Of a stretch of 38,013 nucleotides of DNA, positions 1 through 38,013 are shown piece by piece (position 1 is the stretch's first letter; every line of letters begins with the position of its first letter). This DNA comes from Kiritimatiellia bacterium (GTDB lineage Bacteria; Verrucomicrobiota; Kiritimatiellia; RFP12; UBA3636). The position numbers and the translations under genes were made by a program. The notes under the pieces are model-generated. The model was not told the origin of the DNA, made no database searches, and was given only the letters and a program-made list of their open reading frames with translations. Where the stretch lies: contig JAFUOX010000101.1 of NCBI GenBank assembly GCA_017481725.1, positions 1-38,013 of the forward strand, in the 5' to 3' direction.

Positions 1-205
1 GTGATGGGTGTGGTGATGGGGCGCGAATGCGCACATTACCGCTTGTTGTTGCTTTTATTATTGCGAAATCTGACGAAGCAATAATGCAACTGCCAAGCGC
101 TAATGTGTACGACCCACAAAGGTTGTTGAGACAGGGAGCGTAATGAACGTGATGCCAAAGGGACGCAGAGACAAGGAGCGTAATGAACGTGATGGCGGGT
201 ATGAT
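1..205 (+). repeat. Repeat island A, left flank of the GxxExxY gene
   Basis: This non-coding stretch is richer in GC than the AT-rich DNA that follows. It holds one copy of the hairpin element (33-106), then a TGTGTACGACCCACAA-like tail, and two copies of GGAGCGTAATGAACGTGATG (137-156 and 175-194) separated by a CCAAAGGGACGCAGAGAC-type segment. The words ACGTGATGCCAAAG and GACGCAGAG recur in islands B and D, and island C carries related words on the other strand. The window begins inside the island, so its left part is not visible. No plausible coding sequence is seen. Confidence 0.75.
33..106 (+). repeat. Hairpin element, copy 1
   Basis: Imperfect inverted repeat. The outer arms ACATTA/TAATGT pair over 6 bp. 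A conserved C-C mismatch follows, then CGCTTG/CAAGCG (6 bp), a 2x3 internal loop and GTTGC/GCAAC. An apical stem ATTATTGC/GCAATAAT (57-64 with 78-85) pairs perfectly. The same architecture appears at 37837-37903 on this strand and at 925-999 on the opposite strand. Relative to those copies, the fourth outer pair is T-A instead of C-G, changed on both arms. It could act as folded single-stranded DNA (REP-, MITE- or attC-like) or as RNA; the sequence does not decide which. Confidence 0.8.
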
Positions 206-386
206 TGGTGTATGGTAAAAAACATTTGTACAGTGCGAAGTTTTAAATTATTATATATTTAATTTAGTTTTTTTATAAAATTTATTTGTAATTAATTTTT
301 AATTATAATATAATCTTTACATCTTTTGAAAATAATTATTTACATCAACATATTAGAAATAGATTAAAAACACAAGGAGATGCATT
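206..386. other. AT-rich leader upstream of the GxxExxY gene
   Basis: About 180 bases, very AT-rich from about 240, separate island A from the GxxExxY start codon. The composition changes sharply at about 205-240, from repeat island to AT-rich DNA. I see a promoter candidate (286-314) and a ribosome binding site AAGGAG (374-379), and nothing else. Confidence 0.6.
286..314 (+). promoter_or_regulatory. Candidate promoter of the GxxExxY gene
   Basis: TTGTAA, a 17-base spacer and a perfect TATAAT lie about 70 bases upstream of the start codon. The region is so AT-rich that chance matches are likely, so this is a candidate only. Confidence 0.35.
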
Positions 387-782
387 ATGGACATTAATGA
401 TATTACTAAAGCAATTATTGATGCTAGCATAAATCTACATAAAAAATTTGGACCAGGTTTATTGGAATCTATTTACGAAAAATTGCTCGTTATTGAGTTA
501 AGAAGCAAAGGACTATTAGTAGAAGAACAGAAATGGCTTCCACTAATTCATAAAGGCATTAAATATGACAATGCTTATCGCATTGACTTATTAGTAAACA
601 ATCAGGTTATTGTTGAAGTAAAATCAGCAAAAGCAATGGAGCCAATTTTTACTAACCAATTAAGATCATATTTAGTTCTCTCTGGTCTAAATGTTGGAAT
701 TTTAGCAAACTTTGGTATGAGCACTATGAAAGAAGGATTGAAACGTATTGCAAACAATTTCAACAACAATCCAATCCATTAA
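387..782 (+). CDS. GxxExxY protein (PD-(D/E)XK nuclease-like fold)
   Basis: This 131-residue protein matches the GxxExxY family in length and pattern. The signature reads GLLESIY (G24, E27, Y30). A restriction-endonuclease-like core follows, with D67 in YRIDLLV and E77-V-K79 in VIVEVKSAK, the arrangement expected of PD-(D/E)XK enzymes. The family is usually described as uncharacterised; nuclease activity is inferred from the residues. AAGGAG sits 7 bases before the ATG. The gene is AT-rich, unlike the flanking islands, and stands alone with no operon partner. Island A lies upstream and island B downstream, carrying the same hairpin in opposite orientation, so the gene may be the cargo or the enzyme of a repeat-bounded element. 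I am confident of the family and not of the role. Confidence 0.88.
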   Translation: MDINDITKAIIDASINLHKKFGPGLLESIYEKLLVIELRSKGLLVEEQKWLPLIHKGIKYDNAYRIDLLVNNQVIVEVKSAKAMEPIFTNQLRSYLVLSGLNVGILANFGMSTMKEGLKRIANNFNNNPIH

Positions 783-924
783 CTTTATATTATACGTCTC
801 GTCCCTTTGGCGTCACGTGCACCACAGTCACAGCGGCGTCCCTTTGGCATCACGTGCATCACTCCTCGCACTTTTTGCCATCACGTGCATCACGCTCTGC
901 GGCTTAATTATCTTGTGGTCGTAC

Positions 925-999
925 ACACTAGCGCTTGGAAGTTTCCTAATTGCTACTGAAAGGCAAAGCAATAACTCAGGAAACGACAAGCGGTAGTGT
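925..999 (-). repeat. Hairpin element, copy 2 (inverted)
   Basis: Read on the minus strand, this copy shows the same fold: ACACTA/TAGTGT, a C-C mismatch, CGCTTG/CAAGCG, a 2x3 internal loop, GTTTCC/GGAAAC, and an apical stem ATTGCT/AGCAAT (967-972 with 949-954). The inner stem has a T-A pair where copies 1 and 3 have G-C, and both arms are changed. It lies 143 bases past the GxxExxY stop, in inverted orientation to copy 1, so the two copies bracket the gene. Confidence 0.8.
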
Positions 1000-1080
1000 T
1001 TTCGCCGACACCACCACACAAGCCACCCTAGAGCTCTGCCCCCTCTGCGCCCTCTGCGCCCTCTGCGTCTCTGCGTCCCT

Positions 1081-1150
1081 TTGGCATCACGTTTGGCATC
1101 ACGTTTGGCATCACGTTGGCGTCCCTTTGGCGTCACGTTTGGCATCACGT
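1081..1150 (+). repeat. 12-bp tandem repeat TTGGCATCACGT
   Basis: Three perfect head-to-tail 12-base units lie at 1081-1116. After a 10-base TGGCGTCCCT variant come two more units (TTGGCGTCACGT at 1127-1138, TTGGCATCACGT at 1139-1150). The unit's reverse complement, ACGTGATGCCAA, is also found in island A (149-160). Confidence 0.8.
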
Positions 1151-1156
1151 TTTTTT

Positions 1157-1418
1157 GATTATTGGCTGTAGGTTGTTGTATGCGAATGTGTTATGTTGTA
1201 TGCAATGATAAAGTCTTGTATTTGTATTTTTCTGTCAAAAAATGCTAAATACTATGGTTTGACGGGTGTATTGTTGCCAATAGCTATTTTATGGCATAAA
1301 TTATGCTTGTTTCAAGAGTGGTACTATAGGATGTGAAAATTTTAAAAAACATATTAACTAATTATGGTTTATATGGTAAAATATTCGCATAAAGTTTCAA
1401 ATATGGTAAGGAGAAAAT
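1157..1418. other. Intergenic stretch before the 814-residue lipoprotein gene
   Basis: This is mixed AT-rich DNA with no gene. It holds a short palindrome GCATAA-A-TTATGC (1294-1306) and a promoter candidate at 1354-1382. I see no terminator or further repeats. Confidence 0.5.
1354..1382 (+). promoter_or_regulatory. Candidate promoter of the 1419 gene
   Basis: TTAACT, a 17-base spacer and TAAAAT predict transcription from about 1389, giving a leader of about 30 bases with a good AAGGAG just before the start codon. Confidence 0.4.
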
Positions 1419-3863
1419 ATGAAACATAAACATACTTCCGCATTTGCGGCAGAAAAAACACTAACAAGCTCAAGCTTGTTTCTATCATTCGTTGCCGCAA
1501 TGGTGATTTGCGGATGTCAATCAGAAGATTCTGCACCAGCAGCAGAGGCACCTGCAGCAAAGGCACCAGCAGTAGAGGTTCCAAAAACAATAGTTCCTGA
1601 TATTGTTGAAAAGAATCCATTTGGTGAGCTAGTTCTTGTTGACATGATTGATTGTACACAGGAAACTCATGATTTAGAGGTTTATCCAAAGGATGCTTCT
1701 AAGATTGAGACAATTTTAGGCGTTCCTCATCGTGTGCTTCAGGTTCAAGATGATGAAGGCTCATACATCAAGTATAGAGTAGGTAAAGGCAAGAACCTCA
1801 AGGCTCACGGATCTTATGTTCTTGTTATAGATTACCCAGATGATTTACCACGTAACTACCTAGTACGTAATGGTGCTATGGAGTCAAAGCGTTCATTCTA
1901 CACAGGTAAGAATGGTGGCGATTGCTGGGGTGCTTTATATGTAAACCACAATATTGAATCACTTAATATCCCTCAGTCCGGAAAAATTGAGCAGTGGGTT
2001 GCATATATGTCCATAATGGATGAGACAGCAAACTACAAGGAGGATAAGAATTTTGGTCCTAACAATATTACTAAGAATAACGATGGTTTTGATTTAGTAA
2101 TTGCTCAGTATGGTCGCAAGAACGATCCAAATACAGCAGGTGTTGCACTAAGCAAGATTTATCTATATGAGATGCCAAATGAGGAAGAGAAGTATGCGAA
2201 GCTTGTTCTTCCTGAGGGATTACCACAGCGTCACCTATTTTGGCGTGAGGAAATGTCAGATGGAGCAGTTGCACGTAACTACACACCAACTGGCTACTTT
2301 AGACACAAGTTCCGCCAGCTAAAAATGCTAGGTATGGATACTTATACAAAGGATCTTTTTGAGTTTGGTCATGTTCAGCATTGGAATCCAGGTGCAGTTG
2401 GCCTACGCATGTGGGATAGCGAGCATCGTGATTATTGGGATGCAATCGTAAAAGAGGCAGCTGAGTTTGATTTAAACATCCTTCCATATTATGAGTATGC
2501 AGGTGCAAACTATATGGATATTGATGGAGTTCCTTCTCTTGGTCGTCAGCGTAAGGCAGAGCCTCTAAATACAGATATCAAGCCAGAAATGAAAAATTGC
2601 TACACGCACATTTCTTGGTCAGAGAAGCTACGTGTTGATATTACTGATCCAGCAACCTATGCAGAATTCAAAAAGGTTATTGACGGAACAATTCTTAAGT
2701 ATACAGAGCAGAAGGATAATATGCTAGGTGTTTGGATTCGTCCACGTCCAGCACAGATGGCAGTAGGCTTTGCAGATGCAACACGTGAGCGTTTTGCTAA
2801 GGAAGCAAATAACGGTGTTGCTGTCACACGTGATGACCTACGTAAGGACAAGGATTTGTACAACCGCTACATCAAGTGGTGGGGCAGAAAACGTGCTGAA
2901 TTCGGTGCAGGTATGCGCGATTATATGGCAGAGAATGGTGTAAAGAGCCCAATCGTAATTTTCGATGGTGATACATCTGAGCCAGGTAGTGGCATGATAA
3001 ATCAGAAGGGTGTTGTCACTGATGACCCTGAATATTGGAAGGCTATTCTTGCTGCAGCTCCATTCAACAACACAAATCCTGCTGATTCTGTAACAGACAT
3101 CAAGAATAAGGCTATCGTAGATGAGCATTGGTTCTTGAAGGGCTTGAAGAGTCCAGCATGGACCTGGGGTCATTGGGAATGGCAGCATGCTTGCCCAGGT
3201 GCTGACCCAGAGAGCTATCATGATTTGTCAAACGTTTGGATTTCTATGACAGTTCACCGCTTGTTCTCAGTGCTTGACCCATACTGCCTTGACCAGTTCA
3301 AGAATGCTGATGGTGGTCAGACACTTATTCGTCACTACGGTCTAAATGAGAACAACCTAGCTAAGTTCGTAAGAGATGAAAATTATGTTCCTCAAAAGAA
3401 CGAGAAGGGTGAGTTCAAGAGAGAGCCATTATGTGGCTATGCAATTCACGATTCAGAGCGTGCAGGTCGTGCTTGTATGCAGACAGAGGTTGTTGCAATG
3501 GCAAATGGTAACCCATACAATATTGGTTATTTGATTGGTTCAACCTTTACACGTGGCTTCCCTGGCCCTGTACGTGAGTTCAACCGTAACTTTTTAGCAC
3601 TTCCAGCACTACCTTCTGAGGTTGTTGCAGATGCATGTGCTGATAAGGAAGTTGTTCTACGCAAGATAGCAACAGAGAATAACGGAACATATTTTGCTCT
3701 TGTTCACACTGGTGATACAGCAAAGACAGTAGATGTTCGTTTCCCTGCTGGAACAGAAAACCTAAAGATTATTCTATCTGGTCAGGAGGTTCCTCTAAAT
3801 GCAGATGGAAGCGTAAGCATCCAGATGGAGCCATGGCAGCTAGTTTCTTTCATTGCAAAGTAA
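1419..3863 (+). CDS. Large exported lipoprotein, probable TIM-barrel glycoside-hydrolase-like protein
   Basis: The 814-residue product starts with a basic N-terminus, a hydrophobic segment (about 19-32) and the lipobox-like ICGC (cysteine at 34), so it is probably a lipoprotein. A short Ala/Pro/Glu-rich linker (about 38-55) follows. Residues about 60-260 look like an all-beta accessory domain. Residues about 270-700 have TIM-barrel-like spacing, with KFRQLKMLGMDTYTKDLFEF, YWDAIVKEAAEFDLNILPYY, and a WWGRKRAEFGAGMRDYMAEN helix. The last 60 residues form a small beta domain of the kind that often ends glycoside hydrolases. I do not recognise a named family or an unambiguous catalytic pair. A strong AAGGAG precedes the ATG and a terminator follows, so it is probably monocistronic. 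A polysaccharide-related role is an inference. Confidence 0.75.
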   Translation: MKHKHTSAFAAEKTLTSSSLFLSFVAAMVICGCQSEDSAPAAEAPAAKAPAVEVPKTIVPDIVEKNPFGELVLVDMIDCTQETHDLEVYPKDASKIETILGVPHRVLQVQDDEGSYIKYRVGKGKNLKAHGSYVLVIDYPDDLPRNYLVRNGAMESKRSFYTGKNGGDCWGALYVNHNIESLNIPQSGKIEQWVAYMSIMDETANYKEDKNFGPNNITKNNDGFDLVIAQYGRKNDPNTAGVALSKIYLYEMPNEEEKYAKLVLPEGLPQRHLFWREEMSDGAVARNYTPTGYFRHKFRQLKMLGMDTYTKDLFEFGHVQHWNPGAVGLRMWDSEHRDYWDAIVKEAAEFDLNILPYYEYAGANYMDIDGVPSLGRQRKAEPLNTDIKPEMKNCYTHISWSEKLRVDITDPATYAEFKKVIDGTILKYTEQKDNMLGVWIRPRPAQMAVGFADATRERFAKEANNGVAVTRDDLRKDKDLYNRYIKWWGRKRAEFGAGMRDYMAENGVKSPIVIFDGDTSEPGSGMINQKGVVTDDPEYWKAILAAAPFNNTNPADSVTDIKNKAIVDEHWFLKGLKSPAWTWGHWEWQHACPGADPESYHDLSNVWISMTVHRLFSVLDPYCLDQFKNADGGQTLIRHYGLNENNLAKFVRDENYVPQKNEKGEFKREPLCGYAIHDSERAGRACMQTEVVAMANGNPYNIGYLIGSTFTRGFPGPVREFNRNFLALPALPSEVVADACADKEVVLRKIATENNGTYFALVHTGDTAKTVDVRFPAGTENLKIILSGQEVPLNADGSVSIQMEPWQLVSFIAK

Positions 3864-3887
3864 TCTTAGATACCATTAAATTTTAAT

Positions 3888-3928
3888 AAAAGGCTGTTGC
3901 ATCTTTTGTTGGTGTAGCAGCCTTTTTT
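3888..3928 (+). terminator. Rho-independent terminator after the lipoprotein gene
   Basis: AAAGGCTG pairs with CAGCCTTT across a 21-base loop, and the right arm runs into a T6 tract. It starts 25 bases past the stop codon. Confidence 0.7.
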
Positions 3929-4036
3929 GATTTCTGAATAGGTTATGTAATTGCATGTGTTTATTGCGAAAGCTGGCGCACCTTTTTTATTAATAAAAAT
4001 TCTCTAGATTAAGCTTTTGAATGTCTGCTTTCTCCA

Positions 4037-4065
4037 TTGCATTCTTGTTTATATTATAATATAAT
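4037..4065 (+). promoter_or_regulatory. Candidate promoter, possibly giving a leaderless mRNA
   Basis: TTGCAT, a 17-base spacer and TATAAT end only six bases before the ATG at 4072. There is no Shine-Dalgarno match between them. If this is the promoter, transcription would start at or next to the start codon. Confidence 0.45.
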
Positions 4066-4071
4066 ATAAGC

Positions 4072-4707
4072 ATGAAAGTTAAAACTATAATTACAGGTCT
4101 TTATGAGGTTAATACATACCTTGTTTATAACGACCCTAAAAACGTATTTATCATAGATCCAGGTGCAGATGCCGAGGATATTATTAGTGAATTGGAGTCT
4201 AATAATTTGACTCCTGCTGCTATTTTATTTTCGCATGGGCATGCAGATCATATTTCTGCACTAGATGGTCTTCTTATGCACTATCAAATTCCTGTAAGGA
4301 TTATGGCTGAGGATGCAGCATGGGCATTTACACCAATGAATTGTTTTCCAGGCTATGAGCAGATACAAAAGTACCCAGAGAATTTAATTTCCACAATAAA
4401 AGAAGGAGATGAAATTTCTGCTGGTGATTTAACACTAAAGGTTTTACATACACCAGGGCATACGCCTGGTAGCGTTTGTTTTGTTGCAGATGATGGGCGT
4501 GCCATATTTGCAGGCGATACTCTTTTCTCTGGTTCTATAGGAAGAACGGATTTTCCTGGCGGTGATTGGGGCGCAATGGCACAATCACTAAAAAAGCTTA
4601 TGCACATTCCTGAGGATTATTGTGTATATCCAGGGCATGGAGAATGTACATCAATTGGTAAGGAAAAACGCACAAATCAATATTGCTTACACATTTTACG
4701 AGGTTAA
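4072..4707 (+). CDS. Metallo-beta-lactamase-fold hydrolase (glyoxalase II-like)
   Basis: This 211-residue cytoplasmic protein has the full metal-binding set of the metallo-beta-lactamase hydrolase superfamily: HGHADH (H55, H57, D59, H60), H130 in HTPGHTPGS, D149 in AGDTLF and H189 in YPGHGE. Its length and motif order fit the small glyoxalase II-like group (YcbL-type), which hydrolyses thioesters such as S-D-lactoylglutathione; the actual substrate cannot be told from sequence. It is the first gene of a run of closely packed genes: the next start is 7 bases past its stop. No Shine-Dalgarno sequence precedes the ATG. Confidence 0.9.
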   Translation: MKVKTIITGLYEVNTYLVYNDPKNVFIIDPGADAEDIISELESNNLTPAAILFSHGHADHISALDGLLMHYQIPVRIMAEDAAWAFTPMNCFPGYEQIQKYPENLISTIKEGDEISAGDLTLKVLHTPGHTPGSVCFVADDGRAIFAGDTLFSGSIGRTDFPGGDWGAMAQSLKKLMHIPEDYCVYPGHGECTSIGKEKRTNQYCLHILRG

Positions 4708-4714
4708 TAAAAAT

Positions 4715-5161
4715 ATGGAAACAGATAAAATTTCAATTGGTGCCGATGGTATAGATGCCAAGGCTGTAGTTGCTGATATTTTGGCAAGAGTTGAAGAAAA
4801 GCGTAAGCAAGGCGTGTATGATGAAGCAAGGGTAGCACGTGCTGAGAAAAACAATCTTCTTACTCTTAAGGATGATGAAAGCTTTATGGAGCAATATTTG
4901 CTTTGTTTGCGTCAAATTGTTCCGGTGGATATGAATGATTTTGAGATTATTGAAAAGCGTTCTCGATTCTCAGGTCCACTTGTTAAACTAAAGAAGACAA
5001 TTTGGAAATTGTTGAAGTTCTATACCTTTAGAATGTGGTCACAGCAGAATCAAACAAATTCACTTTTGCTTGCTGCGATAGAGGTTATGCATAGCAGGCA
5101 GAAGCGTGAGATTGCAGAACTAAAGGCTCGTATTGAACAGCTTGAAGGGAAACAGAAGTGA
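4715..5161 (+). CDS. Small coiled-coil protein paired with a glycosyltransferase
   Basis: The ATG at 4715 (148 residues) is preferred to one further upstream because that extension would overlap the hydrolase gene by 86 bases. The protein is charged and largely helical, has no signal peptide, and ends in a heptad-like coiled coil (about 118-148, SRQKREIAELKARIEQLEG). The middle (SGPLVKLKKTIWKLLKFY, then WSQQNQTNSLLLAAIE) resembles the linker found at the end of O-antigen-cluster glycosyltransferases and methyltransferases. Its TGA overlaps the GTG start of the next gene, so translation is probably coupled and the two proteins may form a complex. I do not recognise a named family. Confidence 0.75.
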   Translation: METDKISIGADGIDAKAVVADILARVEEKRKQGVYDEARVARAEKNNLLTLKDDESFMEQYLLCLRQIVPVDMNDFEIIEKRSRFSGPLVKLKKTIWKLLKFYTFRMWSQQNQTNSLLLAAIEVMHSRQKREIAELKARIEQLEGKQK

Positions 5162-6330
5162 GATTAGCATTTGTTTGCCCCCGCCTACATGAGCCAGGTA
5201 CAGTAGGTGGTGCAGAAACTTTAATTTACAGCCTAGCAAAGGATGCTGTAACACTTGGACATGAGGTTGAGTTTCTTACAACCTGTGCAAAGAGTCATTT
5301 TACTTGGGAGAATGAGCTTCCAGAAGAGACCTTTGTTCGTGATGGAATGGTAGTTCGTCGCTTCAAGGTTGATGAGGATCGCGATGTTAATAGCTTTCTT
5401 TCTTTGCAGACAAATATTTGTAGCGGCTACGAGTTAAGTGATGAGGAAGAGGAGCGTTGGCTAAGAAATAGCGTCAATTCAACTGGCTTGGTTGATTATC
5501 TTAAGGCAAATAGTGCAGATATTGACCGTGTGATGACAGGACCATATCTTTTTGGCTTGGTGGAGGCAGTTGCACATGCTGTGCCAGATAAGGTGTTGCT
5601 TATTCCTTGTTTACATGATGAGCCATTTGCAAGGGTTCGTAGAATCCAAGCAATGTTTAGAGCGGTGCGAGGCTTTTTGTTTAATACAGAGCCAGAGCAA
5701 AAGCTAGCACACAGATTGATTTCAGGGCTTGCACCAAAGGTAGAGGCTGTTATTGCAATGGGTATTGAGCCATTTGATGTGGCGAAGGATGCTTTTGCAA
5801 AACGCACAGGAATCACATCTCCATATGTGCTTTATTCTGGCCGCCGTGAGCCTCTAAAGGGTACACCAACCTTGGTTGACTATGTTGCTTGTTTTAGAGA
5901 GCGTACAGGTAGGGATATTAAGCTGGTTATGACTGGCTCAGGTCATGTTGATATACCAGAAAGCTTGAAGGATCACTTTATTGATTTAGGCTTTGTAAGT
6001 GAGCAGGAGAAGCGCGAGGCAATGGCTGGCGCGGTTGCATTTATTCATCCTTCTGTTAATGAGAGCTTGAGTATTGTTATTTTAGAGGCATGGCTAGCAC
6101 GCACACCTGCACTTGTTCATGCAAGAGGAGAAGTATTAAGATGGCAATGTGAATCTTCAAATGGAGGATTGTGGTTCTCCCGTTATCCTGAGTTTGAAGA
6201 GGAGCTGCTGTTTTATTTAGATAATCCAGAGAAAGCCGCAATAATGGCAGAGCAGGGTAGAGCCTATACAGTTGGTAAATATGCACCAGAAGCAGTGCGT
6301 GCTCGTTTTGATAAGGCAATAAGGAGCTAA
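5158..6330 (+). CDS. GT4-family glycosyltransferase
   Basis: The 390-residue protein has a GT-B fold. The N-terminal domain begins RLAFVCPRL and has the glycine-rich acceptor loop VGGAET (16-21). The C-terminal nucleotide-sugar domain starts at about 220 with YVLYSGRREPLKGTPTLVDY. The E-x7-E motif of retaining GT4 enzymes is ESLSIVILE (E302, E310), preceded by FIHPSVN. The gene starts with GTG inside the stop of the upstream coiled-coil gene. The donor and acceptor are unknown; a cell-surface glycan is likely given the partner protein and the adjacent polyprenyl diphosphate synthase. The ispA-like gene follows after 2 bases. Confidence 0.9.
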   Translation: MRLAFVCPRLHEPGTVGGAETLIYSLAKDAVTLGHEVEFLTTCAKSHFTWENELPEETFVRDGMVVRRFKVDEDRDVNSFLSLQTNICSGYELSDEEEERWLRNSVNSTGLVDYLKANSADIDRVMTGPYLFGLVEAVAHAVPDKVLLIPCLHDEPFARVRRIQAMFRAVRGFLFNTEPEQKLAHRLISGLAPKVEAVIAMGIEPFDVAKDAFAKRTGITSPYVLYSGRREPLKGTPTLVDYVACFRERTGRDIKLVMTGSGHVDIPESLKDHFIDLGFVSEQEKREAMAGAVAFIHPSVNESLSIVILEAWLARTPALVHARGEVLRWQCESSNGGLWFSRYPEFEEELLFYLDNPEKAAIMAEQGRAYTVGKYAPEAVRARFDKAIRS

Positions 6331-6332
6331 AT

Positions 6333-7214
6333 ATGGATTTTGTAAAAAAGACGTCACAATTTCGAGAGCTTGTGGATACACAAATTGCTTCTGTATTTGA
6401 GCAGCAAGCAGAGAGAGGTGTCCCAGAGAAGCTTGTTGAGGTCATGGCATATGCAGCAGGGACAGGTGGTAAACGTTATCGTCCAGTGCTGTGCCTAACA
6501 GCTTGTCAAGCAGTTGGTGGCAAGGTGGAGAATGCACTTAATGCAGCAATCGCTATTGAGCTATTGCATACATATACGCTTATTCACGATGATTTGCCAT
6601 GTATGGATAATGATTTGCTCCGTCGCGGTCTCCCAACAGTTCATGCAAAGTATGGTGAGGATGTGGCAGTGTTGGCAGGCGATGGCATGCAGGCTCTTGC
6701 ATTCGAATATGTGGCTGGAACCTTACGAGACGAGCTTACAGCAGAGCAAAGGCTTGCTCAAATAAAGGAGTTTGCCCGTGCAGCAGGTCCTGCAGGTGTT
6801 GTAGGTGGACAATGGGAGGATGTTACGGTTAAGGGTGGGTTCTCTATAGAGCTTGTTGATTACGTGCATCATCACAAAACAGCAGATTTGATTATTTGTG
6901 CAACAGTTATGGGTGCAATTGCAGGTGGTGCAAGCACAGAGGTGGTTGAAACACTTCGTGGCTTTGCATTCCGTTTAGGTGTTGCCTTCCAAGTAATAGA
7001 TGATATACTAGATGGAGATGATCCGGCAAAGGCTAATGAACTAAGCATCTTACGCATTATGAGTGTAGAAGAGGCACGTGCTTTGGCTTGTAAGCTTTCT
7101 GATGAGGCAATAGAGCTTCTTGATATGCTTCCACCTATCTCTAATGCAAAGGCAGAGGAAAGTCGTGCAAATCTACGTATGCTTGTAGAAGAACAACTAA
7201 AGCGCACAATTTAA
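6333..7214 (+). CDS. ispA: Short-chain polyprenyl diphosphate synthase (IspA-like)
   Basis: This 293-residue protein belongs to the farnesyl/geranylgeranyl diphosphate synthase family, which condenses isopentenyl diphosphate with allylic diphosphates. Visible motifs are GGKRYRPVL (45-53), the first Asp-rich motif DDLPCMDND with LLRRGLPTVH after it (D86, D87, D92), GGQWEDV, HHHKTADLI (K182), and the second motif FQVIDDILD (D223, D224, D227). Unlike typical IspA, the loop after the second motif is short, and the usual GKxTYP lysine motif is replaced by NELSILR, so one diphosphate-contacting lysine seems missing. AAGGAG precedes the ATG. It is probably cotranscribed with the glycosyltransferase upstream and argC downstream. 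Confidence 0.88.
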   Translation: MDFVKKTSQFRELVDTQIASVFEQQAERGVPEKLVEVMAYAAGTGGKRYRPVLCLTACQAVGGKVENALNAAIAIELLHTYTLIHDDLPCMDNDLLRRGLPTVHAKYGEDVAVLAGDGMQALAFEYVAGTLRDELTAEQRLAQIKEFARAAGPAGVVGGQWEDVTVKGGFSIELVDYVHHHKTADLIICATVMGAIAGGASTEVVETLRGFAFRLGVAFQVIDDILDGDDPAKANELSILRIMSVEEARALACKLSDEAIELLDMLPPISNAKAEESRANLRMLVEEQLKRTI

Positions 7215-7256
7215 TGTTGGTTTTAAAGTAATTCTTTTTTTAGAAGGGAAAATATT

Positions 7257-8315
7257 ATGATAAAGGTAAAGGTAGTTGGTGCCAGTGGTTATGGCGGTAT
7301 TGGTATTATTGAATTGTTACTTAAGCATCCAGAGGCAAAGCTTACTAGCTTAGTTGCTATGGAGAGTGTTGGTATGCCAATCTCTCAGATTTGGCCTCAT
7401 CTAATGGGCTTTTGTGATATGGAGGTGACTTCTCCAGATGATCCACGAGCACAAGAGCCAGCAGATGTTGTATTTATGGCAACTCCAGACCGTGTTGGCA
7501 TGAATAATGCAGCTGCAGAGCTAGCAAAGGGTGCAAAGATTATTGACTACAGTGGTGACTTCCGCTTTAATACAGCTGAGGAATATGCTGAATATGCAAC
7601 ACGCATTGGTAAGGACCCAATCCATGCTGCTCCAGATTTGCTTCCTCTATCAGTTTATGGTGCACCAGAATTGCATCGTGCAGACATCAATGTGGATCGC
7701 AAGATTGTTGGCAACCCAGGTTGCTTTGCTATTAGTTGTATCTTAGGCTTGGCACCTGCTGCAAATGCAAAGCTTTTCACTCCAAATAGTGTAATTTGCG
7801 ATTGTAAGTCTGGTATCAGTGGTGCCGGTAAAAAGCTTGCTGCAACCTTCCACTATCCAAACCGCTATGATATGATGAATGCTTATAAGCTTGCAGGTCA
7901 TCAGCATGTTTGTGAAATAGAGCGTGAGCTTTCAAAGCTTGCAGGTGAGAAGATTATGCTTACCTTTACATCACAGGTTGTTCCTCTATGTCGTGGCATC
8001 ATGTCATGCCTATATGCAGATTTGCGTGAGGATATGACAGAGGAGCAGGTAATAGAAATTTACAAGGAATTCTATAAGGATAGTCCATTTGTTCGCGTGC
8101 TTCCATCAACAGCTGCAGTTGGTTCTATGCACGTTCGTGGCACAAACTTTACAAACCTTGTTATCAGCGTAGATCGCCGTGTTCGCCGCTTGCGTGTAGT
8201 TTCCTACATAGATAACCTTGTAAAGGGTCAGGCAGGTTCTGCATTGCAGAATATGAACCTCATCTTTGGCTTGCCAGAAACAACCGGCTTGGATCATCCA
8301 TCCTTCTTCCCATAA
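7257..8315 (+). CDS. argC: N-acetyl-gamma-glutamyl-phosphate reductase
   Basis: ArgC makes N-acetylglutamate semialdehyde with NADPH, the third step of arginine synthesis. The 352-residue length fits type 1 ArgC. The Rossmann motif VVGASGYGGIG is at 6-16, the catalytic cysteine C156 is in GNPGCFA, SGISGAGKK is at 185-193, the active-site histidine region is AGHQHVCEIE (H215), and the end carries VKGQAGSALQNMN. An AGAAGGG ribosome binding site precedes the ATG. No other arginine gene is in the window, so this argC is separated from its pathway partners. It lies 42 bases downstream of the ispA-like gene and could share its transcript. Confidence 0.95.
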   Translation: MIKVKVVGASGYGGIGIIELLLKHPEAKLTSLVAMESVGMPISQIWPHLMGFCDMEVTSPDDPRAQEPADVVFMATPDRVGMNNAAAELAKGAKIIDYSGDFRFNTAEEYAEYATRIGKDPIHAAPDLLPLSVYGAPELHRADINVDRKIVGNPGCFAISCILGLAPAANAKLFTPNSVICDCKSGISGAGKKLAATFHYPNRYDMMNAYKLAGHQHVCEIERELSKLAGEKIMLTFTSQVVPLCRGIMSCLYADLREDMTEEQVIEIYKEFYKDSPFVRVLPSTAAVGSMHVRGTNFTNLVISVDRRVRRLRVVSYIDNLVKGQAGSALQNMNLIFGLPETTGLDHPSFFP

Positions 8316-8420
8316 TTCAAAATTTGGTAGTGTATATCAAATTTAGATTTGTGAGTTGCTAATAGGTAATAACGAATAATTTAGGTAAAATAATTTAACA
8401 ATTAAAAAAGGGTAAATACT

Positions 8421-8798
8421 ATGGAAGAGAATAAAGTAATTAAGTCAATTATTGGTGATGATATTGAAATCACAGGTGATGTTAAGTGCTCTAGCCAGCT
8501 ACAGTTTGATGGTAAGCTAGATGGTAATTTGGTTTGCACTGGTGCTGCTGTAATTGGTAAGACAGCTGTTGTTAAGGGCAATATTACAGTAGAGTCTGTA
8601 ACAATCAATGGCACAGTTCAGGGCAACATCATTGCTAAGGATCGCATTGAAATGAAGAGCACAGCACGTGTTCAAGGCGATATTAAAGCAAAGCGCTTGT
8701 CTGTAGAGGATGGTGTAACCTTCATTGGTCGCTCTGAGGTAAATCCATCTGGTGTTGCTCCAGAAGCTGCTGCACCAGCACCAGAAGTAAAGAAATAA
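8421..8798 (+). CDS. Bactofilin
   Basis: The 125-residue protein is a small bactofilin, a polymer-forming cytoskeletal family built on a right-handed beta helix. The core (about 15-108) has the repeating turns expected, for example ITGDVKCSSQLQFDGKLDGN, VVKGNITVESVTINGTVQGN and RVQGDIKAKRL. A flexible N-terminal tail and an Ala/Pro-rich C-terminal tail (VAPEAAAPAPEVKK) flank it, as is usual. AAGGG precedes the ATG. A second, larger bactofilin-like gene follows at 8931. Confidence 0.92.
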   Translation: MEENKVIKSIIGDDIEITGDVKCSSQLQFDGKLDGNLVCTGAAVIGKTAVVKGNITVESVTINGTVQGNIIAKDRIEMKSTARVQGDIKAKRLSVEDGVTFIGRSEVNPSGVAPEAAAPAPEVKK

Positions 8799-8930
8799 TT
8801 TAGCCTTTTTATAGTATATATTGGCGGATATGGACACTAAAGCTCTATGCCGCCATAATATGTTTTACAGAAGCCTTAAATCAATGTTCAAGCTTTAATT
8901 TCTTATCGTAGAAATTATTGAATAAATTAT

Positions 8931-9740
8931 ATGGCAAAGCGCACCGTAGAAGTAATTGATGGCTTTTCTCAGGTGCAGGCGTATAAGCGTGCAGTAGCAA
9001 AGGGTGCATCCGTAACACCGGCAAGAGTTAAGCCAGAAGCAAATGCAAATAGCAGCACAAATGTAGGAACTGCCTCAAGTGCTGTCGGTGGTGTTCGCAC
9101 TCGAGTTGCCACTGTTGGTGCTCGTACAATGCCTTCTGCCTCTACTGCTACAGTAACTCCAGTTGAAGCCACTCCTATGAAGGCAATTGGCGTTACTGTT
9201 GCCCCCAAAAAACGAATTGTTACTTGTTATAGCTGCGGTTATAGCTTTACTGCCACAGGCAAGCTCCATGTCCCATATTGTCCTAAGTGCAAGCTAGTGC
9301 TTTGTGTAGATGATATGATTATTGATGGAGAGCAAACCACAGATGTTCAAACCATTGGTGATGTTATTGTAAAGCCAACAGCACAAATCAAAGAGGGACT
9401 TACAATAAATGGTCGCTCTGTTACAATCGGTGGCGATGTAAGTAAATGTGCTGCTGTACTTGCTTCTGAACAAATTGTTTTGGAAACAGGAGCTGTTTTT
9501 AGTTCAACAGTTCTTGAGAAAACATCAGTGGTAGTTGCAGCTGGTGCCGTGGTTAATGTTAATGAGATTTTGAAATGTACCCGCCTAACAGTGTTCGGAA
9601 GGCTTTCTGGTAACGTCCATGCCAAGGATGTCGTTACAATAATGCCAGGTGGCTATATTGTTGGAGATGTTTCTGCACAAAGCTTGGTAATGGAGTTTGG
9701 TGCAGGGCTTTGTGGAGCATGTAGAATAATAAGGCAGTAG
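8931..9740 (+). CDS. Bactofilin-like protein with a zinc ribbon
   Basis: The 269-residue protein has three parts. Residues 1-95 are low-complexity and rich in Ala, Thr and Val, probably disordered. Residues 96-122 form a zinc ribbon with C99-x2-C102 and C117-x2-C120 (TCYSCGYS, YCPKCKL). Residues about 135-269 form a bactofilin-type beta helix with repeats such as IKEGLTINGRSVTIGGDVSK and RLSGNVHAKDVVTIMPGGYI. It probably co-assembles with, or caps, the small bactofilin upstream. The ribbon could bind nucleic acid or protein. The ribosome binding site is weak. It is followed after 26 bases by a membrane phosphatase. Confidence 0.82.
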   Translation: MAKRTVEVIDGFSQVQAYKRAVAKGASVTPARVKPEANANSSTNVGTASSAVGGVRTRVATVGARTMPSASTATVTPVEATPMKAIGVTVAPKKRIVTCYSCGYSFTATGKLHVPYCPKCKLVLCVDDMIIDGEQTTDVQTIGDVIVKPTAQIKEGLTINGRSVTIGGDVSKCAAVLASEQIVLETGAVFSSTVLEKTSVVVAAGAVVNVNEILKCTRLTVFGRLSGNVHAKDVVTIMPGGYIVGDVSAQSLVMEFGAGLCGACRIIRQ

Positions 9741-9766
9741 CTTTAAGCTAAAGAGAAATTATAATA

Positions 9767-10513
9767 ATGAATGCAGAACAAAATAAAAGGCACTCTGAAT
9801 GCTTTGAACCAACACGTCACATATATGCTCGCTACTCAAATCTATTCCTAGTGCTAATGGTAATATCAATTATTCTAGTGCAGCGCGGGGTAGTTGTTGG
9901 TGGCTATGTTTATTATATTCCAATGATTATTTCATTATGGTGTGCAGCCGCAGCAGGACTTCTAAGTAATGCTTATCAAGTAAATGAACCATTGGCATTT
10001 GGTAAACAAGAAACAGGAGAGCAGGTGTGGTATGGAAAACTATCGTTTGTTCCATATTTGATTCCTCTCTGGATACGCCAATTTATTATTACACGATGCA
10101 CTAAAGAGCCTGCATATAATGAGCTGCTTTCGGGTGTGTTTATTGGACGCCGACTGTCTAAAGCAAGCCAGCTCCCTGAAGGATGCACAACAATTGTTGA
10201 TCTTGCAGCAGAATTTCCTGAAGCAAAAAGTATTCGTAAACTACCTGGCTATAAATCTTTCCCAATACTAGAGGCTAGTGTTCGCTCAAAAGATGAACTA
10301 AAAGAGTTTATCGCAACTCTACCAGAGCATGGTATATATATACATTGTGGACAGGGACATGGACGCACAGGATTCTTTTCCGCTGCATTTTTGATTGAGA
10401 GGGGATATGCAAAGACGCTTGAAGAAGCTGAGGCGATGCTAGTAGCAGCACGACCAAAGCTAAAGCTGCGCAAGTCTGGTCGCTCTGTATTAGCTAATTG
10501 GTTTACTAAATAA
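9767..10513 (+). CDS. Membrane-anchored dual-specificity phosphatase
   Basis: The 248-residue protein has two N-terminal membrane spans (about 25-40 and 46-68) and a C-terminal cysteine-phosphatase domain. The P-loop is HCGQGHGRT (H193, C194, R200), the HCx5R signature of dual-specificity and tyrosine phosphatases. A DLAAEFPE segment (145-152) lies upstream. The substrate could be phosphoprotein, phosphoinositide or another phosphate ester. It follows the two bactofilin genes closely, so it may act at the membrane-cytoskeleton interface, which is an inference from position. Confidence 0.88.
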   Translation: MNAEQNKRHSECFEPTRHIYARYSNLFLVLMVISIILVQRGVVVGGYVYYIPMIISLWCAAAAGLLSNAYQVNEPLAFGKQETGEQVWYGKLSFVPYLIPLWIRQFIITRCTKEPAYNELLSGVFIGRRLSKASQLPEGCTTIVDLAAEFPEAKSIRKLPGYKSFPILEASVRSKDELKEFIATLPEHGIYIHCGQGHGRTGFFSAAFLIERGYAKTLEEAEAMLVAARPKLKLRKSGRSVLANWFTK

Positions 10514-10602
10514 TTTGTAAAATATTCGTTTTTTTCTTGCAAAATAAACAAAAAAGTTGGAAAATTAAAGTGTTTTTAAAATTATAAATGAGGATTTAAA
10601 AA

Positions 10603-11616
10603 ATGTCAGATATAGATTGGTCTAAATTAGGCTTTGGTTATAGAGATACAAACTGCCATATTCGCTATACATGGAAGGATGGTGAATGGGATAATGGCGA
10701 GCTAGTGAAGGAGCCATTTGTTAATTTGCATATCGGTGCTGCTTGCTTACATTATGGCCAGGAAGCATTTGAGGGTATGAAGGCATTCCGTTGCAAGGAT
10801 GGTAAGGTACGTATTTTTAGACCATATGATAATGCAAACCGTATGTTCCGTACAGCAAATCGTGCTTGCATGGCACCAGTTCCACCTGAGATGTTTGTTG
10901 ATGCAGTAAAGCGAGTTGTTCGTGCAAATGAGGAGTTCGTTCCTCCATATGGCACAGGTGGCTCTCTTTATATCCGTCCTTTGTTGATTGGCTCAGGTAT
11001 TCAGATTGGTGTTGCTCCAGCCAAGGAATATACATTTATCGTGATGGTAATGCCTGTAGGTGCATATTACAAGGGTGGTTTGAAGCCAGTTCGTGCAATT
11101 ATTTATGATGAATTTGATCGTGCAGCACCTCTTGGTACAGGTGATATCAAGATTGGTGGCAACTATGCTGCAAGCTTGTATGCACATGAAAAGGCAAAGG
11201 CTGCTGGTTACCCTGTAGAGCTATATCTAGATTCAAAGAGTCACACATATGTTGAGGAGTTTGCAACCTCCAATTTCCTTGGTATTACTAAGGATGGCAC
11301 ATATGTGACACCAGATTCAACCTCAGTTCTTCCAAGTGTTACAAACCTAACATTAAAGCAGATTGCTGCAGATTCTGGTCGTAAGGTTGAGGTTCGCCCA
11401 ATCCCATTTACTGAGCTAGAAGATTTTGTTGAAATCGCTGCTTGTGGAACAGCTGTTGTTGTTACACCGGTTTATGAGATTACACGTGGTGATAAGGTTA
11501 TTACACTAGGTGATAGTGAATCATGTGGTCCAGTTGTCCAAGAATTATATGAGAAGGTTCAAGCTATTCAGTATGGTGAAGCACCAGATGTTCATGGCTG
11601 GTGTGAAGAAATCTAA
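10603..11616 (+). CDS. ilvE: Branched-chain amino acid aminotransferase
   Basis: This 337-residue PLP enzyme (fold type IV, eukaryote-like BCAT group) transfers the amino group between glutamate and the 2-keto acids of valine, leucine and isoleucine. The PLP lysine is K183 in IKIGGNYAAS. The HYGQEAFEGMKAFR segment (50-63), IRPLLIGSG (124-132) and the conserved glutamate in TYVEEFATSN (E219) are all present. The upstream DNA is AT-rich with a GAGG ribosome binding site. A strong bidirectional terminator follows, so it is probably monocistronic. Confidence 0.95.
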   Translation: MSDIDWSKLGFGYRDTNCHIRYTWKDGEWDNGELVKEPFVNLHIGAACLHYGQEAFEGMKAFRCKDGKVRIFRPYDNANRMFRTANRACMAPVPPEMFVDAVKRVVRANEEFVPPYGTGGSLYIRPLLIGSGIQIGVAPAKEYTFIVMVMPVGAYYKGGLKPVRAIIYDEFDRAAPLGTGDIKIGGNYAASLYAHEKAKAAGYPVELYLDSKSHTYVEEFATSNFLGITKDGTYVTPDSTSVLPSVTNLTLKQIAADSGRKVEVRPIPFTELEDFVEIAACGTAVVVTPVYEITRGDKVITLGDSESCGPVVQELYEKVQAIQYGEAPDVHGWCEEI

Positions 11617-11664
11617 TGCTGGGCTAATGTTAAGCCAATTTTAGAATTTGGATTAATATTTTAC

Positions 11665-11696
11665 AAAATGCGTATAGGGTTGCCTATGCGCATTTT
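11665..11696. terminator. Bidirectional rho-independent terminator
   Basis: AAAATGCGTATAGG pairs with CCTATGCGCATTTT over 14 bp with one G-T wobble and a 4-base loop. The T run on the right and A run on the left serve both ilvE and the minus-strand metallophosphoesterase gene, which converge here. Confidence 0.88.
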
Positions 11697-11705
11697 CTCT
11701 TTTAT

Positions 11706-12398
11706 TTATCCAAGATAATGTACCTTAAGTGTATCAATTTCCCCTGTTTCTTTTAAATCAATCTCCACGAATGGAAAATTTCTTTCGCAAAGTGCAGGTG
11801 CAATGATAATAGGGAATGGAGAACGAAAGGATGGCATAGCTCCAGCATGCTCATGCCCACTGACTGATAGTACCACGTTGCCACATGACGCGAAAATCTC
11901 CTCCGCATTGTCGTAATTATATTCGCAGCGGATTGTGCGTGGCATATAGAGAGGTACATGCTGCAATAGAATGGTAGGCTTTTCTTGGCTTAGCTCCTTT
12001 ATGCGATTAAGTGCTTCTGGAGATTTACGTGCATTGTAGCCAGCTGTTTGTTCATCATCAGGGAATGGCATAAACCTGAAGCCCTTGATGTCTATAAACT
12101 CAGGAGGACGCTCAAAGGTTTGATAAAATACCTCTGGCTTGGGATCGTGATTGCCAGGAATTGCTATAGATGGACAATTAGCTCGTTTAAATATTTCTGC
12201 AAGTGGCTTTAATAGCTCGGGTTCATTGTCGTTATTTATAAAATCACCTAGCCCTAACACAATGTCTGGCTTAATTTCCGCATTTAAGCACTCTATTACT
12301 GCAGAAAGTAATTCTGGAGCTCTTTCTCCAACGCGATTAGTGCAATCCTCAATCTTTGATTTTGTGTAATGTAAATCTGTGATTACTGCTATTTTCAT
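11706..12398 (-). CDS. Calcineurin-like metallophosphoesterase
   Basis: The 230-residue cytoplasmic protein has the complete two-metal motif set: D8-x-H10 in ITDLHY, G51-D52 in LGLGDFI, GNHD (82-85), the histidine of LLQHVPLY, and SGHEHAG. It is likely a phosphodiesterase or phosphatase; the substrate cannot be assigned. The start is supported by AAAGGA on the minus strand 7 bases before the ATG. The symporter gene lies 51 bases upstream on the same strand, so the two may be cotranscribed. Transcription should end at the 11665-11696 hairpin. Confidence 0.9.
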   Translation of the reverse strand: MKIAVITDLHYTKSKIEDCTNRVGERAPELLSAVIECLNAEIKPDIVLGLGDFINNDNEPELLKPLAEIFKRANCPSIAIPGNHDPKPEVFYQTFERPPEFIDIKGFRFMPFPDDEQTAGYNARKSPEALNRIKELSQEKPTILLQHVPLYMPRTIRCEYNYDNAEEIFASCGNVVLSVSGHEHAGAMPSFRSPFPIIIAPALCERNFPFVEIDLKETGEIDTLKVHYLG

Positions 12399-12449
12399 AA
12401 ATTTCCTTTCTTATAATAGAAAACATATTTTGGGCCTACTGCACATAGG

Positions 12450-13361
12450 CTATTTTAAAAGCTTTTTACGAGCAAATCCTGCAAATAATGCTCCCGATAT
12501 ATTGTGCCAAACGCTGAATATTGCTCCTGGTAATGCCGCTGCAATAGAGAAAAATTGCTTTGATAGGGCTGTTGCTAAACCAGAATTTTGCATTCCGACT
12601 TCTATTGCGATAGTTATCGAGGTCTTGAGGTCGCATTTTAATAGACGTGCAATGCCAAAACCAAATCCCAATCCTGCTAAATTATGTAAGGCTACTGCAC
12701 AAAAAACTAATATCCCACAGCTACGAATTGTTGCAACATTTAGAGCCATAATTATGCCTATAACAAAAACTATTCCTACAACGGAAAATATTGGGCATAT
12801 CGTGTTTAATATAGCCTGTTGCTTTCTAAAAATACGGTTGATGATTAACCCAAGTGCTACTGGGATTCCCACCATATAGAGAATATCTTTAAACATTTTA
12901 AATGCTTGTACTTCAACGGTATTACCCAAGTATAAAGAAGAAATTAGTGGTGTTAAAATGATGCCAGCCACAGTAGAGCAGGCAGTCATTGTTATTGATA
13001 GAGCCACATCTCCACCTGCAAGATATGCAATAACATTTGATGCTGTTCCCCCAGCAACAGTTCCGACCATGATTAGTCCTATATATTGGTCTTTAGGAAG
13101 GTTTAGGACTTTACCAATAAGGCATGCAAGCAATGGCATTAGTAAAAATTGAAGCACAAGCCCAATAATCACAGCACGGGGCTTTTTGATTGCTGCTGCA
13201 AAATCAGATGTTGACAATGTTGCTCCCATGCAAAGCATAATAAAACCGAGCAATGGAACAATTAGAAATCCCAAGTGATTAAGTGTGTTTGGGAAAACAC
13301 ATGCAAATATAGAAAAAATAACAGCACAAAGAGGAAATATTTTTACTACAAGCTTTGTCAT
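12450..13361 (-). CDS. BASS-family sodium-dependent transporter
   Basis: I place the start at 13361 (MTKLVVKIF, 303 residues). AAAAGG lies just upstream, and the longer frame adds a charged 26-residue extension without a ribosome binding site. The protein has about nine to ten membrane helices. The sodium-site motif of the bile acid:sodium symporter family is visible as EVGMQNSGLA, together with the helix-break segment GTVAGGTASNVIAYLAGGD. Substrates in this family include bile acids, pantoate and keto acids; none can be chosen here. It lies just upstream of the metallophosphoesterase gene on the same strand, and a repeat island starts 80 bases upstream of it. Confidence 0.9.
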   Translation of the reverse strand: MTKLVVKIFPLCAVIFSIFACVFPNTLNHLGFLIVPLLGFIMLCMGATLSTSDFAAAIKKPRAVIIGLVLQFLLMPLLACLIGKVLNLPKDQYIGLIMVGTVAGGTASNVIAYLAGGDVALSITMTACSTVAGIILTPLISSLYLGNTVEVQAFKMFKDILYMVGIPVALGLIINRIFRKQQAILNTICPIFSVVGIVFVIGIIMALNVATIRSCGILVFCAVALHNLAGLGFGFGIARLLKCDLKTSITIAIEVGMQNSGLATALSKQFFSIAAALPGAIFSVWHNISGALFAGFARKKLLK

Positions 13362-13501
13362 AAAATACCTTTTCAAATACCATATCAAAATGTTTTCACC
13401 TATTTTAACAAAAAAACATACATATTTAAAGTACCACATACACAGAATCGCACTGCTATGCTCCCGCGTACACGGATGAGTGATGTGTCGCTATCGCTCT
13501 G

Positions 13502-13545
13502 GCCTTCGGCGAAACACGGAGAATAAAGAGAACGGAGACACGGAG
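13502..13545 (+). repeat. 44-bp direct repeat, copy 1
   Basis: It begins with the mini-hairpin GCCTTCGGC, continues GAAACACGGAG and ends GAACGGAGACACGGAG. It matches 13639-13682 at 43 of 44 positions. A CGCT-N-GCGCT-like word precedes each copy. Confidence 0.85.
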
Positions 13546-13638
13546 AGTTGCCACGCAATATTTTAATAAGACTCATAGGACTTATAAGTCTTATGAAATG
13601 GCTTGTTAGCACGCACACTGATTGTCGCTTGCGCTTGA

Positions 13639-13682
13639 GCCTTCGGCGAAACGCGGAGAATAAAGAGAACGGAGACACGGAG
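13639..13682 (+). repeat. 44-bp direct repeat, copy 2
   Basis: It is identical to 13502-13545 except for one A-to-G change after GAAAC. The first 14 bases (GCCTTCGGCGAAAC) recur as the last bases of the window (38000-38013), also after CGCT-N-GCGCT, so island D carries a third copy that is cut off. Confidence 0.85.
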
Positions 13683-13855
13683 GGATTGTTGGGTTAATTG
13701 TAGATGATTGCTAATAAATACTCCCTTTCCTCCGTACTCCGTGTTAGGCGAAAGCAATAAGTGCGAAGGTCTCTGCGTCCCTTTGGCGTCTCGTGCATCA
13801 CGTTCCGCGTCTCTACGGTAGATAAAAATTCAATTGCCTACAAAAGTATTTGTGT

Positions 13856-13909
13856 TAGGTAACGAAATGCACCGGTAATCAACTCCCATTGATTATTGAT
13901 TGTTACCTA
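13856..13909. promoter_or_regulatory. Inverted repeat overlapping the GH94 promoter
   Basis: TAGGTAAC (13856-13863) and GTTACCTA (13902-13909) are perfect inverted repeats 38 bases apart. The right half lies within the spacer of the candidate promoter. It may be an operator or a hairpin; no regulator is encoded beside it. Confidence 0.35.
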
Positions 13910-13925
13910 TCGTTTATGGTAGAAT
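13896..13925 (+). promoter_or_regulatory. Candidate promoter of the GH94 gene
   Basis: TTGATT, an 18-base spacer and TAGAAT lie about 45 bases before the start codon. Confidence 0.4.
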
Positions 13926-13968
13926 ATGCACAAATATTTATAAATATTTGTTCTTAAAAATTTAAACT

Positions 13969-16314
13969 ATGGATAAAATTGCTATGAAAGAAATCCCACA
14001 AACAGGAAAATTTGGTCACTTTAGCCCAGATGGCTTGGAGTATGTAACAACCCGTCCAGATACACCACGCCCATTCGATAACTTTATTTGGAATAAATCT
14101 ATTATTGCCAATATCCAGCAGACAGGCGTTGGATATACCGATTACCAGATCGGCACTAATGAGATGACAAAGCTCTCCACTGGTATTGGCCGAATTTGCG
14201 ATTTCGACGTGTTTGGTCGCGATACATTTATGAACCGTCTAATCTATATTCGTGACAACGAGACGGGCAAGTTCTGGAATGTTGGCTGGGAGCCTGTTAA
14301 GGCAAAGTATGACAAGTTTACTTGCCGTCATGGTATTGGCTACACAATTATTGAAAACTCAACAAATGGTGTTGATGCTTCCTATCGCATCTTTGCTCCA
14401 CGCGGCGATGAAGCAGCAGAGTATTGGACAATCACTCTTAATACATCAACACCTCGCGACTTGACAGTTTTTGTATATACACAGATTTCCTTCAAGTATA
14501 TGTGGGGCTTTAACTCCTATGGTGATATGTTCTACCGTAACTCACAGCTTGATGAAGCAAATAACATGATGGTATTCGTTAAGCACCCATTTGTTACACC
14601 ACACAATTTCCAGACAGGCTTCCTAGCTGCTGACGTAAAGATTGATGGCTTTGATGGTAGCAAGGATTTCTTTGTTGGTCAGTACAATGCATTGAATGAG
14701 CCACGTGCTGTTATCGAAGGCAAGTGCTCTGGTTCTATCGGTAGCTCTGATTCAACAATTGCAGCTGTTCAGTTTAACCTAGGTAAGGTTGAAGGAGAGA
14801 AGAAGCTAAATCTTATCTTCGGTGTCACAGATTCTGTAGAGCATGCAGTAGAGCAGAAGACTCGTGCACTCGATAATGTTGAGGCAGCATGGGAGTATAT
14901 GCTAGCAGAGAAGCGTGAGATGTTCGCTCACAACTCAGTTGAAACACCTGATGCAATGTTTAATGCAATGTTTAATGCATGGCACAAGCAGCAGGCTCGT
15001 TTTGGTGCAGAGTGGTGCCGTTGGGGTTGGATGGGCTATCGCGATATTGTTCAGCATGGTATGGGCGTTTCTTCCTTCATGCCTGAGCGCTCTCGTGAGA
15101 TTTTGCTTGAAGCATTTAAGTATCAGTATGCTTCTGGCTTGGCTCTACGTGGTTGGAATCCAATTGATACAAAGGAATATTCAGACTCTGCATTGTGGCT
15201 AGTGTTCTCTTTGACTGCATACTTGCGTGAGACAGGAGATCGTGATTTCTTGGATATCGTTGTTCCTTTCTACGATGAGGGTGAGGATACAGTGCTTGGT
15301 CATATCCGCCGTGCACTTGACTTCCTAGAGCGTAATAAGGGCGTTCACAAGCTATTGCTAATCAAGTTTGGTGATTGGAATGACTCTTTGACAGGTATCG
15401 GTAAGGGAGGAAAGGGTGAGTCTGTATGGCTATCTATGGCTTATGCAGAGGCTCTAAAGCAAATGCAAGAGCTATATAAGTGGCTTGATGATGATGAAGC
15501 TGTTGTATATTACGCTACACGCTATGAGAATATCAGCGATGCAATTAACGAGCACGCATGGGATGGCGATTGGTATGTTCGTGGCTTTGATGATGATGGC
15601 AATGCAATTGGCTCAAGCAAGTGCAAAGAGGGCTTTATTTACTTGAATGTACAGAGCTGGTCAATGATTAGCGGTGTTGCTAATGAAGAGCGTCGCGCAA
15701 AGATTTTTGCAGCAATAGATAAGAAGCTAAAGACACCTCTAGGCTATCAGCTAATGGCTTCTGCATACAAGACCTTTGACCCAGTTATTGGTCGTGTGAC
15801 AGCAATGGAGCCAGGTATCTGTGAAAATGCTACAATCTACTCACATGGTAACTCATGGATGGTATTGGCACTATTGCGTAATAACGAGATTGCTCGTGCA
15901 TGGCAGCTATATCAGGATGCAACACCAGCATTTGGCGAGGGCGAACTAAAGGAAAATAACCCACGCTTTGTTTATGGTAACTGCTACTTCGGTCCTGAGC
16001 ACCGCAATAGCCCATACAAGATGGAGTTTAACTGGATTACAGGCTCAATCTCTTGGTTCTACAATAATCTACTTGATGAGTTGCTAGGTGTACGTCGTGA
16101 ATATAAGGGCATCAAGATTGCTCCACGTATCCCAGCAGAGTGGGATGGCTTTAAGTTTACTCGTATGTTCCGTGGCAAGGTGCTAAATGTAGAGGTAAAG
16201 GGCAATGGCTCCACAGTTAAATCTGTTGTTGTTAATGGCGAAGCAATTGAGGGCAACTTCATTTGCGAGTGCAAACTAACAGCAGAGACCTCTATTGTTG
16301 TAGAGATGGCATAA
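13969..16314 (+). CDS. GH94-family glycoside phosphorylase
   Basis: The 781-residue protein looks like a cytoplasmic GH94 enzyme (cellobiose/chitobiose phosphorylase group), which cleaves a beta-glucoside with inorganic phosphate to give sugar 1-phosphate. An N-terminal beta-sandwich (about 10-280) precedes an (alpha/alpha)6 barrel. Visible motifs are GWMGYRDIVQ, and FGDWNDSL (467-474), whose DWND aspartates include the catalytic acid of the family. A short Gly/Lys-rich loop, GIGKGGKGES, follows. There is no signal peptide. The ATG at 13969 has no clear Shine-Dalgarno sequence, and an in-frame ATG at 13984 is an alternative. The pseudopilin gene starts directly after its stop. Exact substrate linkage is not evident. 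Confidence 0.9.
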   Translation: MDKIAMKEIPQTGKFGHFSPDGLEYVTTRPDTPRPFDNFIWNKSIIANIQQTGVGYTDYQIGTNEMTKLSTGIGRICDFDVFGRDTFMNRLIYIRDNETGKFWNVGWEPVKAKYDKFTCRHGIGYTIIENSTNGVDASYRIFAPRGDEAAEYWTITLNTSTPRDLTVFVYTQISFKYMWGFNSYGDMFYRNSQLDEANNMMVFVKHPFVTPHNFQTGFLAADVKIDGFDGSKDFFVGQYNALNEPRAVIEGKCSGSIGSSDSTIAAVQFNLGKVEGEKKLNLIFGVTDSVEHAVEQKTRALDNVEAAWEYMLAEKREMFAHNSVETPDAMFNAMFNAWHKQQARFGAEWCRWGWMGYRDIVQHGMGVSSFMPERSREILLEAFKYQYASGLALRGWNPIDTKEYSDSALWLVFSLTAYLRETGDRDFLDIVVPFYDEGEDTVLGHIRRALDFLERNKGVHKLLLIKFGDWNDSLTGIGKGGKGESVWLSMAYAEALKQMQELYKWLDDDEAVVYYATRYENISDAINEHAWDGDWYVRGFDDDGNAIGSSKCKEGFIYLNVQSWSMISGVANEERRAKIFAAIDKKLKTPLGYQLMASAYKTFDPVIGRVTAMEPGICENATIYSHGNSWMVLALLRNNEIARAWQLYQDATPAFGEGELKENNPRFVYGNCYFGPEHRNSPYKMEFNWITGSISWFYNNLLDELLGVRREYKGIKIAPRIPAEWDGFKFTRMFRGKVLNVEVKGNGSTVKSVVVNGEAIEGNFICECKLTAETSIVVEMA

Positions 16315-16315
16315 G

Positions 16316-16807
16316 GTGCAAAGCACTAGCGGTCTAGAAAATAAGCAGACAGGCGGTTTTTCGCTTGTTGAGGTTATGGTAGCATTAGCACTTTGTGTGC
16401 TAGTGCTACCAATTGCTATGACACTGCTTTCAACAAATCTGGGCCGCATAAACGAGAATGAGGCAAAGCTAAGCAATGCAGCTGTGGCAGCGTGTATTTT
16501 AGAAACAATGGCTGCAGAGCGTCAGCTTGATTTAGATACACCTATTGCCAAGCAAAGTCAGTATGGACAAACATATTTGTCTATATCAGAGCACAAGCTA
16601 TCTAATGAGATACCATATTTAGAGCACAGCGTTAAGCCATCAGCTGCTTCAACTATGAATGTTGTGGCAAAGTATTGCTTGCCTCCAGAGATAAATCTTA
16701 ATTATCAAGCACAAACTAATTCGAACACAAGCGTGTGGCAGGGTAAGCTCCCGTCAGTGGAGGCTCTTAAGGAATGTGCTTACAGCTTTGAGGAGCTGCA
16801 GAAATGA
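16316..16807 (+). CDS. Prepilin-type protein (minor pseudopilin, GspI-like)
   Basis: The 163-residue protein has a class III signal sequence: KQTGG before cleavage, then FSLVEVMVALALCVLVLPIA with the conserved glutamate at position +5 (E19). The frame opens with GTG at 16316, one base after the GH94 stop; no better start precedes the prepilin motif. It is the first of three overlapping pseudopilin-like genes. Size and position suggest the GspI-like member of a tip complex of type II secretion or a type IV pilus-like machine. Assembly ATPase, platform and secretin genes are not in the window. Confidence 0.82.
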   Translation: MQSTSGLENKQTGGFSLVEVMVALALCVLVLPIAMTLLSTNLGRINENEAKLSNAAVAACILETMAAERQLDLDTPIAKQSQYGQTYLSISEHKLSNEIPYLEHSVKPSAASTMNVVAKYCLPPEINLNYQAQTNSNTSVWQGKLPSVEALKECAYSFEELQK

Positions 16808-17490
16808 AGTGCGTATTATTTCCTCAAAGAGTAGCGACACTCTGCCACAAGGGTCGCCTAGGCTTAACGCTTGTTGAGCTAATAATAGCAATAAGCTTAT
16901 CTGCTATCATTATGGGTGCATGTGCATTATGTGTTTCCACAGCTGTGAAGGCTTGGGGACATGTTAATGCAATGGATACTTCAGAAATATCTCAGGCACG
17001 TATTGTTTCAGCCTTGCAGCGAGATATTGCTTCTGCTACACGCTTGAACGAGACGCTTTTTGAAGGAAATTCTTCAAGGATGACGTTTTCTCGTCTCTCT
17101 CAAATTTCATTTGCAGATTATGGGGTTATCACAATTCCATGCAAGGTGGAGTGGTCCCGAAATAGTGCAGGAAATTTAATCCGTAAGGAGTCCACAATTA
17201 CAGATATTCCTTCATTAAAATATGATACAGAGCAAGATTTTGGCAAATGCTCAACCTTTTTGCTTAGCTATGCAGGGATTCCTTTAAACACAAAGTCTTT
17301 TACACCTAATCCATCTATCACATCATCTGTTAAACCAACCTATGAGTGGCAGAGTGAGTGGCCTGGCTTCCAACATTATCCAGCAGCAGTCAAGGTGCAG
17401 CTAGATGATTTTCAGTTCCTTGCCCGCGTAATGGTTTATAGCTCGCCAGACACCCAGACTCCGCAGAAAGGAGCTGCTGAGAATGAATAA
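16804..17490 (+). CDS. Prepilin-type protein (minor pseudopilin, GspJ-like)
   Basis: The 228-residue protein has a prepilin signal, KGRLG followed by LTLVELIIAISLSAIIMG, with cleavage after G20 and glutamate at +5. The ATG overlaps the stop of the gene before it (ATGA), so translation is probably coupled. The long globular domain after about residue 50 and the SALQRDIASATR helix fit GspJ-like minor pseudopilins, which join GspI and GspK at the pseudopilus tip. The leader is longer than usual (20 residues). Confidence 0.82.
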   Translation: MKCVLFPQRVATLCHKGRLGLTLVELIIAISLSAIIMGACALCVSTAVKAWGHVNAMDTSEISQARIVSALQRDIASATRLNETLFEGNSSRMTFSRLSQISFADYGVITIPCKVEWSRNSAGNLIRKESTITDIPSLKYDTEQDFGKCSTFLLSYAGIPLNTKSFTPNPSITSSVKPTYEWQSEWPGFQHYPAAVKVQLDDFQFLARVMVYSSPDTQTPQKGAAENE

Positions 17491-18379
17491 AAACAATCGC
17501 AGTGGTTCAGTTCTCCTGTTTGTTATAATTACTATTGGCGTAATTATTGGAATGGTGTCATTAAGTGTTGGCTATGCTTATAATCGAGCCCGCTTAATAG
17601 CAGCAGAGGAAGCAAGTTATTCCTTGCGTAATAAAGCTCTAAATGTGTTGTCGCAGGTAATGTGGAATATAAATGCAGACACGAATGGCTTTGATTGTGC
17701 GGTGGAAGGCTCAATGGCTTCTAGGGCTATAGATGGATGTGAAGTTATTATAGAGCCAGCTAATGCTCGGTTTAATTTCTCTAGCTTCCCAAGTAAATGC
17801 TTTGTTGAGCTTGTCCCAGCACTTGTGCCAGAGGATGTTAAGGACGCAGATAAAGTTGCACAGGCCATTGAGGATGCATGGGTAGAAGCAATGCAGCTCT
17901 ATGGAGAGCAATATACACTTAATGCTATTGAGGAGCTATATGGTTTTTCAAGGCTAGGCAATGCAGATCCACTTATTTTTGAAAGCATTTTTAAGTATTT
18001 TACGGTTTATAGATATATGCGTGAAGATCAGAAGCTAAATTTGAATATGGTTCATCTTTATATGCTTCCGTATCTTGCTTCAGCAAATAATGTCGAAGCA
18101 ATGCAAGCTTTCCAAGAGCGCCTTAAGCTTATCCGAGAGAAGGACCTGTTTTTTGTGGGAACGGATGCTTTGAGTGCAAAGGCTGTGCTTTTAGAAGCCA
18201 GCCAATCACAAAGCTTTTCTCAGTCAGACGCTTTGCTACTTATGAGCTTGGCAAATAGCTTCACTGTTGCATCTGATGATTTTTATATCACGATTGTGGC
18301 ACGTGATGCTGCTTCAAGCCATCGTATAGAATGTGTGTATGAGCGAGGCACTGGCAAAATCAAAAGGTGGGTAGAGTAG
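17483..18379 (+). CDS. GspK-like minor pseudopilin
   Basis: The 298-residue protein starts with RSG before SVLLFVIITIGVIIG, a prepilin-type helix lacking the +5 glutamate, as is typical of GspK, which sits at the pseudopilus tip. Large size and the ANARFNFSS and KLNLNMVHLYMLPYL segments recall GspK's internal repeats. AAGGAG precedes the ATG, which lies 8 bases inside the upstream gene. The mtaB gene begins one base past its stop. Confidence 0.78.
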   Translation: MNKNNRSGSVLLFVIITIGVIIGMVSLSVGYAYNRARLIAAEEASYSLRNKALNVLSQVMWNINADTNGFDCAVEGSMASRAIDGCEVIIEPANARFNFSSFPSKCFVELVPALVPEDVKDADKVAQAIEDAWVEAMQLYGEQYTLNAIEELYGFSRLGNADPLIFESIFKYFTVYRYMREDQKLNLNMVHLYMLPYLASANNVEAMQAFQERLKLIREKDLFFVGTDALSAKAVLLEASQSQSFSQSDALLLMSLANSFTVASDDFYITIVARDAASSHRIECVYERGTGKIKRWVE

Positions 18380-18380
18380 T

Positions 18381-19673
18381 ATGAAAGCGAGCATTCAATT
18401 AAAGATAATGGGCTGCCGCCTAAATCATGCTGAGGGAGCATTTATTCAAGGTGCTCTTGAGAGGCAGGGCTACTCATTTACAATAGACCCTGCCACAACG
18501 CCCGATTATGTGATTATTCATACCTGTACAATTACAGCTCAGGCACAGCGTGAGGCTCAGCGTCTAGTGCGTGGGTATTTACGTGCTGGTGTGCGAGGCG
18601 TAATTGTCTCCGGGTGCGCAGCAAGCACAGATAAAGAGCATAATTTTGAAGCAAATGGAGCTGCTGCAGTAGTTGCCAATTCTCTTGGCGAAGTGCGATA
18701 TGGCACTGATGCGGATGCAAATGCCATAGCAGAGCGAGTGCTGTTCGCTCTTACGCATGGTGCCGTCGAGGGCGAGTATATGCCAAGCTTTGCCTCCACG
18801 CGTGCATCAGTGAAGATTCAGGATGGATGCAATTTCCGTTGTGCCTACTGTATTGTGCCAGATGCACGCGGAGAACCACGCAGCCGTGGGGTAGATGATA
18901 TTCTTGCAGAATGCGATATGCTCCTCTCAAAGGGCTTCCGTGAGCTTGTCCTAACGGGCGTGAACACAATTTGCTGGCGTGCAGATGGCTTGAACCTTTG
19001 CGGACTTATTAGAAAAGTGGCTTCCGATAGCAGAGTTGGACGCATAAGGCTTGGCTCTATTGAACCACGCACAACAGAGCGTGAGCTAATTGAGCTAATG
19101 GCTGACCCAGCAGCCAAGCTTTGTCAAACCCTTCACTATCCACTTCAAAGTGGCTCTAATAATATTTTAAAGCTAATGCGCCGACACTACACGCGAGAGG
19201 AGTATTGCGAGGTTGTTGAAGCAGCCCTTGAGACCCTGCCACAAATCGGCTTAGGAAGTGATATTATTACAGGCTTCCCTGGTGAGACAGAGCAGGATTT
19301 CTTGGATACAGTTGAAATTGTAGATCGCTTCCCATTTAGCAATTTACATGTGTTCCCATATAGCGAGCGCCCTGGCACACCGGCGGCGACCCTGCCACAT
19401 TCTGTGCCTATGGATGCTCGCCGCAATCGTGCAAAGCAGCTTATCGCAATTGGAGAAAGAAAGCGTAAGGAGTATGCACAGAGCTTTATTGGAAAGGCGG
19501 TAGAGGTGCTTGTTGAACGCATAGATGATGAGGGAGTTGGGCGTGGTTGGACAAGCGAATATCTTGAGACAAGGATTTCTGGCTGTACCGCAGCAGAGGT
19601 AGGCTCTTTAATATCGGTTCTCCCGCACGAAGTGAATTTAGATGTGCTCCATGCTACAATCAATCAAAAGTAA
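18381..19673 (+). CDS. mtaB: tRNA t6A37 methylthiotransferase MtaB
   Basis: This 430-residue radical-SAM enzyme of the MiaB family adds a methylthio group to N6-threonylcarbamoyladenosine-37 of tRNAs reading ANN codons. The N-terminal domain has three cluster cysteines, C12 in MGCRLN, C49 in HTCTIT and C79 in SGCAAS. The radical-SAM motif is C150-x3-C154-x2-C157 (DGCNFRCAYC). A short C-terminal TRAM-like domain starts near 370. The overall pattern and length fit MtaB (YqeV) better than MiaB or RimO. It lies one base after the GspK-like gene without a clear ribosome binding site, so it probably depends on upstream translation, although the function is unrelated. Confidence 0.9.
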   Translation: MKASIQLKIMGCRLNHAEGAFIQGALERQGYSFTIDPATTPDYVIIHTCTITAQAQREAQRLVRGYLRAGVRGVIVSGCAASTDKEHNFEANGAAAVVANSLGEVRYGTDADANAIAERVLFALTHGAVEGEYMPSFASTRASVKIQDGCNFRCAYCIVPDARGEPRSRGVDDILAECDMLLSKGFRELVLTGVNTICWRADGLNLCGLIRKVASDSRVGRIRLGSIEPRTTERELIELMADPAAKLCQTLHYPLQSGSNNILKLMRRHYTREEYCEVVEAALETLPQIGLGSDIITGFPGETEQDFLDTVEIVDRFPFSNLHVFPYSERPGTPAATLPHSVPMDARRNRAKQLIAIGERKRKEYAQSFIGKAVEVLVERIDDEGVGRGWTSEYLETRISGCTAAEVGSLISVLPHEVNLDVLHATINQK

Positions 19674-19685
19674 AGGAAAACTAAA

Positions 19686-20408
19686 ATGGAACGCTTAATA
19701 ACCTATGAAAATTTGAGAAATTTTGCTTATTCAAATGATCATATTTGTGAGGGGCAAATCAAGGGAATTGTTCTTGATTTCTTTGGACTTGGTGGACAGC
19801 ACATGTATTCAGAGGATACATATACGGCTCAGCAATATGCAAAGCATAATATCCTCTTTGTCGTTCCATACAACAATCCATGGGCTTGGATGAATAAGCA
19901 AGCAGTTGCTTATACGGATGAAATTCTTGATGTGCTTTTTGAGAAATATAACTTACCAGAGGGCACACCTGTGGTTTCTACTGGTGGCAGCATGGGCGGT
20001 CAGTCTGCTCTTGTTTATACACGCTATTCGAAGCGTACTCCAGTTGCCTGCGTAGCAAATTGCCCCGTATGCGATATGGTGTTTCACTTTACAGAGCGAG
20101 AAGATTTGCCACGCACAATCTATAGTGCATACTTTAATGAAGATTGCACAATGAATGAAGCATTAGAGAAGCATTCACCATTGCACTTGGCTTCACAGAT
20201 GCCAAAGATAAAGTATCTTATCTTTCATTGTGATGATGATAGAGCTGTTAATATCGATAGCCATTCTCGCAGGTTTGTTGAAGCCATGATGGCTTTAAGT
20301 CACGATATTTCATTTGTTGTTGTTCCAGATAAGGGACATTGTAATATAGGTGATGAGAATTACAAGAAGTTTATGGATTTTTGTATTAACACAATAGAAA
20401 GCATTTAA
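19686..20408 (+). CDS. Alpha/beta hydrolase
   Basis: The 240-residue cytoplasmic protein has a serine hydrolase fold. The nucleophile elbow is GGSMGG (S102). The likely acid is in FHCDDDRAVN (D183-D185) and the histidine is H218 in DKGHCN, giving a complete triad of the prolyl oligopeptidase/esterase type. AAAGGA precedes the ATG. An oxidoreductase gene follows 24 bases later, so the two may act together on a sugar derivative; this is inference from position. Confidence 0.85.
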   Translation: MERLITYENLRNFAYSNDHICEGQIKGIVLDFFGLGGQHMYSEDTYTAQQYAKHNILFVVPYNNPWAWMNKQAVAYTDEILDVLFEKYNLPEGTPVVSTGGSMGGQSALVYTRYSKRTPVACVANCPVCDMVFHFTEREDLPRTIYSAYFNEDCTMNEALEKHSPLHLASQMPKIKYLIFHCDDDRAVNIDSHSRRFVEAMMALSHDISFVVVPDKGHCNIGDENYKKFMDFCINTIESI

Positions 20409-20432
20409 TTTAATATAAAAAAGGGAGTAATT

Positions 20433-21434
20433 ATGGCTACAACAAAAAAACTTAAGGCAGCAATTCTTGGCTTTGGCGGTATGGGACACTGCCACGCATC
20501 ACAATATGGTGCACAAAAGGACGTAAAGCTTGTGGCAGTGTGTGATATTGATCCATCAAAGTTTTTTATGGACAATGTTGAACTAAACTTTGGCGACAGT
20601 GGTAAGACAGATGTAAAAGCGTTAAAATGCTATACATCGTATGAGGAGCTAATTGCTGGCGAGCCAGATTTGGATTATATTGATATTTGCTTGCCATCCG
20701 ATTTGCATTGTGAATATGCTTGCCGAGCAATGAATGATGGCTTTAATGTGCTTTGCGAAAAGCCAATGGCACTTAATACAGCAGATTGCGATAAAATGAT
20801 AAAAACCTCTAAGGCAACAGGTAAGCTGTTGATGATTGCACAGTGCTTACGCTTTAGTGATTCATTTAACATGATTCGCAAGTTCTATGAAAATGGCAAA
20901 TATGGAAAGCTACTACGCTTTTCACTCCACCGTATGGGAGGCTTCCCTAAGGGATGGTTCCGTGAGGTAGATCGTTCTGGTGGTGCTTTGATGGATTTGC
21001 ATATTCATGATATTGATTTTGTTATGTATATGCTAGGTAAGCCTGATAGCCTACGTGCTCGCGGTGTAGTTGTAAAGAGTGGTGGTGTTGATGATTTAAG
21101 TGTAAATCTAAACTACAAGGATGGACCAATCGTTGATGCAGAGAGTTCATGGGCTCGTGGTGGCTGGCAGTGTGGTATGGCTGCTGTTTTTGAGAATGCA
21201 ACAGTTGCAACTGATGGTGGGGATGTAACTATTTATCAGATGGATAAGCCATTAAAAACACTTAAGCCTAAGAATGATAATATGTACTTTAACGAAATAG
21301 CATACTTTGCTAAGTGCGTAAAGACAAACACATTACCAGATGTTGCTTCTCTTGAGAGCATCCGAGAGACAATTCGTGTGCTTCTGCTTGAAACAAAGTC
21401 AGCACTCGCTGGGGGCAAGTGTATTAAGCTATAA
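20433..21434 (+). CDS. Gfo/Idh/MocA-family oxidoreductase
   Basis: The 333-residue protein has the N-terminal NAD(P)-binding motif ILGFGGMGHCHA (G13, G15, G18) and the family motif CEKPMALN (E109, K110, P111). A C-terminal alpha/beta domain carries GGALMDLHIHDID, the conserved region around the substrate-site aspartate and histidine. These enzymes oxidise or reduce sugars, inositols or related polyols; the substrate here is unknown. An AAGGGAG ribosome binding site and a terminator after the gene are clear. Confidence 0.92.
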   Translation: MATTKKLKAAILGFGGMGHCHASQYGAQKDVKLVAVCDIDPSKFFMDNVELNFGDSGKTDVKALKCYTSYEELIAGEPDLDYIDICLPSDLHCEYACRAMNDGFNVLCEKPMALNTADCDKMIKTSKATGKLLMIAQCLRFSDSFNMIRKFYENGKYGKLLRFSLHRMGGFPKGWFREVDRSGGALMDLHIHDIDFVMYMLGKPDSLRARGVVVKSGGVDDLSVNLNYKDGPIVDAESSWARGGWQCGMAAVFENATVATDGGDVTIYQMDKPLKTLKPKNDNMYFNEIAYFAKCVKTNTLPDVASLESIRETIRVLLLETKSALAGGKCIKL

Positions 21435-21506
21435 GCTTGGTCTTATCAGCTAGAATCAAAATATTATTTTTTAAATAATATGTGAATACCCCCCACAATT
21501 TAGGGT

Positions 21507-21548
21507 AAAAAACTCAGATTCTCCGTCGTATGGAGTATCTGAGTTTTT
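21507..21548 (+). terminator. Rho-independent terminator after the oxidoreductase gene
   Basis: AAACTCAGATTCTCC pairs with GGAGTATCTGAGTTT (14 of 15 positions) across a 7-base loop, followed by a T run. Confidence 0.88.
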
Positions 21549-21669
21549 CTGCATAATAATTGCAGATGCCATAAATAATCCCATACTTCGAGTTGCATTT
21601 GCATAGTACACGATTATGAATGAATAGCTTAGATAAACTTTTCTATATTTGCCATAGAAGTACGTATGC

Positions 21670-21698
21670 TTGAAATGCCTTTCTAAAAATGGTATAAT
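21670..21698 (+). promoter_or_regulatory. Candidate promoter of bamA
   Basis: TTGAAA, a 17-base spacer and TATAAT lie about 27 bases before the start codon. It lies after the terminator of the gene before it, so bamA appears to head a new unit. Confidence 0.6.
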
Positions 21699-21724
21699 TT
21701 TTCATAATTTTTTTGGAGTTTTAT

Positions 21725-24079
21725 ATGAGTTTGAAAAGTAAATTTATTGCAACATTTTTTGTTTCCCTATTAGCTTCTTTTCTTGTGGCACAAAGCATTG
21801 CAAATAAGCCAATTATTTCAGAGGTAAAAATTCGCCAAATTGGTGAGGTTCCAGTTGATGAAGGAACTGCAAAGGAGATGATCTTTCTTCAAAAAGGAAT
21901 GGAGTTTGATGCACTTAAATCTGCAGTTGATGTTAAGACATTAATGAATACCGAACGCTATAGCAAGGTTAATTCATTGTGCGAATTTGTCGCTTCAGAT
22001 AAGGTGACACTTATTTATGAAATTGAAGGGCGCTATCGCTTGATGGCATCACCAGTATTTAATGGAATTAATCATCTTTCATCTAAACAAGCCATCCGTG
22101 CAGCAGGCATTGAAAAGGGATCATATGTTGATCAGCATCTAGTAAATGCAGCAGCTATTAAAGTGCGTAAGGAATATCTAGCAGATGGCTTTAGAGATTG
22201 TACTGTAGAAGGAAAGATAGTTAAAATAGCTGATGCTCCAGAATATGTTGAAGTGCATTTTGATGTAGTAGAGGGAGGAAAAACAAAGGTTGCCCGAATC
22301 GAGTTTGAAGGTAATACCGTAATAGGTGGTGGGGACTTGCGTCGTTTTAGTGGTCAGCGCTCATTTTGGAATCCGATGGGGTGGTTTAGCAAAAAGCGGG
22401 TGTCTGATTTTGATTTAGAGCTACTTAGAAGTGATGCTATTAAACAGTATCGTGAGTTGGGCTATTTAGATGCTAAGATATCAAAGCCTAATAAGGCACA
22501 AACAAACAATGTTGTATACATTTCTTTTGATATTGATGAAGGAAATAGATATACAGTTGGTGACATCACTTTTGAAGGGATGAAGCTTTTTCAGCCATCA
22601 GTAATGGTGGTGCAGCTTCCATTGCAAAAAGGAGAAGTAGCAAGCTCAACCATTATCGATGCTGCAAAGAAGTTTGTTGAGGATTCATATTCAGCACTTG
22701 GTTATATTGATACAAGCGTGGAAATAATTGAAATTCCTAGTGCGAATACAGGTGCATCAACTATGGATTTTTTGATTTCTGTTAAAGAAAGCGAGAAGAC
22801 AGTTCTTGAGGACATTGTTATTCGTGGTAATACACGCACAAAGGATAAGGTTCTTCGCCGCGAGCTTCTACTTGCCCCCGGAGATGTCTACTCTGGAGTA
22901 AATCTAGATCGCTCGATTAAGCGTTTGCAAAATTTAGGTTATTTTGCAGATGTGTCTTATACAGATGTGGAAACAGGAGAACCTAATGTTCGAGATTTAA
23001 TAATTGAGGTTGAAGAGCGTGGCACAGGCAGTGTAATGGTTGGCTGTGGATACTCAAGTGTTGATCACCTAATTGGTTTCTTTGAAATATCGGAATCAAA
23101 CTTTGATTTGTTTAATTGGGGTAATTTCCGTGGTGCTGGTCAAAAGGCTCGTTTAAATATTTCTGCAAGCTCTGATAATACAGATGTAGAGGCATCATTT
23201 ACAGAGCCATGGCTGTTTGATCGTCGTTTGGCATTGAATCTTGAAGGGTATTATCGCACTCGTGAATATAGTGAATATGACCAAACACGTGCTGGTGGTT
23301 CAATAGGTGTATCAAAGCATATCCCATGGGTTGGCCGTGTTGGCTTGTTCTATAATTTAGAAAGAGTAACACTAGAAGATGTACTTGAAGGTGAATACTA
23401 TTTTGCAGATCATCCAGAAGAAACATTTAGATATTCTGATGAGGACGATAAATATCTATTAGGCTCATTGAAGCTAAGCTGGACCTTTGATACGCGTAAC
23501 AATCCAATGATTCCAACCTCAGGTACTCGTGCAGTTGCATATGGAAAGCTTTATAATTCAGCTTTAGGTAGTGATTATGATATGTATGAGTTAGATTTTA
23601 ATTTTAGAAATTATCAAACACTTCCTTGGGGGCATGTTTTAAGCTTGTATGCACATGCAAAGGTAATTGATTCATTTGATGATGAAACAATACCTATTGG
23701 TAACCGTTACTTTTTGGGTGGTGGCAGAGAAACTCGTGGTTATAAATACCGCGATATTGGTCCAAAGCTATTGCCAAAAGATGAGAACTCAATTAAGCGT
23801 CACCGCCCATATGGTGGTCAGACATTCCTAAGTGCTTCTGTTGAATATACCATTCCTTTAACATCAATGCTTCGTTTTGCCACATTTTATGATATAGGAA
23901 ATGTATGGGAAGACCCATATGATTTTGATTTTTCAGAATATGCACATAGTGTTGGTTGCGGCTTGCGTATAGATGTTCCTGGCTTCCCAGTGCGCCTAGA
24001 TTTTGCTCATTCATTGGGTGAAGATGATGATTATACAAGAACAGATTCATTTGTGTTCTGGATGGGCTTTGACAATTAG
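21725..24079 (+). CDS. bamA: Outer membrane assembly factor BamA
   Basis: BamA folds and inserts beta-barrel proteins into the outer membrane. I use the ATG at 21725 (784 residues), since GGAG lies 6 bases before it; a TTG start 12 bases earlier would leave that site inside the gene. A signal peptide (1 to about 25) is followed by about five POTRA domains (to about 430), recognisable by repeats such as IVIRGNTRTKDKVLRRELLL and KRLQNLGYFADVSYT. The C-terminal Omp85 barrel includes GGGRETRGYKYRD, where the RGY corresponds to the L6 loop motif of the superfamily. The usual neighbours skp/ompH and lpx genes do not follow; a small membrane protein gene does. Confidence 0.93.
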   Translation: MSLKSKFIATFFVSLLASFLVAQSIANKPIISEVKIRQIGEVPVDEGTAKEMIFLQKGMEFDALKSAVDVKTLMNTERYSKVNSLCEFVASDKVTLIYEIEGRYRLMASPVFNGINHLSSKQAIRAAGIEKGSYVDQHLVNAAAIKVRKEYLADGFRDCTVEGKIVKIADAPEYVEVHFDVVEGGKTKVARIEFEGNTVIGGGDLRRFSGQRSFWNPMGWFSKKRVSDFDLELLRSDAIKQYRELGYLDAKISKPNKAQTNNVVYISFDIDEGNRYTVGDITFEGMKLFQPSVMVVQLPLQKGEVASSTIIDAAKKFVEDSYSALGYIDTSVEIIEIPSANTGASTMDFLISVKESEKTVLEDIVIRGNTRTKDKVLRRELLLAPGDVYSGVNLDRSIKRLQNLGYFADVSYTDVETGEPNVRDLIIEVEERGTGSVMVGCGYSSVDHLIGFFEISESNFDLFNWGNFRGAGQKARLNISASSDNTDVEASFTEPWLFDRRLALNLEGYYRTREYSEYDQTRAGGSIGVSKHIPWVGRVGLFYNLERVTLEDVLEGEYYFADHPEETFRYSDEDDKYLLGSLKLSWTFDTRNNPMIPTSGTRAVAYGKLYNSALGSDYDMYELDFNFRNYQTLPWGHVLSLYAHAKVIDSFDDETIPIGNRYFLGGGRETRGYKYRDIGPKLLPKDENSIKRHRPYGGQTFLSASVEYTIPLTSMLRFATFYDIGNVWEDPYDFDFSEYAHSVGCGLRIDVPGFPVRLDFAHSLGEDDDYTRTDSFVFWMGFDN

Positions 24080-24105
24080 TTGAATTTTGTTGTAGGAGTA
24101 GCGTT

Positions 24106-24660
24106 ATGACATTAAAACCAGATATTGAGGCACTTAGTACATTATCAATAATAGTTGGTATTATTTGTATTGCAATAGGTGCTTCTGCATTTCCCCGAAA
24201 AGCGGAGCAGTATTGGGTTGGAATGTGCCGTTCTAAAATACCTGCATATATTTTGACAGCAGTTGTTTTGTTTTGGGCAACCATTTGGTTGTATGTTATG
24301 CCATTAGGGTTTGTTGTTGCCCTACGCCCAATTTTGCCAATACTTTTTGTTGCTGCAACAGTATTAACCTGCATTTTTTGTGGTGAACTTTTAATGTGCC
24401 GGGCTATAGGTGGATTATTAGTTCTTGTGCCAACACCACTTCTTTCTGCGGCTGCATGGCATCCTTCTTCTTGGCGATATGTTATGATAGTTTTTGCATA
24501 TATTTTGGTTGTTGAGGGAATGTTTGTTGTTGGTATGCCATGGACATTGCGAAACCAAATATCTTGGATGTTTAGAAAGAAAGGAAGAGCAAAAATAATA
24601 GCTGCTTGTTTTATAGCGGTTGGATTAATATTTAGTGCTCTTTCTCTAAGTGTATACTAA
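24106..24660 (+). CDS. Polytopic membrane protein of unknown function
   Basis: The 184-residue protein has about five to six hydrophobic segments (for example near 13-28, 46-80, 82-95, 99-115, 123-142 and 163-182) and few charged loops. GGAG precedes the ATG. It sits 26 bases past bamA and 24 bases before a flippase-like gene. I do not recognise a family. A role in envelope biogenesis is suggested only by the neighbours. Confidence 0.7.
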   Translation: MTLKPDIEALSTLSIIVGIICIAIGASAFPRKAEQYWVGMCRSKIPAYILTAVVLFWATIWLYVMPLGFVVALRPILPILFVAATVLTCIFCGELLMCRAIGGLLVLVPTPLLSAAAWHPSSWRYVMIVFAYILVVEGMFVVGMPWTLRNQISWMFRKKGRAKIIAACFIAVGLIFSALSLSVY

Positions 24661-24684
24661 AAGTCCAAAATTGGGGTCTATTTC

Positions 24685-25668
24685 ATGAAAAAGAAGCTGC
24701 TAATTGGATTCGCATTTATTTTGGCTGTTGTGCTACTTGCTTTTGTTATACAGAAGGCAGGTGGCATTGTCGCTGTTGCGGTCGAATTAGGTAGCGCATT
24801 TTCTCGTCATCCATTATTTGTGGTTGTTGGGATACTTTTTTTCTCAACTTCTTTGTTTTGTGGAATTACACGCTGGTACATTTTGCTTCGAAAGCTAAAT
24901 TTGCCATTAAGGTATCGTGATTGTATAAGACTTTATGCAATTGGGCATTTTTGCAATATGCTTGGACCAGGTGCTTTGGGTGGCGATGTTGTTAAAGCCT
25001 CATGGGTCGCAAAAACAAATCCAACAAAGCGTACCGAGCTAATTACATCTATTGCTGCAGAACGTTTTATTGGTATGGTTGCAATGGTCTTTTTTGTGGC
25101 AACAATATGTGCTTGTAGTCCAGATTTCTTTGCCGCCCATACACAATTGATCCCTTTTAGGAATATGTTTTTCATTATATTCCTTGGCGTATTAATTTTC
25201 CTAATTTTGCTTGTGGTTGTAAATTGGGGAAAATATGCCCATAAGCTTAAGGTTCGAGAAGGCGGAATTAGAGAGAAATTATTGGAGATATTTGTTCGTT
25301 CATGGGAAACATTACGTGTGTGCTTGACGCATCCTTGGACAACAGGTAGTGCTTTTTTAATATCCTTATTGAATCATTGTGTTGATGTAATTTGTTACTT
25401 CATTTTGAGTCGTTCTCTAGAATTGACAGTTCGTTTTAGAGAGTTGCTTGTTGTTTCTCCAATAGCTAATACTGTTGCAGCTATTCCAATTACACCTGGT
25501 GGGGCAGGGGTTCGTGAGAATATTTTACAGGAGATGCTATACTTTGTTGGCGTCTCACATGATGAATCTGCAGCATTAGGATTATTAATGTTCAGTACGC
25601 TATTGATTTGGGCAATTGTAGGTGCAATCGTTGGATTTTTTATGCGTTCAAATAAAAAACGTCGTTAA
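24685..25668 (+). CDS. Flippase-like membrane protein (LPG synthase TM / UPF0104 family)
   Basis: The 327-residue protein has about seven to eight membrane helices and the hallmark segments of the lysylphosphatidylglycerol-synthase transmembrane family: NMLGPGALGGDVVKA with AAERFIGM, and ITPGGAGVREN near residue 275. Members of the family are thought to flip lipids or lipid-linked sugars; here it is a stand-alone flippase-like domain without a transferase domain. A GGGG-containing ribosome binding site lies about 8 bases before the ATG. Confidence 0.85.
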   Translation: MKKKLLIGFAFILAVVLLAFVIQKAGGIVAVAVELGSAFSRHPLFVVVGILFFSTSLFCGITRWYILLRKLNLPLRYRDCIRLYAIGHFCNMLGPGALGGDVVKASWVAKTNPTKRTELITSIAAERFIGMVAMVFFVATICACSPDFFAAHTQLIPFRNMFFIIFLGVLIFLILLVVVNWGKYAHKLKVREGGIREKLLEIFVRSWETLRVCLTHPWTTGSAFLISLLNHCVDVICYFILSRSLELTVRFRELLVVSPIANTVAAIPITPGGAGVRENILQEMLYFVGVSHDESAALGLLMFSTLLIWAIVGAIVGFFMRSNKKRR

Positions 25669-25681
25669 GCGAGATTTTGTA

Positions 25682-27439
25682 ATGTCTTTTTGTAAGAAAT
25701 TTTTGATTTTTTTCACAATTATTTTAAGTAATATTCTATTAGCGAATATGCTGCAGACACTTGATGAGCTTCAATCATCAAATCTATATTTGTTTGAGCA
25801 AAATTTGATACACAAGGGTCAAGCAAATCGATTAATTTGTGCCTATAAGGAGGGAGAAGAGGTTTCTATACCTTTCTCCGACTTTACGCTATCAGATATT
25901 CAAGAATTACAAAGAAAAAATGTAAGCTTAGTCTATTATCTTCCAGATTTTGATGTAAATGGATCCTCTGAGTCTCCAAAAAATAAAAAGGTTCAGCAGC
26001 AGTTGACATATTTAGCAGATTGCGGGATGAATGCTTGGGTTGATGTTCTTGGAGTAAATCTTTTCCCAGTAAAACCAGAGGATGTTTATATCTTGAATGA
26101 TGTCTCTACAGAAAAAGCTTGGGTTGATGCTATTTCTGGGCTTAGTGAGAAAGATATGCGTACATTATTTAGTCTTGCGAGGGCATGGGATATACGCCTT
26201 GAGCTTTTGCTAGAAAAGCGCGTAATTGCATGGGGTAATCATTTTTGTGAAGCATCAGGAATGCGTGTTGTAGATAATCCTATTTTTGGTATATGGTCAT
26301 TTGAGAGTAATTGGTTGGATAGAATGCTTGCAGGCGATTGGCGTGAGCTCCCAGAATTCTTTAGAAAGGAGCTTCATACCGAATGGAATAATTGGGTATA
26401 TAACGAGATAACCAAGTCAACAGCTGATTTTAAAGTTAAATATAAATTTTTAGTAAAAGGGGAGTCTGTTGAAGAAGGTACCCTAAGGCTTGTGGCAATG
26501 GAGCAACACCCTTCAATAAATGAGAATGATGCTTGGATAACTCTTGGAGATAAAACGCGGGAAATTTATCAAAAGACAGAGCGTTATAATCTTCAAAGAG
26601 AATTTTTTATTCAGCTTTATATAAATCACATTAGCAATATTAAATCAAAATTTTTAGCATTAGGCTCAGTTTCTCGTGATGCACCATATTTTATTACGAT
26701 GAGTGCTAAGGATAATGCTAATATGCAGCTAACAGATCTTTATTTTGGATCACAAAACACGCCATATGTTTATCGGTATTTAGGTCCCTCTCAGCAGGCT
26801 AGATTAAATTCCTTTGCTGCTGCTAAAACGGATATTGAAACTAATCCAGAATTGCGGAATTCAAGTATCATTATGATGCCTTATTCTGCTATTAAGGAAA
26901 ATACACCATACAATTATGGCTTTATGAATTATGCATATACAACGCATCCAAAAGCAATGGAAGAGTTGGGTATAAAAGCCACAAATTTATATTGCAAAGA
27001 GCAAGAATGTATTTTTACATTTGGCACATCTGAAACAAACTATATTGATGATATCGAATTTAAGGTTTATGATGTGGCTCCAAATAAAATTGTTACCAAT
27101 GTTGTGAATGGAGTAGAAACTATATCTGAACAAGTACCAGATAATAGCAATTTTGAATTGAAGTTGACATATATAAAACTTGAACGTAAGCGCATGGATG
27201 AGGATGTTAATCAAATTATCCTTTTCCTAGATTATAATCCAAGTGTTGCTCAACACATATATTTCCAAATATTTTATAAGCCATTGGCTAATTATAAACT
27301 ATTTGCCGATCAGCGTACAGAGAAGCATTTAATATGTGAGCGTAAATTTAATCGGCGTGGAGTAAATAAACTTCCTCTATATAAGAACTATCGTATGCTA
27401 TTGATAGAAGAACCTTCTAGCGATTTTTTGCGTCATTAA
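25682..27439 (+). CDS. Exported protein of unknown function, possibly TIM-barrel-like
   Basis: The ATG at 25682 gives 585 residues that begin with a clear signal peptide (CKKFLIFFTIILSNILLA, cleavage near 21); a longer frame would overlap the flippase-like gene by 47 bases. Segments such as YLADCGMNAWVDVLGVNLF and RELPEFFRKELHTEWNNWVY recall TIM-barrel proteins related to glycoside hydrolases that are common in Lentisphaerota, and the C-terminal 150 residues look beta-rich. No catalytic pair is convincing. I do not recognise a named family. It follows the flippase-like gene by 13 bases with only a weak ribosome binding site, suggesting cotranscription. Confidence 0.7.
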   Translation: MSFCKKFLIFFTIILSNILLANMLQTLDELQSSNLYLFEQNLIHKGQANRLICAYKEGEEVSIPFSDFTLSDIQELQRKNVSLVYYLPDFDVNGSSESPKNKKVQQQLTYLADCGMNAWVDVLGVNLFPVKPEDVYILNDVSTEKAWVDAISGLSEKDMRTLFSLARAWDIRLELLLEKRVIAWGNHFCEASGMRVVDNPIFGIWSFESNWLDRMLAGDWRELPEFFRKELHTEWNNWVYNEITKSTADFKVKYKFLVKGESVEEGTLRLVAMEQHPSINENDAWITLGDKTREIYQKTERYNLQREFFIQLYINHISNIKSKFLALGSVSRDAPYFITMSAKDNANMQLTDLYFGSQNTPYVYRYLGPSQQARLNSFAAAKTDIETNPELRNSSIIMMPYSAIKENTPYNYGFMNYAYTTHPKAMEELGIKATNLYCKEQECIFTFGTSETNYIDDIEFKVYDVAPNKIVTNVVNGVETISEQVPDNSNFELKLTYIKLERKRMDEDVNQIILFLDYNPSVAQHIYFQIFYKPLANYKLFADQRTEKHLICERKFNRRGVNKLPLYKNYRMLLIEEPSSDFLRH

Positions 27440-27461
27440 AAATATTGGAGAAGCAAAATAA

Positions 27462-27773
27462 ATGCAAAAAGATTTTATTGTTCCTTCAGGAGAAAATGCT
27501 TGTAGAATTAGTATACACGCAGTTCCTCGAGCCTCAAAAACTGAGGTTTGTGGTATGCAGGGGAATGCTTTGAAGCTGCGTTTACAAGCACCGCCTGTTG
27601 ATGGCAAAGCAAATAAGGCTATTAGCAAGTATTTAGCTGAGATTTTAGATATTCCTGCTCGAAATGTTTCTATCGTTGTCGGAGATACAGGACGCGAAAA
27701 GATATTTCAAGCTACTGGCATTACAGCGGAGTCTGCTAAGGGAAAAATAGAAGCCTTGCTTCTAAAACGCTAA
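27462..27773 (+). CDS. YggU/DUF167-family protein
   Basis: The 103-residue protein matches the DUF167 (YggU) family, a small alpha/beta protein without known biochemical role. Diagnostic segments are HAVPRASKTEVCG, LKLRLQAPPVDGKANKAI and VGDTGREKIFQATG. GGAG lies upstream. The next gene starts 8 bases past the stop. Confidence 0.9.
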   Translation: MQKDFIVPSGENACRISIHAVPRASKTEVCGMQGNALKLRLQAPPVDGKANKAISKYLAEILDIPARNVSIVVGDTGREKIFQATGITAESAKGKIEALLLKR

Positions 27774-27781
27774 GGATATAA

Positions 27782-28321
27782 ATGGATATTTTTGCTCAGA
27801 TAATTGGCATTGTTGCCATGGTTATCACATGTCTGTCTTTTCAATGTAAGGAAAAGAAAAATGTTCTTTTGTTCCAATTGACCGGATCTGCATTTTTTAC
27901 GATAAATTTTTTCCTGCTTGATGCTTTTTCTGGTGCTCTTTTGAATGCGATAGGTATATTTAGAGCAATTGTTTTTATAAATGAGAAGACCTTTCGTCCT
28001 AAGCATCCAGCATGGCTTGTGGCTTTTTGTTTTATATTTTTGCTTTCCTATGTGTCTGTGTTTACACTTTTTGATAAGCAATTTACTATAAAAAATATGA
28101 TAAGTGAATTATTGCCAGTGATAGCAATGATTGCCTCAACCATAAGCTTTCGGTATTCTGATGCAAAAACTGTGCGCCAATATGGTTTAATAAGTTCACC
28201 ACTATGGCTAATCTATAATATTATTTCCTTCTCAGTAGGTGCTATAATTTGCGAGATTCTTAACCTATTTTCAATTGTAATAGGTATTTTCCGTCATGAT
28301 TTACCAAGACGACGCTCATAA
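27782..28321 (+). CDS. YgjV-family inner membrane protein
   Basis: The 179-residue protein has about five to six membrane helices and resembles the YgjV family of inner membrane proteins of unknown function (IGIVAMVITCLSFQCKEKKN, LNAIGIFRAIVF, LWLIYNIISFSVGAIICEIL). It ends 28 bases before the end of the convergent tadA gene; I see no clear terminator in the gap. Confidence 0.82.
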   Translation: MDIFAQIIGIVAMVITCLSFQCKEKKNVLLFQLTGSAFFTINFFLLDAFSGALLNAIGIFRAIVFINEKTFRPKHPAWLVAFCFIFLLSYVSVFTLFDKQFTIKNMISELLPVIAMIASTISFRYSDAKTVRQYGLISSPLWLIYNIISFSVGAIICEILNLFSIVIGIFRHDLPRRRS

Positions 28322-28349
28322 GTTTAAAAACGGAATCAAGCTGGCCGAT

Positions 28350-28859
28350 TTAACCCCTGCGTTGCTTAAAAAATGATTGGAGTTGAGTCAGACATTGCTC
28401 CTCCATAATGCCAGAAATGACCTTTGGATGATGGTTTATCCCAGGATAGTCAAAAATACCAAACTCGGTGTGCCCACCACGTTTTGGATCAGAGATGCCC
28501 CAAACAACTAAAGGCAAGCGTGCAAGAATAATTGCTCCAGCACACATTGGGCAAGGCTCCTTTGTTACATATAAAATGCAATTTGTAAGCCTCCAATCTC
28601 CAACTGAATTTGAAGCTTGGGTGATTGCAAGAATTTCTGCATGGGCCGTTGGATCCTTTAAGCCTTCGGTCATGTTATGAGCTCTACCCACAATTCTAGA
28701 GGTTAGCCCATCTTCAGCCAGCTGCACTATAACACATCCTGCAGGCACCTCACCTTCTGCGGCAGATTTTTCTGCTTCTTCGTAGGCAAGCTTTAGAAAG
28801 CGCTCATGAAACTCATTATCCAAATCAGCTAACGTTTTTTCAAACTCTTGGCTGCTCAT
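28350..28859 (-). CDS. tadA: tRNA adenosine(34) deaminase TadA
   Basis: TadA deaminates the wobble adenosine of tRNA-Arg to inosine. I choose the ATG at 28859 (169 residues) since GGAG lies six bases before it; a GTG 12 bases earlier overlaps that site. The zinc and catalytic residues are H73-A-E75 (TAHAEI) and C103-x2-C106 (PCPMCAG). The end, FDYPGINHHPKVISGIMEEQ, resembles TadA (HPGMNHR... GIL...C), so a guanine deaminase is less likely. The gene follows the M3 peptidase gene by 20 bases on the same strand. Confidence 0.88.
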   Translation of the reverse strand: MSSQEFEKTLADLDNEFHERFLKLAYEEAEKSAAEGEVPAGCVIVQLAEDGLTSRIVGRAHNMTEGLKDPTAHAEILAITQASNSVGDWRLTNCILYVTKEPCPMCAGAIILARLPLVVWGISDPKRGGHTEFGIFDYPGINHHPKVISGIMEEQCLTQLQSFFKQRRG

Positions 28860-28879
28860 AGAAGGCTCCACTGCTTAAA

Positions 28880-30949
28880 TCAATCCAGATTAATTAGAAT
28901 AGAATCTGGGTTAGGTTCTCTTCCTCTGAAGCTCTTAAATACCTCCATTGGATGGTATGCTCCACCAAGCCCAAGTATCGTGGCAGTGTAGTGCCTTCCT
29001 AGCTTGCGGATAGCTGCTTCATCTTCTCCCAATTCTTCAAATGCAAGATATGCATCAGCAGCAAGAATGTCTGCCCACATATAGCTATAATAGCCCGCAG
29101 CATAGCCACCAGCAAAGATGTGTGAGAAGGTGCATAGAAAATGCTCATTAGGAATGCGCTTTGCTCTTGGGAAACGGCGCCAAGCTTCTTCCTCAATGGA
29201 TGCAATGGTTGGATATTTTTCAGATGGATATTGACTGTGAAGAAGCATATCCATGTATCCAAAGTTCAGCTGACGCAGCATGCCGCTCGCTGCACGATAA
29301 TGATCATAGCATTTTATCTTCTCTATCATTTCGTCAGGTAATGCTTCTCCTGTTTCAATATGTGCAGATATGGATTTTAGCACCTCTCTACGAGAAGCCC
29401 AGTTCTCCATAAATTGGCTAGCTAATTCAATAGCATCCCATTCTACACCATTGATGCCAGAAACCTCCTCAAGCTCTTGCTGTGTAAGTAAGTGCTGTAT
29501 AGCATGCCCAAACTCATGGAATAAAGTGGTAACCTCACCGTATGTCATGCAAGAAGGTTTTCCATCAACAGGCTTCATCTGATTGCAAACAATAAATGCT
29601 GCTGGTAGTTTAAGCTTACCATTTGAATCCATTTGTCTAGAATTTAAATCATTCATCCATGCACCGTTATTCTTTTCTCCAGGTCTTGAATATGGGTCAA
29701 GATATAGCCATCCGCATGGGGAATCACTCTCTGGTGCAATGAGCTTAAAGAAACGGACATCTGGGTGCCATACAGGAGCCATGCCATTTGCTAGCTCAAC
29801 TCGATAACCAGTTAGGCGGGTGAGTAGGGCAAATAAACCAGTTAAAACCTTTTCAAATTGGAAGTACGGACGTAATTCTTCAGGGGAAATGCCAACGGTT
29901 TTCTCTAACATCACACGGCTCCAGTATGAGCTGTCCCACGGCATAAATTCAGCATCGGCAGGGAATCCATTTTCTCGAGCAAAAGCCTCTAATTCTTTTT
30001 CTTCCTTTGCTGCAATAGGAATTAATTTTGGCTCAAGCCTGTCATACATGTCAAACACTTTGTCTGGAGTGCCTGCCATTTTTGCTTTTGTGCTTTTTTC
30101 TGCATAATTATTGTAGCCAAGTAGCTTAACTTTTTCTGTTCTCTTAGCTAGAATTTGTTCAATAATTCCCTGATTATCTATGTCACCAGAAGAAGCACGA
30201 GTGATGCTTGCAACATATAACCTTTCGCGAAGCTCACGATTCGCGCAATATTGCATAAATGGTCCATAAATAGCTGGGTCTAGCGATACACGCCAAGGTC
30301 CAGCATCAGCTGTGGCAGTGTCTGACCCATTTGCCTTTGCTGAGGCAGCCATTGCTGTGAGTAATGTCTCTGGCATGCCTTCTATTTTTGTTTTTTCTGT
30401 TATAGTTATCGAAAAAGCTTTAGTTGCATCTAAAACATTATTTGAAAAATCATTTGTTAGTTTTGAAAGCTCTTGGGTTAAAGTATTAAAGCATTCTCGT
30501 TTGTCCCCTTGAAGCCCAATACCAGAATTTTCTATATCCTCAAGGTTCTTTGTGAGGATTCGCTGCTTAACCGAATCTAAAGTAGCAAATTCCTTACTAT
30601 TCACAAGCTCTTGTAATGCCTTATAAAATGGCTCGCTTTGACTAAATTGGGTTGAAAAGGAAATTATATCTGGCAAAACAGCCTCATATGCATCTCTCCA
30701 TTCGTCTGAATTACAGACTGACATCATGTGAGATATTACACCAAAGCTTCTTGTAAGCTTGCGGCAAATTTCATTGCGGGTTGTAATCACAAATTCCCAT
30801 GTTGGTTCTGGTGCCGCCTCTGCTTTAGCCATTGCCTCTTCAGCCTCTTTGATTAGTTTGTCAATAGCTGGCTTTACGTGCTCAGGCTTTACTTTGTCAT
30901 ATTCAGGAAATTCAGGAATATCATATAATGGATTCATCGGTATACTCAT
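28880..30949 (-). CDS. prlC: M3-family oligopeptidase A (PrlC-like)
   Basis: The 689-residue cytoplasmic zinc metallopeptidase belongs to the M3 (thimet oligopeptidase) family and cleaves short peptides, including signal peptide fragments. The zinc motif is HEFGH (H478, E479, H482), with E508 in VEWDAIELASQ as third ligand. The N-terminus (NPLYDIPEFPEYDKVKPEHV) is close to that of PrlC/OpdA, and the length matches. The start at 30949 lacks a clear Shine-Dalgarno sequence; M5 at 30937 is an alternative. It is transcribed away from the GntR-LacI regulator gene and is followed by tadA. Confidence 0.92.
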   Translation of the reverse strand: MSIPMNPLYDIPEFPEYDKVKPEHVKPAIDKLIKEAEEAMAKAEAAPEPTWEFVITTRNEICRKLTRSFGVISHMMSVCNSDEWRDAYEAVLPDIISFSTQFSQSEPFYKALQELVNSKEFATLDSVKQRILTKNLEDIENSGIGLQGDKRECFNTLTQELSKLTNDFSNNVLDATKAFSITITEKTKIEGMPETLLTAMAASAKANGSDTATADAGPWRVSLDPAIYGPFMQYCANRELRERLYVASITRASSGDIDNQGIIEQILAKRTEKVKLLGYNNYAEKSTKAKMAGTPDKVFDMYDRLEPKLIPIAAKEEKELEAFARENGFPADAEFMPWDSSYWSRVMLEKTVGISPEELRPYFQFEKVLTGLFALLTRLTGYRVELANGMAPVWHPDVRFFKLIAPESDSPCGWLYLDPYSRPGEKNNGAWMNDLNSRQMDSNGKLKLPAAFIVCNQMKPVDGKPSCMTYGEVTTLFHEFGHAIQHLLTQQELEEVSGINGVEWDAIELASQFMENWASRREVLKSISAHIETGEALPDEMIEKIKCYDHYRAASGMLRQLNFGYMDMLLHSQYPSEKYPTIASIEEEAWRRFPRAKRIPNEHFLCTFSHIFAGGYAAGYYSYMWADILAADAYLAFEELGEDEAAIRKLGRHYTATILGLGGAYHPMEVFKSFRGREPNPDSILINLD

Positions 30950-31051
30950 TTGCTGTTTTCAATATTAAACTTTTTTGAATAAATTATATCAATAGATTGT
31001 TTTTTTGTAAATGGATAAGCGTTATAAAAACATTTCTCGACTACACCCAAT

Positions 31052-31087
31052 AATTATACATGTATAATTTTTATGTTGACATGTATA
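31052..31087. promoter_or_regulatory. Candidate operators of the GntR-LacI regulator
   Basis: AATTATACATGTATAATT (31052-31069) is a perfect 18-bp palindrome. The core ACATGTATA repeats at 31079-31087, exactly 21 bases after its first occurrence (31058-31066), which is two helical turns. The second copy overlaps the -35 box. This arrangement suits autorepression by the GntR-type DNA-binding domain encoded next to it. Confidence 0.6.
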
Positions 31088-31105
31088 TGGGATTTGTGCA
31101 ATACT
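31076..31105 (+). promoter_or_regulatory. Candidate promoter of the glycan operon
   Basis: A perfect TTGACA, an 18-base spacer and AATACT end 7 bases before the regulator's ATG at 31113. No Shine-Dalgarno sequence fits in between, so the transcript may be leaderless. Confidence 0.5.
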
Positions 31106-31112
31106 TTTAAAT

Positions 31113-32219
31113 ATGAAAACGAAAATGTCTAAACAAAATTCAATTCCAGCATATATTCGCATCGCTGATAAATTACGCACTGTCATTAAGGATAATTCCT
31201 TTAAACCAGGAGATTTTATCGGAACTGAGGTTGAATTATCTAAAGATAACTCTATCACACGTATGACTGCCCGCAGAGCAGTACAAATCCTTATTGATGA
31301 AGGTCTGCTCGAACGCCAACCTGGAAAGGGCGTCTTTGTAAAACAAATTCAAAAATCTATTCACCAAATTAAACTCCTTTCTTGTAACCTCAACTGGATG
31401 CCTTCTATTTATATCGGCCAAGGTATGAAGCTCCAAGCAGAAAAATATAATGCAGAGGTTATCCTTTGTGACTTTAGTGGAAATGAAGAAGAGTATATTA
31501 AAGCAATTGTCGATTTGCCTAAATCAAAAGAAAGTAGCTCCGCTGTCCTTGTCTCTATCCACAACAAAGCTTTTTATAATGCATTGCTTAAGCTTGAGCT
31601 TGCGAATTATAAATATGTCGTAGTCGACGAAATTTTGAATGAATTTCCATGCCCATCGATTTCATCCGACAATATACAAGGAGGTAAACTCGCTGTTCAA
31701 ACTCTCTTGAATTGTGGTCACACAAATATTGGGTTTATTGGAGATGTTCAGGCTTCAACAACAGAGAAGCGTTTTAGGGGCGGTGCAATAGTCCTAGCAG
31801 AGAAGGCTCTAACCTATAGTCATGTTATAAGTCTTTCTACAGATGACTCCATTTGGGAACAGGATGTGCTACATAATTTAAGAAAATTAATGAATTCAAA
31901 TTCGCTCCCGACAGCATTCTTTTGTAGCTGTGATGCTGTTGCAAGGTATGTTTATCGTGCGGCTTCAATACTTGGATTGTCTATCCCCGATGATATAAGT
32001 GTTGTGGGCTATGATGATGATCCAATTGCTGAGTGGCTTTCTCCAGCTTTGTCAACAATTCGTCAACCGTTTGAAAAAATAGGTGAGGAAGCAGTTAATG
32101 CACTTATTCATTTTGAACCAAATACTTTAGATAACGATATTCCTATAGCAAAGGAATTGCCAGTTGAATATATTCAACGAGACTCTGTGAAGATGATGAA
32201 AAAAGAAAGGATAGCATAA
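31113..32219 (+). CDS. GntR-LacI hybrid transcription regulator
   Basis: The 368-residue protein has an N-terminal GntR winged helix (about 10-78: IPAYIRIADKLRTVIKD, ITRMTARRAVQILIDEGLLE, GKGVFV) joined to a LacI-type sugar-binding sensor domain (about 85-365), with SISSDNIQGGKLAVQTLL, GHTNIGFIGD and DDISVVGYDDDPIAEWLSPA. This AraR-like architecture usually represses sugar genes until a ligand binds. It heads the operon with GH5, an exported protein and GH130, and the palindromes just upstream suggest autoregulation. The GH5 gene starts 2 bases past its stop. M5 at 31125 is an alternative start. Confidence 0.92.
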   Translation: MKTKMSKQNSIPAYIRIADKLRTVIKDNSFKPGDFIGTEVELSKDNSITRMTARRAVQILIDEGLLERQPGKGVFVKQIQKSIHQIKLLSCNLNWMPSIYIGQGMKLQAEKYNAEVILCDFSGNEEEYIKAIVDLPKSKESSSAVLVSIHNKAFYNALLKLELANYKYVVVDEILNEFPCPSISSDNIQGGKLAVQTLLNCGHTNIGFIGDVQASTTEKRFRGGAIVLAEKALTYSHVISLSTDDSIWEQDVLHNLRKLMNSNSLPTAFFCSCDAVARYVYRAASILGLSIPDDISVVGYDDDPIAEWLSPALSTIRQPFEKIGEEAVNALIHFEPNTLDNDIPIAKELPVEYIQRDSVKMMKKERIA

Positions 32220-32221
32220 TT

Positions 32222-34414
32222 ATGTTTAAGGAATTCTTTTTTGTGGCAGTGTCAGCAGTATTGGCACTTAATTGCTCTGCAAATGGGCTTATTCCTAATT
32301 CTGATTTAGAGGAATCCGATGGTAATGGCTGGGCAGAGGGGTGGCCGCGTACTGCATTTATGACCTATGAACAAGAAGGGACGAACCACTTTCTACGGAT
32401 GAATGCTCTTTCCCCAAATAAGATGCATATGCTCTATCGCGAGATTAAAGTCCCAGCTGGTGCTGAAGCTCTCGAGCTAACCTGGCGTCACCGTATTAGC
32501 AATTTGAAAAAGGGTGAAAAATCCTGGTTTGATGCTCGTATTATGCTTGAGTTTATGGATGGTAACCGTAAAGGGCTTCCTGCAAAACCTAAAGCCCCTA
32601 GCTTTGGAAAAAATGTGGCAGAGTGGACCGAATGTAAAACACAATTTCTTGTACCAAAGGATGCTAAGATTTTAAAGCTAATGCCAGCTTTGTTTAATGT
32701 AGAAAGTGGGACATGGGATATCGATGATATGCAAATTAAACCTATCTCTGCAAATGAATTAAAGGCTGACGAAGCTAATCATAAGGAGCAATATAATAAG
32801 GCTAAAGCCGCAGAGTCTGAAAAAATACGCAATAAAGCTGCCCAAACTCTAGCTAATGGTGGCTCTCTTATTGCTAATGGTAGCTTTGAGGAGCTGCGGG
32901 AAGATGGTATGGGTGCAAAGCATTGGGGCTCAAATAATGAAAATACTTTTGTTGCCTCTGAAGCTGGTAATCATTTTATGCGTATAACAGCAAAACCAAA
33001 TAAATTGGTAAATATTTATAGAGAATATCCTATCCCTGCAGGTGCGAAAGCTCTTGAGCTTTCTTGGCGTCAACGTGTTACTGGACTTAAAACCGGTGAA
33101 AAACCATGGTTCGATGCTCGTTTTATATTTGAACTAAAGGATGCTTCACGCAATAAAATTGCAGGTGCTCCAGGCCCAGCATATACTCAAAAGGATACAA
33201 GTGGTTGGGTTACAAAAAGCACTCGCTTTTTAGTTCCTGATAATGCTACATATTTTGTCTTTATGCCTTGCCTTTTTGAAGCAAAAGCAGGGACATTTGA
33301 TATAGATGATTTGGTACTTAAACCAATTGATCCAGCACCAATTATTGCGGAAAAGAAAAAATGGGAAAGGATTGAAGCTATGCGTAAAATACCTGTAGAA
33401 CAACCAAACAAAGCAAAATGGCCAGCAGAGCTCAAGGTGGTCGGCAATAAGGTTATTGATGCTAATGGGAAAGAGGTCTGGCTACAAGGTGTCAATGTTG
33501 TTGGATTGGAGTCCCTAGCATTTGGCTCTCAAATGATGAAATCAACCCAAGTCGCTGTGGATGAGTGGGGAAGCAACTGCATACGTCTTACGGTGAAGGA
33601 GCAATTCTGGTTTGGTGAAAGCATCCATCAGAAAGATGGCGGAGCTGCATATCGTAAATTGATTGATGACATTATCACTTATACCGCAAATCGTGGTGCA
33701 TATGTTGTCCTAGATTTACATCATTTCCGTGCACCGCGAGAGCGAGATATTCGTTTTTGGTCTGCAGCTGCAAAGGTCTATGCAAATCATCCAGCTGTAC
33801 TCTTTGATATATTCAATGAACCACATGATATTTCATGGGAGGTTTGGCGCAATGGAGGCTTTGTTGGGAAGAAGGGAAAGGTTGATGAGTCAGCATTTCT
33901 TAGTGAAGAAGAGAAGAAAAAGAACCAAGGCTTTGAATCTTGTGGTATGCAAAAGCTTGTTGAGGTTGTCCGTAGCACAGGTGCTCGCAATATAATTATT
34001 GCTGGTGGCTGCCATTGGGCAAATGATTTGTCTGGTGTTGTTAATGGCTATGCATTAGAAGATAAGACTGGCAATGGTATTATGTATTCTTGGCATACAT
34101 ATAACTGGCATGGTGGCTGGGAAAGAATATTGCCTGTCCTTGAAAAATATCCGGTGTATTTAGGAGAGTTTGGTGGTGACACAAAGAAGATGGGCTTCCT
34201 TCCCCTAGATATTCAGGAGGATCCTTATACATTTTGTCCAGATATGTTAGGCTTTGTTCAAAAGAACAAGATTCATTGGGGAGCATTTTCATTGGCTCCA
34301 AATTCAACGCCAAGACTTGTTCTTGATTGGGAGTATACACCAACACCATTTTGGGGCGAGTTTGTTATTCGTGCTTTAAAGGGAGAACAATTTGAAATTA
34401 AACGCATTAGATAA
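32222..34414 (+). CDS. Exported GH5-family glycoside hydrolase with two N-terminal repeat domains
   Basis: The 730-residue protein has a signal peptide (1 to about 20; the NC pair is not a good lipobox). Two homologous beta-rich modules follow, at about 21-175 and 216-369: they share AGAEALELTWRHR/AGAKALELSWRQR, FDARIML/FDARFIF and TWDIDD/TFDIDD. They look like carbohydrate-binding modules. The GH5 domain (about 395-730) starts KVIDANGKEVWLQGVN. The acid/base is E533 in DIFNEPHD, and the nucleophile is E649 in YLGEFGG. The family includes endoglucanases and mannanases. With GH130 in the operon, a beta-mannan substrate is a reasonable inference. AAAGGA precedes the ATG. Confidence 0.9.
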   Translation: MFKEFFFVAVSAVLALNCSANGLIPNSDLEESDGNGWAEGWPRTAFMTYEQEGTNHFLRMNALSPNKMHMLYREIKVPAGAEALELTWRHRISNLKKGEKSWFDARIMLEFMDGNRKGLPAKPKAPSFGKNVAEWTECKTQFLVPKDAKILKLMPALFNVESGTWDIDDMQIKPISANELKADEANHKEQYNKAKAAESEKIRNKAAQTLANGGSLIANGSFEELREDGMGAKHWGSNNENTFVASEAGNHFMRITAKPNKLVNIYREYPIPAGAKALELSWRQRVTGLKTGEKPWFDARFIFELKDASRNKIAGAPGPAYTQKDTSGWVTKSTRFLVPDNATYFVFMPCLFEAKAGTFDIDDLVLKPIDPAPIIAEKKKWERIEAMRKIPVEQPNKAKWPAELKVVGNKVIDANGKEVWLQGVNVVGLESLAFGSQMMKSTQVAVDEWGSNCIRLTVKEQFWFGESIHQKDGGAAYRKLIDDIITYTANRGAYVVLDLHHFRAPRERDIRFWSAAAKVYANHPAVLFDIFNEPHDISWEVWRNGGFVGKKGKVDESAFLSEEEKKKNQGFESCGMQKLVEVVRSTGARNIIIAGGCHWANDLSGVVNGYALEDKTGNGIMYSWHTYNWHGGWERILPVLEKYPVYLGEFGGDTKKMGFLPLDIQEDPYTFCPDMLGFVQKNKIHWGAFSLAPNSTPRLVLDWEYTPTPFWGEFVIRALKGEQFEIKRIR

Positions 34415-34450
34415 TTTTTTGATAGAGTTATAATTAAGGAGAATATGGTT

Positions 34451-36625
34451 ATGAAAAAGAAAATAGAAATAATCTGTTTTTTGTGTTTAGCTTTTGGTGT
34501 TATAAATATAAAGGCACAAGAGGTTAATCTTGGTTGGTTAAATAATGCAAGTGGAACTTATACATATACAGATCCAGCAAACTGGAATAATGGTGAAATC
34601 AATGGTGTTTTCGGTACAAATCTAACAAGTAAGTCAACACAGACGATTTTGGTTAACGATGGTTTTATAATCAATGATTTGTATTTTTGTCATGGTGGTG
34701 AGGTCTCATACAAGTTCATCGGTAATGGAGCAGATTCTACAGCATACATCACGAATGATTGGTATTCTGCACCAACTACCCAGAAGGGCTCTATCACATT
34801 TGGTAGCGGCATTGCAGGCGAGGGCTTAACTACTGATTTAGGTGGAGAAACAAGAAAGTTCGAGGTCGAAAAAACGACCGTTAATTTCTATAGTCCAATC
34901 GTCAATGGTGATCTTGAGCTAATAAATGTATCTGTCGGTTTAAAAGGTAGAAACGGATCTTTCCCAAATGGAACTTTGATAGCTTCCAATGCTTGGATTT
35001 CTATTGGTGCAGAAAACGATACTCTAACCCCGGCGGTTCGAATTGATAAACTAATCTCAAAGGGTGCAGAGATTACTGTTTATGGTCATAAAAATGGTGA
35101 AGCCTGCAATGAAAAAATAAATACTTTAGTTGCAGAGACAAAGCCTGAGATTGGTACAACAACAATCAAATTTAGACCAGCAAATAAATTGCCAATTTTG
35201 CATATTGGTAAACTGGAAAGAAAAAATAATGCGCTCATCAATTTGATAAATGTTCGTTCAAATTCTTCTGATGTTGGTGTTACAGATTTTGCACCGTATG
35301 GTTGTCATTTGTTATTTGATGAAGTACCTGCATTCTCTTATCCTGGTACAGCAGGAACAACATCCTGTCCAATTTTCCCATGGCTGGTTTATAACTATGA
35401 CATGTTTTATACCTACGATTCTACAAGAGGTGTGCGTCCTCTTGATTTAGAAACTGAAGTTCGTACATATTCAACAAATTATATTGGTCAGCTAGAAGCA
35501 CAAGGAGAAAATATAAGAATTACTTCAGATGTTTCTGTTTTTGATATTACTGGAGAAGAAAATAGCGTAAATTCAATCATCTGGAGTAGTGCAAACAATG
35601 CAAAGCTATATGCAACCAATGGAGTGCTAAAGGTTTTGTCTGGAGGCATTCAAATGGGTTGGGGCGAAAAGACAACATTGCATGCAAATATAGACTTTGG
35701 AGATGTAACTGGTTATATCAATGCACGAAATGATAAATACGTATACCTAAAAGGAAATATTGCTGGTACAAAGGGCGTTGTGCTCTCAACCATTAGCGCA
35801 AGTAAGGGTGATAATGGTGGAATATTCTATGTAACAAGTACAGGTACATTTACTAACGATTGCTTTATCTCTACAGCGGTAAATCTTCAAAGTGTGGATT
35901 TTCTTCCACACGGAGATCGTTTGGGAAATACTGTTGTTGATGGGTTATTGCGTTTGTGGTATAACACAGTAACAGTAAACGGACTTTATGGCAGTGGTAT
36001 TGTTACATTTGTAAATTCTGATTGGGCAAAACTAATTGTCGGCGACAATGATACAGATGGCGATTTTGGTGGTAGAATTTATGGTAGAATTTTGCATTTA
36101 GATAAGATTGGTAAGGGAACACAAATTATTCGCCGTGAAAATTCTTCCACTGGTAAAACAACAGTTTTGGATGGCGCTCTTTACTACGAATCTTGGGTAA
36201 ATGCAGGGGTAGAGGTTGCTGATGGGGCTACACTCGGTGGTGCTGGTACATACAAAGCTGAGGGCACAGCTATTGATTTAAAGTCTGGTGCAACACTTAT
36301 CCCTATGAGCTATGAGGGTACAGGCTCAATGACCGTTGCTAATGACATAAGCTTTGGTGGTTCAAACACCTTGAAATTAACAGCTATACCAGATGCTTTA
36401 ACTCCTGCATTAAATGTTGGTGGCAGTGTCATAGGTGCTGATAGCGAGGTAAGCGTTGTCTTTGAAGGCGAAAAACCGGGTATATACACACTAGTTAAAG
36501 CACAAACAGCTATTGAACCAAAATTTGTTAGTGCTACACCAAATTTCAAGGTTTATAAAAGCGAGGATGGTTTAACTGTCTATGGCCAAAAGCTAGATAT
36601 GGGGACTGTCCTAATAATCAAATAG
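34451..36625 (+). CDS. Large exported beta-rich protein (autotransporter-repeat-like)
   Basis: I choose the ATG at 34451 (724 residues): AAGGAG lies 9 bases upstream, and the signal peptide (KKKIEIICFLCLAFGVINIKA) then begins with basic residues. An in-frame ATG at 34445 is only 3 bases from that site. The mature protein is rich in Gly, Asn and Thr, with repeating beta-strand patterns of beta-helix or autotransporter-associated repeats (for example GVEVADGATLGGAGTYKAEG and GTGSMTVANDISFGGSNTLK near the end). No PEP-CTERM or translocator barrel is visible at the C-terminus. It lies between GH5 and GH130, so it may be a surface glycan-binding or anchoring protein; this is inference. Confidence 0.72.
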   Translation: MKKKIEIICFLCLAFGVINIKAQEVNLGWLNNASGTYTYTDPANWNNGEINGVFGTNLTSKSTQTILVNDGFIINDLYFCHGGEVSYKFIGNGADSTAYITNDWYSAPTTQKGSITFGSGIAGEGLTTDLGGETRKFEVEKTTVNFYSPIVNGDLELINVSVGLKGRNGSFPNGTLIASNAWISIGAENDTLTPAVRIDKLISKGAEITVYGHKNGEACNEKINTLVAETKPEIGTTTIKFRPANKLPILHIGKLERKNNALINLINVRSNSSDVGVTDFAPYGCHLLFDEVPAFSYPGTAGTTSCPIFPWLVYNYDMFYTYDSTRGVRPLDLETEVRTYSTNYIGQLEAQGENIRITSDVSVFDITGEENSVNSIIWSSANNAKLYATNGVLKVLSGGIQMGWGEKTTLHANIDFGDVTGYINARNDKYVYLKGNIAGTKGVVLSTISASKGDNGGIFYVTSTGTFTNDCFISTAVNLQSVDFLPHGDRLGNTVVDGLLRLWYNTVTVNGLYGSGIVTFVNSDWAKLIVGDNDTDGDFGGRIYGRILHLDKIGKGTQIIRRENSSTGKTTVLDGALYYESWVNAGVEVADGATLGGAGTYKAEGTAIDLKSGATLIPMSYEGTGSMTVANDISFGGSNTLKLTAIPDALTPALNVGGSVIGADSEVSVVFEGEKPGIYTLVKAQTAIEPKFVSATPNFKVYKSEDGLTVYGQKLDMGTVLIIK

Positions 36626-36658
36626 TATTGATATTGTTTCTTGTTTTTGAGGGAAGCC

Positions 36659-37609
36659 ATGGAAAAATATATCGGAAATCCTATCCTTTCAGCAAAGGAT
36701 ATACCATATCCTGCATCGCTAGTATTTAATGCGGGTGTGTGTAAATATAGAGGCAAATATATTATGCTGTTCAGAAATGACTATGGGTATGGGGAAAATG
36801 GGCATGGTCAATTTTCTGGAACCTGTATTGGAATTGCTGAAAGTGATGACGGAATTCATTGGACACCACATTCGGAGCCATGGATTGAATGGCGCGATGA
36901 AGAGGTTCTTCGTGCATATGATCCAAGGCTAACCGTGGTGGGGGATGAGGTTGTTATTTGCTTTGCTCTTGATACACGCCATGGTTTGAGAGGTGGAATT
37001 GCCACAACTACTGATTTTGAGAACTGGCAAGTTAAATCGCTTTCTGCTCCCGATAATCGAAATATGGTGGTATTCCCAGAAAAAGTAAATGGTAAATATT
37101 GTAGGTTAGAGCGTCCTTTCCCTGTATATTCAAGGTGGAAGGATAGATTTGATGTTTGGTTTTCTGATTCTCCAGATTTAGAGTATTGGGGGAATACACA
37201 TTTGGTTTTAGGTGTAGAGGATGTTCCTTTTGCTAATGACAAGGTAGGACCAGCAGCACCGCCAATAAAAACGGATAAGGGCTGGCTTACATTATTTCAT
37301 GCTGTTGATTTAGATACAACAAGAGGTAAGAATGGGTGGGAGGATAAGTGGCAGAAGCGTTATCAAGCAGGCGTGATGCTACTTGATTTGAATGAGCCAT
37401 GGCGAGTAATAGGGAAGTGTGACGAACCAATAATAGCACCTACTGAGGAGTATGAGCGGAATGGCTTCCGTAATGATGTAATTTTCCCTGGAGGGATTAT
37501 TGCTGAGGATGACGGATCTGTGAAAATTTACTATGGAGCCGCAGATACTGTCGTTTGTCTTGCCACAACCTCAGTTGAAGAGTTACTTGCAATGTGTAAC
37601 CCCAAGTAA
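36659..37609 (+). CDS. GH130-family beta-mannoside phosphorylase
   Basis: The ATG at 36659 (316 residues) is preceded by GAGGG; a TTG 18 bases upstream is less likely. The protein has the five-bladed propeller pattern of GH130, with GNPILSAKDI at the N-terminus, the catalytic aspartate D88 in AYDPRLT, RLERPFPVYSR, PAAPPIKTDKGWL and YYGAADTVVC. GH130 enzymes phosphorolyse beta-mannosides such as mannosyl-glucose or mannobiose to mannose 1-phosphate. There is no signal peptide, so it acts in the cytoplasm on products of the exported GH5. A repeat island begins directly after it. Confidence 0.92.
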   Translation: MEKYIGNPILSAKDIPYPASLVFNAGVCKYRGKYIMLFRNDYGYGENGHGQFSGTCIGIAESDDGIHWTPHSEPWIEWRDEEVLRAYDPRLTVVGDEVVICFALDTRHGLRGGIATTTDFENWQVKSLSAPDNRNMVVFPEKVNGKYCRLERPFPVYSRWKDRFDVWFSDSPDLEYWGNTHLVLGVEDVPFANDKVGPAAPPIKTDKGWLTLFHAVDLDTTRGKNGWEDKWQKRYQAGVMLLDLNEPWRVIGKCDEPIIAPTEEYERNGFRNDVIFPGGIIAEDDGSVKIYYGAADTVVCLATTSVEELLAMCNPK

Positions 37610-37611
37610 TT

Positions 37612-38013
37612 GCCGCCTTTCGCCTTGAAACACTGGGCGATTCCACCAATTAGACGATAAGACAACCGTGACGTTAGACGTTAGATGCTTGGACAGATTT
37701 CAAGCTGACGCTCTTGCTTTCGCTACGTGTGTCCGTGTTAAGCGTAAGCAACAAGTGCGAAAAAGGGACGCAGAGACGCAGAGGACGCAGAGGTCGCAGG
37801 GCTTGCGTGGTGGCTTGTATGGTGGTATCGATAATAACACTACCGCTTGTCGTTGCCTAGTTTTGCTTCTGTTATCGCAAAGGCAACTTCCAAGCGCTAG
37901 TGTGTTCGCCCACAAGAATGCAAAGACGCGGAGCATCTGCACGTGATGGCTAGAAGTGCGAAGAAGAGACGCAGAGAACTAATGGTCGCTAGCGCTCAAG
38001 CCTTCGGCGAAAC
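37612..38013 (+). repeat. Repeat island D (truncated by the window end)
   Basis: This non-coding region follows the GH130 gene. It has a hairpin TTGCTTTCGCT/AGCGTAAGCAA (about 37715-37752), GTCCGTGTTAAGCG and AAGTGCGAA words shared with island C, three GACGCAGAG units (about 37766-37795), the GGTGGCTTGTATGGTGGTA spacer shared with island B, the covarying hairpin (37837-37903), CGCCCACAAG, ACGTGATGGC, and at the end CGCTAGCGCTCAAGCCTTCGGCGAAAC pieces matching island C's direct repeats. The word order from the tandem array to the tail equals island B read on the minus strand. Whether another GxxExxY gene lies further right is not visible. Confidence 0.78.
37837..37903 (+). repeat. Hairpin element, copy 3
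   Basis: ACACTA/TAGTGT pair, followed by the conserved C-C mismatch, CGCTTG/CAAGCG, a 2x3 internal loop and GTTGCC/GGCAAC. A short apical stem TTTGC/GCAAA closes it. It matches copy 1 at the inner stem and copy 2 at the outer stem, so the compensatory changes are independent of each other. Confidence 0.8.

Follow-up and report, generated by a model that had tools for sequence, protein, structure and literature searches.

Genes of the GxxExxY family and the inverted arrays of short words that bracket them probably form a two-component mobile repeat system, akin to RAYT-REPIN but working with an unrelated nuclease, a reading to which we give a probability of roughly 0.55. The observations behind it are arrays at both ends of the gene, a word tied to the protein clade, homology among a trio of units that ends at about the arms, dispersed copies, empty junctions, purifying selection and intact residues in the protein.

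The window, i.e. the whole 38,013-nucleotide stretch of DNA analysed, is contig C76 of genome G000 (2.59 Mb in 104 contigs, 88% complete). Its features, including the two islands (A and B) on either side of the GxxExxY gene, are the following:

33-106, + strand: hairpin copy A, of a genus-limited dispersed hairpin family (complementarity, fold, covariance model)
110-119, + strand: CGACCCACAA tail, directed at the GxxExxY gene (read from sequence)
146-172, + strand: upstream arm, ACGTGATGCCAAAGGGACGCAGAGAC word and one CGCAGAG (27 nt with a 100% inverted match at 1067-1093)
176-196, + strand: upstream arm, second word GAGCGTAATGAACGTGATGGC (inverted-repeat comparison)
387-782, + strand: GxxExxY gene, predicted minimal Cas4/RecB-like PD-(D/E)XK nuclease of 131 aa (profile matches)
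799-893, - strand: downstream arm, three inverted CGTCCCTTTGGCRTCACGTG-type words, the third diverged (inverted-repeat comparison)
913-999, - strand: hairpin copy B and its tail, inverted relative to copy A (hairpin about 925-999, tail 913-921)
1034-1075, - strand: inverted CGCAGAG array (CTCTGCG units, 8-9 nt period)
1067-1152, - strand: inverted word copies, outer portion of island B
13486-13816, no strand: gene-less island, a 60-nt stretch with CACGGAG words, present twice at starts 137 nt apart, plus one inverted CAAAGGGACGCAGAG word
37762-37799, + strand: gene-less CGCAGAG array
37836-37908, + strand: hairpin copy C, of the same family as A and B, adjoining the CGCAGAG array

As the initial annotation had reported, the hairpins at 33-106 (+) and about 925-999 (-) mirror each other, being complementary between the islands by 87% over 38 nt and 78% over 32 nt, and the two CGACC(C)ACAA tails (110-119 and 913-921) are both directed at the gene; folded as single-stranded DNA, the hairpin A and B stretches give z = -3.9 and -4.1. 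Its claims of words mirrored between the islands and of three hairpin copies were likewise borne out: the reverse complement of AACGTGATGCCAAAGGGACGCAGAGAC at 146-172 recurs with 100% identity at 1067-1093, three more inverted copies lie at 799-893, and the third hairpin is the one at 37836-37908. The gene also differs in composition from its flanks as described, with a GC content of 30% against 50% and 54% in the islands, 18% at 197-386 and 43% in the next ORF. The CGCAGAG arrays (1034-1075, inverted, and 37762-37799), the array island at 13486-13816 and the spread of arrays and hairpins through the genome go beyond that annotation. No Rfam match was found within the window. What the window holds is an intact GxxExxY gene in a composite locus, in which genus-specific hairpins have joined the arrays. 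Many of the listed array and hairpin places in G000, those of the window included, lie a few hundred bases from position 1 of a contig, and the islands therefore probably break the assembly.

The hairpin is a passenger of the dispersed word-array islands. A covariance model built from five copies and searched against 21 genomes found it in three genomes of this genus (G000, G001 with 57 matches and G002 with 7) and in none of the 18 others; the 132 matches in G000 (strands partly double-counted) correspond to at least 85 distinct places, and on contigs C1-C67 39 of 48 hairpins have a listed CGCAGAG doublet no more than 300 nt away. The initial annotation had proposed that a single PD-(D/E)XK-like gene is framed in the manner of terminal inverted repeats. 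Inverted word arrays in that arrangement are indeed common in the family, but the hairpin as terminal repeat of the gene is ruled out by its genome-wide spread: it is distributed without regard to GxxExxY genes, 2 of its at least 85 places adjoining the gene and G001 having its 57 matches with no GxxExxY detected. A second, related hairpin type (ACACTAGCGGAATGAG...) was seen at several places in G000 (L258-L263), either within CGCAGAG arrays or next to them.

To describe the word arrays, we scored each locus by the best ungapped inverted repeat between the 300 nt on either side of the gene. The sample consists of 110 loci from relatives in the host order and two from G000 (one of them a relic), these being the strongest matches of a search of 95 genomes; L190, L115 and L140, whose flanks are too short, were left out. 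Among the 111 scored loci with both flanks present, which come from 54 genomes of one order and include some orthologous copies, 104 score at least 13 and 71 at least 20, whereas of 1282 control placements in loci of that order 20 score at least 13 and none at least 20. The first 32 loci all lie above every control placement and every shuffle. A score of at least 13 was found for 5.2% of arms mispaired between genomes and for 0/30 rpsO control genes (the 30 loci returned of 86 matches). Chance is ruled out by the control placements, the shuffles, the mispaired arms and rpsO. Most arms are built as arrays of a 7-8 nt word, which lie just outside the ORF and often start with AACC, AGCC or CTCAC.

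Beyond this order, the loci named here are the best 80 of at least 567 confirmed stretches (one genome per species), 78 of which were scored; they are mostly from Bacteroidota, with others from Cyanobacteria, Planctomycetota, Chloroflexota, Alphaproteobacteria, Terriglobia and two archaea (L073, which is bracketed, and L081, which is not). The strict ungapped score exceeds all of a locus's own controls in 49 of the 78 (54/83 with the five viral loci). A C-R-C-N-R-A-G word within 120 nt on each side, in forward orientation upstream and reversed downstream, is present at 50/78 loci, against 14 in the opposite orientation and 2/278 controls, and at least two words on each side at 41/78, against 6 in the opposite orientation and 0/278 controls. 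The link between gene and flanking inverted repeats that the initial annotation had sought in the hairpins holds, in the named loci as in the order, for the word arrays. Carriage mainly by phages or plasmids is ruled out by the five viral loci, confirmed among 77 pattern matches, and by the plasmids, in which relatives were found in 8 of 72,556 records (tblastn of one relative, at the sensitivity used). The viral loci score 23 (L143), 41 (L144), 56 (L145 and L146, which have the same arms) and 15 (L147), all above their own controls, and L145-L147 carry TTAAAATTT-type words.

Between different genomes, a word is shared by 2-3% of pairs with less than 40% protein identity, rising to 65% (n = 23) of those above 70%. 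Word sharing correlates with protein identity (r = 0.35, 0/500 permutations), as it does when order loci are compared with named loci (r = 0.17, 0/500 permutations). Within genomes, 1 of 45 pairs at 30-40% identity has a word in common, and several clades with different words coexist in G025 and in G028; same-genome GxxExxY pairs are less than 60% identical in 90 of 92 cases, with one pair at 60-70% and one at 70-90%. By these sequence comparisons, the word tracks the protein clade and not the host. Gene and arms are accordingly inherited together as a unit. The protein presumably also reads the word.

The protein is a predicted minimal Cas4/RecB-like PD-(D/E)XK nuclease. The window gene product matches TIGR04256 (E = 3.9e-36, 123.9 bits, curated cut-off 35) and PF13366 (E = 9.4e-36, 123.2 bits, cut-off 22) over the whole domain and nothing else in those two libraries, and by these profile matches it is not an S23/four-helix-bundle protein. 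Nine positions are invariant in 55 aligned sequences (G24, E27, D67, E77, K79, Q91, Y95, N108 and F109), and D67, E77, K79, Q91 and Y95 among them are the PD-(D/E)XK nuclease residues that the family had been said to carry. In a fold comparison with VIA-align the protein falls with the PD-(D/E)XK fold, the matches including Cas4, restriction enzymes and archaeal Hjc, although the Z of the Hjc match may reflect a common arrangement and nothing more. A search by sequence gave no convincing relative of solved structure (best E 0.58), and because Foldseek gave no match at E <= 0.001, the Cas4 likeness rests on the VIA-align match and the residues. GxxExxY resembles Cas4 and archaeal Hjc in its fold and in the motif residues D, E-x-K and Q-x3-Y, and differs in its length of 131 aa and in having no cysteine among the invariant columns.

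Close pairs of the gene are under purifying selection (dN/dS of the 25 closest pairs; four further pairs comprise one with no non-synonymous change, one duplicate viral pair and two with saturated synonymous sites). GxxExxY was found above cut-off in 69 of the 95 genomes searched in the order, and any match in 71 (G000 included). The profile search of G000 gave one intact gene and one relic match of 31 positions (L002, contig C26), which is also located between CGCAGAG arrays of opposite orientation: at this site the nuclease gene has decayed to a relic and the arrays have been kept. By eye, the relic lies upstream of an ORF resembling a helicase/ATPase. At L205, L210 and L214, the downstream flank is common to all three. 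The papers found, from a largely open-access literature, give no role for GxxExxY (for PDDEXK_3 there was no paper), and one paper mentioning the family leaves the repeats untouched in its accessible part. Four CGCAGAG doublet strings returned no paper, and no description of word arrays around a nuclease gene was met in the titles and abstract openings of that largely open-access literature.

The arrays are also dispersed without the gene. G000 has 178 CGCAGAG doublets against 4 of the reversed pattern, G073 has 321 CACGGAA doublets and G084 has 183 ACAGGATT doublets, the latter two genomes each carrying a GxxExxY gene with that word. Nine of the 12 places fetched from G073 (7 of the 12 having been chosen for showing both orientations) consist of an inverted pair separated by a short loop of some 20-40 nt. 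Neighbouring pairs within 600 nt are inverted in 20 cases, everted in one and on the same strand in five, in a list covering 100 of the 178 G000 doublets, 42 of the 321 from G073 and a partly hand-picked set for ACAGGATT; among the 20 inverted pairs are two with a GxxExxY gene or relic between them. Solo copies are commoner in genomes where the word brackets GxxExxY (one-sided p = 0.00025 for CACGGAA, 0.001 for ACAGGATT and 0.028 for CGCAGAG), and G016 and G076 are word-rich although no GxxExxY was detected in them. The initial annotation had suggested looking for empty sites in sister strains. The hairpin/array island at C92:11520 of G000 is missing at the same junction in the sister species G001 and G002, with about 117 nt of other sequence between the homologous flanks. 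The window island at 13486-13816, on the other hand, gave no clean empty site, its downstream neighbour alone being matched in G001 and G002 and its upstream side being read in G001 alone.

These gene-less inverted arrays are left unexplained if GxxExxY is a nuclease of defence or competition, with the flanking arrays serving as marks of self or in regulation of the gene. Such a role, which we regard as very improbable, would accord with the PD-(D/E)XK fold, whose matches include Cas4 and restriction enzymes, and with the position of L015 between genes that by eye resemble hsdS and hsdR; the relatives in five viral loci and 8/72,556 plasmid records are neutral towards it.

That the unit changes place is seen at L194, L195 and L206, whose proteins are 95-96% identical and which occupy unrelated sites in three genomes from two genera. 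Homology of their DNA begins at the left array's outer end and continues to roughly the outer end of the right one, with no clear agreement past that point, and no target-site duplication was seen at these three loci. In a survey of homology extent 345 of 411 pairs are listed as stopping inside both flanks, but most pairs are too diverged to place the ends, and the claim about homology ends rests on the trio. In G025, a unit lies between cydA and cydB, which are adjacent in G042 of the same genus. Most of 20 close pairs examined have both flanks in common, and movement therefore looks rare. At L095 and L132, the unit lies within an outer terminal repeat, GCTACTC...GAGTAGC, which reaches about 244 nt before and 97 nt after the gene and around which apparent 8-bp target duplications, TGCCCCCG and CCCGGGGA, were noted by eye.

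The GxxExxY gene could itself be a passenger, kept for another role, with the arrays and hairpins being spread by another enzyme or by recombination. The outer repeats with apparent duplications around gene and arrays at L095 and L132 would fit this, as would the persistence of arrays in genomes without a detected gene and the abundance of the hairpin in G001. It nevertheless seems unlikely, as the word follows the nuclease clade, 104/111 order loci are bracketed and the homology of the trio stops at about the arms, not at an outer repeat.

A second family, TIGR02436, which we take to be the family of the IVS protein, is bracketed in the same manner. Among 30 four-helix-bundle loci of this family (L033-L062), taken from many more in the same genomes, 26 score at least 13 and 27 lie above their own controls; their words (GGGGAAC, AGTGGCT, TTGGTTTG, GAGCTTG and others) are mostly unlike those of GxxExxY. 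Such bracketing in TIGR02436 would be in line with an IVS-like RNA element: the transcribed arms would form a long stem around the gene, which RNase III or a relative trims, insertion into operons thereby being tolerated. The 23S rRNA IVS of Coxiella is, in the accessible part of its description, 428 nt long and has its ORF in a loop closed by a terminal 28-bp stem (PMC4990558), and as far as that part goes the GxxExxY unit is similar in having about 430 nt and one small ORF within terminal inverted repeats. Arm spacers match in 114 of 176 true pairs against 42 of 87 mispaired arms with the same word, and the unit found between cydA and cydB would also fit. The GxxExxY unit differs from that IVS, however, in lying outside rRNA (no Rfam match in the window), in its protein, in having gene-less copies dispersed and in having arms that are direct-repeat arrays, which exceeds the needs of a stem; some named loci, moreover, have words on both sides without good complementarity between the arms. 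We consider an RNA element of this type distinctly improbable.

The preferred reading, a mobile system of enzyme and repeats, follows the logic of RAYT-REPIN. There, according to the part of the report available, a low-copy enzyme gene has inverted repeats of its own type next to it, and inverted doublets lacking the gene are dispersed, as proposed, in trans (PMC3116915). Judged against that partial account, GxxExxY is alike in having a low-copy gene between inverted repeats that belong to its own class, dispersed gene-less inverted doublets, a coupling of enzyme and repeat, and several genes per genome that are seldom close paralogues. RAYTs, however, are Y1 tyrosine transposases related to IS200/IS605, whereas GxxExxY has a Cas4/RecB-like PD-(D/E)XK fold; where RAYT-REPIN has REP palindromes it has arrays of a 7-8 nt word, and its bracketed loci span several phyla and one of two archaeal loci. 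Since the window gene is not a Y1/HUH tyrosine transposase, the GxxExxY system stands outside RAYT-REPIN, though the logic is the same. The arrays also recall the TAACTGA heptamer direct repeats, described, in the portion of that paper available, as mostly intergenic and present in distant phyla, with horizontal transfer suspected and its mechanism not evident (PMC4679880). Those repeats, in the same portion, are direct with one inverted case, and no partner gene like GxxExxY is named.

By analogy with what has been proposed for RAYTs and REPINs, the predicted Cas4-like nuclease would recognise and bind the word of its own arrays and may cut at or near the array ends. Excision or copying would follow from the cut, both in cis and in trans, and the enzyme would thereby move its own unit, as well as gene-less inverted copies, around the genome.

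More tentatively, and at somewhat less than even odds, GxxExxY proteins would be the enzymes of undescribed, phylum-crossing minimal mobile elements, in which a Cas4-like nuclease of about 130 residues reads clade-specific inverted word arrays, moves a unit of about 500 nt and seeds gene-less arrays, with TIGR02436 as a second, unrelated family of the same architecture with its own words. GxxExxY thereby gains a candidate DNA substrate in its own arms, and the scattered CGCAGAG-, CACGGAA- and ACAGGATT-type repeats gain a candidate enzyme. If the reading is true, RAYT-REPIN would have an independent counterpart on another nuclease fold, nuclease clades with a short word for each would form a natural series, and small genes bracketed by word arrays would represent a general category of selfish DNA in bacteria.
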